From positions 1-57,332 of the forward strand of contig NZ_JACJRS010000030.1 of the NCBI RefSeq assembly GCF_014697375.1: 57,332 nt of DNA. Reading direction: 5' to 3'. The notes under the pieces were generated by a model. It saw only the letters and a program-made list of their open reading frames with translations. It ran no database searches and was not told the DNA's origin. Source of the DNA: Phormidium sp. FACHB-1136 (GTDB lineage: Bacteria > Cyanobacteriota > Cyanobacteriia > Phormidesmidales > Phormidesmidaceae). The translations under genes were made by a program, and so were the position numbers. Below, in pieces: positions 1-57,332 of this stretch; the stretch's first letter is position 1, and the number at the start of each line of letters is the position of its first letter.

Positions 1-73
1 CTCTACTTTTGCCTAAATTCATCGCCGCTAAGCTTAACCCCTTGCCCCCTCAGGTCTCCCAAAGCTTAGTAAC

Positions 74-1366
74 TTAGTACCCCTGTCCAGAACTTATGAC
101 TGTCCAGTTAATCTTCAAAGCTTGTTTATCATCTAAATCGAGTCCATCGGAGAGTACAAAGTTAACAGAAGCTAACATTGCTCCTGTTATTGACATGGCA
201 GTGATAGCAGCAGCCAATTCTACAACCCCCGTTGGAGGGATAAATGATGCAAAAAACAAGAATACGTTGGTTGCAACTGCTTCGCCAGCAAAAACGGGAA
301 GCAAGGCTAAAACAGCTGTTGGAGTTAAGCGTTTACCTTTATACAGATAATATAAAGATATGATAGCTGTTGACTGTGTGGCAACAATCCAAACTGCTTT
401 GCCAGGTAGGGCAGCTTGTACTCCCACAGCAGTAACAGCAGAGAGAATAATACCTAAGGCATACTTTCGTTTTTGACTCATGTGCCTAGCAAGGAGGAGC
501 TTTTTTCCGCGATTCTCCAAGAAAAGTTCTACATCTTCTCTAAGCTCATCTACTCCTCGAATATCAAGTGGAGTTCTGCCAGATATTTGCGGATCATATC
601 CAAAAGTACATACAGGATATATCCGATCTACTCTCAAATACTTCTTCCATTGATTAATGACATCTTCTAGAGCCTGACCTTCAAACTTATCCCAAACATC
701 TATTTTGCTAAGAACAACGAAGACGGAGTCACAACTTCTCTTGAGATCATCAAAGAAAATCTTTTGAGAAGCATCGGCAGCACCAGATACGACTAAAATT
801 CCTACGTCAATATTCTCAATGAATTTACGTGTTACTTCACTATTTTCTGCTCTGATATCTCCTAGGCCGGGTGAATCTATCAGTCTCACTTTGTCATCTA
901 GTCGATACACCTGTATTTTTTGTGTTACTCCTGCTTGAACGCCAACCTTAGCAACTTGGTTATTTCGATTTCTCATCAAAAATGCGTTTATCAAGGAACT
1001 TTTTCCACAGCTCACGTTTCCAATTATTGCTATATTCAAGGTCTTGTCAAAGTCTTGAACTAAATTTTCATACTCTGCCTCAATTGCTTTGATAAATACT
1101 ATTTCCTGATCTTTTATCCATTCCTGAATGACATCATAAGCATTTTTGACTAGACCTTGGTAGAAATCTTTGTGCTTTGGAGCAGTCAAATCCACAGATA
1201 CAGATTCACCTGTATTGCCATATCTATGTGCTACAGATTTGTTTTTAGGATCGATGATGAGCTTATCACCACTTGAATTAGTAATGGTTAGCAGAGATTT
1301 TTTTATATCATAAGGCTCTGCTAAATCAGCGATGTATAGTTTGTCTTTATGGGTGAACTCTGGCAT
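74..1366 (-). CDS. Membrane-associated dynamin/Era-like GTPase
   Basis: Predicted GTP-binding protein of 430 residues. The GTPase motifs are clear: P-loop GNVSCGKSS at residues 116-124, the G3 motif DSPGLGD at 164-170 and a G4-like SKID at 220-223 (N of NKxD replaced by S). After the G domain, roughly residues 303-407 hold several hydrophobic segments, so it probably sits in a membrane, as in DUF697-type GTPases. I chose the ATG at 1366 because GAGG lies 9 nt before it; a longer frame reaches 1429. It lies 67 bp downstream of the aminopeptidase gene on the same strand. Its codons are AT-rich, unlike that GC-rich neighbour, which suggests separate acquisition. The client process is unknown. 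Confidence 0.75.
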   Translation of the reverse strand: MPEFTHKDKLYIADLAEPYDIKKSLLTITNSSGDKLIIDPKNKSVAHRYGNTGESVSVDLTAPKHKDFYQGLVKNAYDVIQEWIKDQEIVFIKAIEAEYENLVQDFDKTLNIAIIGNVSCGKSSLINAFLMRNRNNQVAKVGVQAGVTQKIQVYRLDDKVRLIDSPGLGDIRAENSEVTRKFIENIDVGILVVSGAADASQKIFFDDLKRSCDSVFVVLSKIDVWDKFEGQALEDVINQWKKYLRVDRIYPVCTFGYDPQISGRTPLDIRGVDELREDVELFLENRGKKLLLARHMSQKRKYALGIILSAVTAVGVQAALPGKAVWIVATQSTAIISLYYLYKGKRLTPTAVLALLPVFAGEAVATNVFLFFASFIPPTGVVELAAAITAMSITGAMLASVNFVLSDGLDLDDKQALKINWTVISSGQGY

Positions 1367-1433
1367 GTTCAATAACCTCGCACAATGAAATGGGTAACTA
1401 CATCTGATCGCGGCTACAAACTGAGCCATTAAC

Positions 1434-4055
1434 TTACTTCGCCTTAGCCTCCAACGTCTCCAACCGACTCTTCATTTCCTGATTTGCCTTCTTCAGATCA
1501 TCCACCTCCTGGCGCAGTTGTTCCACGGCTTTGTCTTTGCCAATCGCCTTTTGCACCTTTTGCACCGCTTCCTGGGCGCGGCGGCGAACTCGGCCATCGG
1601 GGGTATGTTCTGCCAGGTTTTGCAGAATGCGGATGGCGCGGGGGCTTTCCACCCCTTCTAGGGCGGCCACGGCGGAAACCTGGGTGAGGAAAAAGGTTTC
1701 GCTGGCGATGGGTTCTAGGCGGTCGAGGATGCGTTCGACAGTGGGTTTGGTTTGACCCTTGGAGATGGGGCCGAGGGCGCGGATGGCGTAGAGGCGCAGG
1801 GCTTGGGGGGTGCCGAGTTCGGTGTATTTCAGCACCAGGTCGAGGGCTTCTTCGGAGGATTTGAACTGGCTGAGGGCGGTGATGGCCCCAGAGCGCACCG
1901 TTTCATTCCAGCCCTGGCGTTCCTTGAGGATACTTTCTAGCAGTTTGAGGGTCTTTTTCTCCTTGGGTTTGCCCTCCAGGTCGGCGGCTCCCACCGCACC
2001 AAGGCCGTGGATGGCAGTGGCCTCCACGTAGTAGCTGGCATCGCCTTTTTCGGCAATGGCTTTGAGGGCTTTGTAGCTGTCGGCGGTTTTGATGTCGCCC
2101 AGGGCGCGGACTACAGAACGGCGGACGCGGGCTTCGGGGTCTTTCAAGCCCTTCAACAGGCCTTCCACAGCCTGATCGAGCTTGATGGAGCCGAGTTGTT
2201 CCGCCACTTCGGCCCGCACGCCCCAGAAGGGTTCCTCGGTGAGGGCGGTGGCGAGGGCGGTGACGGCTTCTAGGTTGCCCTTTTTGGCCAGGGCGATGGC
2301 GGCTTCGATGCGGGAGAGAGGGTCGGGGTCGTGCTGGAGTTGGGCCTTCAGTTCGGGCAGGGGATACTCTAGCTCCACGGTTTTGAGGGTGTGGTTGCCC
2401 ACATCAAAGCTAATGAAGTCGGGCTTTTTCTCTAGGGGGAAGAAGAGGGCCTGCTCCCGTTCGTGGAGGCGCACGGTGAAGGGTTTGACCTCGACCTTGG
2501 GGGTTTTGCCCTGGCTGACAAAGCCAAAACCGATGGGGATGCGTAGGTCAAACAGGCCGCTGGTGCTGCTGGTGTCGCCGTCCTTGGCCTGGGTTTGGGT
2601 GATGGTGAGTTTGGCCAGCTTGCTGTCGCCGTCCCAGCTATAGGCCACTTTGTAGTCGGGGTGGCCGCCGCGCAGCACGTACTGGTCGAACAGGGGCCGC
2701 AGGTTGCGTCCGGTGGCTTGGTCGATGGCCCGCAGCAAGTCGATGGTTTCCACGGTGCTGTGGGCGTGGCGGTTGACAAAGGTCTGGATCGCCTTCCAGA
2801 ACAGGGGGTCGCCCAGCTCGGCGCGGATCATGTGGTAGACGCAGGCCCCTTTTTCGTAGATGTGGCGGTCGTAGAGTTCGATGGCCTCGCGGTAGATGTG
2901 CGTCACCATGGGGCGACGGTAGCGGGTTTTGTCTTCGTTCAGGTAGCTCCGCATTTCGCCCAAACGGTAGTAGGCGGCTTCGTCTGCGCCGTATTCCTGC
3001 TCCGTCCACATCACTTCGGAATAGGTGGCCATGCCTTCTTTCACCCAGGCGTGGCTCCAGTGGTTGATCACCAGCAGGTCGCCAAACCACTGGTGGGCCA
3101 GTTCGTGGACGACCAGGGACTCGGAATTGCGGTTATCCAGGGCGGCGCGTTCGTCGAGCAGGCAGCGGTCGGTGAGAATCGTCACCGAGGTATTTTCCAT
3201 ACCGCCAAAGATAAAGTCGGCGGCGCAAACCTGGGCGTACTTGGGGAAGGCGTATTTGTAGCCGTACTTGTCGCTGAGAAATTCGATCATCCGAGGGGTT
3301 TTGCCCATGGTGATCTGGCCCTGATCCCTACGGCCCTTTTCCACGTAGTAGGTGACGGGGATATCCTGCCACTGGTCTTGGATGATGTCGAATTCACCCA
3401 CCGCCAGGGCCATTAAATAGGTGGGATGGACTTGCTTTTGGTGCCAGTGGAAGACCTTATAATCGCCGTCTTCGATGGTATCAATTAGCTCGCCGTTAGA
3501 CACCACCTGGTACTGCGCCGGAACCCGCACCTTAATTTCTGAGGTAGACAGCATCCCCGGATAGTCAAAACAGGGGAACCAGTAGCGGGAGTCCTCATCT
3601 TCGCCCTGAGTCCACACCTGGGCGGGTTTGTCGGGGTAATGTTGGTCTGGCCCGACGAAGTAAATGCCCCGCTCTGGCTGCACCAGGCGATAGGCAATGG
3701 TGAGGGTAAAGCTTTCCCCCGTCACCGTGGGCTTTTTCAGGTGAATATGCAACCGTTCGCCATCGTAGTCAAAGGCTTGTTTGGCGCTGCCAATTTTGAC
3801 CGACTCAATCCGCTGATTCACCGCATCCAGGGTCAAACTTTCTACCCCATCCCGCACTGGGTTGATGCGAAGTTTGCAGGTGCCCGCACAGATTTTGTTG
3901 TCCAAATCGAGGCTGATATCCAAGAAAATGTGCTCCACCTGGCCGGGACGGTCGGGGTTGTAGTGGGGTTTGGCCCCCGGCATTTCAAAGGATTTGTAGC
4001 CGTTGTTGTCATCTTGGAACAGTTCGATTTGGGCGATGCGATGGGCGTTGGGCAT
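1434..4055 (-). CDS. M1 family zinc aminopeptidase with C-terminal HEAT repeats
   Basis: Zinc metallopeptidase that would trim N-terminal residues from peptides in the cytoplasm; no signal peptide is visible. The M1 exopeptidase motif GGMEN is at residues 284-288 and the zinc site HELAHQW at 317-323, with the third ligand Glu340 in WVKEGMATY, 19 residues after the second His. From about residue 580 to 830 there are repeated alpha-helical HEAT/PBS-type units (ALGDIK, VRRSVVRALG), and the last 30 residues form a charged coiled coil. The 873-residue length fits cyanobacterial PepN-like proteins, whose C-terminal part differs from E. coli PepN. All catalytic residues are intact. Confidence 0.92.
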   Translation of the reverse strand: MPNAHRIAQIELFQDDNNGYKSFEMPGAKPHYNPDRPGQVEHIFLDISLDLDNKICAGTCKLRINPVRDGVESLTLDAVNQRIESVKIGSAKQAFDYDGERLHIHLKKPTVTGESFTLTIAYRLVQPERGIYFVGPDQHYPDKPAQVWTQGEDEDSRYWFPCFDYPGMLSTSEIKVRVPAQYQVVSNGELIDTIEDGDYKVFHWHQKQVHPTYLMALAVGEFDIIQDQWQDIPVTYYVEKGRRDQGQITMGKTPRMIEFLSDKYGYKYAFPKYAQVCAADFIFGGMENTSVTILTDRCLLDERAALDNRNSESLVVHELAHQWFGDLLVINHWSHAWVKEGMATYSEVMWTEQEYGADEAAYYRLGEMRSYLNEDKTRYRRPMVTHIYREAIELYDRHIYEKGACVYHMIRAELGDPLFWKAIQTFVNRHAHSTVETIDLLRAIDQATGRNLRPLFDQYVLRGGHPDYKVAYSWDGDSKLAKLTITQTQAKDGDTSSTSGLFDLRIPIGFGFVSQGKTPKVEVKPFTVRLHEREQALFFPLEKKPDFISFDVGNHTLKTVELEYPLPELKAQLQHDPDPLSRIEAAIALAKKGNLEAVTALATALTEEPFWGVRAEVAEQLGSIKLDQAVEGLLKGLKDPEARVRRSVVRALGDIKTADSYKALKAIAEKGDASYYVEATAIHGLGAVGAADLEGKPKEKKTLKLLESILKERQGWNETVRSGAITALSQFKSSEEALDLVLKYTELGTPQALRLYAIRALGPISKGQTKPTVERILDRLEPIASETFFLTQVSAVAALEGVESPRAIRILQNLAEHTPDGRVRRRAQEAVQKVQKAIGKDKAVEQLRQEVDDLKKANQEMKSRLETLEAKAK

Positions 4056-4107
4056 GGGAAATAGGGGCCTTAAACGGTGGAGAAGTGACCCAAAAGGTCG
4101 GGGGTCG

Positions 4108-4141
4108 GAGGTTCTTAAAACCCATAGTAGGGCTACACCTC
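4108..4141 (+). promoter_or_regulatory. Short nested hairpin upstream of queF
   Basis: GAGGT at 4108-4112 can pair with ACCTC at 4137-4141, and CCC at 4121-4123 with GGG at 4130-4132 inside it. It lies about 80 bp before queF. Position and size recall a preQ1 leader, but the A-rich tail that a preQ1-I riboswitch needs after the stem is absent, so I call it only a candidate structured leader. Confidence 0.25.
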
Positions 4142-4220
4142 ATTCCCAATTTACCCCGTGTTCAGGGGATGGGTTAACATGGCAAAGGGCCAATTCCTGT
4201 CTTTCCCTGGCTGTAGATGT

Positions 4221-4661
4221 ATGCTCACCTCCTCCGACGGACTCTCTTTGGCAAACCAGTACGGTGATCGCGCCATTGCCCAAACCCGCGAGGCTCTGCT
4301 GGAGAAATGGCCTAGCCCCAGTCAAAATCGCTATACCATCCACCTAGAGCACCCCGAATTTACCGCCCTCTGCCCCCGCTCCGGCTACCCCGACTTTGGC
4401 ACCATCGTGGTGGACTATTGTCCGGGGGAATGGGTGGTGGAACTCAAAGCCTTTAAGCTGTTCGTCAATTCCTTTCGCAACGAACGCATCAGCCACGAAG
4501 CTGTGACCAACGCCATCCTAGACCGCCTTTGGGAGGAACTGGCCCCCCACGGTATCCGTGTGATTGGCGACTTTACCCGTCGGGGCGGGGTCAAAACCGT
4601 GATTACCGTCAAAAAAGGCGACTGCAACGACTTTGATCCTTACCAGGCCAATCCGCTTTAG
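4221..4661 (+). CDS. queF: NADPH-dependent 7-cyano-7-deazaguanine reductase (QueF)
   Basis: Reduces preQ0 to preQ1 with two NADPH in queuosine biosynthesis for tRNA. The protein is 146 residues in the short unimodular form. Visible hallmarks are Cys51 in ALCPRSGYPDFG (the nucleophile that forms the thioimide with preQ0), Asp58, the family motif ELKAFKL at 74-80 followed by NSFRNE, and the SHE motif at 91-93. The start is uncertain: ATGs at 4179 and 4221 are both in frame and neither has a strong ribosome site; the shorter one matches the usual length of the short QueF type. It diverges from the aminopeptidase gene. No other queuosine genes are nearby. Confidence 0.95.
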   Translation: MLTSSDGLSLANQYGDRAIAQTREALLEKWPSPSQNRYTIHLEHPEFTALCPRSGYPDFGTIVVDYCPGEWVVELKAFKLFVNSFRNERISHEAVTNAILDRLWEELAPHGIRVIGDFTRRGGVKTVITVKKGDCNDFDPYQANPL

Positions 4662-4713
4662 GGGCAAGTCAGCGGCATCCCCCATGGCACAGGGCTTTGT
4701 GGATGTAACCGAC

Positions 4714-6099
4714 CTAGATTTGGCCTTGCCAAGTGAGGGTTTGTTCGGCGGAGTGGCTACCCAGGGAACGTAAGGCGGTGATCTCTAGCTGGGCATAGGT
4801 GCCGGGGCGCAGGGCGCGGGCATCGATGGGCAGTTGACCGAGGGCGAGTTCAAAGCGGTTGTTGTTAAGGGCTACCTGTTCCGTCGGCAATATGGCTTCG
4901 TAGGCGGTGGTATAGCGAGGGTTGCGGCTCTCCCGGAGATCGTCGGTGGTGGTGCGAAGGGTGACCCGAAACTGGGTATCCACAAAGGCGGATTCGTTGC
5001 CCAAGTCCAGCACAATGACCCGCAGATTAGGGCCTTGGCCCTGGGTGCCGCCCCAGGCTAGCCGGGTCGCGTCTTGGCGACGCACGGCTCGGTGAATGGT
5101 GAGGGTCATCACATCACCCTGGCGCTGGGTGCTGTAGTCGGCCCAGAGATCCTCCGAGAAGGTGGCGGCTAGGGTGCCATCGGCCTGAATCTCGGCGGTC
5201 AGGCTTTCCCTGTCAAACCCACTGATCGGACGGGCGGCTTGCCAAACTAACTGCACCGTTCCGGCCACCCGCCCCGTATACACCTGGTAGCTGTCTCGCA
5301 CCCGTGACCCAGGAGCCAGCAGCCCATTGGCCCCAGATCGGGTCTCCCACAGGTTGCGCGATAGCGGAAAAGACTGATTCGCCAGGGCCGACAGCCGCGC
5401 CGATTGAGCGGGATTGTCCGGCTGGAGCGGATCCAGTTGGTTCACGAGCCACAGTTGTCCATCCTCCCCCGTGCGGCCATCGGCCCCGAAGTTGCCCTGG
5501 GCACCCGTCCGCCCGTCACTACATCGATAGCGCTGGGTTTGGCAACGGTAGTTACTCTGCCCCGGTGTGCCCGTACAGGTTTGTTGCTCCCACTGGCGCA
5601 CCGGGCAACGACAGCCTAGGGTACCCTGCCCACCCCGACCACCCCGACCACCCTGGCCCCCCACCGCCGTCACCGAAAGGCGCTGAAGCTGAGCCAGATC
5701 GCGATAGTAAACAGTTAAGTCGCCCCCATTGCCGCCCTGCCCACCCTGGCCCCCGTTGCCCCCATTACCGCCATGGGCCGCTTGCAAATGGTGGGCCACA
5801 TCCCTAGGCTGGTCGGCGCAGCGGGGCCGATAACCCGCCTCCCCATCTTCCCCTGGCCCACCCGATTCTCCAGACAACACAAAACTGGCCGGGTTGCCAT
5901 CGGCAATGGTATTGGCCGCGACGCCTGACCGTCCATCCTGCCCCGGTCGGCCATCCCGCCCCGCCTCGCCACTGTGGCCAAAGAGGCGGGTTTGGTTCGC
6001 CCAAGCCGCCATCGAACAACCCTTCAAGCTAGGTAGGGGTAAGGCCACCACCCCACCGACCAACACCATCGGCAAAGCCAGTGCAAACGCCCGTTTCAC
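4714..6099 (-). CDS. Secreted glycine-rich collagen-like protein
   Basis: Protein of 461 residues with an N-terminal signal peptide (basic start, then a hydrophobic run ending near the SMAAWA region). I use a GTG start at 6099 because GGAGG lies just upstream (ggagggttccctGTG). The first third has Gly-X-Y stretches such as GEAGRDGRPGQDGRSG, and GGNGGNGGQGGQGG and GGRGGRGG runs, interrupted by a Cys-rich patch (TLGCRCPVRQ, TCTGTPG, YRCQ, YRCSDG) that could form disulfides. The C-terminal ~200 residues are non-repetitive and beta-rich. I do not recognise an enzymatic domain. It is probably a periplasmic or outer-surface structural protein; function unknown. Confidence 0.7.
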   Translation of the reverse strand: MKRAFALALPMVLVGGVVALPLPSLKGCSMAAWANQTRLFGHSGEAGRDGRPGQDGRSGVAANTIADGNPASFVLSGESGGPGEDGEAGYRPRCADQPRDVAHHLQAAHGGNGGNGGQGGQGGNGGDLTVYYRDLAQLQRLSVTAVGGQGGRGGRGGQGTLGCRCPVRQWEQQTCTGTPGQSNYRCQTQRYRCSDGRTGAQGNFGADGRTGEDGQLWLVNQLDPLQPDNPAQSARLSALANQSFPLSRNLWETRSGANGLLAPGSRVRDSYQVYTGRVAGTVQLVWQAARPISGFDRESLTAEIQADGTLAATFSEDLWADYSTQRQGDVMTLTIHRAVRRQDATRLAWGGTQGQGPNLRVIVLDLGNESAFVDTQFRVTLRTTTDDLRESRNPRYTTAYEAILPTEQVALNNNRFELALGQLPIDARALRPGTYAQLEITALRSLGSHSAEQTLTWQGQI

Positions 6100-6213
6100 A
6101 GGGAACCCTCCGGGAATATCCGCAAAAATAAGCAGCCCTATGCTAGCCAATCGGCTCCCACAAAAACGAAAGCCTGTGCCAGAAAATTTCTGTAGAGGGT
6201 TCCCTGGGTCTGG

Positions 6214-7479
6214 CTAGCTCTGGCGGCGACCTGCTAGGGCCAGTTTGGGCACGCGGCCTAGGCGTCCGGTCATCAATCGTAGGGCCAGGTGGCGCAGGGG
6301 AGAAACGTGGGTGAGGACCCATAACCCGGTGCGGCGCAAGGCCACGATGGGAGCAATTTGGTTAGAAAAGCTGCGGGTGAGGGTGTCGGTGAAGCTGAGG
6401 ATGACCCAGTTTTCCCACCGTCGCCAGCGTTCGTAGCGGCGCAGCACGGTGACGGCACCGAGGTCTTGACCCTTGTGGTGGGCGGCGGTGAGGACTTCTG
6501 CGAGAGCCGCTGCATCCCGCAGCCCCATGTTCAATCCTTGGCCACCGACGGGGTGGCAACTGTGGGCAGCATCGCCGACTAGGGCAAGGCGAGGCTGGAT
6601 ATAGCGGTCGCACTGCATCAACTGCACCGGGAACAGGGCGGGTGGGGTGAGGCGTTTTAGCTTGCCCATTTGGGAGCCGTAGCGGCGTTCGAGTTCGGCC
6701 ATAAATTCGGCTTCGGGCAGGTTGAGGATGGCCTGGGCCTCTTCGTGGGGAGAAGTCCACACCACCTGGCAGCGACCACCGGGCAGGGGCAAAATGGCGA
6801 AGGGGCCGCTGGGCCAAAAGCGCTCGTAGGCGGTGGATTGATGGTCGCCTTCGGGTTCCAAAACCGTGGTGATGCAGGATTGCCAATACTGCCAGCCAAA
6901 GGCATCGATGTTGGCCTGCCGCCGCAGGGGCGACTGTTTGCCATCGGCGGCAACAACGAGGGCGGCATCCAACGTGCGGGTGCCCTCCGGTGTCGTCAAC
7001 GTGCCCACCACCCGTTCCCCGTGGCGCTCGGTGACGGTGAGGGTGGACTCACTGAGGTAATGGATATTCGCCGCTGCCTGCACTGCCCCTTGCAGCGCCT
7101 CCATCAACACCCCATGCTCGGCCCCGTAGAACACCGATTCATCCCCCAAATCCTGGGGCGAGAACTTCACAACTTCGGGATGATCGCCATCGGACAGCCG
7201 CACCTGCTGAAAGTGGCAAATTTTCGGCCCCACCTGCGGCCACAATCCCAGGCCCTTCATGATATCTGCCGAGGTGGGCGAAAAGGCATAGGCCCGCTGC
7301 CGAGAAGCCGCCCCCTCCGGGGTTTGGGCTTCAATCACCGCCACCCGCAAGCCAGAGGGCCGCAACGCCGCCGCCAGGGTTAGCCCCACAAGGCCGCCGC
7401 CGACGATGGCGATATCCACCGAAAGCGGGGGAAGGGAGGATGGGGAAGCAGGCATTGGAGCAGGATAGGTTGTGGTCAT
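6214..7479 (-). CDS. FAD-dependent UbiH/VisC/COQ6-type aromatic hydroxylase
   Basis: Class A flavin monooxygenase of about 421 residues. Evidence: an N-terminal Rossmann motif IAIVGGGLVGL, the VAADGKQSPLR stretch holding the NADPH/FAD DG motif, and a C-terminal GDAAHSCHPVGGQGLNMGLRDA region typical of the UbiH family, which hydroxylates rings in quinone biosynthesis. In a cyanobacterium the substrate could be a plastoquinone- or tocopherol-type prenyl quinone, but that is inference. The ATG at 7479 directly abuts a heptamer repeat array, so no normal ribosome site precedes it; the ATG at 7455 is an alternative. Protein upstream of 7479 would be encoded by the repeats and is probably not real. 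Confidence 0.85.
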   Translation of the reverse strand: MTTTYPAPMPASPSSLPPLSVDIAIVGGGLVGLTLAAALRPSGLRVAVIEAQTPEGAASRQRAYAFSPTSADIMKGLGLWPQVGPKICHFQQVRLSDGDHPEVVKFSPQDLGDESVFYGAEHGVLMEALQGAVQAAANIHYLSESTLTVTERHGERVVGTLTTPEGTRTLDAALVVAADGKQSPLRRQANIDAFGWQYWQSCITTVLEPEGDHQSTAYERFWPSGPFAILPLPGGRCQVVWTSPHEEAQAILNLPEAEFMAELERRYGSQMGKLKRLTPPALFPVQLMQCDRYIQPRLALVGDAAHSCHPVGGQGLNMGLRDAAALAEVLTAAHHKGQDLGAVTVLRRYERWRRWENWVILSFTDTLTRSFSNQIAPIVALRRTGLWVLTHVSPLRHLALRLMTGRLGRVPKLALAGRRQS

Positions 7480-7514
7480 GGGAATTGGGAGTCGGGAATC
7501 GGGAGTCGGGAATT
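7480..7514. repeat. Short tandem heptamer repeat (STRR-like), five units
   Basis: Five consecutive 7-mers on the + strand: GGGAATT, GGGAGTC, GGGAATC, GGGAGTC, GGGAATT. They abut the start codon of the hydroxylase gene. The heptamer style matches the short tandemly repeated repetitive sequences known from filamentous cyanobacteria. Related heptamers recur at 9745-9762 and 11661-11698. Confidence 0.8.
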
Positions 7515-7628
7515 GAGCGAACGTAGGGTGCATCCGTGAAACGATGCACCAAAGTCAGGGGAATGGAAACTTGGAGCTTATCTAATTGTGGCGTGGAGGT
7601 TTGGGCAAAAGCAAGGTTAGTCAGCGTA

Positions 7629-7947
7629 AGATCCCAGGGTTCTTCTGCCCATTACTCAGCATCTTTGAGTCCCCCAGGTCAGAACCCTGGGATCTAGGTA
7701 GGTGGGGTTCCAGATCCCAGGGTTCTGGTTTGAAATTTACCGAGGTGCTGGGCAGACCGATGGAAGAACCCTGGGATCTAGGTAGGTGGGGTTCCAGATC
7801 CCAGGGTTCTGGTTTGAAATTCACCGAGGTGCTGGGCAGACCGATGGAAGAACCCTGGGATCTAGGTAGGTGGGGTTCCAGATCCCAGGGTTCTGGTTTG
7901 AAATTCACCGAGGTGCTGGGCAGACCGATGGAAGAACCCTGGGATCT
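7629..7947. repeat. 84-bp tandem repeat array made of palindromes
   Basis: A unit of exactly 84 bp begins at 7682, 7766 and 7850, with a truncated fourth copy at 7934. Each unit contains a perfect 15-bp inverted repeat, AGAACCCTGGGATCT paired with AGATCCCAGGGTTCT, separated by 16 bp. Left arms start at 7681, 7765, 7849 and 7933; right arms at 7629, 7712, 7796 and 7880. Copies are nearly identical (one T/C change seen), which indicates recent expansion. The array fills the gap between the SDR stop and the hydroxylase gene and would be transcribed as a row of hairpins. Because 84 is divisible by 3 it stays open in frame, giving spurious 28-residue repeat proteins. Confidence 0.93.
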
Positions 7948-7957
7948 TGTGGGCGGA

Positions 7958-8731
7958 TTAGTGGAAATAGGACGCTCCATTGACATCAAAGGTGGCTCCG
8001 GTGGCGTGGGGGGCGAGGCCAGCGGCGAGGAAGGCGACCAGATTGGCGATGTCCTGGGGGTCGGCGGGGGCACCCATGGGAATGTCGCGGGTGACATAAT
8101 CGGCTCCGCGTTCGGCCATCACTTCCTCGATGCGGTCGGTGCGGACGAAGCCGGGGGCAATGGCGTAGGCCAAGATACCGTCCTTAGCGAATCCCCGTGC
8201 CAAGGTGCGGGTAAGGCTGATGATGCCTCCTTTGGAAGCAGCGTAGGGCGTGAATTCTGGGCCATCTCCCCGAAAGGCGGCGCGGCTGGCGAGGTTAATC
8301 AACGTTCCGCCGCCCTGGTTTTGGAAATGGAGGACAGCTTCTCGGCACAAATCCGCTACGGCGATCAGGTTGACCTGAAGGGTTTGCTGCCAAGCGTTAG
8401 CCCAGGTATCCCAATCTCCCTCGACAGGAGCGGCGGGCATGGTGGCGGCATTGTTTACTACCGTCGCGATTGACCCATGCCAAGACAGCGCTTTTACCCA
8501 CAAATCCCTTGCTGCCCTGGGTTGGGATAAATCCGCTTGAACCAAATGCACCCGGTCAGAGGGTGTCCCGTTAGAACCGAGGGCGGCGGCGATGGCTTCG
8601 GCTTCTGTGCGTCCCTGGCCATAGTGCAGCACCACCGAGGCTCCGGCCCGATGCAGGGTTTCCACGATGGCTTGGCCAATGCCGCGAGAGCCACCCGTCA
8701 CCAAAATCGTTTGGTTTGCTAAATCAATCAT
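7958..8731 (-). CDS. Short-chain dehydrogenase/reductase (FabG-like)
   Basis: NAD(P)-dependent oxidoreductase of 257 residues, the normal classical SDR length. The cofactor motif TGGSRGIG is at residues 12-19, NNAA at 93-96, and the catalytic tetrad is Asn121, Ser149, Tyr163 and Lys167 (YAASK). The C-terminal TGATFDVNGASYF matches the usual classical-SDR ending. It resembles 3-oxoacyl-ACP reductases, but cyanobacteria hold several such paralogues and the substrate cannot be told. It is transcribed away from the PRK-like gene with a 68-bp divergent gap; the repeat array begins 11 bp past its stop. Confidence 0.88.
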   Translation of the reverse strand: MIDLANQTILVTGGSRGIGQAIVETLHRAGASVVLHYGQGRTEAEAIAAALGSNGTPSDRVHLVQADLSQPRAARDLWVKALSWHGSIATVVNNAATMPAAPVEGDWDTWANAWQQTLQVNLIAVADLCREAVLHFQNQGGGTLINLASRAAFRGDGPEFTPYAASKGGIISLTRTLARGFAKDGILAYAIAPGFVRTDRIEEVMAERGADYVTRDIPMGAPADPQDIANLVAFLAAGLAPHATGATFDVNGASYFH

Positions 8732-8799
8732 CGGATTGCGTCCCGTTGGTTCCTACAATGGAATGATTAACTATTGGTTATACAACTCTGGAGGAATAT

Positions 8800-9744
8800 A
8801 TGGTAGGCCGTCCGATTATTCTTGGCATCGTAGGCGACAGCGCCGCTGGCAAAACCACCCTAACGCGAGGCATTGCCCAAATCCTTGGCGAAGACCAAGT
8901 CACCACCATCTGCACGGACGACTACCACCGCTACGACCGCAAGCAGCGTAAGGAAATGGGCATCTCCGCCCTCCACCCCGACTGCAACTACATCGACATC
9001 ATCCAGCAGCACTTGGGCCTGTTGCGGACGGGGCAACCCATCCTCAAACCGATCTACAACCACAGCAGCGGCGAATTTGACGCGCCCGAATACATCGAAC
9101 CGCGCCGCTTTGTGATTGTGGAAGGGCTGCTGGGCTACTCCACCCGCGCCTGCCGCGATGCCTACGATGTCAAGGTGTACCTCGCGCCGCCGGAAGACCT
9201 CCGCGCCAACTGGAAAATCAAGCGCGATACCCGCAAGCGCGGCTACACCCCCGAAGAAGTCATCGAGCAAATCAAAGCCCGTGAAGAAGACTCCGAAGCC
9301 TACATTCGCCCCCAGCGCCAATGGGCCGACGTGGTAGTGTCCTTCTATCCCCCCAGCGACGAACAAAGCACCAACGAACTGATGCTCAACGTGCGCCTGG
9401 TGATGCGCCCCACCATCCCCCACCCCGACTTTAGCCACCTGCTGGAAACCAAACACGGCGGCACCCTCAGCGATGCCGTGCGCCTAGAACTGGATCGCGA
9501 CATGGGCAAACCCGTGGACGTGCTGGAAATTGACTGCCACGCCACCGAGCAACCCGTCCAAGAGTTGGAACGCACCCTCTGCGGCGAAATTCCCTACCTG
9601 GGCCGTTTTTGCAGCATCGAAGGCAACACCGACATCGGCAAAGTCATCGGCACCACGGGCGAAACCCTGCAAAGCTATCCCCTGGCGCTAACCCAGTTGT
9701 TGATCACCTACCACATGCTGAAGGCAGCGAATATCTACGACTAG
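8800..9744 (+). CDS. PRK-like kinase lacking the redox P-loop cysteine
   Basis: P-loop kinase of the phosphoribulokinase/uridine kinase family, 314 residues. The Walker A is GDSAAGKTT at 12-20. The classical Calvin-cycle enzyme of cyanobacteria has GDSGCGKST there, with the Cys that thioredoxin regulates; here that position is Ala16. Other PRK features are present: TDDYHRYDRK at 39-48, PIYNHSSGEF and the IVEGLLGY segment. It resembles the PRK-like proteins of actinobacteria and is probably not the light-regulated Prk. A strong ribosome site GGAGGA lies 5 nt before the ATG. Substrate is unproven: ribulose-5-phosphate or another sugar/nucleoside phosphate. Confidence 0.85.
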   Translation: MVGRPIILGIVGDSAAGKTTLTRGIAQILGEDQVTTICTDDYHRYDRKQRKEMGISALHPDCNYIDIIQQHLGLLRTGQPILKPIYNHSSGEFDAPEYIEPRRFVIVEGLLGYSTRACRDAYDVKVYLAPPEDLRANWKIKRDTRKRGYTPEEVIEQIKAREEDSEAYIRPQRQWADVVVSFYPPSDEQSTNELMLNVRLVMRPTIPHPDFSHLLETKHGGTLSDAVRLELDRDMGKPVDVLEIDCHATEQPVQELERTLCGEIPYLGRFCSIEGNTDIGKVIGTTGETLQSYPLALTQLLITYHMLKAANIYD

Positions 9745-10056
9745 GAAGTCGGGAGTGGGGAACCCTACCCAGACTACATCGCCTAACCTCGGATCCTCAT
9801 CTACCCACTTGCAGGGGCGAGGTCTTCTCGTCCCCTAATCTTAATGTGCACCTCGATGAATCCGGAATACAGGAGATTGCAGGCTCAAAAAACAATACCG
9901 TAAGGCAGAGGGCCTCTAGCCTTAACACCCTTTTGGGATCGGGGTAATCTTACCGGGGTGAATGGGGAAATCCACCCCAGCGGCAAGCGCTAAGATCAAG
10001 GGAAGTCCAGGGTTGCCACCCTCTCCTCATTGGCACGTCTGGGCTTAGAGGTCGCT
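9745..10056. other. Intergenic region with hairpins, no gene seen
   Basis: A 312-bp gap between the PRK-like gene and pcm. It starts with a heptamer-like stretch (gggagtgggg), then carries a terminator-like stem at 9813-9836 and a second GGGGTG/CACCCC hairpin at 9955-9978. I find no supportable coding sequence. Confidence 0.6.
9813..9836 (+). terminator. Candidate terminator of the PRK-like gene
   Basis: AGGGGCGAG pairs with CTCG-T-CCCCT around a 5-nt loop, with one bulged T. It is about 70 bp past the stop codon. The following sequence is not a clean T-run. Confidence 0.5.
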
Positions 10057-10794
10057 ATGGTCTATGTCAACGCCGCCGCATCTCCCCCTTTCGCCACCCA
10101 CCCCACCACGAGGCCGATCATGATTTTTTCCCTAGGCCACGGCCCCCTCGGACGGCAGTATGCCGAGCAGCGTCAGCAAATGGTGCATCAACAGGTAGTA
10201 GGACGTGGCGTTACCGATCCCAGGGTGATCAACGCCCTGCTGACCGTACCTCGCCATCGTTTTGTACCCGCCGACTATACTAACCGAGCCTATGCCGATG
10301 AACCCCTTCCCCTCGGCCAAGGGCAAACCATTTCCCAGCCCTACATCGTCGCCTTTATGACCGATGCCGCCTCCATTCCCGCCAACGGAACAGTGCTGGA
10401 GGTGGGCACGGGATCGGGCTATCAGACGGCTATCCTGGCACAACTGGCCCAGGAAGTCTATTCTATGGAAATTTTGCCCTCCCTGGCCCAGCGAGCCGAG
10501 CAGACCCTAGGCCAAATGGGCTATTCCAACGTTCACATCAAACGGGGCAACGGTTACGAGGGCTGGGCCGACCACGCCCCCTACGATGCCATTGTGGTGA
10601 CAGCGGCTCCACCCCGCATCCCCAGCGCCTTGGTGGATCAACTGGCCATGGGGGGCAAGCTCGTGGTTCCGGTGGGGCACTCTAGCCAAACCCTGTTGGT
10701 GCTCACCCGTCACCTGACGGGCCTGTCTACGGAATACACCATCCCCGTGCGCTTCGTGCCCATGGTGGATGAACCTGTTGTAGCGGCGAATTAA
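10057..10794 (+). CDS. pcm: Protein-L-isoaspartate O-methyltransferase
   Basis: Repairs isoaspartyl residues in aged proteins by SAM-dependent methylation. The SAM motif I VLEVGTGSGYQTAILA is clear, the upstream motif DEPLPLGQGQTISQPYIVA forms the substrate region, and the post-I and C-terminal motifs (VVTAAPPRIP, GGKLVVPVG) are intact. I chose the ATG at 10057 because TTAGAGG lies 5 nt upstream; a frame extension to a TTG at 10030 and a later ATG at 10120 are also possible. With this start the protein is 245 residues, slightly longer than typical because of an N-terminal extension. It converges with the methyltransferase gene, and the two stop codons overlap. Confidence 0.93.
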   Translation: MVYVNAAASPPFATHPTTRPIMIFSLGHGPLGRQYAEQRQQMVHQQVVGRGVTDPRVINALLTVPRHRFVPADYTNRAYADEPLPLGQGQTISQPYIVAFMTDAASIPANGTVLEVGTGSGYQTAILAQLAQEVYSMEILPSLAQRAEQTLGQMGYSNVHIKRGNGYEGWADHAPYDAIVVTAAPPRIPSALVDQLAMGGKLVVPVGHSSQTLLVLTRHLTGLSTEYTIPVRFVPMVDEPVVAAN

Positions 10795-11651
10795 CGTACC
10801 GCCTGCAACAGTCCGTAGCGAATCAGCCCGCCGTAGAGTCCCTGCCGCATGGGCCACAGGGCAAGGGCACCCTGAATGGTCTCTGGCCCTGCCTGAATCA
10901 GCCCTGTCACCGCCTGCCAACTGAAGGCCGAGGCGATCACCTCATCCCAAAAGGGGGCCACCGCCTGAGACCAGTCGGCGGTTTGCACCTGCCGAAAGCC
11001 TGTCTGTTCGGTCAGGGTTTGGTATTCTGGCAAGGAAAGCACATAGGGCAGGCCGTAGACCCGATAAATCCAGTCCAGTTGGCCCCGCTCAGCGGCGGTG
11101 AGTGGCCCCGCCAGGGAATCCGTAGGGCGATGGCACCAGGTCACCATCAGCAGCTTGCCCCCCGGCTTCAGGAGACGGTGGCACTCCTGCAAAAAGCCCG
11201 CCTTGTTGGGCATGTGTTCGCCGCTTTCCATCGACCAAATGAAATCAAAGCTCTCGTCGGCAAAGGGCGTTTCTAGGGCATTGGCCACCTGAAACTGGGC
11301 ACAGGGAGCGCTGTCTGTGGCCAAACCCGCCGCTTCGGCCCGTTCCGCCGCCCGCTTGGCCTGCACGGGGCTGAGGGTAATCCCCGTCACCTTGGCGTTG
11401 AACCGGGTGGCCAACTCTAGGGCACTGCCGCCAATGCCGCAGCCGCAGTCCAGAATCTCCGCCGCCTGGGTCACATTCGCCCAGCGCAAACATTCGTCGA
11501 TGAGGTCGATCTGGGCCTGCCGCCGATCCTTGCGCACCGTACCCGTGGGGCCGTAGTAGCCGTGGTGCATGTGTTCGCCCCAGATGCTTTCCCATAGGCC
11601 GGAGGAAGCGTCGTAGAAGGATTGGATTTGGTCGGAGAGGGGTGTGGGCAT
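10791..11651 (-). CDS. Gamma-tocopherol methyltransferase-type SAM methyltransferase
   Basis: SAM-dependent methyltransferase of 286 residues closely resembling cyanobacterial gamma-tocopherol C-methyltransferase (Synechocystis Slr0089 type). Shared features include the N-terminal SGLWESIWGEHMHHGYYGP block, motif I ILDCGCGIGGS at 66-76, and WSMESGEHMPNKAGFLQE. These stretches separate it from the MPBQ/MSBQ methyltransferases. It would convert gamma- to alpha-tocopherol in the membrane. Paralogues acting on other substrates (for example in secondary metabolism) share the same blocks, so exact substrate is inferred. A heptamer repeat region starts 10 bp upstream of the ATG. Confidence 0.85.
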   Translation of the reverse strand: MPTPLSDQIQSFYDASSGLWESIWGEHMHHGYYGPTGTVRKDRRQAQIDLIDECLRWANVTQAAEILDCGCGIGGSALELATRFNAKVTGITLSPVQAKRAAERAEAAGLATDSAPCAQFQVANALETPFADESFDFIWSMESGEHMPNKAGFLQECHRLLKPGGKLLMVTWCHRPTDSLAGPLTAAERGQLDWIYRVYGLPYVLSLPEYQTLTEQTGFRQVQTADWSQAVAPFWDEVIASAFSWQAVTGLIQAGPETIQGALALWPMRQGLYGGLIRYGLLQAVR

Positions 11652-12238
<587 letters not shown>

Positions 12239-12283
12239 GGCTGTTCCCGCTGCACATCATCATAGTTTCTGCATTCTCGTTTC

Positions 12284-12311
12284 CCCGCTGGCCTCGGTTG
12301 GCGGGTTTTTT
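12284..12311 (+). terminator. Intrinsic terminator of psaC
   Basis: CCCGC at 12284-12288 pairs with GCGGG at 12301-12305, followed directly by six T residues at 12306-12311. Confidence 0.85.
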
Positions 12312-12335
12312 GCGCGGGTCGGAAACCCCAAGGTG

Positions 12336-12797
12336 TTAGTCGGGAATCCAAACATAGGGACTGCCCGACACCGATACCCCACCCGTCCTCGAAAACCGCA
12401 CCACCACAATCTGGGAGTTATCGCGGCCAATGTCCAAATAGCCGCTGGCCCAAAGGTCGAACTGCACCACCCCAGTTACCTCTAGCCGATAGCCCCCAGG
12501 CCGCAGGTGAACGGTGTGCTGACGGTTGAAGTTGTGGGGTTGGTAAATCAGTCGGCCATCCAGATACACCGCTCCCCAGTCGGTGCCTAGGGCGTCGAAC
12601 TCTACCCGCACTCGCTCCTCTGTCGGAACGGGGACAGGGTAGGGCCAAGGATGGGGCCAGGGGGCCGGACGGTGAATGATGATGACGCGGTTGGCTAGGG
12701 GTTGAATCGGCTGGGGGTCGGGGGGGAATGGGAGGTTGGGTAGAAGACCAAGGCCAACCACAAGGCTCAAACTAGGTAGACCAAGGCGATAATTCAT
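12336..12797 (-). CDS. Secreted PEGA-like beta-sandwich protein
   Basis: Small protein of 153 residues with an N-terminal hydrophobic segment (residues 5-22) that looks like a signal peptide, then a proline/histidine-rich linker (HRPAPWPHPWPYPVPVP). The C-terminal half (VEFDALGTDWGAVYLDGRLIY ... HTVHLRPGGYRLEVTG) has the strand pattern of PEGA-type surface domains: a residue that shows a ligand or position, followed by a G-Y turn. Family membership is a pattern match only. It lies tail to tail with psaC. Probable periplasmic or cell-surface protein of unknown role. Confidence 0.6.
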   Translation of the reverse strand: MNYRLGLPSLSLVVGLGLLPNLPFPPDPQPIQPLANRVIIIHRPAPWPHPWPYPVPVPTEERVRVEFDALGTDWGAVYLDGRLIYQPHNFNRQHTVHLRPGGYRLEVTGVVQFDLWASGYLDIGRDNSQIVVVRFSRTGGVSVSGSPYVWIPD

Positions 12798-13123
12798 AGC
12801 GGTGATCCTCCAGTGCCCCTGCGGGACTCCTTGCGGGTAGGTTTGGGTGATGCAGACTCAATGGCAACCCACGCAAACCATGGGGGATTCCCCCACCCAG
12901 GGCGAGCCGCCTTTCCCGGCAAAGTTGACTAGAATCTAAGTAGCCATACCCAATATGACTCCAGTTCGAGCCGAGAGGTGCCTCCTCACAGAGCATTCTC
13001 GCAATCTTGAACCTTCTTTCACCGTCCCAGGTCAGAACGGCAACGGTCGCTCCATTGAGGCTAGCTTTTCCCCTGACCTGAGGCACGGTTAACTAACTTA
13101 TCGTGACGTACGAGGATACGGCT
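12798..13123. other. Divergent intergenic region, no gene seen
   Basis: A gap of about 325 bp between the PEGA-like gene and the Bax-inhibitor gene. A minus-strand frame runs through it but has no recognisable protein character. A compact palindrome TGGGGGATTCCCCCA lies near 12879-12893. Promoters for both divergent genes should be here, but I could not single out convincing boxes. Confidence 0.45.
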
Positions 13124-13849
13124 TTGAGTAACACCAGCAATTTCCGTGAAGCCATTCAAAAGGCAAAAGGTCAATCCCTCATTGGCCCCAACGTCATCAA
13201 AAACGCCCTCCCCTTTGTCGGTGGCGGCCTGGTTCTAACGGCCCTGGGTTCCTTTGGTGGCCTCAATGTGATGGCCAGCAACCCCGCCATTTTCATGCCC
13301 ACCTTCTGGGTTGCCTTTGTGGCCCAAATCGCTCTGTTCTTCGTGGCCAGCAACATTGCCAACCAGGAAAAGAACAGCACCGCCCTGCCCCTACTGGCCA
13401 CCTATAGCCTGCTAACGGGCTACACCCTCAGCGGCCTGATTGCCTTGGCTCTTGGCACCGCTGGCGTGGGCATTATGGGCATTGGTTCCGCTGCCTTGGC
13501 CTGTGGGGTGGTGTTCATCGCTGCTCGACAAATTGGCTCCAACCTTTCCGAGGAAGACGGCTTTGCCCTCACCCGCACCATCGGCATGGGTGTGGTTGCC
13601 GTGCTGATTGCCGTGGTGGGTCAGTTCCTCTTTGCCCTCTTCGGCGGCGGCGTACCCCAGTTTTTGGATATCGCCATCTCCGCCTTTGGGGTGTTGGTGT
13701 TTGTGGGCGCGTCCGTGGTGGATTTCTTCATCCTGCCCCGCACCTACAAAGATGAGCAATACCTCTCGGCAGCGCTGTCGATGTACCTCACCTACATCAA
13801 CCTGTTCATCTTCATCCTGCGCCTGCTGATCGCCATTAACCGCGACTAG
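13124..13849 (+). CDS. Bax inhibitor-1 family membrane protein
   Basis: Multi-pass protein of the BI-1/YccA/TMBIM superfamily, about 241 residues, with seven hydrophobic segments spread over almost the whole length and the typical end ILPRTYKDEQYLSAALSMYLTYINLFIFILRLL. In other organisms such proteins act as calcium/proton leak channels or modulate membrane proteases; the role in cyanobacteria is not established. I place the start at a TTG (13124), because GAGG lies 8 nt before it and homologues begin at the SNTSNFREAI stretch; a GTG at 13103 in the same frame lacks a ribosome site. It is followed by a strong terminator. Confidence 0.87.
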   Translation: MSNTSNFREAIQKAKGQSLIGPNVIKNALPFVGGGLVLTALGSFGGLNVMASNPAIFMPTFWVAFVAQIALFFVASNIANQEKNSTALPLLATYSLLTGYTLSGLIALALGTAGVGIMGIGSAALACGVVFIAARQIGSNLSEEDGFALTRTIGMGVVAVLIAVVGQFLFALFGGGVPQFLDIAISAFGVLVFVGASVVDFFILPRTYKDEQYLSAALSMYLTYINLFIFILRLLIAINRD

Positions 13850-13908
13850 GCTAACCCAAAACTGTAGGTTGGGCGGCACCACAACCAAACCCAACTAAAC
13901 ACCAAAAT

Positions 13909-13975
13909 CCCAGGATTCTACCTCAAGCTAGGCTGATGGCATGGCGACTAGGCTAAGAATCTTGGGGTTTCTTTT
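13909..13975 (+). terminator. Long stem-loop terminator after the Bax-inhibitor gene
   Basis: CCCAGGATTCT (13909-13919) pairs with AGAATCTTGGG (13956-13966) with one G-U wobble, and is followed by GTTTCTTTT. The loop contains a second short inverted repeat (CTAGGCT region). Confidence 0.75.
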
Positions 13976-14140
13976 AATCCAATTGAATGAAGCTGGTTAA
14001 ACACCAAGCCTATAAAATTAGCAACTTCAGCACACGACTTGGAAGGTTAATGTGCCATACATGGGATTCGGATCCAAGATTAAGGGATTCATCAGCGTGA
14101 GGCCTGACTATGTGGCCGTTAGTGGGGATACCGGAGTCGA

Positions 14141-14821
14141 TTGCCCAGGGGATGGCCGCCTATCGGTCAGTGTTCTGCCGAGACGCAGGCTTGGAGCTGT
14201 TCGGGTACTCCCTCGGACTGCGTGAAGTTAGCCCTAGGGGCGTTGATGACCACTCCGCCGGATGTGGTGGTGTCCGGCATTAACCACGGGGCCAACCTGG
14301 GCACAGACGTGCTCTATTCCGGCACCGTCTCCGCCGCCATGGAAGGGGCCATGGAAGGAATGCCCGCCATCGCCGTTAGCCTTACCAGCTACAAAGGCGG
14401 CAACTTCGACCTCGCAGCCGCCTTTGTGCGAGACTTGCTTTCCCCCGATAGCCACCTGCCCCTGCCCCCCGCCACCCTGCTCAACGTCAACGTGCCCGAC
14501 CTACCATCGGCGGATATCAAGGGCGCAAAAGTGACCCGCCAAGGCATCCGCCGCTACCACGAACAATTCGCCAAACGCACTGACCCACGGGGCAAAACCT
14601 ACTACTGGCTGGCTGGAGAAGTTCTCGAAGATGTGGAAGATCCCGCCGCCCAGTTGCCCTACCCCCCCGACCAGCGGGAGGCCATTCTCGCCGTCTCCAC
14701 CGATGTCCAAGCCATCCAGGAGGGCTATATTTCGATTACGCCTTTGCAATACAACCTCACGGCTATCACCACCCTCACCGCCCTCAGCCAGTGGTTCCCG
14801 CCTGACATTCCTAATCCTTGA
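14141..14821 (+). pseudogene. surE: 5'-truncated surE (5'-nucleotidase) remnant
   Basis: From residue 15 of this frame (14183 onward) the sequence is clearly Sur[54 protein letters not shown] and the usual C-terminus. The N-terminal ~75 residues of the family, which hold the ISNDDG metal-binding aspartates, are missing: the bases before 14183 do not encode them in any frame. Without those aspartates the protein cannot be a normal metal-dependent nucleotidase. The downstream part has no stop or frameshift, so the loss is recent or a partial protein is still made. A functional copy is probably elsewhere in the genome. Confidence 0.85.
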
Positions 14822-14841
14822 AGTATCAGACCTTTGATGAA

Positions 14842-14885
14842 CACGGATTGCGTATAGACCGATTGCATCCAAATAAAAATCCGTG
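14842..14885 (+). terminator. Stem-loop at left edge of AT-rich island
   Basis: CACGGATT (14842-14849) pairs perfectly with AATCCGTG (14878-14885) around a 28-nt loop. It follows the surE remnant directly and marks the point where the DNA becomes AT-rich. It may terminate surE transcription. Confidence 0.4.
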
Positions 14886-14926
14886 AATTTACAGAGACTT
14901 TTGTGTCTATTATTGGCTTTGAAAGT

Positions 14927-14955
14927 TTGTCAACTTAAAAAGTATCACTTATTAT
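14927..14955 (+). promoter_or_regulatory. Near-consensus sigma-70 promoter for the island
   Basis: -35 TTGTCA (14927-14932) and -10 TATTAT (14950-14955) are each 5/6 to consensus with an ideal 17-bp spacer. It would start transcription near 14962, leaving a leader of about 145 nt before the sigma-factor gene. A housekeeping sigma factor should read it. Confidence 0.7.
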
Positions 14956-15106
14956 TAGACTATATGGTGTACAGCAGAATCCGCATATCACAGAAGCCAT
15001 CTTCAGAAAGAACGTATCCAAGAAAATTCCATAAGTTCTAGCTGGTAATACTTCTATTTTGAATGTACATTTTGCGGTCACGATCTCCGTAATACTCTGG
15101 ACTTAG

Positions 15107-16819
15107 ATGTCCATAGCATACAAGATGAATGACTCACTAGATTTATCGTCTGATCATGAATCGATGCTAGTTTTGTCGATAGATGACATCTCGGAACTAG
15201 GTTTGCTAGTAGATGACACCTCAAAATCTTTAGCTGAAGATTTAAATAAATCGACGATACAAGCAAGTGATATTAGCAAGATTCGATCCGTTGATGGCAT
15301 CGTCAAATTATTTAGAATGCTTGGATATGATGCAGAAGCCAATGTCTATCCAATAGAGACTATTGAACCAAAGCATTTAGTCTTTCAGCAAGCTGTTAAT
15401 CAGATTTACACAATCGCTTGCCATCGTGATGAAACTAGTATTTTTCAGATATTTTTTATATCTTTTAAGGCTGTCGATCTTAAGCTGTCATTTCAGATGA
15501 ATGAGTATTTAAAGAGAGTCTATAAAGCTCTAGATAGCGTAGACAGTATATCGAAAAAAATACTGATTGGCGCATCTGACTATCAAGAGATAATGTTTGC
15601 ATCTGCACATCGCTATCTCAATAATAAATATGAAAAAGAGTTTTCCTTTGTCTTTTATTATGTAAATCGCTTTAATCCTAGCTGTAGCTCGCTCAAATAT
15701 ATTAACTCGCTCAAGTTAGATGTAGATAAATCCCCTTCCGAATTGCACTATCAGCAACATCAAAAAACTCATAGTATCAGTGTATTTGCGAAGGCTCAGG
15801 CAGTTTTAGGTAAGGGATCTAGGACACCAAAAAGTGCTTTTGAAGAATATCTTTTCCAAGTCGGAAGAATTAGACTTCTGAGAGCTGATGAGGAAATTTT
15901 GCTAGCTCGAAGAATAGCTGATCTGATCAGACTACGTGATATTCTTTACGATCTAGAAGACAACGATCTACAGAAGCGGGAACAGGAAAAGGAAAAGGAA
16001 CTTACTCTCGAAGAATGGGAGAGGTGGGCTGAGGCAGTAAGACAGGAAGAGGGGGTATTTTTTACCACTGAATTATTTCGCCACCGCGTTCATCTGGATC
16101 AACGGGCTCGAGATAAGATGATTTTAAGCAACTTAAGGCTAGTTATTTCCATAGCTAAGAGATACCAGGGCAGAGGATTAGAACTTCTTGACTTAATTCA
16201 GGAAGGTAATATTGGGCTAATTCGGTCAGTTGAAAAGTTTGATCACACCAAAGGCTTTAAATTTTCAACGTATGCTACTTGGTGGATTCGTCAAAAAATC
16301 ACTCGTGCTATTGATGATAAATCTCGTATGATTCGCTTGCCAGTTCACGTATATGAAAAGATCTCTAGGATCAAGAAAACCGCAAAGCTACTCTCTCTAA
16401 TGCTTAGGAGAAAACCTACGTATGAAGAGATTGCTACTTTCATGGAAATGGACATTAAAAGTCTACAATTTATTATTCAATCGAGTCTGTCTACTGTTGC
16501 TCTCGATGCCATTAGTAATAAGGAGGAATATCTTTGCTTAAATAATGCCATTGACTCGGAGATAGATACCTCCGAAGAGTATGTGTTTAAAACCCTGCTG
16601 CGAGAAGATATCGAGAGTGTTCTCAGCACGCTCAGTCCCCGAGAGCGTGACGTGCTGCGTCTGCGCTATGGTCTGGATGATGGACGCATGAAGACACTGG
16701 AAGAAATTGGCCAGATTTTTAACGTTACCCGTGAGCGCATCCGTCAGATTGAAGCAAAGGCACTCCGCAAACTACGTCACCCAAATCGAAATGACATTCT
16801 CAAAGACTATATTAGATGA
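15107..16819 (+). CDS. Group 2 sigma-70 factor with a large extra N-terminal domain
   Basis: 570-residue protein. The C-terminal part is a complete primary-like sigma factor: region 1.2 at about 243-272, region 2 at 336-412 ([31 protein letters not shown] type signature), region 3 at 413-490, and region 4 at 496-566 with the [23 protein letters not shown]. Cyanobacterial group 2 factors normally have a short N-terminus; here residues 1-240 form an additional domain, with a conserved-looking core at 56-205 ([42 protein letters not shown]). I do not recognise it with certainty. The gene is AT-rich except in region 4, which is GC-rich. It lies 81 bp before the nuclease-helicase gene, on the same strand, so it may control it. 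Confidence 0.88.
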
Positions 16820-16900
16820 TGAACTTCTAAATGTCTTGCTAGGCATAGATTTTAGTGTTCTGAAAAACTATCTAGAATTTCTATGAAGCTAGTTTTCTAG

Positions 16901-19900
16901 GTGTCTAGTATCCTAAAAATACATTGTAGCCCTGCAGAAGGAATTCATAAAAACATGCATCTACCGGATTACATTGACAATGATCTTCATAAACTCGAAG
17001 ATGTTCTCCGTTCTCTCATCTTGGAATATTATGAACAAGATTTAGATATTGCTACAGGCTATTTTCAAGTTGAAGCTTGGTCTAGACTTCAGGAGGGATT
17101 TAGTAAATTAGATAGCTTACGTTTATTAATTGGCCGAGATCCATCCATTAGATTAGCGGAAACGGATCATATTGATCTCAAGACATATTATCGCCGGAAC
17201 ATTCAGGAACAGTTAGACCAGCAGCCCTTTAACCGTAATTATAAAGCGCTGATTGATAATCTAATAGAATTTCTTAGGCAAGAAAAAATACAAGTAAGAC
17301 TTTATGGTGGAGCCGAGGGATCAATCGGTAAATTTCTTCATGCCAAAGCCTACATTTTTAACCGTAATAGTATTATTGGCTCTAGCAACTTAACGCCATA
17401 TGGTTTAGTAGGAAATACTGAGCTAAATGTATTGATTAAACAGGAATCAATAAGCCGCGATTTACGACAAAATTGGTTTCATAAATTTTGGAATGATCCA
17501 GATGTAGACCAAGACTATAAGCCCAAGTTACTAGATGCGCTAGAAAGTTCAAAGTTTGGTAGTAAGCAATATACGCCCTATCAAGTATTTCTCAAGGCGC
17601 TATTTGAATTATTTCGAGACGACATTCATATTGAGAGCGATAACCGAACCGTTTTAGACTTGGCGAGTTTCCAACAGGAAGGCTTTGAACGAGCCGTTAG
17701 GTTATTGGAGCGTCATCAGGCCGTGATGGTAGCCGATGCTGTGGGTCTGGGTAAGACTTTTATTGGATTGCGACTAATTGAGCATTACCTCGTCAAGGAT
17801 CGACAACCAGGCCGAGTGCCTCGCGCTCTAGTGATTTGTCCAGCCCAGATCCGAGACTTAATTTGGCGCAAGAAGCTAGATGAATTCGGCATTAAAGCTG
17901 ATATTCTTTCTCAAGAAGAAATAGGACGTACTACGTTTGATATTAGTTCTTTTAAGAATCATGACATTGTAGTTATAGATGAGTCTCACAACTTCAGAAA
18001 TTCCAGCACTAATCGTTATCAAAATCTACAAAAGCTGTTGGGCTCTGGTAAGCGCGGCAAGCGGGTTGTGCTGCTCACCGCAACACCCATTAATAACAGC
18101 ATTTATGATCTTTATCATCAGATTCTATTAATGACCCGCAACATAGAATCTTACTATCGAGATTGGGGAATCTACAATCTTAATAGTTATTTTAAGGCGC
18201 TAGCTAAAGGAAATGTTGAGATTACAGAGCTACTCCTACAAACAATGGTAAGGCGATCACGTCAGGATGTAATCAAGCGTCAAGAAGCAGGAGAAGAGAT
18301 TAGGATCGGTGGACAGGAAATTCGATTTCCCAAGCGACAACTAGAGAAATTCACTTATAACTTTGAAGATAGTTTTAAAGGGCTATATGCCAAAATAGGA
18401 GCACAGATTGATCGACTAAACTTAGCCCCATATAACGTCAAAGCCTTTAAGTATAGGCAGAGCAAAGATGAGAAAACCCAAGTAAAGCGAAATCAAGCTC
18501 TAGTTGCTTTAATGAAGTCCCTATGGCTGAAGCGATTAGAGAGTTCAATAGCAGCCTTTGAAGCCAGTATTCAAACTCAACGAGATTTCCAAAGTGAGTT
18601 TTTAGCTTGTCTAGATGAAGGTAAGGTGCTCAGTGCAAAAGCATTTCGTAAAATTATCGCCGCAGAGACTGATGGAGAAAGCACTATCGACATTAGTGAA
18701 ATTTTAGCATCCCTAGAACAAATCTCTATTTCAGACTATGATCTTCATCAATTAAAGGATCAAATATCAGACGACTTCAAAAATTTAGAAGATATTCTCA
18801 AAAAATTACGTGAAATTCAATCTTCCGTGGCTCAAAAAAGAGATTATGATCGAAAGCTTATGGCTTTCAAGGAATTAACAAAAACTCATTTGCCTGGAAG
18901 AAAGGTCATCGTCTTTAGCTACTTCAAAGAAACAGTTCTATATCTACATAAAGAACTACTTCAAGATAAAAGTTGGCTGCAATCAATGGAAATAACAGAT
19001 GGCAATAGTAAAAGATTTCCAACAATAGAAATCCTAACCGGAGCAACATCAGGAATCCAGCGTTGGGACAAGGTACGAAGGTTTGCTCCTAATGCCAACT
19101 GTGAGGATGAAGATCAACGTCAAGAGGCTCAGCAATTTCCAATCGATATCTTGATTTGTACTGATGTGCTATCCGAGGGACAAAATCTTCAGGATGCTGG
19201 AGTTATTATCAATTATGATTTACACTGGAATCCGGTAAGGATGATCCAGCGAGCAGGACGGATTGACCGCATTGGTACTCCCTATGAATTACTTTATATT
19301 TACAACTGTTTTCCTGAAGAAGGGCTTGAAAATCTACTTCGATTAGTGCAGCGACTTCAGTCTCGTATTGCGATAATCGATAATGAAGTTGGTCTAGACG
19401 GAAGCATTCTAGGGGAAGAAATTTCGGATCGGTCTATCGAAGAATTGATTCGACTTAAAGAAGCAAATAGCGATTTAGAAAAAGCCGCAATCTTAAATGA
19501 ATTAGAGCAAAGTATTGATTTTGTTTCAGCCGATCAAATGCGTTTCCCACTTCTAGAATTTTTATCAAGAGTCGGGAAAGGTGCTTTGGCAGGCATTCCC
19601 ATGGGGATTCATAGCACCCGAGTAAATGGAAAAGATGGTGTATTTTTGGCATTTCGAGCTAAGGAGCGCCACTTTTGGTGTTTCTATCCTCGTATCAACG
19701 GATTGATTGCTACTGATCCTCAGTATGCTACGAGAGAGAAGCGGAAAATCTTTAAGATGATCGAATGCACACAACAAGATTATCCTGAACATGACAAATT
19801 ATCTGCGGCAGCTTTTGACAACACCATTTTTCCTGTTCTAGAGGATGCGGTCACAAATATCCTGGACGAATTAAGAAGAGATCGAGTTAGAGCAAGAATC

Positions 19901-20242
19901 CCTCGCAAGCTCAACAAACTTATGAGTACTATTTATACTGCTCTTACGGATCAAAGTTGGCTCGATAGCTTGGACAAGCCGCTACCAGATACCATTGAAA
20001 AAGTGCTCAAGATTCTTATAAATGAAGAGTTGCGATCTTATGACAAGGAAATTCGAGTGATTTGGAACACCTTTAAAACGCATGGTGATCGTCTTATTCT
20101 GATTGACGCTCTAGACGAATTCTTCGTGGAACAAGAAATCGGTCGAGATCTTTTAGACGAACATGAGCAAGAAACACTATTAGAATCCATTGTTGATGAA
20201 GATATTCAACTCGTCTGCTATGAGTGGTTTAAGCCTGAGTAG
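16901..20242 (+). CDS. PLD-type nuclease fused to SNF2/superfamily 2 helicase
   Basis: Protein of 1113 residues. Residues 20-215 form a phospholipase-D-like domain with one HKD-type motif: His147-Ala-Lys149, followed by GSSNLT at 160-165. The Asp expected five residues after the Lys is Asn154. Then comes a full helicase: Q-motif region near 258, Walker A ADAVGLGKT at 278-286, DESH at 360-363, TATP at 393-396, and C-terminal motifs FSYFKET, TDVLSEGQNLQ and QRAGRIDRIG. A C-terminal region of about 300 residues is unassigned. PLD-helicase fusions occur in bacterial defence loci. Start codon is the GTG at 16901; an ATG at 16955 with AAGGA upstream is an alternative. AT-rich, intact, same strand as the sigma-factor gene. 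Confidence 0.88.
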   Translation: MSSILKIHCSPAEGIHKNMHLPDYIDNDLHKLEDVLRSLILEYYEQDLDIATGYFQVEAWSRLQEGFSKLDSLRLLIGRDPSIRLAETDHIDLKTYYRRNIQEQLDQQPFNRNYKALIDNLIEFLRQEKIQVRLYGGAEGSIGKFLHAKAYIFNRNSIIGSSNLTPYGLVGNTELNVLIKQESISRDLRQNWFHKFWNDPDVDQDYKPKLLDALESSKFGSKQYTPYQVFLKALFELFRDDIHIESDNRTVLDLASFQQEGFERAVRLLERHQAVMVADAVGLGKTFIGLRLIEHYLVKDRQPGRVPRALVICPAQIRDLIWRKKLDEFGIKADILSQEEIGRTTFDISSFKNHDIVVIDESHNFRNSSTNRYQNLQKLLGSGKRGKRVVLLTATPINNSIYDLYHQILLMTRNIESYYRDWGIYNLNSYFKALAKGNVEITELLLQTMVRRSRQDVIKRQEAGEEIRIGGQEIRFPKRQLEKFTYNFEDSFKGLYAKIGAQIDRLNLAPYNVKAFKYRQSKDEKTQVKRNQALVALMKSLWLKRLESSIAAFEASIQTQRDFQSEFLACLDEGKVLSAKAFRKIIAAETDGESTIDISEILASLEQISISDYDLHQLKDQISDDFKNLEDILKKLREIQSSVAQKRDYDRKLMAFKELTKTHLPGRKVIVFSYFKETVLYLHKELLQDKSWLQSMEITDGNSKRFPTIEILTGATSGIQRWDKVRRFAPNANCEDEDQRQEAQQFPIDILICTDVLSEGQNLQDAGVIINYDLHWNPVRMIQRAGRIDRIGTPYELLYIYNCFPEEGLENLLRLVQRLQSRIAIIDNEVGLDGSILGEEISDRSIEELIRLKEANSDLEKAAILNELEQSIDFVSADQMRFPLLEFLSRVGKGALAGIPMGIHSTRVNGKDGVFLAFRAKERHFWCFYPRINGLIATDPQYATREKRKIFKMIECTQQDYPEHDKLSAAAFDNTIFPVLEDAVTNILDELRRDRVRARIPRKLNKLMSTIYTALTDQSWLDSLDKPLPDTIEKVLKILINEELRSYDKEIRVIWNTFKTHGDRLILIDALDEFFVEQEIGRDLLDEHEQETLLESIVDEDIQLVCYEWFKPE

Positions 20243-20349
20243 TGACGACCGCCGATCACTGAAAGCCTTGTAGAATAGAAACTCTAGAATATCTACTTTC
20301 CTAAGACGATGCTTGCCACCATATTTCTAAACGGCCCTATTTTTGGGCG

Positions 20350-20392
20350 TTGCTTTCCACCATCCTTGCCAGTAAGCACTGCTGGAAAGCAA
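20350..20392 (+). terminator. Compound stem-loop at right edge of island
   Basis: TTGCTTTCCA (20350-20359) and TGGAAAGCAA (20383-20392) form a perfect 10-bp inverted repeat around a 23-nt loop, which itself contains CAGT-aagc-ACTG. A further short stem GCCC-tattttt-GGGC lies just before it. It is the last structured element before composition returns to GC-rich, and may terminate the helicase transcript. Confidence 0.5.
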
Positions 20393-20490
20393 AATCTTAA
20401 TACACTCTATTAATCAAAATTCAACCTGCTGAATGTAGATTTAAGCACAAGCTGGCAAACTCTCCCGTCGCCCTATCTACCTATTCCCCC

Positions 20491-22239
20491 ATGAAAATCG
20501 CCATTGCCCAACTCAATCCCACCATCGGCGACCTGTCCCACAATGCCCAGCAGATTGTGGCAGCGGCGCAACAGGCTCAAGCCATGGAAGCGCAGGTGTT
20601 GGTGACGACGGAACTGGCTCTTTGTGGCTATCCGCCTCGTGACTTGCTTCTGCGGCCCGGTTTTATTGCGGCGATGGCCCAGCGGTTGGAGGATTTGGCC
20701 ACGGAATTGCCCCCGGAATTGGCGGTGCTCGTGGGCTTTGCGGCGGCGAATCCCAATGCCCGCCAGCGGGGGGAAAAGCCCCTGTTCAACAGCACGGCGC
20801 TTTTACAGGGGGGGCAGGTGCAGCAGGTGTTCCATAAACAATTGCTGCCCACCTACGATGTGTTTGACGAAGACCGCTATTTTGCGCCAGGGACAGGGCC
20901 AAGCCGTTTTACCCTCAGCACCCCTGAGGGCGATGTGAACCTGGGTATCACCATCTGCGAAGACCTGTGGAACGACGAGGAATTTTGGGGTGGACGCAGC
21001 TATCCCCGCAACCCCATTGCCGACTTGGCCGAGGCCGGGGTGGACTTGGTGATTAACCTATCGGCCTCGCCCTTTTCGCTGCAAAAGCCCCAACTGCGGG
21101 CGGCGATGCTGACCCACAGCGCCACTCGGTTCCGCTGCCCCATCCTCTATGCCAACCAGGTGGGGGCCAATGACGACCTGATTTTTGACGGCACCAGCAT
21201 GGCCTTCAACCGCCAGGGGGAACTGGTGGCGCGGCTGCCCTCCTGCCAAACTGGGCTGATGGTGGTGGAGTACGACCTCGCCAAGGCCGACCTACTGCCG
21301 GGAACCGTCGCCCCCCTGCCCACCGACGACAACGAAGCCCTCTGGCTGGCCCTGGTGCTGGGGGTGCAAGACTATGCCCGCAAGTGCGGCTTTCGCAAGG
21401 TTGTGGTCGGCCTCAGTGGTGGGGTCGATTCGGCCCTGGTGGCGGCGATTGCGGCAGCGGCCCTCGGCCCCGGTCAGGTGCTTGCGGTGCTGATGCCCTC
21501 CCCCTACAGCTCCGATCATTCCGTTAGCGATGCCCTCGCCCTCTGCGAAACCCTGGGGACTCCCCACCACACCCTCGCCATCGGCCCCCTCATGGAAGGC
21601 TACGATCAAGTCCTCGAACCCCTCTTTGCGAGCACCGAATCCGGCATTGCTGAGGAAAATATCCAGTCCCGCATTCGGGGCAATTTATTGATGGGGATTT
21701 CCAACAAATTTGGCCATTTGCTGCTGTCTACGGGCAACAAATCTGAGATGGCGGTGGGCTACTGCACCCTCTACGGCGACATGAACGGTGGCCTAGCGGT
21801 GATTGCCGATGTACCCAAAACGCGGGTCTATGCCCTCTGCCACTGGCTGAATCAACAAGGGCAAGGTGTCCAATCTACTGACCCCAACGGCGATCCCCTC
21901 GGTGCCCTGGCCCATCTGCGAGGTCAAACTCCCCAGGGCTTGATTCCTACCCACATTCTCACCAAACCCCCCAGCGCCGAACTCAAACCGGGCCAGGTGG
22001 ATCAAGATTCTCTGCCGCCCTACGAGGTGCTAGACGACATTTTGGAACGCCTAGTGCAGCGCCACGAATCCACCGCCGATATCGTCGCCGCTGGACATGA
22101 TCCGGCGGTGGTGGATCGAGTGACGCGCCTCGTCGCCAGGGCCGAATTCAAACGCCGCCAAGCGCCCCCCGTCCTCAAAGTGACCGACCGCGCCTTTGGT
22201 ATGGGCTGGCGAATGCCGATTGCCTCCCGCTGGCCCTAA
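20491..22239 (+). CDS. nadE: Glutamine-dependent NAD+ synthetase
   Basis: Last step of NAD synthesis: amidates deamido-NAD with glutamine as nitrogen donor and ATP. The 582-residue protein has an N-terminal nitrilase-type glutaminase domain (about 1-260; the nucleophile Cys is in GITICEDLWNDEEFW) and a C-terminal synthetase with the ATP-pyrophosphatase loop GLSGGVDSALVA, then SRIRGNLLMGISN and STGNKSEMAVGYCTLYGDM. Both halves are complete, so ammonia is made in the same polypeptide. It lies downstream of the AT-rich island, on the same strand, and has GC-rich host-like codons. Confidence 0.97.
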   Translation: MKIAIAQLNPTIGDLSHNAQQIVAAAQQAQAMEAQVLVTTELALCGYPPRDLLLRPGFIAAMAQRLEDLATELPPELAVLVGFAAANPNARQRGEKPLFNSTALLQGGQVQQVFHKQLLPTYDVFDEDRYFAPGTGPSRFTLSTPEGDVNLGITICEDLWNDEEFWGGRSYPRNPIADLAEAGVDLVINLSASPFSLQKPQLRAAMLTHSATRFRCPILYANQVGANDDLIFDGTSMAFNRQGELVARLPSCQTGLMVVEYDLAKADLLPGTVAPLPTDDNEALWLALVLGVQDYARKCGFRKVVVGLSGGVDSALVAAIAAAALGPGQVLAVLMPSPYSSDHSVSDALALCETLGTPHHTLAIGPLMEGYDQVLEPLFASTESGIAEENIQSRIRGNLLMGISNKFGHLLLSTGNKSEMAVGYCTLYGDMNGGLAVIADVPKTRVYALCHWLNQQGQGVQSTDPNGDPLGALAHLRGQTPQGLIPTHILTKPPSAELKPGQVDQDSLPPYEVLDDILERLVQRHESTADIVAAGHDPAVVDRVTRLVARAEFKRRQAPPVLKVTDRAFGMGWRMPIASRWP

Positions 22240-22245
22240 AAAAAT

Positions 22246-22299
22246 ACCCCTAACCCCTTAGGCGGCGGTAAGGCTCGTATTTGGGAGCAGGGGTTGGGT
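22246..22299 (+). terminator. Hairpin between nadE and tRNA-Leu
   Basis: ACCCCTAACCCCT (22246-22258) pairs with AGGGGTTGGGT (22289-22299) with a 2-nt bulge. It lies between the convergent ends of nadE and the tRNA gene and could act on both. Confidence 0.55.
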
Positions 22300-22308
22300 T
22301 GTAATCAT

Positions 22309-22389
22309 GCGGATGAAAGGACTTGAACCTTCACTTCTTGCGAAACTAGAACCTAAATCTAGCGCGTCTACCAATTCCGCCACATCCGC
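22309..22389 (-). tRNA. tRNA-Leu (anticodon UAG)
   Basis: 81-nt class II tRNA. The acceptor stem GCGGATG/CATCCGC closes perfectly. Anticodon stem CTAGA/TCTAG encloses the loop TTTAGGT, giving anticodon TAG. A long variable arm and T-arm with GGTTCAAGTCC are present. The discriminator is A, and CCA is not encoded. Confidence 0.97.
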
Positions 22390-22724
22390 GTATTGCTGCT
22401 CTAGCATAGCAAAAAATCATCCCTTTGACAGTCCTTCCTGCCGGGATGCCAGCGATGCTAGCGACAGAGGGTTGAATCCACTCTCAGGCAAACATACCTT
22501 ATAGATGATAGATGTCTTGCTATCTCATGGATGCCTTGCGGCCCATCAATCCCTACCATCGACGCAAGTTAGGCTGCAAAGGGGCCATTCTGTGGCACTC
22601 TGGGAGATGACTGTAAACCAATGTTGTGGCACATCGGAACCCGGTTAGGGGTCGTCCTGGGGGCGATTGGTCTAACTCGGTGTTTCTGTATCGGCAAACC
22701 TCCGGCAACCCTAGAGCAAAGGCT
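22390..22724. other. Intergenic between tRNA-Leu and ispG
   Basis: Holds the minus-strand tRNA promoter at 22403-22431. The in-frame extension of ispG upstream of 22725 lacks homology to the family and is not treated as coding. No other gene seen. Confidence 0.5.
22403..22431 (-). promoter_or_regulatory. Candidate promoter of tRNA-Leu
   Basis: On the minus strand, CTGTCA (22426-22431) and TATGCT (22403-22408) are separated by exactly 17 bp, and the -10 ends 13 bp before the tRNA 5' end. Each box is 4/6 to consensus. Confidence 0.55.
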
Positions 22725-23954
22725 ATGCAAACCCTTCCCAATCCTGTGTCCCAGGCTTCGACCACCCCGGCCTTTGACCCCTTCGATACCACCATCCACC
22801 GTCGCAAAACTCGCCCGGTACCCGTGGGCAGCGTCACCATTGGCGGGGGACATCCCGTGGTGGTGCAGTCCATGATTAACGAAGACACTCTGGATATTCA
22901 GGGTTCTGCCGCTGCCATCCGCCGCCTGCACGAAATTGGCTGCGAGATCGTCCGCGTCACGGTGCCCAGCATGGCCCATGCCAAAGCCTTGGCGGACATT
23001 CGCAAAATCCTTGAAGACACCTACCAGCCCGTGCCCTTGGTGGCCGATGTACACCACAACGGCATGAAGATCGCCCTGGAGGTGGCCAAGCACGTCGATA
23101 AGGTGCGCATCAATCCGGGCCTCTACGTGTTTGAAAAGCCCCAGGCCAGCCGCACCGAATATACCCAAGCAGAATTTGACGACATCGGCCACAAAATTCG
23201 CGACACCCTTAAGCCCCTGGTGGAATCCCTACGCGACCAGGGCAAATCCATGCGCATCGGCGTTAACCACGGATCGTTGGCCGAGCGGATGCTGTTTACC
23301 TACGGCGACACCCCCGAAGGCATGGTGGAATCGGCCCTGGAATTCCTGCACATCTGCGAATCCCTGGACTTCCGTAACTTGGTGATTTCCATGAAAGCCT
23401 CGCGGGTACCCGTGATGCTGGCCGCCTATCGCCTGATGGCCAAGCGCATGGACGACCTCGGCATGGACTACCCTCTGCACCTAGGTGTCACCGAAGCGGG
23501 GGATGGCGAGTATGGTCGGATCAAATCCACCGCTGGCATCGCCACCCTTTTGGCCGAAGGCATTGGCGATACCATCCGCGTGTCCCTCACCGAAGCCCCC
23601 GAAAAGGAAATTCCCGCCTGCTACAGCATTTTGCAGGCGCTGGGTCTCCGAAAAACCATGGTGGAATACGTCGCCTGTCCCTCCTGTGGGCGCACCCTGT
23701 TTAATTTGGAAGAAGTGCTCCACAAAGTCCGCGAAGCCACCAAACATCTCACCGGGCTAGACATTGCGGTGATGGGCTGCATCGTCAATGGCCCTGGGGA
23801 AATGGCCGACGCCGACTATGGCTATGTAGGCAAAACCCCCGGTTACATTTCCCTGTACCGGGGCCGCGACGAAATTAAAAAAGTGCCCGAAGATCAGGGG
23901 GTTGAGGAACTGATCAACCTGATCAAAGCCGACGGACGCTGGGTCGATCCTTAA
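22725..23954 (+). CDS. ispG: 4-hydroxy-3-methylbut-2-enyl diphosphate synthase (IspG/GcpE)
   Basis: Iron-sulfur enzyme of the MEP isoprenoid pathway, converting methylerythritol cyclodiphosphate to HMBPP, with ferredoxin as likely electron donor in cyanobacteria. Protein of 409 residues with the conserved [19 protein letters not shown] start, [12 protein letters not shown], and the cluster region with [10 protein letters not shown] and [20 protein letters not shown] use the ATG at 22725, where family similarity begins; the open frame runs 99 bp further upstream without it. It converges with the phosphatase gene, 30 bp apart. Confidence 0.97.
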
Positions 23955-23984
23955 GTCCAGCGAATCCCGAAGCCTAGTTAATCC

Positions 23985-24800
23985 CTAAATCTCCAGGCCA
24001 AGCTGAGCCTTCACCGCAGCGGCCCAACCGCCTGGGGCCAGGGCCGGGGCGACGGGCCAACCTCGTTCGGCTAGTTGAGGATGGGGGCCAGCGGTTCCAG
24101 GCAGAATGATCGGGTGATCCACCGCTGCCAGCATGGGGATGTCGTTGGGGCTGTTGCCAAGGCCCACGGTGACCAGGGGGTCATTGGGATGGGCGGTTTG
24201 GTAGAGGGCCGTTAGGTGTCGCACGGCTTCCCCTTTGCCTGCTCCGCCGCCGATCAGATGGGAGAAGCGATCCCCCAGCACGACCCGAAAGCCCATGGCC
24301 TCGACAGCGGCTTGGAGATCCTCGGCGGACAAGTTCTTGGGGGTCATAAAGGGTTCACTAAAGTCCCTGGCTTTGGCCTGTTTCGCGGATTCGGGAGACA
24401 ATCCCGTGATCTGCACCACTTGGTCAACGCTCCAATCGCCAAAGCCCTTGAGGGGACGGCCCAGATCCTGGGCAATGGCCTTCAGCCCCGCCCGCGCCGT
24501 CACATAGTTGCACCCTAGGGCGATGACGCGATAGTCGCCGTCGTCTTCCCCCTCCGGCAGGTCAAAGGGCAGTCCTGTTCTAGGGAGATAAATGGCGCTA
24601 CCGTTTTCCACCACAAAGGGATCCCGCAGGCCCAAATCCTGCCGCAGATGATCGACCTCAGCACGGGTTTTGCTGGTCACCGGGATGACGGGAATCCCCC
24701 GTTCCGCTAGGGTAGCTAACACAGGCCGAGCCGCCTGGTAGTCGTAGGTTTCCCCATTGAGGAGGGTGCCGTCGAGGTCGGTAAAAATCAGGTAAGACAT
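23985..24800 (-). CDS. Mannosyl-3-phosphoglycerate phosphatase-type HAD hydrolase
   Basis: HAD subfamily IIB phosphatase, 271 residues. Motif I is FTDLDGTLLN (Asp nucleophile near residue 8), motif II VTSKTR, and motif IV GLGNSPNDIPML with the metal-binding Asp. The family dephosphorylates mannosyl- or glucosyl-3-phosphoglycerate to the compatible solute, so it may work in salt or nitrogen-stress adaptation. No partner synthase is in the window. Substrate choice between mannosyl and glucosyl forms is not readable from sequence. Confidence 0.85.
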   Translation of the reverse strand: MSYLIFTDLDGTLLNGETYDYQAARPVLATLAERGIPVIPVTSKTRAEVDHLRQDLGLRDPFVVENGSAIYLPRTGLPFDLPEGEDDGDYRVIALGCNYVTARAGLKAIAQDLGRPLKGFGDWSVDQVVQITGLSPESAKQAKARDFSEPFMTPKNLSAEDLQAAVEAMGFRVVLGDRFSHLIGGGAGKGEAVRHLTALYQTAHPNDPLVTVGLGNSPNDIPMLAAVDHPIILPGTAGPHPQLAERGWPVAPALAPGGWAAAVKAQLGLEI

Positions 24801-24901
24801 GGCTTTGGCCCGGTTGATACCCGTTTATTGTCTTTTAATTTTGGCCTTTAATAAAAGAAGTCCATCAAAGCCGTCTCTTCCATTCCCTTCCCGGCCAGCC
24901 C

Positions 24902-25882
24902 ATGACCTCCCTTGCCCCCTCCCCTGTGCGCCCCGCCACCGACTCCAACCCGCTCACCCTGGCCATTGTGGGGGATGTCCATGATCAATGGAGCGACGCC
25001 GATGCCGTGGCGCTGCATCGGTTAGCGGTCGATTTGGTGCTGTTTGTAGGGGATTTTGGCAACGAGGTGGTGGATGTGGTGCGTCAGGTGGCTGCGCTGG
25101 ATCTGCCCAAAGCGGTGATTTTGGGCAACCACGATGCCTGGTATACCGCCACCCCTTGGGGCCGCAAAAAATGCCCCTACAACCGCCAGCACGAGGATTG
25201 GGTGGCCCAGCAGTTGCAGGACTTGGGCGACTGCCATGTGGGCTATGGCCATGTGGATTTGCCCCAGTTTGGCCTTTCGGTGGTAGGGGGACGGCCCTTT
25301 AGCTGGGGGGGATCAGATTGGACGAACGCCCCCTTCTACGCCGAACGCTACGGGGTGCAACACTTTCAGGATTCCATTGAGCGGATTTGTCAGGCGGTGG
25401 ATGCGACCCGCTACGATAATCTAATTTTCATCGGCCACTGCGGCCCCAAGGGCTTGGGGGATGCGCCCGAAGATCCCTGTGGGCGAGACTGGAAACCCCT
25501 CGGCGGCGACTTTGGCGATCCTGATCTGGCCGCGGCTATTGCCTACGCTAAGGATCGCGGCAAGGCGGTGCCCCTGGTCGCCTTTGGCCACATGCACCAT
25601 ACCCTGCGCCACCGCAAGGATCACCTGCGCCGCCAAACCCACAGCGATGGCTCCACCCTGTACCTCAATGCCGCTAGGGTGCCCCGCTGGCGACAGCAGC
25701 ATGGCCAAACCCAGCGCCATTTCGCCCTGGTTACCCTTCAGACCAACCAGGTGATTCGTGCCCGCCAAGTGTGGGTCGATGATCAGCAGGGGCTGGTGGA
25801 GGCCATCGAGGTTCAGGCCATGGACAGTCGAGAGCCGCTGGCATTGCCCTTGGCTATCAGTTCCCAGTCCACCCTACGGTAA
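24902..25882 (+). CDS. Calcineurin-like metallophosphoesterase (TIGR04168 type)
   Basis: Dinuclear-metal phosphoesterase of 326 residues. The metallophosphatase signature is complete: GDVHDQW near residue 26, VGDFGNE, ILGNHDAWY, HCGPKG and FGHMHH. It has additional conserved blocks (GGRPFSWGGSDW, TLYLNAARVPRW) that I associate with a cyanobacterial/plant family of unknown substrate. Likely cytoplasmic. The next small gene starts 49 bp further on. Confidence 0.85.
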   Translation: MTSLAPSPVRPATDSNPLTLAIVGDVHDQWSDADAVALHRLAVDLVLFVGDFGNEVVDVVRQVAALDLPKAVILGNHDAWYTATPWGRKKCPYNRQHEDWVAQQLQDLGDCHVGYGHVDLPQFGLSVVGGRPFSWGGSDWTNAPFYAERYGVQHFQDSIERICQAVDATRYDNLIFIGHCGPKGLGDAPEDPCGRDWKPLGGDFGDPDLAAAIAYAKDRGKAVPLVAFGHMHHTLRHRKDHLRRQTHSDGSTLYLNAARVPRWRQQHGQTQRHFALVTLQTNQVIRARQVWVDDQQGLVEAIEVQAMDSREPLALPLAISSQSTLR

Positions 25883-25931
25883 GGCAAACTCTAGCGGTAT
25901 ACTCAAGCCATAGGTATCCCCATATCCGCCC

Positions 25932-26447
25932 ATGCAATATCTGGCGAAGGTGCAAAAAAAAGCATTCCTTGGCGGGGCCGAATTGGCACTGCTGGCGGTG
26001 CGCACCTCCGAAGCCACCTGGGAACGGATCGCGACCGAGCGCTTGGTCGAAACCACCCGCGTGTTGGCCTTCCAGGAAGGAGCCCTGGTGTTGGTGGAAC
26101 TGGATGGCTTGAATCAGGTGGGCACCGTTGAAGATGCTACCCCTTGGGTGCTTGATTTGGTGGATCACTACCTCAGCTATGGGGTGACCCCCGAAGCCCT
26201 AGAGCAGGAAATTGAACGGGCCGAACGGTGGCGACAGTCTCTTACCCTGAAAAGCCAAGAGGTAGACCGACGCGCCCTAGAAACCGCCGCCCGCCGCGAT
26301 GAAATTCAAGAGTTGGAACGCAACCTAAAGCAGGAGCGGGAAGAACTGGAGCAGCGCTGGGATGCCCTTAAACAAAAGGAAGCGGACATGACCCAGGCGG
26401 CGGTGGCTGGGGAGGAGGATGAGGGATTTTCGGAGACTTTACGGTAG
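25932..26447 (+). CDS. Conserved hypothetical protein with coiled-coil C-terminus
   Basis: 171 residues. The N-terminal 95 residues are a compact mixed alpha/beta domain (LAKVQKKAFLGGAELALLAVR). Residues 95-155 are a charged heptad-like coiled coil (EIERAERWRQ, ELERNLKQEREELEQRW), and the end is acidic. No signal peptide or membrane segment. It resembles cyanobacteria-only hypotheticals. It follows the phosphoesterase gene closely and may share a transcript, though a TATACT box lies in the gap at about 25896. Confidence 0.7.
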   Translation: MQYLAKVQKKAFLGGAELALLAVRTSEATWERIATERLVETTRVLAFQEGALVLVELDGLNQVGTVEDATPWVLDLVDHYLSYGVTPEALEQEIERAERWRQSLTLKSQEVDRRALETAARRDEIQELERNLKQEREELEQRWDALKQKEADMTQAAVAGEEDEGFSETLR

Positions 26448-26472
26448 CTTTAAGATTGCGCTTTAGCGAAGC

Positions 26473-26901
26473 CTAGGCCACTTGCAATCCTGTGGTCAGG
26501 GCGGAGATCACCATATCGCATACCTCGACGTGGGTGGTGCCTTCACTGCGCAGGGCAATGGCGATCAGGTCGTCGAGAACATCGTGGCCATCCACCTGCC
26601 CGCTGAGGATAATCACCCCGCCCCGCTGTTTGATGCTGACCTTGGCGGCATCGATTCGACCTAGGCGATCTTTAAATTCAGCCTGGATGCGCTTAGCGAG
26701 ACCATCGTGATCATACTCCCCCTGTAAGCCCACCCGCTCTGGAGGAATGGTGGTGAGCTGAGCCGGATGGCCTGGGATGGAGCCCCCTCCATAGCACACT
26801 CCGCGCACAAGGTGACCGACGATACGCAACGATTTCAACCCCTGATCCATGGCCAGCCTTCCCATAACACTGAAGCCTTCATCAATCAACACAATACGCA
26901 C
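26473..26901 (-). CDS. BON-domain-like protein
   Basis: 142 residues starting at a GTG. The C-terminal half (about residues 64-138) has the BON pattern: helix DGLAKRIQAEFKD, then strand-turn-strand IKQRGGVIILSGQVD with the conserved G, then a helix and a last strand. BON domains bind phospholipids or act in envelope stability; here there is no signal peptide, so the location is probably cytoplasmic. The N-terminal part is unassigned. Converges with the coiled-coil gene. Confidence 0.65.
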   Translation of the reverse strand: MRIVLIDEGFSVMGRLAMDQGLKSLRIVGHLVRGVCYGGGSIPGHPAQLTTIPPERVGLQGEYDHDGLAKRIQAEFKDRLGRIDAAKVSIKQRGGVIILSGQVDGHDVLDDLIAIALRSEGTTHVEVCDMVISALTTGLQVA

Positions 26902-27076
26902 AGAACGACTTAAGTTTCGTGATACCGATCACAACATTCACGGTATAACCACTGATGCTTGGTAGATGTCTTGTCAGGATTATACGCGCAATTATGAAAA
27001 TTATGTAAAGATTTCCTGCAACGATGCCATCTGCCCCATCCTACGGGAGGCCATCGTTGCCTCGGGTGCGCTTGGC

Positions 27077-28966
27077 CTAGCGGCGGATGGGGATCTTGTC
27101 TGGGCGGCCTTGCTCCAACCTGTATTCGTTGATGAGCTGGATGGTTTTTTGGCGCATCGCTAGGTGCTTTTCCACCCCCTCGTAGGCATAGCGGTCAAAG
27201 CCGCCTTGGTCAATCAACTGTTTTAGGTAGTTAATCCGATCCCTAGGGTTGGGGTGGGAGGAAAACCAGGTGACGCCCCGGTTGCCATAGGTTTCCTCCA
27301 GGGTGGCCATTAGATTATGGAGACCATCAGCAGCATAGTGGCCCGTGGACAGCAGTTTTGTGCCCAAAATATCGGACTGCCGTTCCATGTCGCGGGAATA
27401 TCCGGCCACAATCAGGTTGGCGGTGAGGTTGGCCACCTCTGGAATCGGGATGAAGGCGGCGAGACTGGCGGTGAGGTTGCCCTGGGTCACCATTTGGAAG
27501 CCGTGGGACAGCACCGCATGGGAAATTTCGTGGCCCAGCAGTCCGGCCAGTTCGGCTTCGGAGTAGCTGTTGGTGATCGCTCCGGCATTGATGAAGATTT
27601 TGCCCCCCGGCAACGCAAAGGCGTTCAGGCTGTCGTCCATGACCACCTCAAAGGTGTAGTTAAACTCGTCCCGTCCGGCTAGGGCCGCTAGCTTGTGGCC
27701 AATGTCGTTGACGTAGTTGCGTACCTCCGGGTCGGTGACGATGGGCAACTGTCGTTTCACCTGATCGGCGACCTGTTGACCGAGGGCGCTTTCCCCCTGC
27801 ATCAGCAAAATGCCAGAATTGATGGCGGTGAATGGCCCAAACAGCCCCCCTGTGAGGAAATAGCTGGCGGCTCCGGTAATGATATTGCCCACTAAATTGC
27901 GGGTGAGGTTAGCGTTCACCTGTCCCCGAAAACGGTTGAAATTGTCCTGGGCCAGTTGCTCCATGGCAGCGGCGTCGGGGTGGTCTGGGTTGAGCAAGGC
28001 AAACTGATTGGCGGTGATAGCGGCCTCAATCCACTGTTCCTGGGCCATCTGAAGCTGAATTTCCGCCCTCAGCACATCGGGATGATAGGGAAACCGCAGC
28101 GCCACCGCCTCCAACAACTGCCGCGCCTCATCCATGCGTTCCTGCTGAATGAGGTAGCGCACGTATAGCGATTGGGCGGGCAAAAATTCAGGATAGTCCT
28201 TCACCAAGAGTTCCAGGGGCACCAACACCCGGTTTGGAAACCCAGACTCTAAGCCAGCCTGGGCCTCTCGCCAATAGACCCGACCCGCTGCGGGCAGTTC
28301 CTCCGGGTCGGTGATGGGGATAATGGCTGTGCCGCTGGTCATTTCCGCCAACCACTTCGCCTCCTTGGCCTGTCGATAGAGGACATCCGCCGCCGCCCGA
28401 TCTCCCGCTAAAAGATGGCGATCCGCCTCCATGAGTAACTGGCTGCGCTTGACCTGATCGGGGGACAGCCCTCGCAACAAACCCGCCATCGCCGCCGAAG
28501 GTTCCGACCCTGGGGTGTCTTCTGGGGTGTCTTCTGGGGTGGTGACCTCTAGTTCTGGTTCTGCGACCGATCCCGTGACTTCGCTGGGGTTGGCCTCTAG
28601 ATCGGTGGCCAATCCCCAGCCGTTGTCGGCATCCTCCCCAGTCCCTAGGACTGGGGGGAACTCCTCGATGGGGGGAGCCCCGTATTCAGCAGTGGACAGT
28701 GGCGTCGTGGACAGTGGCGTCGCAGGCGGTGGCGTTGCGGACGGTGGCGTTGCGGATGGTGGCGTTGCGGACGGTGGCGTTGTAGGTTCGACCATCACCG
28801 GGAACTCGATGACCACCGGAGGATCGGCTCCCCCCGGTTCGACCGCCCAAACCGGACGGGTTAGGCCATGGGCCAAGCTCCCCACCATGGCTATACTATA
28901 GGCGGCCAGGGCGAGGGCCAAAAAGCGTTGAGCAGTTTTGCGTACCACAGCAGATTCTCCCGACAT
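27077..28966 (-). CDS. M48 family zinc metalloprotease with TPR-like region
   Basis: 629 residues. Signal peptide at 1-40 (RKTAQRFLALALAAYSIAMVG), a Pro/Thr/Ser-rich linker made by a 15-bp DNA repeat, helical TPR-like units in the middle, then the M48 peptidase domain with HEISHAVLSHG and the later NPRDRINYL. In E. coli the related BepA (YfgC) handles outer-membrane protein assembly and degradation, so a periplasmic quality-control role is likely by analogy. Start at 28966 fits the signal peptide, with AAGG 3 nt upstream; the frame extends upstream into the GGDEF remnant, which is spurious. Confidence 0.85.
   Translation of the reverse strand: MSGESAVVRKTAQRFLALALAAYSIAMVGSLAHGLTRPVWAVEPGGADPPVVIEFPVMVEPTTPPSATPPSATPPSATPPPATPLSTTPLSTAEYGAPPIEEFPPVLGTGEDADNGWGLATDLEANPSEVTGSVAEPELEVTTPEDTPEDTPGSEPSAAMAGLLRGLSPDQVKRSQLLMEADRHLLAGDRAAADVLYRQAKEAKWLAEMTSGTAIIPITDPEELPAAGRVYWREAQAGLESGFPNRVLVPLELLVKDYPEFLPAQSLYVRYLIQQERMDEARQLLEAVALRFPYHPDVLRAEIQLQMAQEQWIEAAITANQFALLNPDHPDAAAMEQLAQDNFNRFRGQVNANLTRNLVGNIITGAASYFLTGGLFGPFTAINSGILLMQGESALGQQVADQVKRQLPIVTDPEVRNYVNDIGHKLAALAGRDEFNYTFEVVMDDSLNAFALPGGKIFINAGAITNSYSEAELAGLLGHEISHAVLSHGFQMVTQGNLTASLAAFIPIPEVANLTANLIVAGYSRDMERQSDILGTKLLSTGHYAADGLHNLMATLEETYGNRGVTWFSSHPNPRDRINYLKQLIDQGGFDRYAYEGVEKHLAMRQKTIQLINEYRLEQGRPDKIPIRR
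28692..28781. repeat. 15-bp minisatellite, six units, inside the M48 gene
   Basis: Six 15-bp units resembling GCGGACGGTGGCGTT on the + strand. They encode five-residue repeats of the type TPPSA in the linker of the protease. Repeat number is likely to vary between strains. Confidence 0.85.
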
Positions 28967-28994
28967 GAGCCTTAAACAAAAAAGCCCCTCGTTC

Positions 28995-29594
28995 CTATGT
29001 CGTTGAATTGGGCCATTGGGTTCCAAACACATCGTAGCGATTTCGGCCTTTGGCCTTGGCGGCATAGAGGGCAATATCCGCCTGGTGCATGAGTTGTTCC
29101 CAGGGTTCGGTGGGGGTGGGGGTCTGGGTCGCAAGGCCAAAGCTGAGGGTGACAAAGGGCTGATGGGCTTGGGCTCCGTGGGGGAGGGCTAGCTTTTGCA
29201 GGGTTTGACGGATGGTCTCAACCACCTGAAGGGCACCAGCGGTCTCGGTGTTGGGCAGCACGAGGGCAAATTCTTCGCCCCCATAGCGGGCCGCCAGATC
29301 GGTGGATCGCCGCACAGAGGTTTTTATTGATCGGTCAATGGCGCTGAGGACTTGATCTCCGGCGGCGTGGCCGTAGGTGTCGTTGTAGGCTTTGAAGTGG
29401 TCTACGTCGATCAGCACGACGCTGAGGGGGTGTCCTAGGCGGGCCAAGCGATACCACTCCTGCCGCAGATATTCATCGAGCCAGCGACGGTTGGCCAGTT
29501 GCGTGAGGGCATCGGTGCGGGCGAGGCGGTTGAGTTCTTGGTTAGCCTGGGCCAGTTGGCCATAGAGTTCGGCCTGGTGGATAGCGATGGCCAG
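28995..29594 (-). pseudogene. Truncated diguanylate cyclase (GGDEF) remnant
   Basis: The GGDEF domain is intact at its core: RTDALTQLANRRWLDEYL, DVDHFKAYND, and the active site GGEEF. Reading upstream, LAIAIHQAELYGQLAQANQEL matches the linker typical after a GAF domain, but a stop (TAA at 29595-29597) directly precedes it and the N-terminal sensor is gone. No ATG with a ribosome site is available at the break. This looks like the 3' remnant of a GAF-GGDEF gene that has lost its 5' part; a cyclase fragment may or may not be made from an internal start (TTG at 29447). Confidence 0.75.
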
Positions 29595-29828
29595 TTAGAA
29601 TAACCTAGTAAAAATCATGGACTAGAGATTCGGAACTTTGAGATCACCATACGGCTTAAAAATATGGTCAAGATATTGGGGAATATGGCCATAATCGGGC
29701 GGTGATCATTCCTAGGCTTCTCTGCCGATAGAGCACAAGGACATCGCGCCCCAGATCTAGGACTCGCCATAACGCAGGATTTCGCTAGAGTGGAATCGCC
29801 CTCGCTGTTGTTTCCCCCTCGTTTGCCG
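29595..29828. other. Intergenic upstream of hpsL
   Basis: Contains a spaced inverted repeat GATCACC (29642-29648) / GGTGATC (29701-29707). It joins the broken end of the GGDEF remnant to the hpsL gene. No coding sequence seen. Confidence 0.4.
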
Positions 29829-31598
29829 ATGGCCAAAGCCACCCGCCCCCCCAAAGCGTCTCACGCCGTGCCTCCGTCCCCACCAGAGGGAGCAAAACGG
29901 TCGGGCAAAAAAATGACGGGCAAAAAACGGTCAGGCAAAAATAGCGCAGGTAAACCGGGGGCGGGCACCCCAACCGCAGCGACGGCTCCAGAAACCCTCG
30001 ACCCCAAACAAGCCCGCCGAGAAGAACGGGCCAGACAGCGCCAGATTAAAAAAGAACGGCAAGCGCTCATTAGCTACCTCTCGACGATCCTATTCGCGGC
30101 AGGGGTGGTAGGGGTGCTGGCCGCCCTCGTGGCAGGGCCAAAGGTGGGGTTAGCGGCCCCGGCGGCTATGGTCACCATGGCCATGGCCTATCGCTATCCC
30201 CGGCAGGCTATCTATGCCTTCATTTTCTATGTCCCATTCGGGGGCACAGTGGTCTATGCCCTGGGCGGCAGCGGCATTTTGCAACTGGCTAAGGATGCCA
30301 TCTTTTTCCCGGCCCTACTGGGGGTCATACAGTTTTGCCGCAAAACCCGACAACCCCTCATTATTCCTCCCGCCATCAAGGGGCCGTTGATTGTCCTGCT
30401 CGCGTTGTGTGGTTTAACCCTGCTGGTGGTCAACGGCAGTCAACAACTCTCCGCCTCTGGCGAAATTCCGATCCTCATTGGCGTTCTGGGGCTCAAGGTG
30501 CTACTGGGCTATGTGCTGCTGATTCCCTGCATTTACTACTTGCTGAGGGATCGCCAGGATGTGTATTGGCTGCTGCGGGCGCAGGTGGTGGTGATTTTAA
30601 TCTGCTGTTTATTAGGGTTCGCCCAGTTTTTAATGCTGAAGACAGGTCGGTGTCAAGGCACCGTGGGGGAAGGGGCCGAGCTTTTCAGAGCCTCCCTAGA
30701 GGCCCGCTGCCTAGTCGGTGGATCGCTACTCTATGCCCCCTCCCAAGGACAAATTCGGCTGCCGGGTACCTTCAATGCACCTTGGCAATGGGGCTGGTTT
30801 CTCATTTCCAGTAGTTTCTTCGCCTTTGGCACCGCCTTTAGCGACCGATCTCCGGTTTGGCGCATCATGGGCCTACTAAGCCTAGCCGCCGTAGGGGTCA
30901 TGGCGGTGGTGTCGGGCCAGCGGATTGCCCTTGCTCTGGTGCCCACCACCATCCTAGGGTTGCTCATTCTCACTGGCCAAGTAGCCAACCTCAAGCGCTT
31001 TCTGCCCGTGGGTCTGGGCTTGGTCTTTTTGATCGGCGTTTTTATGGTTCAAAATCCAGAGGTCGTTAACGAACGTGTGACCAGCTTTCAGAATCGCTGG
31101 GCCGCCTCTCCGCCCCAAGCATTCATCATGCAGCAATTTCAATGGGCACAACGACAACAGGAAGGCTTTTTGGGTCGAGGGGTAGGCCGTGCCACCAACG
31201 CCGCCCGCATCTTTGGCCAAACAGAACTGGTGGAAACCTACCATCCCAAACTGCTCTACGAAATTGGCCCCCTTGGCCTACTGGCCACCCTGGCGCTATA
31301 CCTCACCCTAACCACCGCCACTTTCAAAGCCTACCGATCCATCCAAGACCCTAGCCTCAGGGGCTATGGGGCGGCCATGTGGGTATTTGTGCTGTTTATC
31401 AGCATTTTTCCTTACTACTATCCCCTCGATGTGGATCCGGTGAACGTCTACTACTGGTTGGCGGCGGGCATTGTGCTCAAACTGCCCGAAATTGACCGCC
31501 GTGAGCGCCTCCAGCAGCAGTTAGACACTGTTCAGCGTCCTCTGACCAAACGAGAACAAAAGCAACTCAAGCAGCAAGACACCGTCGTGTTTGAGTGA
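29829..31598 (+). CDS. hpsL: HpsL-type hormogonium polysaccharide membrane protein
   Basis: Multi-pass protein of about 590 residues with the polymerase/ligase-like (Wzy/WaaL) topology. A lysine-rich cytoplasmic N-terminus is followed by about 10-12 hydrophobic segments. Characteristic HpsL blocks are LMLKTGRCQGTVGEG, SLEARCLVGGSLLY, SQGQIRLPGTFNAPWQWGWFL and VSGQRIALALVP, plus the end YYYPLDVDPVNVYYW. HpsL belongs to the set needed for the secreted hormogonium polysaccharide used in gliding. No other hps genes are near it. Start at 29829 has no clear ribosome site; an ATG at 29790 is in frame upstream. Confidence 0.88.
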   Translation: MAKATRPPKASHAVPPSPPEGAKRSGKKMTGKKRSGKNSAGKPGAGTPTAATAPETLDPKQARREERARQRQIKKERQALISYLSTILFAAGVVGVLAALVAGPKVGLAAPAAMVTMAMAYRYPRQAIYAFIFYVPFGGTVVYALGGSGILQLAKDAIFFPALLGVIQFCRKTRQPLIIPPAIKGPLIVLLALCGLTLLVVNGSQQLSASGEIPILIGVLGLKVLLGYVLLIPCIYYLLRDRQDVYWLLRAQVVVILICCLLGFAQFLMLKTGRCQGTVGEGAELFRASLEARCLVGGSLLYAPSQGQIRLPGTFNAPWQWGWFLISSSFFAFGTAFSDRSPVWRIMGLLSLAAVGVMAVVSGQRIALALVPTTILGLLILTGQVANLKRFLPVGLGLVFLIGVFMVQNPEVVNERVTSFQNRWAASPPQAFIMQQFQWAQRQQEGFLGRGVGRATNAARIFGQTELVETYHPKLLYEIGPLGLLATLALYLTLTTATFKAYRSIQDPSLRGYGAAMWVFVLFISIFPYYYPLDVDPVNVYYWLAAGIVLKLPEIDRRERLQQQLDTVQRPLTKREQKQLKQQDTVVFE

Positions 31599-31632
31599 TG
31601 CGCCCCTACCCCCCAGGCCCAATCATCACAAA

Positions 31633-31660
31633 GGCCCGACTCTCAAAAAAGAATCGGGCC
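31633..31660 (+). terminator. Terminator after hpsL
   Basis: GGCCCGA (31633-31639) pairs with TCGGGCC (31654-31660) around a 14-nt A-rich loop. It stands 35 bp after the stop and just before the convergent tRNA gene; it has no T-run on this strand. Confidence 0.6.
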
Positions 31661-31666
31661 GTGATT

Positions 31667-31743
<77 letters not shown>

Positions 31744-31836
31744 TCGGTCTATCTAGTATAGCGATAAATCTTTAGAGTCAACAGAAATTTTGAATGTTTT
31801 TGGTCCCATTCCACCCGAAGATCCCCCAGAAACTGA

Positions 31837-32010
31837 CGACACCCCCTGGGAGCTACCACCATCGATGATTCCTTGGCGCTGATGGTGGATGAGTCCACTG
31901 GGGCCGTCCTAATCAACAATGCCCAAGTGATCACAGCGGACATCATGGCCAGTGATGGGGTCATTCACGCCGTTGATCAAGCGTTCCTTCCCCCTGATCT
32001 AGCCCAGTAG
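31837..32010 (+). pseudogene. Fasciclin (FAS1) domain remnant
   Basis: The frame ending at the TAG at 32008-32010 reads TIDDSLALMVDESTGAV and then NNAQVITADIMASDGVIHAVD and LPP. This is the C-terminal part of a FAS1 domain, including the conserved N-A-x-V-x-x-A-D and G-V-I-H-x-I-D pattern. Upstream the frame meets a stop at 31834, and the rest of the domain is not found, so only the last third survives. It lies directly after the tRNA gene. Confidence 0.7.
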
Positions 32011-32054
32011 TCAAGGACTGCTCACTACCACGATTAACCTCACTCTCTAACTAG

Positions 32055-32072
32055 CCCCCATAGTTGTGGGGG
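32055..32072 (+). terminator. Hairpin after the FAS1 remnant
   Basis: CCCCCA (32055-32060) pairs with TGGGGG (32067-32072) around a 6-nt loop, followed by a T-rich stretch. Probably the surviving terminator of the broken fasciclin gene. Confidence 0.6.
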
Positions 32073-32238
32073 TATTCTCATTTATTAATCCCGGCTTAAC
32101 CTGCCTTTATTGTTAAATGGGTCAGGGTTTGGTAATATTCCTAATGACAATAGCTCTCAAAAGTATTGCGCTTTCTAGAGCCATTGTTTAAGCAGCGTCA
32201 ATCAAGCTTTGTAGCTTGGTCTTTAACCACGTTGCCCC

Positions 32239-32279
32239 AACAACTAGCCTTTTTAAAAGGTGTGAGGAGAGATAACCGA
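32239..32279 (+). promoter_or_regulatory. Duplicated porin leader with ribosome site (copy 1)
   Basis: The 41 bp before the first porin gene match those before the second (34125-34166), differing at a single short indel. It includes the strong ribosome site TGAGGAGAG and the box AACTAGCCTTTTTAA. Conservation of the leader marks the duplication edge and suggests shared regulation. Confidence 0.7.
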
Positions 32280-33767
32280 ATGTCTAAACTACTGTGGAAA
32301 GCCTTGTTAGCGGCTCCCGCTGCGGGTGTTGCCTTCGCCGTTTCCAGCGTGGCCGTGGCCGCTGAGACGGCCCCTAACCTGAGCCTAACCGTGCAGGCTG
32401 AGCCCGTGCAACTGGCTCAGATCACCAGCGTCTCTGAACTCACCGATGTATCCCCCTCCGACTGGGCCTTCCAAGCACTGCAAAGCCTGGTTGACAACTA
32501 TGGCTGTATTCAGGGCTACCCGGATCGCACCTTCCGTGGTAGCCGTGCACTGACCCGCTTCGAGTTTGCCGCTGGTCTGAACGCCTGTTTGGACGTGATG
32601 GCAGTGCTGATTTCCCAGTCTGGCATCCCCCCCGAAGAACTGGCCGCCATCCGTCGTCTGCAAGAAGAGTTCCAGGCTGAACTGGCCACCCTGCGCGGTC
32701 GTGTAGATGCTCTGGAAGCGGAAACCGCGACCCTGCGTGCCCAACAGTTCTCTACCACCACCAAACTGCGTGGTCAAGCCGATGGCACCCTCATCGCTCC
32801 CTTCAACAGCGTCAACACGGCTCCTATTGGCGGCGTTGAAGATAGCTTCAGCTTTGAAGGTCGGGCTCGTTTGAACTTTGATTCCAGCTTCACCGGACAG
32901 GATCGCCTGCGAATTCGTCTTCAAGCTGGCAGTGGTAACCGCGCCCTAAGAGCCTGGAATGGCTTGGCTAACAGCGGTGGCGCTGACTATGACGTCACCG
33001 TTGACGACTTTTTCTATCGTTTCCCTGTCGGCAATCGTGTCACCGCCACCTTGTCCGCTCGCGGTCTGCAAGGCGGTGACTGGGTGACCAGCACCATCGT
33101 TCCCTTTGATGGCCCTGCTGTTGCCGATGCTAGCGGCCCGCTGTTCTACGATGCGGGTGGTATCAGCTCCAATGCCGTGGGTGGTGGTGTCAACATCGCC
33201 TTCACCGATAGCGTTGTGCTCGATCTGGGCTACAGCTCTGCCTACGGCAATGCGGGTAACCCTGCGGTGGGTGTCTTTGACTCTACGACTCCCCAAAGCG
33301 TTATTGCTCAGTTGAACTTCGTTCCTGAAGGTCCCTTCAACGCCGCAATCGTCTACATGCTGAACAACCGCTCCTCCACCTTCGCCCTCAACAACACGGG
33401 CCTGGCTGCACCGGGCGGAAAGACCAATACCTACGCCGGTCTGGTTAGCCTTGATTTTGGTCGCTTCTTTGTGGCTGGTCATGGAGCTTACCAAGATTTT
33501 CAGGGGGGTAGCGACTTTAGCTGGACTGCTGGCGCTGGCCTAAATGACCTCTTCTTGGAAGGGTCTCAACTTGGGGTCTATGGCGGTCAACTGCCTCAGT
33601 TGGCTCGCTATCGCGAAAATCCCTGGATCATTGAAGGCTACTATGAAATTCCCTTCAATCAGTTCGTGACCTTGACCCCTGCTGTGGTTGCGGGCGATGC
33701 TGGCGTTGCGGGTGCCCCTGACAGCCGTGGCATCTGGGGTGTGATCCGCACCACCTTCCGTTTCTAA
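32280..33767 (+). CDS. SLH-domain iron-uptake porin, copy 1
   Basis: Outer-membrane porin of 495 residues in the cyanobacterial Som/iron-uptake porin (OprB-like) family. Signal peptide 1-27 (ALLAAPAAGVAFAVSSVAVAA). An SLH domain follows (VSPSDWAFQALQSLVDNYGCIQGYPDRTFRG), which binds the pyruvylated cell-wall polymer. Then a coiled coil (EEFQAELATLRGRVDALEAE) acts as a periplasmic spacer, and the rest is a beta-barrel ending in Phe (TTFRF). Solute and iron passage across the outer membrane is the expected role. Start at 32280 is set by the SD and by identity with copy 2. Equal length and high identity to copy 2. Confidence 0.95.
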   Translation: MSKLLWKALLAAPAAGVAFAVSSVAVAAETAPNLSLTVQAEPVQLAQITSVSELTDVSPSDWAFQALQSLVDNYGCIQGYPDRTFRGSRALTRFEFAAGLNACLDVMAVLISQSGIPPEELAAIRRLQEEFQAELATLRGRVDALEAETATLRAQQFSTTTKLRGQADGTLIAPFNSVNTAPIGGVEDSFSFEGRARLNFDSSFTGQDRLRIRLQAGSGNRALRAWNGLANSGGADYDVTVDDFFYRFPVGNRVTATLSARGLQGGDWVTSTIVPFDGPAVADASGPLFYDAGGISSNAVGGGVNIAFTDSVVLDLGYSSAYGNAGNPAVGVFDSTTPQSVIAQLNFVPEGPFNAAIVYMLNNRSSTFALNNTGLAAPGGKTNTYAGLVSLDFGRFFVAGHGAYQDFQGGSDFSWTAGAGLNDLFLEGSQLGVYGGQLPQLARYRENPWIIEGYYEIPFNQFVTLTPAVVAGDAGVAGAPDSRGIWGVIRTTFRF

Positions 33768-33797
33768 TGAGCAGCAACTCTGTTTAGTTCGCTTTGA

Positions 33798-33831
33798 GGT
33801 CTAGGGAGAATCATTGATTGCTCCCTAGACC
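33798..33831 (+). terminator. Terminator after porin copy 1
   Basis: GGTCTAGGGAG (33798-33808) pairs perfectly with CTCCCTAGACC (33821-33831), loop 12 nt. No T-run follows. Confidence 0.65.
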
Positions 33832-34124
33832 ATGACATCAACCAGCCCTTGTCTCCTACGGGTGGCAAGGGTAACGTCAAAGCCTGATCTGGCAACCCTT
33901 ACAGGAATTTAGACTCAACCCTCTCCCACTCAGGAACTTCTCGATCTTCGGAACGTCCTAAGCGTATACCTCGATGGCGACTAGATTTTTAGTCTGGTCG
34001 ATACGGGGGATATCTGCTAAATTGGTCGTGATGCATCTCCAATCCTACCCTTACAGGGCTGGCTTCGGAGGTTTGCTACGATGCGCTACCAGCGATGGAA
34101 TTCCATCTGTTCCCTGGATTGCTG
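33832..34124. other. Intergenic spacer between tandem porins
   Basis: About 290 bp without a supportable gene. A small hairpin GACTA-gatttt-TAGTC occurs near 33982. The promoter of copy 2 should lie here but no strong boxes stand out. This spacer is unrelated to the DNA preceding copy 1 up to the shared leader. Confidence 0.4.
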
Positions 34125-34166
34125 AACAACTAGCCTTTTTAATAAGGTGTGAGGAGAGATAACCGA
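34125..34166 (+). promoter_or_regulatory. Duplicated porin leader with ribosome site (copy 2)
   Basis: Same leader as at 32239-32279 with an extra base in the A/T run. Contains the TGAGGAGAG ribosome site. Confidence 0.7.
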
Positions 34167-35654
34167 ATGTCTAAACTACTGTGGAAAGCCTTGTTAGCCG
34201 CCCCTGCTGCGGGTGCTGCTTTTGCTGTTTCTAGCGTTGCCGTTGCCGCTGAGACGACCCCTAACCTGAACCTAAGCGTCCAGGCTGAGCCCATTCAACT
34301 GGCTCAGATCACCAGCGTTTCCGAATTGACCGATGTGTCCCCGTCTGACTGGGCCTTCCAGGCGCTACAAAGCCTGGTTGACAACTATGGCTGTATTCAG
34401 GGCTACCCGGATCGCACCTTTCGTGGCAGCCGTGCGCTGACCCGCTTCGAGTTTGCCGCTGGTCTGAACGCCTGTTTGGACGTGATGGCAGTGCTGATTT
34501 CCCAGTCTGGCATCCCCCCCGAAGAACTGGCCGCCATCCGTCGTCTGCAAGAAGAGTTCCAGGCTGAACTGGCCACCCTGCGCGGTCGTGTGGATGCCCT
34601 GGAAGCGGAAACCGCTACCCTGCGCGCCCAGCAGTTCTCCACCACTACCAAACTGCGTGGTCAAGCCGATGGCACCCTCATCGCTCCCTTCAACAGCCTC
34701 AATACGACTCCTATTGGCGGCGTTGAAGATAGCTTTAGCTTTGAAGGTCGGGCTCGCCTGAACTTTGACTCCAGCTTCACCGGAAGCGACCGCCTGCGAA
34801 TTCGTCTTCAAGCTGGTAGCGGAAACCCCGCCCTGGCGGCCTTTGGTAGCTTGGCTAACAGCGGCGGCGGTGCCTATGACGTTACCGTTGACGACTTTTA
34901 CTACAGCGTCCCTGTTGGTAGTCGCGTTGACGTGACCCTAGCGGCTCGCGGTATGCAAGGCGATGACTGGGTGACCAGCACCATCGTTCCCTTTGATGGC
35001 CCCGGTGTCGCTGATGCCAGTGGCCCTCAGTTCTATGATGCGGGTGGGATCAGCTCCAATGCCGTGGGTGGCGGTGTCAACGTTGCCTTCAGCGATAGCA
35101 TTGTGCTGGATTTGGGCTATAGCTCTGCCTATGGCAATGCCGGAAACCCTGCGGTGGGTGTCTTTGATTCTGCCACTCCCCAAAACGTTATTGCTCAGTT
35201 GAACTTCGTTCCTGAAGGTCCCTTCAACGCCGCAATCGTCTACATGCTGAACAACCGCTCCTCCACCTTCGCCCTCAACAACACGGGCCTGGCTGCACCG
35301 GGCGGAAAGACCAATACCTACGCCGGCCTGGTGAGCTTTGACTTTGGTCGCTTCTTTGTGGCTGGTCATGGGGCTTACCAAGACTTCCAGGGTGGGAACG
35401 ACTTTAGCTGGACCGCTGGTGCTGGCCTCAATGACCTCTTCCTGGAGGGGTCTCAGCTCGGTGTGTATGGCGGTCAACTGCCCCAGTTGGCTGGCTATCG
35501 CCAAAACCCCTGGATGATTGAGGGTTACTACGAAATCCCCTTCAACCAGTTCGTGACCTTGACCCCTGCGGTGGTTGCAGGTGACGCTGGCGTTGCGGGT
35601 GCTCCTGATAGCCGTGGCATCTGGGGTGTTATCCGTACCACCTTCCGCTTCTAG
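34167..35654 (+). CDS. SLH-domain iron-uptake porin, copy 2
   Basis: 495-residue tandem paralogue of the preceding porin, with the same order of domains: signal peptide, SLH, coiled coil and beta-barrel. Differences cluster in the barrel after residue ~210 (for example GNPALAAFGSLANSGGGAYD against GNRALRAWNGLANSGGADYD), consistent with altered loops. Other segments, such as the SLH-coiled coil DNA and a stretch of about 120 bp beginning near 35207, are almost identical at DNA level including silent sites, which suggests gene conversion. It has its own strong terminator, so each copy is probably expressed separately. Confidence 0.95.
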   Translation: MSKLLWKALLAAPAAGAAFAVSSVAVAAETTPNLNLSVQAEPIQLAQITSVSELTDVSPSDWAFQALQSLVDNYGCIQGYPDRTFRGSRALTRFEFAAGLNACLDVMAVLISQSGIPPEELAAIRRLQEEFQAELATLRGRVDALEAETATLRAQQFSTTTKLRGQADGTLIAPFNSLNTTPIGGVEDSFSFEGRARLNFDSSFTGSDRLRIRLQAGSGNPALAAFGSLANSGGGAYDVTVDDFYYSVPVGSRVDVTLAARGMQGDDWVTSTIVPFDGPGVADASGPQFYDAGGISSNAVGGGVNVAFSDSIVLDLGYSSAYGNAGNPAVGVFDSATPQNVIAQLNFVPEGPFNAAIVYMLNNRSSTFALNNTGLAAPGGKTNTYAGLVSFDFGRFFVAGHGAYQDFQGGNDFSWTAGAGLNDLFLEGSQLGVYGGQLPQLAGYRQNPWMIEGYYEIPFNQFVTLTPAVVAGDAGVAGAPDSRGIWGVIRTTFRF

Positions 35655-35690
35655 GGTTATCCCTCTCTAAGCGGATATCACGATAGATCG

Positions 35691-35720
35691 AAAGCCTCGT
35701 CTTTATGGCGAGGCTTTTTT
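35691..35720 (+). terminator. Intrinsic terminator after porin copy 2
   Basis: AAAGCCTCG (35691-35699) pairs with CGAGGCTTT (35709-35717), followed by more T residues. A textbook rho-independent terminator. It overlaps the upstream ATG frame of the next gene, which argues for the later start there. Confidence 0.93.
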
Positions 35721-35743
35721 GTGGATTCATCGATTGGTTAACC

Positions 35744-36871
35744 ATGCATATTGAAACTGAGTTGGTTCACAGCGGCAGGGGCATCGACCCGTCTACAGGT
35801 GCCCTAGTAGCCCCCATTCACCTATCCACCACCTTTGAGCGGGGGGAAGATGGGTCCTATCCCCAGGGCTATGTCTATGGCCGTAGTGGCAACCCTAATC
35901 GTCAGGATCTTGAAACGGCGTTGGCAGGGTTAGAGGCGGGCTGTGAGGCGGCTGTCTTTGGTTCGGGCTCTGCTGCGACGTTTACGCTCCTGCAAGCGCT
36001 AAGGGCGGGCGATCATGTGGTGGCCCCTCAAAATGTGTATTTTGGGGTGCAGGAAATGCTAGCCAAAATCCTGGCTCCTTGGGGGTTGCAATACACCCTG
36101 GTGGACACCACGGATGTGGCCGCAGTGGAGACGGCTATCCGGTCAAACACTCGCCTGATTTTGATTGAGACCCCTTCCAATCCCCAACTGGCGATTACCG
36201 ATATTCAGACCGTTGCACACCTGGCCCATCAGGCGAATGCCTATCTGGCTTGCGACAACACAATTCCATCGCCTGTGCTACAACGGCCTCTGGATCATGG
36301 AGCAGACTTTGTTATTCATGCCACGACCAAATACCTGGCGGGGCACAGCGATGTGATTGGCGGCGCGGTGATTACCAAAGATCCGAATCCGCTGTTTGCC
36401 CAACTACAGCTGATTCAAGGCATTGGCGGAGCGGTACCCTCGCCCTTTGATTGTTGGCTGACTCTACGGGGGCTACAAACCCTGGCGGTGCGCGTTAAGG
36501 CCCAGAGTCAGTCAGCCTTGGCGATAGCCCAATGGCTGCAAACCCATCCCGCCATTGATCGCGTTCTCTATCCAGGGCTGACGGATCATCCCGGCTATGA
36601 GATAGCCCAGCGACAAATGATTGGGGCCTACGGCGGGCTCCTCTCGATTTTGGTGGGCGGTGGTCAAACAGCAGCCCTGGCGATGACGACGAAAACCCAG
36701 CTTTTTACCCGTGCCACCAGTTTTGGTGGCCCCCACAGCACCCTAGAACATCGCGCCTCGATTGAGGCTCCGGGCACCGGAACGCCCGATAACCTGCTGC
36801 GCCTATCCATTGGCCTAGAACATCCGCAGGATTTAATCGCAGACTTAGAGCAGGCGCTAGGGCACCGCTGA
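35744..36871 (+). CDS. PLP-dependent cystathionine gamma-synthase family enzyme
   Basis: Fold type I PLP enzyme of 375 residues in the Cys/Met metabolism family. The Schiff-base Lys lies in HATTKYLAGHSDVIGG, and YGRSGNPNRQDLE, GSGSAATF and DNTIPSPVLQRPL are family blocks. It would make cystathionine from an activated homoserine and Cys, or act as a methionine/cystathionine gamma-lyase. No pathway neighbour settles which. The ATG at 35744 is used because the earlier frame overlaps the terminator of the porin gene. Confidence 0.9.
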   Translation: MHIETELVHSGRGIDPSTGALVAPIHLSTTFERGEDGSYPQGYVYGRSGNPNRQDLETALAGLEAGCEAAVFGSGSAATFTLLQALRAGDHVVAPQNVYFGVQEMLAKILAPWGLQYTLVDTTDVAAVETAIRSNTRLILIETPSNPQLAITDIQTVAHLAHQANAYLACDNTIPSPVLQRPLDHGADFVIHATTKYLAGHSDVIGGAVITKDPNPLFAQLQLIQGIGGAVPSPFDCWLTLRGLQTLAVRVKAQSQSALAIAQWLQTHPAIDRVLYPGLTDHPGYEIAQRQMIGAYGGLLSILVGGGQTAALAMTTKTQLFTRATSFGGPHSTLEHRASIEAPGTGTPDNLLRLSIGLEHPQDLIADLEQALGHR

Positions 36872-36923
36872 GATCCCCCCTCCCCCGGTTACCGATCCGG
36901 TCGTCCCGTCGCTATACTGTCCA

Positions 36924-38480
36924 ATGGCTTGTTTGAAGGTTGTGGGTATGGTGTCGAGCTGGCTTATTTCAGGAACCCTAGGGACACTGGGTGCTCTGGT
37001 GGTGGTGGCTCCGGCCCAGGCTGCAACCCTGCAATATTGGTGGTTTGATGCCGAGAGGAATCAACTCGTGTTTACCACCGATGGCAACGTCCAGCCCACG
37101 GCCCAGATGCTCTCGAACCCCACCCGTATTGTGGTGGATTTGCCCAATACCCAGCTCGGCAGTGGCACCACGCGACAATCGGTGGGTGGCAACGTGCGCG
37201 AGGTGCGGGCCGGACAGTTTGATGCCCAAACCACACGGTTAGTGATTGAATTTGCGCCGGGGTATCGCCTCGATCCCCGTGCTGTGCGCGTACAAGGGGT
37301 GCGCCCCAATCAGTGGGTGGTGCAGTTGCCCGGTTCAACCCCGGAGATTGAGGGGAGTACTGCTGCCCCTGGATCAACCCCAGGCACCGAAGGCACGACT
37401 CCATCGGCGAACCAAGTCCAGGGTGGGACGGGCACTGGGGCCGACGCTACCCTGAATCGAGTGATTACCACAGGCGACGGCTTTCTGCTTCAGATGAGCG
37501 GCACCGTGGCCCAGCCCACCTTGCGCTTTTCGGGGGACGGCCCCGATGACCGAATAGCGGTGATCGACTTGCCGAACACCACCGTGGCGACGACGTTGCA
37601 ACCAGGCGACCTACCTAATTTCCGCTACAGCATTCGCACCTGGGAAATTGTGCAGCAGGACACCAGCCCTCCTAGCACCCGCATTACCCTGCGGTTAACT
37701 CCCGACAGCCCGGAATGGCGGGCCTTGCGCAATCAAAGCGGTGTGATTTTGCTGCCGCCCAGCGGGGTGCCCATTGGATCGGTTCCCGATGAGCCCCCGC
37801 CGCCCACCCCGGTCGCGGAAGTGCGCCCAACAAGCCCCATTGTCCGCCCTAATCGGCCTGTGGTGCCGCCCCCCCAACCCGCTGTGGTGCCGCCCCGGCC
37901 AGCGACTGCTCCGCCCTTGCCCAGTATTTCCAACCAGCGGGTGGTGGTGGTGATTGATCCGGGCCACGGTGGACGAGATCCAGGGGCCGTGGGGATCGGT
38001 GGGCTTCAGGAAAAGCAGGTGATCTTTCCCATGTCTCTGCGGGTGGCCGAACTCCTTGAACAGCAGGGCGTGGTGGTGGTGATGACCCGCCGCGACGACA
38101 TTACCCTAGACCTGCAAGCCCGTGTGGACATTGCCAACCGATCTGGAGGGAACATTTTTGTCAGCATCCATGCCAACGCCATCAGCATGAGTCGTCCCGA
38201 TGTGAACGGCGTGGAGACCTACTTTTCCTCAGAACGGGGACGGCGGCTGGCGGCCACCATTCAATCCAATATGCTGGCGGCAACGGGAATGCGAGATCGC
38301 GGGGTGAAGCAGGCCCGATTTTACGTCATTCGCCATACGAATATGCCCGCCGCCCTAGTCGAGGTGGGGTTTGTGACCGGGGCCGAAGATGCGCCCCGCC
38401 TCGCCGATCCGGCCTGGAGAGAAACCGCCGCCCAGGCCATTGCCCGTGGCATTTTGCAGTATATCCAGCAGGGGCTTTAA
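36924..38480 (+). CDS. AMIN-domain N-acetylmuramoyl-L-alanine amidase
   Basis: Periplasmic cell-wall hydrolase (518 residues) cutting the stem peptide from MurNAc; in filamentous cyanobacteria AmiC-type enzymes drill septal nanopores and split cells. Signal peptide 1-33 (AQA end), two AMIN domains at about 36-135 and 178-278 that localise it to peptidoglycan, a Pro-rich linker at 285-335, then Amidase_3. Zinc ligands His348 (DPGHGG), Glu363 (LQEK) and His416 (SIHANA), and catalytic Glu480 (VEVGF), are all present. It is active by sequence. The next gene, in the same direction about 100 bp on, is a LytM-like protein. Confidence 0.95.
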   Translation: MACLKVVGMVSSWLISGTLGTLGALVVVAPAQAATLQYWWFDAERNQLVFTTDGNVQPTAQMLSNPTRIVVDLPNTQLGSGTTRQSVGGNVREVRAGQFDAQTTRLVIEFAPGYRLDPRAVRVQGVRPNQWVVQLPGSTPEIEGSTAAPGSTPGTEGTTPSANQVQGGTGTGADATLNRVITTGDGFLLQMSGTVAQPTLRFSGDGPDDRIAVIDLPNTTVATTLQPGDLPNFRYSIRTWEIVQQDTSPPSTRITLRLTPDSPEWRALRNQSGVILLPPSGVPIGSVPDEPPPPTPVAEVRPTSPIVRPNRPVVPPPQPAVVPPRPATAPPLPSISNQRVVVVIDPGHGGRDPGAVGIGGLQEKQVIFPMSLRVAELLEQQGVVVVMTRRDDITLDLQARVDIANRSGGNIFVSIHANAISMSRPDVNGVETYFSSERGRRLAATIQSNMLAATGMRDRGVKQARFYVIRHTNMPAALVEVGFVTGAEDAPRLADPAWRETAAQAIARGILQYIQQGL

Positions 38481-38582
38481 GCCTCCCTGGGCCGGGGGGA
38501 TTGTCTATGATGGAAACAGGTCTGGGTGGATGGCCGACCTGCCCCACCCAAGCCCCATCGTTATCGCCCTGCGCCACGGTTC

Positions 38583-39545
38583 ATGGTCAACATCACAGGC
38601 AATTGGATGAAGGTCTGGAGGTTTCGCTCAGCTATCCTGGGCTTCTTAGGGCTAGGGATGGTCGTTAGTTTGAGTGGGGGCGGAGGGGCGAACCCCGGTC
38701 TAGCAGTAGATGCGGTCTGGATCGCTCAAACCGCCGCCCCATCGGAGGATTCTCTCTGTTCGGCCCCGGCCCTGTCTCGTTTGGTGCGTCACCGGGTGGC
38801 CGCAGGGGAAACCCTGGATACCATCGCCCAACAGTATGGGTTGTTGAGCGCTACCCTCATGGGCTTTAACCCCGCCGTGCAAGGGGGACGAGTCAGTGTT
38901 GGGCAAGAATTGGTGATTCCGCCCTACAACGGTATTCGCGTGCGCGTGGCCCCAGGCCAAACGTGGGTACAGGTGGCCCAAGCCTACGACCGTCAGGCCG
39001 ATCTGTTGTTTGAAATCAACGGCTGTGTGAGCGCCGTCCCCGCCGAAATTTTTGTACCTGGCATCAACTGGTTTCCCGGCGTGAGTACCGCCGCCAGTGC
39101 CCATAACCCGACTCCAACTCGACCCAGCCCGCTCCAAGGCTATCCCCTGCCGGAACGAGCGGAGGTGGTGGTGAATTTTGGCTGGCAGCCCGCCCCAGAT
39201 CGTAATGAAGTGGTATTTAATACCGGGGTCGCCTTGGCGGCCACCGCCACAACCCCCGTGCTGGCGGTGGGAGCGGGGACGGTGGCTTTTGTGGGGACGG
39301 ATCCGGTGTACGGCAACCTGGTGGTCGTGAACCATGCCGACGGTTTGCAAACCCGCTACGCTAACCTTACGGAAATGGCGGTAACCGTGGGACAAACGGT
39401 ATCCCAGGGGGCCAGGTTGGGACGGGTGGCGGCTAGGGACGAACGGGTGGAGTCCTACCTCTTTTTTGAAGTGCGCCTCAATTCTGACTTGGGTTGGGTG
39501 GCCCAAAACCCCCATGATCTCGTGCCTGCTATGGCCCTACGGTAG
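38583..39545 (+). CDS. LysM-LytM protein with degenerate peptidase site
   Basis: About 320 residues: an N-terminal hydrophobic segment or signal peptide, two LysM-type units (VRHRVAAGETLDTIAQQYG and VRVAPGQTWVQVAQAYD), then a C-terminal M23/LytM fold. The zinc motifs of active M23 peptidases are missing: the usual H-x-G-x-D is FNTGVALA, and HLHFEVR is YLFFEVRLN. So it should not cut peptidoglycan. In proteobacteria degenerate LytM proteins (EnvC, NlpD) switch on amidases; here it follows an AMIN amidase on the same strand. Start: ATG at 38583 or 38607, both before the hydrophobic segment. The match to a LytM fold rests on the strand pattern. Confidence 0.82.
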   Translation: MVNITGNWMKVWRFRSAILGFLGLGMVVSLSGGGGANPGLAVDAVWIAQTAAPSEDSLCSAPALSRLVRHRVAAGETLDTIAQQYGLLSATLMGFNPAVQGGRVSVGQELVIPPYNGIRVRVAPGQTWVQVAQAYDRQADLLFEINGCVSAVPAEIFVPGINWFPGVSTAASAHNPTPTRPSPLQGYPLPERAEVVVNFGWQPAPDRNEVVFNTGVALAATATTPVLAVGAGTVAFVGTDPVYGNLVVVNHADGLQTRYANLTEMAVTVGQTVSQGARLGRVAARDERVESYLFFEVRLNSDLGWVAQNPHDLVPAMALR

Positions 39546-39566
39546 GTTGGGGAACTTCGATTGGGG

Positions 39567-39971
39567 CTAGGAGGTGGAGTCCTGAACGCTGGCCTCAATG
39601 GCATCTAGGGTATTGAGTACGAGGCGTTTCGCCTGGAGTTCCCATCCCCATTTTTGAATTTGAAAGGCCACGTAGAAGCCAATCCCGGTGGCGATTAAAT
39701 CCAGCGGTTGTTTGCCGGAAATACCGAGCAACAGCCCCAAGCCACCAATCCCCCAAAAGGGTAGGGCCACGGTTTGACGGTTTTCTTCCACTAAAGTGGC
39801 CAGAAAATTCTTGGGCAAGCTTGCCTCGACCTCCTCCCGGACGGCCTTTTGGTCTGGGTAGGGCACGGCAAAGCTGAATTTGCGCCGCAGCTTTTCAATT
39901 TTGCGGGCATCAGTACTATATTCCGTTAGCTCGTCTTCCGCCATGCGAATGAGCTGTTCTGCTTTGCTCAT
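39567..39971 (-). CDS. Conserved hypothetical membrane protein
   Basis: 134 residues. Begins with an acidic/charged helix (SKAEQLIRMAEDELTEY), then a basic segment (RKIEKLRRKFSFAVPYPDQ), then two hydrophobic segments around residues 69-105 (FWGIGGLGLLLG, IATGIGFYVAFQI). The ATG at 39971 has AAGGA nearby and is preferred over 39995. It is tail to tail with the LytM-like gene. Function unknown. Confidence 0.6.
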   Translation of the reverse strand: MSKAEQLIRMAEDELTEYSTDARKIEKLRRKFSFAVPYPDQKAVREEVEASLPKNFLATLVEENRQTVALPFWGIGGLGLLLGISGKQPLDLIATGIGFYVAFQIQKWGWELQAKRLVLNTLDAIEASVQDSTS

Positions 39972-40153
39972 GGGTTCCTTGGGCTCAGGGGTCACTTCTC
40001 CAGGGGTCGTATGACGACCCTATCGCTTCTATGATCCCACAGCCACTCCATCCCTGAACGGTGACAAGGCCCATGATTGGGCCGTAGAACGCCAATAACC
40101 CTAGGCCATGGGGCCAACCTACCCTTGCCCCTGATATACACTGGGGAAGATCG

Positions 40154-40765
40154 ATGACCTCTGCGCCCCACGCCATGACCCACGCCACCGATGTTCAAAC
40201 CCTGGCCCGCTGGATGGCCGCCGACTTTAGCAACCAGCAGCAAGCCTTTGACAACCCACCCCTGTTTGCCCATATTCGAGTGTGTATGCGGCCCTTGCCC
40301 AAGGAAACCCTGGATGGCTTTGGGTTTTACATCGAACAAGCCTATGACTACATGCTGGATCGTCCCTACCGGGCGCGGGGGATGAAATTGGTGGCCAACG
40401 GCGATCATATTGTGATTGAGAACTACACCGTCACCGATCCCGAAGCCTTCTACGGCGCATCTCGCAACCCAGAGCAATTAGCTAAGTTTACCTCCAACCA
40501 CTTTCAACGCACCCCCGGTTGCAACCTGCTTGTGCAATGGACAGGCCATAGTTTCAAAGGGGCGGTGGAACCGGGCAAAGCCTGCATGGTGGAACGCAAC
40601 GGCAAACTCACCTACCTCGACAGCGAGTTTGAAATTGACGCCGACCAGTTTATTAGTTGGGATCGAGGCCGCGACCCCGAAACTGACGAACACCTCTGGG
40701 GTGCCCTGGCGGGGCCGTTTCAATTTAAGCGGCGGGCCAGCTTTGCCCACGAAGTCACCGCCTAG
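40154..40765 (+). CDS. CpcT/CpeT-family phycobilin lyase
   Basis: 203-residue member of the CpcT/CpeT family (SNase-unrelated beta-barrel lyases) that attaches phycocyanobilin to Cys-beta155 of phycocyanin or phycoerythrocyanin. Typical blocks: LARWMAADFSNQQQAFDNP near the start, HIRVCMRPLP, EQAYDYMLDRPYRAR and GCNLLVQW. CpcT or a paralogue cannot be separated without alignment. ATG at 40154 has GGGGAAG 4-6 nt upstream. Evidence that the strain builds phycobilisomes. Confidence 0.93.
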   Translation: MTSAPHAMTHATDVQTLARWMAADFSNQQQAFDNPPLFAHIRVCMRPLPKETLDGFGFYIEQAYDYMLDRPYRARGMKLVANGDHIVIENYTVTDPEAFYGASRNPEQLAKFTSNHFQRTPGCNLLVQWTGHSFKGAVEPGKACMVERNGKLTYLDSEFEIDADQFISWDRGRDPETDEHLWGALAGPFQFKRRASFAHEVTA

Positions 40766-40800
40766 GCGATGGCCAGAAAAGACTGTCTTCTAACGTAGGA

Positions 40801-40957
40801 TCAGTAGATCACAAAGTCCCCGCAGCCCTCACCCCCAACCCCTCTCCCAGGGAGGAGAGGGGAGCCAGAAGCTCTTCAAAGTCCCTCTCCCAAGATGGGA
40901 GAGGGATTTAGGGTGAGGGCTGGGTTACGACAAGAGAGCGTGTTTGTGATCTACTGA
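40801..40957. mobile_element. MITE-like palindromic element
   Basis: 157-bp element with perfect 15-bp terminal inverted repeats, TCAGTAGATCACAAA at 40801-40815 and its complement at 40943-40957. Inside are two more nested inverted pairs: GCCCTCACCC with GGGTGAGGGC and CCCTCTCCCA with TGGGAGAGGG. The triplet GGA borders both ends and could be a target duplication. It has no coding capacity. The C/T-rich core is of a type common between cyanobacterial genes. Confidence 0.8.
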
Positions 40958-41012
40958 GGATGGGCAGATTGTTATCCAGAAATCTCCTTAGCCCCAGGCC
41001 GGACGCCACCCC

Positions 41013-41816
41013 CTAGGATTGGGCCTTGGTCAACCGATCTAGGCGCAGTTGATGATCGGGGCTAAAGAGAGTTCTAAAGGCCAGCAGCACCACGCTAAAA
41101 ATGCCAATGGCGGCCCCGGCGGCAATCATAAACACGATCATAATTTGGTAGCGGACGGCGTCGATGGGGTTGGCTCCGGCCAGAATTTGTCCGGTCATCA
41201 TGCCAGGGAGACTGACTAGGCCCATCACCATCATGGAGTTAATGGTGGGAATCATGCCAACGCGGATCGCCTCGCGCACCTGGCTGTGGGCGGCTTCCCA
41301 GCGGGTGGCTCCCAGGGTGAGCCAGGTTTCAATCTGATCCCGCTGGTTAACCAGGCTTTCCATAAACCGATCTAGGGAGAGGGAAATGCCGTTGAGGGTG
41401 TTGCCCAGCACCATGCCGAGCAGCGGAATGAGGTATTGCGGGCTGTACCAGGGCTGCACCTGAAGCACCCCCAACAGCGCAAAGCTGGTGACCAGGCCCG
41501 ATGCCACCAACACTGAGAGCAGGCTATTCCAGTACAACCCCACAAAGCGGCGACGGGTGCGGTTGACGGCGGAGATTCCGGCGATGCTGGTCATCACGAG
41601 GCTAATGGCCAGGATGGTGAAGGGGTTTTCCTGAGCGAACAGCCACTCCAGTACAAAGCCAATCAGCAAAAGCTGGGTTACCATGCGCACCGTGGCCAGG
41701 GCCAGCGTTCGTTCTAACCCCAGCCGCAAGACCACCGATAGCGAGAGATTGACGACCATGAGCAACGCCGCCAGGGCCAACTGCCCATAGCCAATCACCA
41801 CGTAGCGATCATCCAT
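41013..41816 (-). CDS. fetB: ABC transporter permease FetB (UPF0014)
   Basis: Membrane subunit of a metal exporter; in E. coli FetAB exports iron and protects against oxidative stress. 267 residues with about seven hydrophobic segments, and the family core LGNTLNGISLSLDRF, LTLGATRWEAA and LPGMMTGQILAGANP. It overlaps the ATPase gene by 8 bp, so the two are translated together. In a phototroph with heavy iron traffic this pair may balance iron; direction of transport is from analogy. Confidence 0.9.
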   Translation of the reverse strand: MDDRYVVIGYGQLALAALLMVVNLSLSVVLRLGLERTLALATVRMVTQLLLIGFVLEWLFAQENPFTILAISLVMTSIAGISAVNRTRRRFVGLYWNSLLSVLVASGLVTSFALLGVLQVQPWYSPQYLIPLLGMVLGNTLNGISLSLDRFMESLVNQRDQIETWLTLGATRWEAAHSQVREAIRVGMIPTINSMMVMGLVSLPGMMTGQILAGANPIDAVRYQIMIVFMIAAGAAIGIFSVVLLAFRTLFSPDHQLRLDRLTKAQS

Positions 41817-42471
41817 GGGGTATCGCCTCCAACACCAGTTTGCGATGGGTGAAACGGTCGATTTGGCTAGGGTCGTGGCTGGTGACCATCACTGCACGCG
41901 GAGACATTTGCAGCCATTGGCCTAGCAGGGCTTCCACCTGGGCGGTAGTAGCGGGGTCTAGGGAAGCGGTGGGTTCATCCAGCAGCAGAATTTTGGGGTC
42001 AAGCTGGAGGGCGCGGAGGAGGGCCAAAAGTTGGAGTTCTCCCCCGGAAAGCTGGGTGGACTTCAGCCTCAAAAAATCTGGCCCCCGGCCTAGGGCGTCT
42101 AGCCAGGAGAGGATCCGCTCGGCCTGATACCGACGGTGGCGATGCTGGGCCAGGGTGAAGGGCTGTTGCAGGTTATCGGCCACGGAACCTTCGATCACCG
42201 CTGGGCGCTGGGACAGGTACATCACCTGGGTGCGATAGTCGGGTAAGGCCCAGTCCGTTAGGGATCGCCCCTCAAACCAGACCTCGCCCTGCTGAAGGGG
42301 GTCGAGCCACACCAGACTCCGCAGCAGGAGGGTTTTTCCGGCCCCGGAGGGTGCCACGAGGCCCACACAGTCTCCGGCGGCTAGGTCAAAGCTGAGCCCC
42401 CGCCACAGCCAGCGACCCTCCACCTGTCGTCCCAGTTCCGTTGCAGCTAACATGCGGCCCCCCTGACCCAC
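41809..42471 (-). CDS. fetA: ABC transporter ATP-binding protein FetA
   Basis: 220-residue ATPase partner of FetB. Walker A APSGAGKTLL, signature LSGGELQLLALL, Walker B LLLDEPTASLD and a switch His (VTSHDPSQ) are all seen. It is encoded just before fetB with overlapping ends. Start at 42471 lacks a strong ribosome site. Confidence 0.9.
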   Translation of the reverse strand: MGQGGRMLAATELGRQVEGRWLWRGLSFDLAAGDCVGLVAPSGAGKTLLLRSLVWLDPLQQGEVWFEGRSLTDWALPDYRTQVMYLSQRPAVIEGSVADNLQQPFTLAQHRHRRYQAERILSWLDALGRGPDFLRLKSTQLSGGELQLLALLRALQLDPKILLLDEPTASLDPATTAQVEALLGQWLQMSPRAVMVTSHDPSQIDRFTHRKLVLEAIPHG

Positions 42472-42501
42472 GATGGCTTTCTAACCACGGAGCCCTTCTG
42501 C

Positions 42502-43434
42502 CTAGGCGGCCAGAATTTGGTCATCCAGGCTAAAGTCCACCTCGGTTTTGTCTTGGCCCGTGGCCAGGTAGTCGTGCTGGAAGGAGTCCTTCAGTCCGGC
42601 CACTAGGTCAAATTTGGGAGCCCAACCCAGTTCGGCCTGGGCTTTGTCGATGGCGGTGAAGAAGTGCTGCACCCGCATGGGGAAGGCTTTGGCTTTGCCG
42701 AAGTTGAAGGCCTTGGGGTCGTAGTGGACGATTTTGAGGTCGGAGGGATCCTTTCCGGCGGCTGCGGCACAGGCGCGGGCCAGCCCATCGAAGGTGACGG
42801 CTTTTTCGCCGGAGATGTTGTAGATCTGGCCAATGGCGGTGTCGTTGCCCAGCACGGCGGCCATGGCTTCGGCTAAATCCTGGACATGGCCCAACTGGGT
42901 GAGGTGCATCCCATTGCCGGGGATGGGGACAGGACGACCGCGCACAATCCGGTCGAAGAACCAGGCTTCGAGGGGGTTGTAGTTTTGGGGGCCATAGATA
43001 TAGACCGGGCGCACGGAGGTAAAGGGCACGCCCTGGGCCTGGAGGTAGGCTTCGGTGGCAAACTTACCCTTGTGGCGGCTGTTGGGATCCACTGCATCCC
43101 CTTCGATATGGGGCATCTGGTCGGATTTGAGGTACACCCCGGCAGAACTGACGTAGACGAAATGCTTGACCTTGTCACCAAACAATTCCACGAGGGGCTG
43201 GGTATCGGACAACTCGCGCCCGTTGTTGTCAAAAATGGCATCGAAGGATTCCCCCGCCAGTTTGCTTTTTAGGGTGTCGGCATCGGTGCGGTCGCCCACA
43301 ATGGTCTGCAAACCTGCCACGGGTGCTGGCTTTTTACCCCGGTTAAACAGCACCACCTCATGGCCTTGGGCCACCAGTTGTTTGGTGAGATACACCCCAA
43401 TAAACCGAGTCCCGCCCATCACTAAAATTCGCAT
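42502..43434 (-). CDS. NAD-dependent epimerase/dehydratase, CSP41b-like
   Basis: 310-residue extended SDR. N-terminal NAD motif VMGGTRFIG, then YVSSAGVY, and VYIYGPQNYNP with the degenerate catalytic site of the chloroplast CSP41 (stem-loop RNA-binding) family. Plant CSP41 binds and cleaves chloroplast mRNA hairpins and associates with ribosomes; the cyanobacterial protein may have the ancestral role. The second ATG (43434) is spaced 5 nt from AGGAGG and is preferred over 43437. Ends 30 bp before fetA; a shared transcript is likely but the functions differ. Confidence 0.88.
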   Translation of the reverse strand: MRILVMGGTRFIGVYLTKQLVAQGHEVVLFNRGKKPAPVAGLQTIVGDRTDADTLKSKLAGESFDAIFDNNGRELSDTQPLVELFGDKVKHFVYVSSAGVYLKSDQMPHIEGDAVDPNSRHKGKFATEAYLQAQGVPFTSVRPVYIYGPQNYNPLEAWFFDRIVRGRPVPIPGNGMHLTQLGHVQDLAEAMAAVLGNDTAIGQIYNISGEKAVTFDGLARACAAAAGKDPSDLKIVHYDPKAFNFGKAKAFPMRVQHFFTAIDKAQAELGWAPKFDLVAGLKDSFQHDYLATGQDKTEVDFSLDDQILAA

Positions 43435-43661
43435 CATGACCTCCTAGCCGCGAAGTATGGCCCACATAGAGCCGCAAATGTGTCCCTATATTAAGCTGTG
43501 GCGATCCCCGAAATTTGCTTTAAGAATCAACGGGTTGGGGAAGCTTCCCCTTAAGCTGAAGAGGAGATGTGAACGGTACCCTTACGCCGGAAGGGGAACC
43601 CGCCTAGAATGAGAGGAATCGAAACCCATCCCAAGCGGCCTCAGCCAGAGATAATCGCCCC

Positions 43662-45098
43662 ATGCGAGAGCTGGATAATGCTTACCGAATTCTAGAGCTA
43701 GAGCCTGGTGCCTCCCTGGAGGACATCAACCAGGCTTATAAGGATTTGGTGTTTGTCTGGCATCCCGACCGCATCCCCCAGGACAACGAGCGCCTCTATC
43801 AAAAGGCTCAGGATAAAATTAAAGCCCTCAACCAGGCCAGGGACTTGCTGCGTACCCACAGCCGCCATGGCCGCAGCGGCACCAATTCCACCGCCAACCG
43901 CTACAGCACCACTAACCGATCCTCCTCCTCCAGCTACTACTCGGCCTCCCAGTCCTCCAGCGAGGGCAGCGACCGCCGCTACTACGGCAACAACTATCGC
44001 CCGCCCTACGGCTATGGCAGCAACTATCGGCGTCCCTACGAGCCTAGTTCGGCCCAGGGCAACGGCCAGGGCACCAGCAACCCCGGCAATGGATCCAGCA
44101 GCACGGGTCAGTCCGCCAATTCTACCTACCAAAGCCGCTACTACCGCTATCAACAAAGCACCTACGGCCAACCGCCCTACGGCGCAGGTACCGCCGCCAG
44201 CAACGGTTATGGCACAACGGCCAAGGATGAGACCCAATCCAATACAGGCCAAGCCTCGGCCAACGGCACCTCGGCCAACGGCACCAGCCATAACGCTAGT
44301 CACAACGGATCTAGCAGCCAAGGATCCAGTAATAGTGGATTCAGTCATAAGGAATCCAGCCATCACGGATCCCCCAGAAGCACCAGCCCTGGGTCGTCAA
44401 CCCAGGGAGCCTCGTCCCCAGGCCATGGCCAGCCCGAATCGTCCGCCGAGGACAGCACCTACCAAACCTATCGCCAACGGCGCGATGCCGCAGCGGGAGT
44501 AGGCCGTGCCCAGGCCCATGGCCAGAGCGGATCAGCCCCTAGCCGTTCAGAGGATCCCAACCCAGGGGCGGGTCGCCATGCCAGATCCAGCGTTAACCAC
44601 GAGGGCCCTAGTCCTACTGGCCCCAAGGTTACCCCTAACACCGCTCCACCCCGCCCATCGGTCGATCCGGGCTACAACGCCTACAACGCCCACACCCGGA
44701 ACTCTACCAGCAGTGCCCACCGTGCCCGCCAAAGCCCCGACCTGAGCGGCAAAGACCTGAGCGGGGCGAACCTGCGGGAAAAGGATTTCGCCAACCGCAA
44801 CCTGAGTGGGGCCAACCTGAGTGGGGCCGACCTCAGCGATGCCTTTTTGCACAAGGTCAACCTCAACCGGGCCAACCTCAGCAAGGCCAAGCTGTTTCGG
44901 GCCAATCTGCTCCAGGCCGACCTTAGCCACGCCAACCTGCGCGAAGCCGACCTGATTGGGGCCGACTTCAGCGGCGCAGATTTAAGCGGAGCCGACCTCA
45001 GTGGGGCCAAAGTGGCCGTGGGCGGGCGTACCATGGTCAAGCTCACGGGCACCATTCTCACCGGGGCGATTATGCCCGACGGCTCTATCCATGATTAG
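43662..45098 (+). CDS. J-domain protein with pentapeptide repeats
   Basis: 478 residues. Residues 5-65 are a J-domain with the HPD motif at 34-36, so it can stimulate a DnaK-type Hsp70. Residues ~68-360 are a Ser/Gly/Asn/Tyr-rich, probably disordered linker. Residues ~364-470 are pentapeptide repeats of the A(D/N)LSG type forming a right-handed beta-helix. The combination would tether a chaperone to whatever the helix binds. No signal peptide. A second pentapeptide-repeat gene lies about 215 bp downstream. J-domain/pentapeptide fusions are known mostly from cyanobacteria; target unknown. Confidence 0.9.
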   Translation: MRELDNAYRILELEPGASLEDINQAYKDLVFVWHPDRIPQDNERLYQKAQDKIKALNQARDLLRTHSRHGRSGTNSTANRYSTTNRSSSSSYYSASQSSSEGSDRRYYGNNYRPPYGYGSNYRRPYEPSSAQGNGQGTSNPGNGSSSTGQSANSTYQSRYYRYQQSTYGQPPYGAGTAASNGYGTTAKDETQSNTGQASANGTSANGTSHNASHNGSSSQGSSNSGFSHKESSHHGSPRSTSPGSSTQGASSPGHGQPESSAEDSTYQTYRQRRDAAAGVGRAQAHGQSGSAPSRSEDPNPGAGRHARSSVNHEGPSPTGPKVTPNTAPPRPSVDPGYNAYNAHTRNSTSSAHRARQSPDLSGKDLSGANLREKDFANRNLSGANLSGADLSDAFLHKVNLNRANLSKAKLFRANLLQADLSHANLREADLIGADFSGADLSGADLSGAKVAVGGRTMVKLTGTILTGAIMPDGSIHD

Positions 45099-45148
45099 TC
45101 ACCCTTTCAGGGGGGCACCATCACTTTTCGTTACTATGGCTCTGGGTC

Positions 45149-45170
45149 GTGTCAGTAATCATACTGACAC
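45149..45170. promoter_or_regulatory. Perfect palindrome upstream of pentapeptide gene
   Basis: GTGTCAGT (45149-45156) and ACTGACAC (45163-45170) with a 6-bp spacer. It may be an operator for a dimeric regulator or the terminator of the J-domain gene, whose stop is 51 bp upstream. A TATAAA-like box follows at about 45256. Confidence 0.5.
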
Positions 45171-45312
45171 TTGAGCTTTGCCTAAGATTCATAAAATGTA
45201 CACAAAGCCAGTGGCCAAGTTTGCAACTCCTTTGATCTGCACCTTGTAACATTTGTATAAATTGCAACGACTTCTCTGGAGTTTTACAGCTTTTATTGCG
45301 GGCCACCTTACC

Positions 45313-46062
45313 ATGCTTACCCTCGCGTCTCTTCAATCTGCCCTGGCGACAGGCCATCGAGATTTTCCCCAAGCCCACCTCGTCGGAGCCGATCTTAGCC
45401 GTTGGAACTTAACTCGGGTGCAGTTGGGGGGCGCAAACCTAACGGAGGCCAATCTGAGCCGTGTGCTGCTGGGCAACAGCGATCTCACAGCGGCGGTTCT
45501 TGATCGGGCCAACCTCCTCCATGCCTACCTCCGTCAGAGCAATCTACATCGGGCCAGTCTACAACGGGCTACCCTCATGCTGGCGGATTTAGGAGAAGCC
45601 GATCTAAGCGAGGCGGATCTCCGCAAGGCCAACTTGGTGGGGGCCAATCTCCAGTTCTGTAACCTCACGAATGCCGATCTGCGAGGAGCGATCTACTCTG
45701 ACGGCACCCAATGGCCCAAGGGGTTTCAGCGGAAGGCCAGTCTGCACCGTCTGGCCCCCAGCGTGTGCCTGTCAGGGGTGGATCTCAGTGGGGCACGGCT
45801 CACCGGAGTGAATCTACGCGGGGCTGACCTATCGGGAGCCAACCTAGAACACGCCGACCTGTGGGGAGCCTGCTTGGCCCAGGCCAACCTGAAAGGGGCC
45901 AATTTACAAGGGGCCAATCTGCTCAGCACCGACCTCTCGGGGGCCAACCTAGAGCACACCAATCTCCTCCAGGCCATCATCGATTTCCCCCATCGATCAG
46001 AAAATACGCCCCTGGTCGGCTTGCGAGGGCCATCTCGTAGCCTACCCTCCTTAACCTACTGA
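45313..46062 (+). CDS. Pentapeptide-repeat protein
   Basis: 249 residues built almost entirely from A(D/N)LxX repeats in two blocks, about 26-130 and 155-220, split by a short loop (YSDGTQWPKGFQ). The beta-helix would be about two-thirds of the protein. The ATG at 45313 is used, but a TTG start at 45253 would add 20 hydrophobic residues resembling a signal peptide, so lumen or periplasm location is possible. Role unknown. Confidence 0.82.
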   Translation: MLTLASLQSALATGHRDFPQAHLVGADLSRWNLTRVQLGGANLTEANLSRVLLGNSDLTAAVLDRANLLHAYLRQSNLHRASLQRATLMLADLGEADLSEADLRKANLVGANLQFCNLTNADLRGAIYSDGTQWPKGFQRKASLHRLAPSVCLSGVDLSGARLTGVNLRGADLSGANLEHADLWGACLAQANLKGANLQGANLLSTDLSGANLEHTNLLQAIIDFPHRSENTPLVGLRGPSRSLPSLTY

Positions 46063-46141
46063 AACCATAGGAATCGACTGAGGCCATGGGTGGGTCAATG
46101 AATCCTCGGTCTCGCGGATAGAGGGCAAAATTCTAGGAACT

Positions 46142-48199
46142 ATGCCAGAATTGCGCCGTTGGTCTATTTGCTTGGCCCGGAGGTTAACCGTGCAACCTTG
46201 TTTATTCCGGCAATTGCCAGGTCGGCAACGGAGCACCACCCTTGCTGCTCTGGTGGCCACCGTCGTTCTGGGCCAAGGGCTGCTGGGGACATGGGAGCAA
46301 CGCGCCCATGCCATTGATTGGGTAGAGCCGGAAGATGCCACCGGATCTCCCCCAGCGGTGACCGACCCCGCCACCGAAGTGGCCCCCGCTGTGATTGACG
46401 TTGTCCCCCACCAGCGCACCTTAAGCCCGGTGGTGGCCTTTGCCATGGAGCAGGAACTCAAAAACCTGATGGGTCGCCTCGAAAGTGCCCTGCTGCTGGC
46501 TCAATCTCTCCATGTACCTACTACCCTCACCCTCGCAGAGACCGTTCCCCTCCTTACCGCCACCGTGGGAGAGGTGAACCTAGGGGACGATCCACCGCCG
46601 TTTCTGCACCCACAACTGGCGGAGGCTCAGCAGCTTTTGCAAGACTGGCCCGCGCTGTTCTCTGGGAGCCAGCATCGAGAACTGACGGATCGCTGGTTGG
46701 CGGTGCGAGAGGCTCTGTGGGACAGTTTCCCGACGGAGCGACCCTATGCTCCGGCGGAGATTCGCGCCGTGTGGCTGGATCGGGGCACCATTGTGCGGGC
46801 GCGAAACCCAGAGGGATTGGCCCAACTCTTCGACCAACTCGCCGAGGCCGGGATCACCACGGTATTTTTTGAAACGGTGAATGCAGGCTACCCCATCTAC
46901 CCCAGCCGTGTGGCCCCAGAGCAAAACCCCCTCACCCGCCGCTGGGATCCCCTCGCCAGTGCCGTGGAACTGGCCCATGCCCGAGGCATGACGCTGCACG
47001 CCTGGGTGTGGGTGTTTGCCGCTGGGAATCAACAGCACAACCGCCTGCTCAACCTACCCGCCGATTACCCCGGCCCTCTCCTGTCGCGCTATCCGGCCTG
47101 GGCCGGATCCGACCATCGCGGCAACCCCATCCCCCTCGGCCAAGATAAACCCTTCCTCGACCCGGCCCATCCGGAGGTGCGCAGCTACCTGATCCGCCTG
47201 ATGTCGGAAATGGTGCAGGAGTACGACATCGATGGCGTTCACCTCGACTACATTCGCTACCCGTTCCAAGACCCAGCCGCCAATCGCACCTACGGCTATG
47301 GCGACGTAGCCCGCTGGCGTTTTCACAGCATCACCGGGGTCGATCCCCTCGATCTGTCCCCCCGGCCAGACCCCAGCCTCAGCCCCAACCAACAGACTCA
47401 GCAGCGGATACTGTGGGATCGCTGGACGGAATTTCGTATTCAGCAGGTGAACTCCTTTGTGGCCACCCTCAGCATTACCCTGCGGCGACAACGTCCGGGG
47501 TTGGTGATGTCGGCGGCGGTGTTTGCCCATCCCGAACCTGAGCGGCTGCAACAGATTCAGCAAGACTGGGCCACCTGGGCCAAGGAAGGACACATCGATT
47601 GGGTGGTGTTGATGAGCTATGCCCAGGACACTAGCCGATTTGAACAACTGGTACGCCCCTGGATGAGCGGCCAACCCTTTGGATCGGCCCTGGTGATTCC
47701 CGGCATTCGCATCTACAACCTCTCGACCCAGGCCACCCTAGACCAAATCCAAGCTGTCCGTGACCTGCCCACCCCAGGGTTTGCCCTCTTTGCCACCGCC
47801 GACCTCAATGCCGACCTCAATCGGCTCTTAACCCAAACCCAGGGCACCCCCACCCCCACCGCCCCCGCCCAGATGGCCCTGGCCCGCTACCAAGCCCTCC
47901 AGCGGGAGTGGCAGTGGCTACTCAGCCATCAAAAACTGTGGATGGAACGCCCCGCCCTAGAGCAGTGGGTACGGGACGTGAACCAGTTGGAGGCCGATCT
48001 CATCGCCCTGAGTAATACCCCCTCACGGCGCACCCTAGAGCGGGTACAGCAAGGGATCGTTCAGGTTCAAACGCCCCTCACCTCCCAAATTCTGATCGAG
48101 GCCACCAATAGCGCCTATCGGCTTCAGGTGTGGCAGCATCGGCTGGGGGTCATTGATCAACTTCTGCGCCACGGAGAACCGCAACTGCTAGGGCGTTAA
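46142..48199 (+). CDS. Family 10-like glycosyl hydrolase (GHL10, DUF187)
   Basis: 685 residues. A hydrophobic N-terminal segment around residues 30-50 suggests export or anchoring. From residue ~200, [49 protein letters not shown] and [13 protein letters not shown] are the blocks of the GHL10 (TIM-barrel) family. Asp/Glu residues near [11 protein letters not shown] suit a glycosidase. Likely acts on cell-wall or extracellular glycans. The final ~110 residues are helical and may be a partner domain. Downstream is tRNA-Asp. Confidence 0.88.
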
Positions 48200-48274
48200 C
48201 CCCTCAAAGTCGGCGGTGGCCATCGTCGGTGGGGTGGGGACATGGGAGAAAGATGGACTTTCTTGGTTTTTTAT

Positions 48275-48303
48275 TTGACAAACGTCCCATAAGGACACAC
48301 AAT
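48275..48303 (+). promoter_or_regulatory. Promoter of tRNA-Asp
   Basis: Consensus -35 TTGACA (48275-48280), 17-bp spacer, -10-like CACAAT (48298-48303). Transcription would begin around 48310, just before the tRNA. Confidence 0.7.
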
Positions 48304-48321
48304 AGAAATCACCCAAGTCGA

Positions 48322-48395
48322 GGGCCTGTAGTTCAATCGGTTAGAGCACCGCCCTGTCACGGCGGAAGTTGCGGGTTCGAATCCCGTCAGGCCCG
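48322..48395 (+). tRNA. tRNA-Asp (anticodon GUC)
   Basis: 74 nt; acceptor GGGCCTG/CAGGCCC with discriminator G; anticodon stem CCGCC/GGCGG with loop CTGTCAC, so anticodon GTC. D and T arms normal. CCA is not encoded. Confidence 0.98.
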
Positions 48396-48413
48396 TTAAA
48401 TAGATTACAAGGT

Positions 48414-48450
48414 TAGGCTGAGTCTCAAGTTGGGCTCAGCCTAGTTTTTT
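48414..48450 (+). terminator. Intrinsic terminator overlapping the antiporter stop codon
   Basis: TAGGCTGAG (48414-48422) pairs perfectly with CTCAGCCTA (48435-48443), followed by GTTTTTT. It ends tRNA-Asp transcription on the + strand; its right arm also contains the antiporter stop codon (48441-48443, minus strand), so it may serve both. Confidence 0.92.
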
Positions 48451-50045
48451 GTGGACAGGATGAGGGGGGCGGGGGGAGCCTTTTTGATCCAGCCCGCTTG
48501 GATGAGTTGGTCGTAGGTGGCAGATTCGATGGCCTGGAGCTGTTGGCGCTTCTGCTGTTCCACGAAGGCTTCGAGATCGGGATGATCGGCCCGGAGTTGG
48601 GCCATGTCCTGGCTAGCCTGATCTAGCTTTTGGGCAATGGTGACTAACTCGATCTGGCAGAGGGATTCCCCTAGCTGGGCTTGGGTTTGGGGCAGGCTGA
48701 GGTACTGCTGAAGGCGTTCTAGGGCCATCCGCTGGGCCACCCGCTCTAGGTATTGATCTTGATACTTTCGGGTTTCCAAGAGGTTAAGGGCGTCTAGGAG
48801 GGGTTTGGTGGTCAGCCCTTGAACCAGCAGGGTAAACAGAACAACGCCGAAGGAATTGGAGATAATTTGCTGGCGATCCGTCACTAGGTCGGGAATGCTG
48901 AGGGCCAGGGCAATGGCCACGGAACCCCGCAGCCCCACCCACCACAGCACGGTTTGCTCGGCCCAGGGGATGGGGGAACGGGTGATCAGCCCACTGAGGG
49001 CACTGAAGCCAAAGATGGCCACGGCGCGGGAAATCACTACGGCGATGATCGCGACGATACTGGTGCCGACGTGCTCAATGAAGTAGGGGAACAACACCTG
49101 ATCCCCCAGTAGCAGAAAGACAATGGAGTTGACCAGGAAGATGGTGAACTCCCAAAATTCCACCATAGTCGAGCGCTTTTGAGGGCGGGTTCCGGGCACC
49201 AGGCCCAGGTTGCCAATCACCAGGCCCGCCGCCACCACGGCAATGACGCCAGATCCCCCGAAATCTTCTGCCAAGAGGTAGGCTCCGTAGGCGGTGACCA
49301 AACTGAGGGATTGTTCCACCCAGGCCAGGTCGTAGCGCTGGGTGAGCAGGGCCACGGCGGTGCCAATCAAGCCGCCCACCCCCAGGCCAATGCCGCTGAC
49401 AATGAGGAACTGCACCAGGGTCGTGGTTAGGTCGATGGGCTGGGGGTCGATGGCCTGCTCTAGTAGGACACTAAAGGCCACCACGGCAGCGCCATCATTG
49501 AACAGGCTTTCCCCCTCCAGGAGCGTCGTCAGCCGTTTTCCGGCCCCCACTTCGCGAAACACCCCCAACACCGAGGCCGAATCCGTGGCCGCTAGACAGG
49601 CTCCGGTGAGCAGTGCCGTCGTCCAAGACACCTGCATCCAGTGGTGCAAGGCCCAGCCAATCCCCACAATGGAAACGGGTACGCTGCCAATGGCAAACAA
49701 ACTGCTGGGAACGATCTGCTGGCGCAGGTCGGGCCACTTCATCTTCCAGGCCGCCTCAAACAAAATGGGCGGCAGAAAAATCAGGAGAATCATTCCCGGC
49801 GATAGGTCAACCAGACGCACCTCCACCAGGGCCAGACCCAGACCTACAACAACCAGCAACAGGGTGTAGGGGACTTGCCTCAGGGGTGGGAAAATCCGGG
49901 GTAGGCTGGCCGCACTGAGGGCCACCAGCAGCACGGGCAAAAAGGCTTTGAGGTTGCGCTCAATGGCCAAATCCGTGGCGTCGGTTAACAAACTGCCCAA
50001 CACCGAAGGGAGGACAGCAAGCGGGGACGCAAGGGTGAGATCCAT
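48441..50045 (-). CDS. CPA1-type sodium/proton antiporter
   Basis: Integral membrane protein of about 534 residues with the CPA1 (NhaP/NHE) plan. About 12 hydrophobic segments in the first 400 residues; transport motifs FLPPILFEAAW, LAATDSASVLGVFREV and LLEGESLFNDGAAVV (the ion-binding ND pair). The last ~120 residues are a hydrophilic, coiled-coil tail that probably regulates it. Expected to export Na+ or Li+ in exchange for H+. The ATG at 50045 lies after an upstream in-frame region I consider unlikely. Confidence 0.93.
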   Translation of the reverse strand: MDLTLASPLAVLPSVLGSLLTDATDLAIERNLKAFLPVLLVALSAASLPRIFPPLRQVPYTLLLVVVGLGLALVEVRLVDLSPGMILLIFLPPILFEAAWKMKWPDLRQQIVPSSLFAIGSVPVSIVGIGWALHHWMQVSWTTALLTGACLAATDSASVLGVFREVGAGKRLTTLLEGESLFNDGAAVVAFSVLLEQAIDPQPIDLTTTLVQFLIVSGIGLGVGGLIGTAVALLTQRYDLAWVEQSLSLVTAYGAYLLAEDFGGSGVIAVVAAGLVIGNLGLVPGTRPQKRSTMVEFWEFTIFLVNSIVFLLLGDQVLFPYFIEHVGTSIVAIIAVVISRAVAIFGFSALSGLITRSPIPWAEQTVLWWVGLRGSVAIALALSIPDLVTDRQQIISNSFGVVLFTLLVQGLTTKPLLDALNLLETRKYQDQYLERVAQRMALERLQQYLSLPQTQAQLGESLCQIELVTIAQKLDQASQDMAQLRADHPDLEAFVEQQKRQQLQAIESATYDQLIQAGWIKKAPPAPLILSTKN

Positions 50046-50206
50046 CACAACGCTGAAAATTCTGCAACAGCCGTGGACGAGCCACGCCAGACCAAGCATA
50101 GCGCACAGGTCTTTCCTCCGGTGCAGCCTGAACTTGGCTTCGAGTTGGCGTCAAGTTAGCATCAAGGCGGGTATGTCATGCATCCTTATGTTGCCTGCCA
50201 TCCTGA

Positions 50207-52126
50207 TCAAAACTCGCATAGGCTGGTGGGCCGCAGGGGGCACTGATCCGCCGTGGTGATCACTCCCCGCAGGGTGAGTTGGCTGAGATGGGGAAGTTCC
50301 GCTAGGGGGCTGAGGTCGGTGATGGGGTTTTCGTCGAGATAGATCAGACGTAGTTCCGTCAGTTCCGCCAGGGGGGCCACGTCCCGCACGTTGGCATTCA
50401 CCAAGGCCAACCGTCGCAGGTTGGTCAGCGCGGTCAGGGGTTGCAGGCTGTCGAGGTCGTTGAAGGCGAGGGTCAGTTCCAGCAAATCCGTTAGGGAACG
50501 GAGGGGGCCGAGGTCGGTAATGGCGTTGCTGGTCAGGCTGAGGCGATACAGTTGGTTCAAACCGCTGAGGGGTGTGAGGTCCTGAACTTGGTTATCCGAC
50601 AGGTACAACGCCCCCAGATGGCTGAGGTTAGCGAGGGGACTGATATCCTGAATTTGATTGGAACTGAGATCTAGCTCTTGCAGGTTGGGATAGCGGGTTA
50701 GGGGTTGCAGATCGCGAATTTGATTTCCGTGTAGAAACAGGTTGTTGAGGGCGGGCAACTCCGGCAGTTGGCTTACATCCGAGAGACCCGTCAAGCTTGC
50801 CCGTAGGGTAGTTAACGCGCTGAGGGAGCCTAGGGGGGCAAAGTCCTGAACGGCGGTGTTTTCAAGGTCTAACTCAAATAAGGGTAACCCTGTCAGGGGT
50901 GAGAGATCCTGTACAGGGTTGCGGCCTAGCCCCACCTGAGCCAAGTTCGATAGATCTTGCAAGGGACTGAGGTCGCTGACTTGGTTGCCATCCAAATACA
51001 ATTCCGCTAAGTTGGACAGACCTTGCAGGGGGCTGAGGTCGCTGACGGCATTGTCGCCCTGCATGACCTGGTAGCCATCCAACCAAATTCGATTTTCCAG
51101 GGATAGACGGTTGAGGGTCGTGAGGGTTCGCAGCGGCGTAATATCTGTAATCTGGTTGGCGTCTAGGTTAAGTTCCCACAGTTGGCGCAGGTTGGCCAAG
51201 GGCGAGATCGCTTGGATTTGGTTATCGTTGAGGCTTAGGAATTGCAAATTGGCCAGATTCTCCAGGGGGGCGAGGTCAGAGATGGCATTGTGGCTCAGCG
51301 ATAACGTTTCTAAGGAAGTCAGCCCCGATAGCGATTGCACCGACTCAATTTGGTTTCTGTCCAAATACAGGGCGATGGGAGTCAAATCCTCTAGGGGGAT
51401 CAGATCTCGAATGAGGTTATCGTTTAGCGCCAATTCGTTCAGCCTAGTGAGGGCTTGCAGCGGCGTGAGATCCTGGATTTGGTTGTCATTCAGCAGCAGT
51501 TGTTCTAATTGATCGAGTCCCGCCAAGGGGGCCACATTCTGAATGGCGTTGTTCTGAAGGCTGAGGCGGGTGAGTTGCGTAAGGTTTACGAGGGGAGCCA
51601 AATCGGTGATTGAGTTGTCGTATAAATAAAGCTGCTGTAATTGCGTCAGCCCCGCTAGTGGCCCTAGGTCAGTAATCTGGTTATCGCCTAGGTTCAGTTC
51701 TTCAAGTAGCGTTAAGGCTTCTAGCCCCTGCAAACTTCTGACTTGATTGCTGCTAATGGATAGCTTTTGCAACTGGGTGAGGGAGGCCAAGGGGCGCAAA
51801 TCGCTAACCGCATTGCCATAGAGATAGATCTCCCGCACCTGGGTGAAGGACGAGAGGGGACGCAAATCCACAATTCCGGCCCCATCCAAGGCCAGGGCGG
51901 GGCTTTCTTGTAAGCGGGCTTCGGCGGTGGCACAGTCTTCGGTACCCGTGTAGATCAACAGGGCGGTAACCGTTTGCTGAGCCGCAGGATCCAGTTCAGC
52001 GTAGTGAGTACACCAATCCGTAAAACGACTAAAGCGAGAGTCGGCATTGGCCCAGGCTGGGTTTCCTAGCCCAATCCACAGGCCGATAGCGGAAAACCCA
52101 ACCCACCGGGGGAAATGTGTCGTCAT
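50207..52126 (-). CDS. Secreted leucine-rich-repeat protein (internalin/SDS22-like)
   Basis: 639 residues. Signal peptide at 1-26 (WIGLGNPAWA end), a short Cys-containing cap (WCTHYAELDP, TEDCATAEA), then about 22 LRRs of the SDS22/internalin type, consensus LxxLxxLxLxxNxIxDLxPL. It ends with a capping segment carrying two Cys (DQCPLRPTSLC). The regular repeat forms a curved binding surface; in bacteria these bind proteins. Probably periplasmic or surface-exposed. The ATG at 52126 fits the signal peptide; the frame starts earlier at 52183. Confidence 0.88.
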   Translation of the reverse strand: MTTHFPRWVGFSAIGLWIGLGNPAWANADSRFSRFTDWCTHYAELDPAAQQTVTALLIYTGTEDCATAEARLQESPALALDGAGIVDLRPLSSFTQVREIYLYGNAVSDLRPLASLTQLQKLSISSNQVRSLQGLEALTLLEELNLGDNQITDLGPLAGLTQLQQLYLYDNSITDLAPLVNLTQLTRLSLQNNAIQNVAPLAGLDQLEQLLLNDNQIQDLTPLQALTRLNELALNDNLIRDLIPLEDLTPIALYLDRNQIESVQSLSGLTSLETLSLSHNAISDLAPLENLANLQFLSLNDNQIQAISPLANLRQLWELNLDANQITDITPLRTLTTLNRLSLENRIWLDGYQVMQGDNAVSDLSPLQGLSNLAELYLDGNQVSDLSPLQDLSNLAQVGLGRNPVQDLSPLTGLPLFELDLENTAVQDFAPLGSLSALTTLRASLTGLSDVSQLPELPALNNLFLHGNQIRDLQPLTRYPNLQELDLSSNQIQDISPLANLSHLGALYLSDNQVQDLTPLSGLNQLYRLSLTSNAITDLGPLRSLTDLLELTLAFNDLDSLQPLTALTNLRRLALVNANVRDVAPLAELTELRLIYLDENPITDLSPLAELPHLSQLTLRGVITTADQCPLRPTSLCEF

Positions 52127-52252
52127 AGCAGAAAAGCGTCCTGGCAAACGTTTGGGCAAAACTGAAAAATCCGATTTTCTCAATTTAGCCAGGAAACTTC
52201 GTCCACCCGGAAAATAGCGGCAAAACGCAACAATTCCGCCGCGATCTGACCC

Positions 52253-52495
52253 CTAACTCAAACTTTGCACAAACCGCATCGCCATTTGGGGGAGGTGGCC
52301 GATCTCAAACCAAAGTTGTTTTGGGGCAATGCCAAACAGGTATTGCAGCCCCAGCACAATGGCCACAATGCCCAAAATCGAGCCCGCCCCCACCCTAAAC
52401 ACCTGAAAAACGAGCCGGAAGCCCAGCACCACCACTGCGACCGCTGCCGCCAGCAACACCAACTGAGAATCAACGCCGCCAAACACTGGACTCAT
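52253..52495 (-). CDS. Small conserved membrane protein
   Basis: 80 residues with two hydrophobic segments (about 10-29 and 38-53), ending in a short polar tail. Similar short proteins occur in cyanobacteria. Weak AGG ribosome site upstream. It lies between the LRR and MFS genes on the same strand. Function unknown. Confidence 0.6.
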   Translation of the reverse strand: MSPVFGGVDSQLVLLAAAVAVVVLGFRLVFQVFRVGAGSILGIVAIVLGLQYLFGIAPKQLWFEIGHLPQMAMRFVQSLS

Positions 52496-52594
52496 GGTTT
52501 ACCTAATTCCAACACGTAACGTTACTTCAGACTATCCAAACCCAGGGGTCAGCCACATCTGGATCAGCGGTCAAGATTCGCTGTAGCCCCTGGC

Positions 52595-53875
52595 CTAGGC
52601 GGTGCCCTCGCCTTCCGAGGGCTGCATTGCTGTGCGGGTATGCAAGACTTCAAAGGCCCACAGCAACGCTAGACACACCGACACACTCATTGCCACCCCC
52701 AGCCAAAACCGATGGGCGACCAGCGGCGATTGATCCATGGCCCAGCCGCCAATCAGGGGGCCAATGAAGTAGCCAATCGTCCAGCATTGGGAACTGACGG
52801 CGACGTAGGTGGCGCGGAGGTTGGGCGGCGCGAGGTCAGAAACCGTGGCTACAAAAAAGGGCTTGTAGGCTACGGAGGCCAGGGACAGCAAACATAGGGC
52901 CACAATCGCCCAGATAAACTGCCCTTCGGCAAAGGTGCCCGCCGCCCACAGCAGGGCAAAGCCAAAGGCCCACAGCACCATGGCCCCCATCAGCACAAAA
53001 ATCCGTCTGAGAGGCGTCAAAATGCTGGTAGTAGGAAGTTGTAGCACCGCTCCCACGCCGATGTAGCACCAGGTAAACAACCCTGCCGTACTGCCCACAG
53101 AAACCCCTGGGATGGGGTCATTTCCGGCGATAAAGTTGGTGAAGTAGAGGGGAATGGTGGTGGTGACTAGGGCCACGTAGGTGGTAAAAAACACGTTGGC
53201 CAGCATGAACACCACCAAAGCTTTGTCTTTCAAGGCGGCGACCCAGCCCTGCCCCGACCGCTCATGCTTAGACCGACTGGGGTAGTCATTGGTCATGAGG
53301 ATCTGAATCAGCAGCCCAAACAGGGCAAACATGGCCCCACATCCAGCAAACAGCAGCTTGGGTGACTCGTTCACGAGAGCCAGCAAGGCGCTGCCCCCCA
53401 ATACTCCCAGACCAATCCCAATGTATTCCGCTACCCCCATCACTGCAAAGGCTTGGCTGCGGTCTTCGGAATTGGTGGCATCCATCACCGCCGCCCCGGA
53501 GGCCGTCCAATAGCAGCCGAGGCTAATGCCTAGTACCATGCTGGCCACAATCAACAGCCAAAGGGATTGGGCCACCATCAAAATTAGCGCCACTGCCGCC
53601 CCGCTGGCGGCGGCCAAGGAAAGAACCACTTTTCGGCCAAACCGAGGGGAGTCTGCCAGCGTCGCCCCGACAAAATGCCCACCAACCTCGGTAATGGCGC
53701 ACAGGCTGAGGGCAAACCCCACGGAGGTCGCTGATAGCCCCACCTGGTTGACAAACAAAATGGGGATGTAGAAGCTCAGGAGGCCGTAGCTGATCTGAAT
53801 TAAAAAGCGCCCTAGGGCTTGAACCTGAACCTGTCGGTTAGACAACTGCAACGCCGAGGAGAGATTCATGGCCAA
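52595..53875 (-). CDS. MFS transporter
   Basis: 426 residues with 12 hydrophobic segments and the usual N/C halves joined by a polar loop (NDYPSRSKHERSGQGWV). The loop between TM2 and TM3 has the GATLADSPRFGRK pattern, a loose MFS motif A. Looks like a drug/sugar efflux permease; direction and substrate unknown. Confidence 0.85.
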   Translation of the reverse strand: MAMNLSSALQLSNRQVQVQALGRFLIQISYGLLSFYIPILFVNQVGLSATSVGFALSLCAITEVGGHFVGATLADSPRFGRKVVLSLAAASGAAVALILMVAQSLWLLIVASMVLGISLGCYWTASGAAVMDATNSEDRSQAFAVMGVAEYIGIGLGVLGGSALLALVNESPKLLFAGCGAMFALFGLLIQILMTNDYPSRSKHERSGQGWVAALKDKALVVFMLANVFFTTYVALVTTTIPLYFTNFIAGNDPIPGVSVGSTAGLFTWCYIGVGAVLQLPTTSILTPLRRIFVLMGAMVLWAFGFALLWAAGTFAEGQFIWAIVALCLLSLASVAYKPFFVATVSDLAPPNLRATYVAVSSQCWTIGYFIGPLIGGWAMDQSPLVAHRFWLGVAMSVSVCLALLWAFEVLHTRTAMQPSEGEGTA

Positions 53876-53910
53876 CCAGGGAAAATGAAGGAGTAGCGGG
53901 CAAACGGCAT

Positions 53911-54744
53911 TTAGTGAATTTCGCTAAACACAAATACCATAGCCACCATCGCCGCGATAGTGAAGGTTGCCCCCACAATTTCTATCCGCATGGAGGCTCG
54001 ACGGTGGGCAGGCTGGAGCCAAAAGTCTAGGGTACGCAGAATCAGCGGCATCACCACCAGGGTGAGAATGCAGGTCGTGACTAGATTTTTGACCAACATG
54101 GCACTGGCCGGATCCCAGTTTTTCATCAGATCTAGGGCATCAATTACACAATCCTGAATCATAATCACCGGATACAGCCCCAGCACCACCGACAGAATTT
54201 GTTTCCAGGCTGGGGGGCCAAGCCCCGTGAGTTCGTTGCCTGACTGGTGAGAAAACCAGCCCTCCAGCCCCGTTTCAAAGGACTTGAATTTGTAAGACTT
54301 AAACAGATCGCGGCCCAGCTTCAGCAGGGCATCTCGCTTGGGCGACAGCAGCCAGCGGTTGAGATCCTCCGGCTGCTCAAAGTGAACCACGGAATACCAC
54401 TTCAGCACCCCACCCCGGCACGGCAGGGGACGATGGCGATCAGCTCGGATAAACCCTGGGAACGATTGAGCCGCATTCACTAGGCTGCGGTGCCACCTGC
54501 GAAAGGCCCAGCTTTTCTCCTGGGGCACCGTGTACTCAATCACGACGCTGGAGTAGGGTACCTGCTCCGGTTCCGCTGCCTTGGCCAGCAAATTCAGCGA
54601 CCCCTGCCAGACTGGATGCAGACGTTGCTTCACCTCTTGTACTAGGGCCGGAGAGGCCACGGCCCCTAGGGATGGGATTTCCAGCGACCCCAGGCGGCTG
54701 CGCCAGTCGTCAACGAAATTGAGTGCAGAACCTTTGAGAGTCAT
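53911..54744 (-). CDS. ABM-domain membrane protein, paralogue 1
   Basis: 277 residues. The middle part (about 62-160) has the antibiotic-biosynthesis-monooxygenase-like (ABM, ferredoxin-fold) pattern: SSVVIEYTVPQEKSWAFRRWHRSLVNAA, SFPGFIRADRH, VHFEQPEDLNRWL. It is followed by GLGPPAWKQILSVVLGLYPVIMI and two further hydrophobic segments, so the domain is tied to the membrane by three segments. The 240-residue protein encoded upstream shares the same plan. The ABM fold need not mean oxygenase activity. It lies 35 bp after the MFS gene. Confidence 0.7.
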   Translation of the reverse strand: MTLKGSALNFVDDWRSRLGSLEIPSLGAVASPALVQEVKQRLHPVWQGSLNLLAKAAEPEQVPYSSVVIEYTVPQEKSWAFRRWHRSLVNAAQSFPGFIRADRHRPLPCRGGVLKWYSVVHFEQPEDLNRWLLSPKRDALLKLGRDLFKSYKFKSFETGLEGWFSHQSGNELTGLGPPAWKQILSVVLGLYPVIMIQDCVIDALDLMKNWDPASAMLVKNLVTTCILTLVVMPLILRTLDFWLQPAHRRASMRIEIVGATFTIAAMVAMVFVFSEIH

Positions 54745-54918
54745 GGTGGCTTAGGCTCTAAAGTGACCCTTAATGGAATTGTATTCTGTATACATCTTCT
54801 GGGATCAAGGCTTTGTAGCCGTAATTACCCCACTGATCTGCCGTGTGATGATCCCTGGGCTATACACCCAGACATCCTAGGAGATCTCTCTTAGTGATAC
54901 AGGCCAGTATGCCCCGCG

Positions 54919-55641
54919 CTACAGGTTGAGGTTCTGTAACCAATTAAACAAAACGACGCAGAGCATTAGAAGACTTAACACAATCGCCGCTCCCACCAGG
55001 TCAACCTGACGGGAGGTGAGTTGGTAGGCGGGCTTCAACCAAAACTTCAACAACCGCGACACCCTAGGCATCACTACCCAGGTGAGCAGGGAAGAGGTGA
55101 TTAGGTTGTTCACCAGCATCGCCGTGGGCAATGGCCAACCCTGCATCATGCCTAGGGCTGAAAAGGCCATCCCTTGCAGAATCACCGTAGGATACAGGCC
55201 CAGCACCACCGACAGAATTTGCTTCCAGCGGGGGGGGCCAAGGCTACCGCTCGATCCACCGCTCAGGGAAAACCAGCCCTCTAGCCCCGTGGTGAAGGAT
55301 TTGAATCGGTAGGCCAGAAATAGGGTTTTGCCTTCTTTAAAGAGTTGCTGACGGGTATCGCAGGTTAGCCACAAATCAAGCTGGCTGGGGCTGGCAAAAT
55401 GAATAATGGAGTAGTACTTAATGACGCCATCGTCACAGTTCAAAGGCGTACACAAATCCGCCCGCAGGAAACCGCTATGGTACTGGGCCTCCCGCCGTAA
55501 TCGCCCATACCAGTCCTCAAACGCCGCCGTGTTAGCTTCAGGGACAATGTATTCCATCACCGAACTGGTGTAGAAGTGTTTGTGGTGCGGCGATACATGG
55601 GCGTCCTGCCTCTGAAAACGAGCCACCGGAGACCTAAACAT
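54919..55641 (-). CDS. ABM-domain membrane protein, paralogue 2
   Basis: 240 residues, same order as paralogue 1: ABM-like domain (TSSVMEYIVPEANTAAFEDWYGRLRREAQ, YHSGFLRADLCTPL), LGPPRWKQILSVVLGLYPTVILQG, then membrane segments. Its ATG overlaps the stop codon of the small gene upstream (TAATG), which points to translational coupling. It is separated from paralogue 1 by 174 bp. Confidence 0.7.
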   Translation of the reverse strand: MFRSPVARFQRQDAHVSPHHKHFYTSSVMEYIVPEANTAAFEDWYGRLRREAQYHSGFLRADLCTPLNCDDGVIKYYSIIHFASPSQLDLWLTCDTRQQLFKEGKTLFLAYRFKSFTTGLEGWFSLSGGSSGSLGPPRWKQILSVVLGLYPTVILQGMAFSALGMMQGWPLPTAMLVNNLITSSLLTWVVMPRVSRLLKFWLKPAYQLTSRQVDLVGAAIVLSLLMLCVVLFNWLQNLNL

Positions 55642-55856
55642 TAGTAATGGAAAAAGAGGGCGCGGACGGCAAAGAAGCCCACGATGATTAACACCCAGAG
55701 CAAGCGCTGTTTCACAATTTTTAACTCGGCCAAGATAGCCTCGGCTTGCCCCTGGGTCAGAGGGGCCTGAGCAGGCTCCCCTTGGACTGAATCTGCGGTA
55801 TTCGCCCCAGAGCTTGAGGGGGTAGGGGCTGGCGTTGGGTCATCGGGGGAGGGCAT
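55641..55856 (-). CDS. Small Pro/Ser-rich membrane protein
   Basis: 71 residues from the ATG at 55856, which has GTAGGAG upstream; a TTG at 55883 gives a longer form. An N-terminal Pro/Ser/Thr tail is followed by a helix (QAEAILAELKIVKQ) and a single membrane segment (LLWVLIIVGFFAV). The TAA stop overlaps the start of paralogue 2 by one base. It divergently faces cytochrome cM. Possible partner of the ABM proteins. Confidence 0.65.
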   Translation of the reverse strand: MPSPDDPTPAPTPSSSGANTADSVQGEPAQAPLTQGQAEAILAELKIVKQRLLWVLIIVGFFAVRALFFHY

Positions 55857-55978
55857 CGCCGCATCATCTCCTACACGTTTCAAGGCTGGGAGTATTGTAA
55901 CGGGTCAGAATGGTCGCCTCGAATTCTTAAAAATCTCTGGGGACTGTCAGAAGTTTTCATTAAAGTGCGTAACATTAT

Positions 55979-56401
55979 ATGTATGTAGGCGCAACATCCA
56001 CCGCAGTGACCTTGGCACCCGAAACCTTGAAAGAAAACACCGAAGACCTTAGCTTGCTGCTCCGACGGGCGGCGCTAGGGCTGGTTACCGTGGTTATAGC
56101 CATTGTCATCGGTTGGGGCTTAGTGCGCTATGTACAAGCCTCAGACCCCTACATCCATGAGGTCTTGAGCCTAGAGGGTGACGTAAATCGTGGGGAAGCC
56201 ATCTTCAGAATGAACTGCGCTGTCTGCCACGGGTTTGAAGCCACGGGCGAAGTTGGGCCAACCCTGGTCAGCGTCTCCGACCACCGCACCAAGGTCAGCC
56301 TGATTAAACAGGTGATCAGTGGCCAAACGCCCCCCATGCCGCAATTTCAGCCCGATCCCCAAGCCATGGCCGATCTACTGGGCTACCTGGAAAGCCTATA
56401 A
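55979..56401 (+). CDS. cytM: Cytochrome cM (membrane-anchored monohaem cytochrome c)
   Basis: 140 residues with one membrane segment (about 33-51), the haem motif CAVCH, and the C-terminal sixth-ligand region PPMPQF. Matches cyanobacterial CytM (IHEVLSLEGDVNRGEAIFRMNC and QVISGQTPPMPQFQPDPQAMADLLGYLESL are typical). CytM is linked to switching between photosynthetic and respiratory electron flow under stress. The N-terminus is some 30 residues longer than the usual ~105-residue form, so a later start is possible. It lies 333 bp before psbA. Confidence 0.93.
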   Translation: MYVGATSTAVTLAPETLKENTEDLSLLLRRAALGLVTVVIAIVIGWGLVRYVQASDPYIHEVLSLEGDVNRGEAIFRMNCAVCHGFEATGEVGPTLVSVSDHRTKVSLIKQVISGQTPPMPQFQPDPQAMADLLGYLESL

Positions 56402-56441
56402 CCCTCGCTACGGGAGGTTAGGCATTTTGTCTGCCACCAAG

Positions 56442-56458
56442 ACAGCCAGGATGGCTGT
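56442..56458 (+). terminator. Hairpin after cytM
   Basis: ACAGCCA (56442-56448) and TGGCTGT (56452-56458) pair perfectly around a 3-nt loop, about 40 bp after the cytM stop. No T-run. Confidence 0.5.
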
Positions 56459-56609
56459 TCTAGCTTCGGCCTGCGAGCGACTTTGCCTAATTTATGAGAG
56501 GCCGCATGATCGGTTGTCCCCTCTAGGGGCTGGGGTATATCGGGCCACATCCCTCGGTCTAGCGACGTTTCAGCCATCGAACGCCCTGACCTGGAATCAA
56601 CACTTAAAC

Positions 56610-56674
56610 TTTACAGGAAAGTTTGTTTACAAAACTCTATGTTTCCGTTAATGTAGAGCCATGCAGGTTACAAA
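56610..56674 (+). promoter_or_regulatory. psbA promoter with TTTACA direct repeats
   Basis: -35 TTTACA (56626-56631), 17-bp spacer, -10 TAATGT (56649-56654). An extra TTTACA lies at 56610-56615, and GTTACAAA at 56667-56674. TTTACAAA and GTTACAAA each match the half-site of HLR1, the high-light element bound by RpaB, but the spacing is not the usual tandem one. The ribosome site AAGGA follows near 56718, 11 nt before the ATG. Confidence 0.6.
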
Positions 56675-56733
56675 TCGCAATGAAGAGGGCCTGCATAACC
56701 CTTGAAACCATAAATACCAAGGACTAATACATC

Positions 56734-57332
56734 ATGACAACGACTCTACAGCGGCGCGAGAGCGCCAACCTGTGGGAGCAGTTCTGTCAGTGGGTGACCA
56801 GCACCGAAAACCGCCTGTACATTGGCTGGTTCGGCGTCCTGATGATCCCCACTCTCCTCGCTGCTACCGCTTGCTACGTCATCGCTTTTGTCGCGGCTCC
56901 CCCCGTGGACATCGACGGCATCCGTGAGCCCGTTGCTGGCTCTCTGATGTACGGCAACAACATCATCTCCGGTGCTGTTGTTCCTTCCTCCAACGCTATC
57001 GGTCTGCACTTCTATCCCATCTGGGAAGCCGCTTCCTTGGATGAGTGGCTGTACAACGGTGGCCCCTACCAGCTAGTGATTTTCCACTTCCTCATTGGCG
57101 TCTTCTGCTACATGGGTCGTGAGTGGGAACTGAGCTACCGCCTTGGTATGCGCCCCTGGATCTGCGTGGCTTACTCCGCTCCTGTGGCCGCTGCCACCGC
57201 TGTGTTCCTGATCTACCCCATCGGCCAAGGCTCCTTCTCTGACGGGATGCCCCTGGGGATTTCCGGTACCTTCAACTTCATGTTGGTGTTCCAAGCTGAG
57301 CACAACATCCTGATGCACCCCTTCCACATGAT
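56734..57332 (+). CDS. psbA: Photosystem II D1 protein (partial, 5' part)
   Basis: Reaction-centre subunit that carries the water-oxidation and plastoquinone-reducing cofactors. The window ends after 199 codons; the ~360-residue protein continues beyond. Key residues are aligned: Tyr161 (TyrZ), Asp170 and Glu189 (Mn cluster), His190, His198 (P680). Residue 130 is Glu (GRE130W), the high-light type of D1; the low-light isoform has Gln130. The start [17 protein letters not shown] is standard. Monocistronic, with its own promoter. Confidence 0.99.

Follow-up and report, generated by a model that had tools for sequence, protein, structure and literature searches.

Two adjacent genes for cell-wall proteins were found on the forward strand of contig NZ_JACJRS010000030.1 of Phormidium sp. 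FACHB-1136, of which positions 1 to 57,332 were analysed and are referred to here as the window. The upstream gene encodes an AMIN-type amidase and the downstream gene encodes a protein with LysM and LytM domains; 45 bp separate the stop codon of the amidase gene from the listed open reading frame of the LytM gene. The features of the two genes are given in Table 1.

Table 1. Features of the amidase and LytM genes, in positions of the window
Feature	Position	Strand	Basis
AMIN-AMIN-Amidase_3 cell-wall amidase, 518 aa, AmiC2-like	36924..38480	+	ORF, domain scan and alignment
Amidase_3 domain, without the E. coli-type regulatory segment (blocking and interaction helices)	37947..38456	+	alignment
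Site of the ~46-47 extra residues of E. coli AmiA/AmiC; short here, collinear with Nostoc AmiC2 and CwlV	38208..38333	+	
TTGTCTATGATGG in the intergenic gap, candidate promoter of the LytM gene	38501..38513	+	cross-genome comparison
LysM and dead M23/LytM protein; N-terminus signal-peptide-like by eye	38526..39545	+	ORF and domain scan
LysM domain, residues 89-132	38790..38921	+	domain scan
Second LysM-like repeat, residues ~137-180, sub-threshold in Pfam	38934..39065	+	structure model
M23/LytM domain, residues 231-320; N232, A236, N280, Y311 and F313 replace H, D, H, H and H	39216..39485	+	

Domain structures of the amidase and the LytM protein

The Pfam scan of the upstream gene product revealed an Amidase_3 domain with a score of 188.5 bits and two AMIN stretches (AMIN, 81 bits). 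All of the zinc residues of the amidase were present (DPGHGG, the glutamate of LQEKQ, SIHANA and VEVGF) and aligned to the same residues in the structure of AmiC2 from Nostoc punctiforme (5EMI). The amidase domains of these two proteins aligned end to end with a score of 179 bits and without a regulatory insert, although the window protein, at 518 aa, is shorter than AmiC1 and AmiC2 of PCC 7120, which have 627 aa (PMC12421839). EnvC takes hold of an interaction helix that, together with the blocking helix, lies within residues 151-194 of AmiA (PMC10268282). We found that the window amidase was gapless at this segment when compared with AmiC2 and CwlV, while AmiA and AmiC carry approximately 46-47 residues more, and the six Amidase_3 matches of the window genome, at 159-178 aa, are all too short to hold it. 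PMC8496864 describes AmiC2 and CwlV as active unaided and Nostoc AmiC2 as being without the helix. The AMIN and Amidase_3 domains, the zinc residues and the missing inhibitory helix thus fit an AmiC2-type AMIN amidase, which should be competent alone because it is without the autoinhibitory segment of the E. coli enzymes; the LytM protein would not be an EnvC-style on-switch for it. Additionally, two close AmiC-like paralogues (C210 and C211) were present in the window genome.

Two Pfam families matched the downstream protein, Peptidase_M23 at 78.7 bits against a cut-off of 28.7 and LysM at 37.6 bits against one of 20.9, and its second LysM-like repeat was modelled as a β-α-α-β unit with pLDDT values mostly between 69 and 84. 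The zinc site of an active M23 endopeptidase (H-x-x-x-D and H-x-H) was missing. In its place, the protein has FNTGVALA at residues 231-238 (39216-39239) and YLFFEV at residues 311-316 (39456-39473). The histidine of the YxH motif was also gone (TRYANL, 39351-39368), and the five site positions of HxxxD, YxH and HxH read N-A-N-Y-F instead of H-D-H-H-H. A sequence-only reading of this DNA had described an amidase with all zinc ligands followed by a LytM protein with replaced H-x-x-x-D and H-x-H sites. The two open reading frames lay at the coordinates given there, and both descriptions were borne out, the first by the alignment of the motifs with AmiC2 and the second by the two replaced motifs; the loss of the YxH histidine is a point that this reading did not contain. 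Among the 17 M23 matches of the window genome, the window protein alone was without all three zinc ligands.

The GTG at 38526 is probably not the true start of the LytM gene; the sequence suggests one of two in-frame ATG codons instead, at 38583 and 38607. No lipobox was seen by eye, the first cysteine of the protein being distant from its N-terminus. Two AlphaFold models, with four sequences as input, were poor (mean pLDDT 53 and 50), the LytM part of the one with the second LysM-like repeat being unusable, and because of this the groove discussed below is deduced from sequence and homology.

Several further observations concern other proteins of this genome. One 450-aa protein (L001, contig C260) looks like EnvC, with a Q/E-rich, coiled-coil-like N-terminal half, yet has an intact M23 site. 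Contigs C91 and C92 (5,212 and 5,226 bases) carry near-identical M23 proteins of approximately 765 aa (L004 and L005), which perhaps reflect a strain mixture or a duplicated element. In five similar M23 proteins of approximately 400 aa (L011-L015, on contigs C254, C231, C9, C107 and C64), PHLDWK replaces the usual HLH, a possible further altered zinc site in this genome. Within the window, two adjoining porin-like open reading frames (32166-33767 and 34149-35654), each with an S-layer-like N-terminal part by eye, were 93% identical over 501 residues, as expected of a recent tandem duplication.

Gene neighbourhood of the LytM gene

Both proteins are widespread in the class; the LytM protein had matches in 264 of the 291 genomes (E ≤ 1e-10) and the amidase query in 282 (≤ 1e-40). 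Of the 26 genomes of the genus, 25 had the LytM gene and all had an amidase match. The two genes were adjacent in four of these 25, namely the window genome (G000), G250, G302 and G301, where the contig carries only the 3' part of the amidase gene. A full-length orthologous amidase sits elsewhere in 14 of the 25, and the other seven were fragmented or yielded no such amidase. Adjacency was found in none of the 19 genomes from other genera of the family in which both genes could be placed, although in two of them, G082 and G203, the two genes lie on one contig, approximately 5 and 13 kb apart. Class-wide, the amidase occupied position -1 of the LytM gene at three of 82 loci. Conversely, each of the 20 listed genomes that lack the LytM protein retained an AMIN-amidase match.

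The flanking genes differed between the window and G250/G302, and in G301 the customary downstream genes of the LytM locus were present with the amidase on the opposite side. The juxtaposition thus came about inside this genus and was carried as a unit afterwards, which is mild evidence for a link but does not make the two genes a conserved pair. The proposal that the two proteins are encoded as a pair was not upheld by this comparison, since the neighbours are not kept together.

Class-wide, the LytM gene is more often accompanied by a gene for an HtrA-like protease, which was found in divergent orientation at position -1 or -2 in 56 of the 82 loci and in 13 of 23 family codes. This cluster was built by single linkage, and the one member subjected to a domain scan contained Trypsin_2 and PDZ domains. 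The gene was absent from the other 26 loci, including the window; three of the 26 had no upstream open reading frame in the stretch examined. DUF760, ScpB-type and histone-deacetylase-fold genes were also frequent around the LytM orthologue. The long-kept neighbourhood (82 loci, for example L140) comprises ScpB, DUF760 and the divergent HtrA-like protease and, beyond the latter, a membrane-protein-like open reading frame, a histone-deacetylase-fold gene and a gene that is rhodanese-like by eye.

The gap between the two genes contains the block TTGTCTATGATGG, which was unchanged in G250 (L128) and G301 (L183), that is, in three of the four genomes with adjacent genes; L184 was without it. A resembling block, TTGCCTATTATAG, was similarly spaced at nine loci of the genus that have no amidase beside the LytM gene. 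These likenesses faintly suggest that TTGTCTATGATGG may be the LytM gene's own promoter. A scan of 38300-38800 with the sigma-70 consensus revealed no promoter, and three overlapping terminator-like matches (0.5 expected) had no clear T run.

State of the LytM site among the orthologues

We compared the site in 128 orthologues, which are not a random sample because they were drawn from the best ~150 of the 264 matching genomes and from 30 chosen genomes, 22 of which belong to family code f23. One locus with a 100-base stretch (L115) and the same-genome duplicates L018, L045, L048, L050, L055, L168, L169 and L204 were left out before counting, and two genomes of the window's family (f1), G287 and G281, had weak LytM matches only and were kept out of the alignment. 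The site was intact in 34 orthologues; in 25, the YxH histidine alone was changed, to glutamine, and in 69 at least one zinc ligand was lost. What the HDQHH pattern of these 25 means for catalysis is presumably the same as in S. aureus LytM. The 69 members with a lost zinc ligand showed 39 different site patterns.

All 22 rows of f23 were intact and formed one clade with a support of 100, while in f1 all 45 orthologues examined were dead and formed one clade with a support of 99 in a tree of 102 rows. The dead site of f1 is not random; an aromatic residue, F or Y, replaced the last ligand in all 45 orthologues, N or S stood at the first ligand in 44 of them, and the aspartate had become A, T, G or S in all 45. 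We counted nine site-loss events on the resolved tree, seven when branches with an SH-aLRT support below 80 were collapsed and two when those below 95 were collapsed. The count allowed losses only, on a quick tree built without the site columns and with the root placed at f23 by choice. The same gene thus seems to have lost its site several separate times, in seven to nine independent events (two at the strictest support).

Ten pairs, nine of them dead-site pairs, gave dN/dS values of 0.05-0.12 (NG86, last 250 aligned codons). Because the values were this low, the LytM protein is still under purifying selection, and a pseudogene, chance or a sequencing error was ruled out by these values together with the 45 dead orthologues out of 45 in f1.

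A tentative reading of this series, somewhat less likely than not, is that one conserved cyanobacterial LysM-M23 wall endopeptidase became a non-enzyme many times, in parallel and stepwise, losing the YxH histidine and then the zinc ligands, and that its site was rebuilt as an aromatic groove in f1. If so, the essential job of the protein would never have required catalysis, and the intact, half-lost and dead orthologues would form a natural series from enzyme to regulator, possibly under the control of the HtrA-like protease. Dead LytM domains are known regulators of wall hydrolases, and their origin is mostly visible as finished cases only. A single family with intact, half-lost and dead members would allow a direct test of whether the regulatory role preceded the loss of catalysis. 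The stepwise, repeated loss that this conserved cyanobacterial family appears to have undergone is the part worth following.

Possible roles and comparison with known LytM factors

We give an even chance to the window LytM protein being a DipM-like, wall-anchored LytM factor, either a regulator or a scaffold, that acts through its dead groove. The product of the downstream gene would be a secreted, peptidoglycan-binding pseudo-endopeptidase. Its LysM repeats would anchor it to the wall, and its LytM fold, with replaced ligands and a lining of aromatic and small residues, would provide a groove for a wall protein or wall peptide, as in Caulobacter DipM. The ancestor of the protein would have been an active LysM-M23 endopeptidase, of the kind still intact in some cyanobacteria.

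It is possible, if somewhat doubtful, that the LytM protein stimulates or recruits an AmiC-type amidase, either the neighbour or a paralogue, by a route that does not involve the helix, in the manner reported of Alr3353 with AmiC1 and of DipM with AmiC. Such a route has a cyanobacterial precedent, as Alr3353 of Anabaena/Nostoc PCC 7120 is a LytM factor described as activating AmiC1 (PMC11351039, PMC6463045) and Nostoc AmiC2, which is active alone, has no helix (PMC8496864). The amidase-LytM unit has been kept in three genomes whose flanking genes differ, and the AmiC-like paralogues C210 and C211 would be further candidates for a partner. However, there is no conserved linkage of the LytM gene to any amidase (three of 82 loci at -1), and Alr3353, at 760 aa, is a different protein by its length (PMC12421839). 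We consider it unlikely that the protein is a structural one whose LysM binding is its whole function, with a dead groove that holds stem peptides or nothing. The LysM repeats are common to intact-site and dead-site members, and the replacements outside f1 are highly varied (39 patterns among 69), as though any loss were tolerated, but those in f1 are non-random at the last ligand. Still less probable is a partnership with the HtrA-like protease, in which the LytM protein would be a substrate, an adaptor or an envelope-stress companion in wall quality control. The two genes have long been kept as divergent neighbours, which suggests shared regulation, and the scanned protease has the Trypsin_2 and PDZ domains; yet the protease gene is missing from 26 loci including that of the window, its cluster was joined by single linkage with one member scanned, and synteny by itself is no proof of interaction.

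Least probable is an EnvC/NlpD-type switch, in which the dead LytM domain docks on the neighbouring amidase and draws an inhibitory helix off the zinc as one half of a functional pair. In its favour, the genes are adjacent on the same strand across a 45-bp gap, adjacency recurs in G000, G250 and G302 despite differing flanks, as well as in G301, and the genome has an FtsX_ECD match. Against it, at least 14 of the 25 genus genomes have their full-length orthologous amidase away from the LytM gene, an AMIN-amidase match is kept in all 20 of the listed genomes that lack the LytM protein, the six Amidase_3 matches are too short, and such a switch on the window amidase is very unlikely because the segment of ~46-47 residues that EnvC binds and moves is missing. 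The tempting analogy with EnvC is corrected by this absence, and any LytM control of these amidases must therefore work differently. Of the sequence-only reading, the dead LytM protein beside an AmiC2-like amidase stands, and the idea of a cyanobacterial LytM factor that activates an amidase keeps its precedent in Alr3353; the paired, EnvC-style mechanism is not supported.

The DipM-like reading agrees with the comparison of the protein with known LytM factors. The best match among solved structures was the LytM domain of DipM (7QRL; E 1.9e-14), and EnvC was also matched (E 0.002-0.003). EnvC shares a degenerate LytM domain and an aromatic residue (Y) at the last-ligand position (SLYFEI), whereas it has a coiled-coil restraining arm linked to FtsX where the window protein has LysM. 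NlpD likewise has a degenerate LytM domain, in which the site reads N-D-H-R-H, and is a lipoprotein, in contrast to the window protein with its lack of a visible lipobox. The amidases of EnvC and NlpD bear blocking and interaction helices, unlike the window amidase. A literature search, which left subscription literature largely outside its reach, found no description of a LytM family of approximately 310 aa. With this protein, cyanobacteria, whose wall machinery is poorly known, would gain a second LytM factor, and a small one. Alr3353 is similar as a cyanobacterial LytM factor tied to an AMIN-amidase and differs in length (760 vs ~310 aa), by which identity of the two proteins was set aside.

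The genome G031, which we take to be that of Synechococcus elongatus PCC 6301, encodes a LysM-M23 protein of 533 aa with an intact site. This protein showed 58% identity over 199 residues to L245, a 703-aa LysM-M23 protein of the window genome whose site is also intact, and 30% to the window protein. L245 is its counterpart, and none of the M23 matches of G011 and G031 had the window protein as best counterpart, so that the window protein is apparently not a DipM of the S. elongatus type. The DipM of S. elongatus has LysM and LytM domains, is found at the division site and is reported to hydrolyse peptidoglycan in a zymogram (PMC4015805), an activity that fits an intact-site protein.

DipM of Caulobacter crescentus offers the closest likeness. 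It is a soluble periplasmic protein with LysM and dead LytM domains, and its groove, which has a degenerate site, docks AmiC, SdpA and others (PMC10336132). The window protein has the same set of features, LysM repeats together with a degenerate LytM domain. The two are not identical at the site; according to the alignment and the same paper, DipM retains YAH and one zinc ligand, while the window protein retains none of the five site residues.
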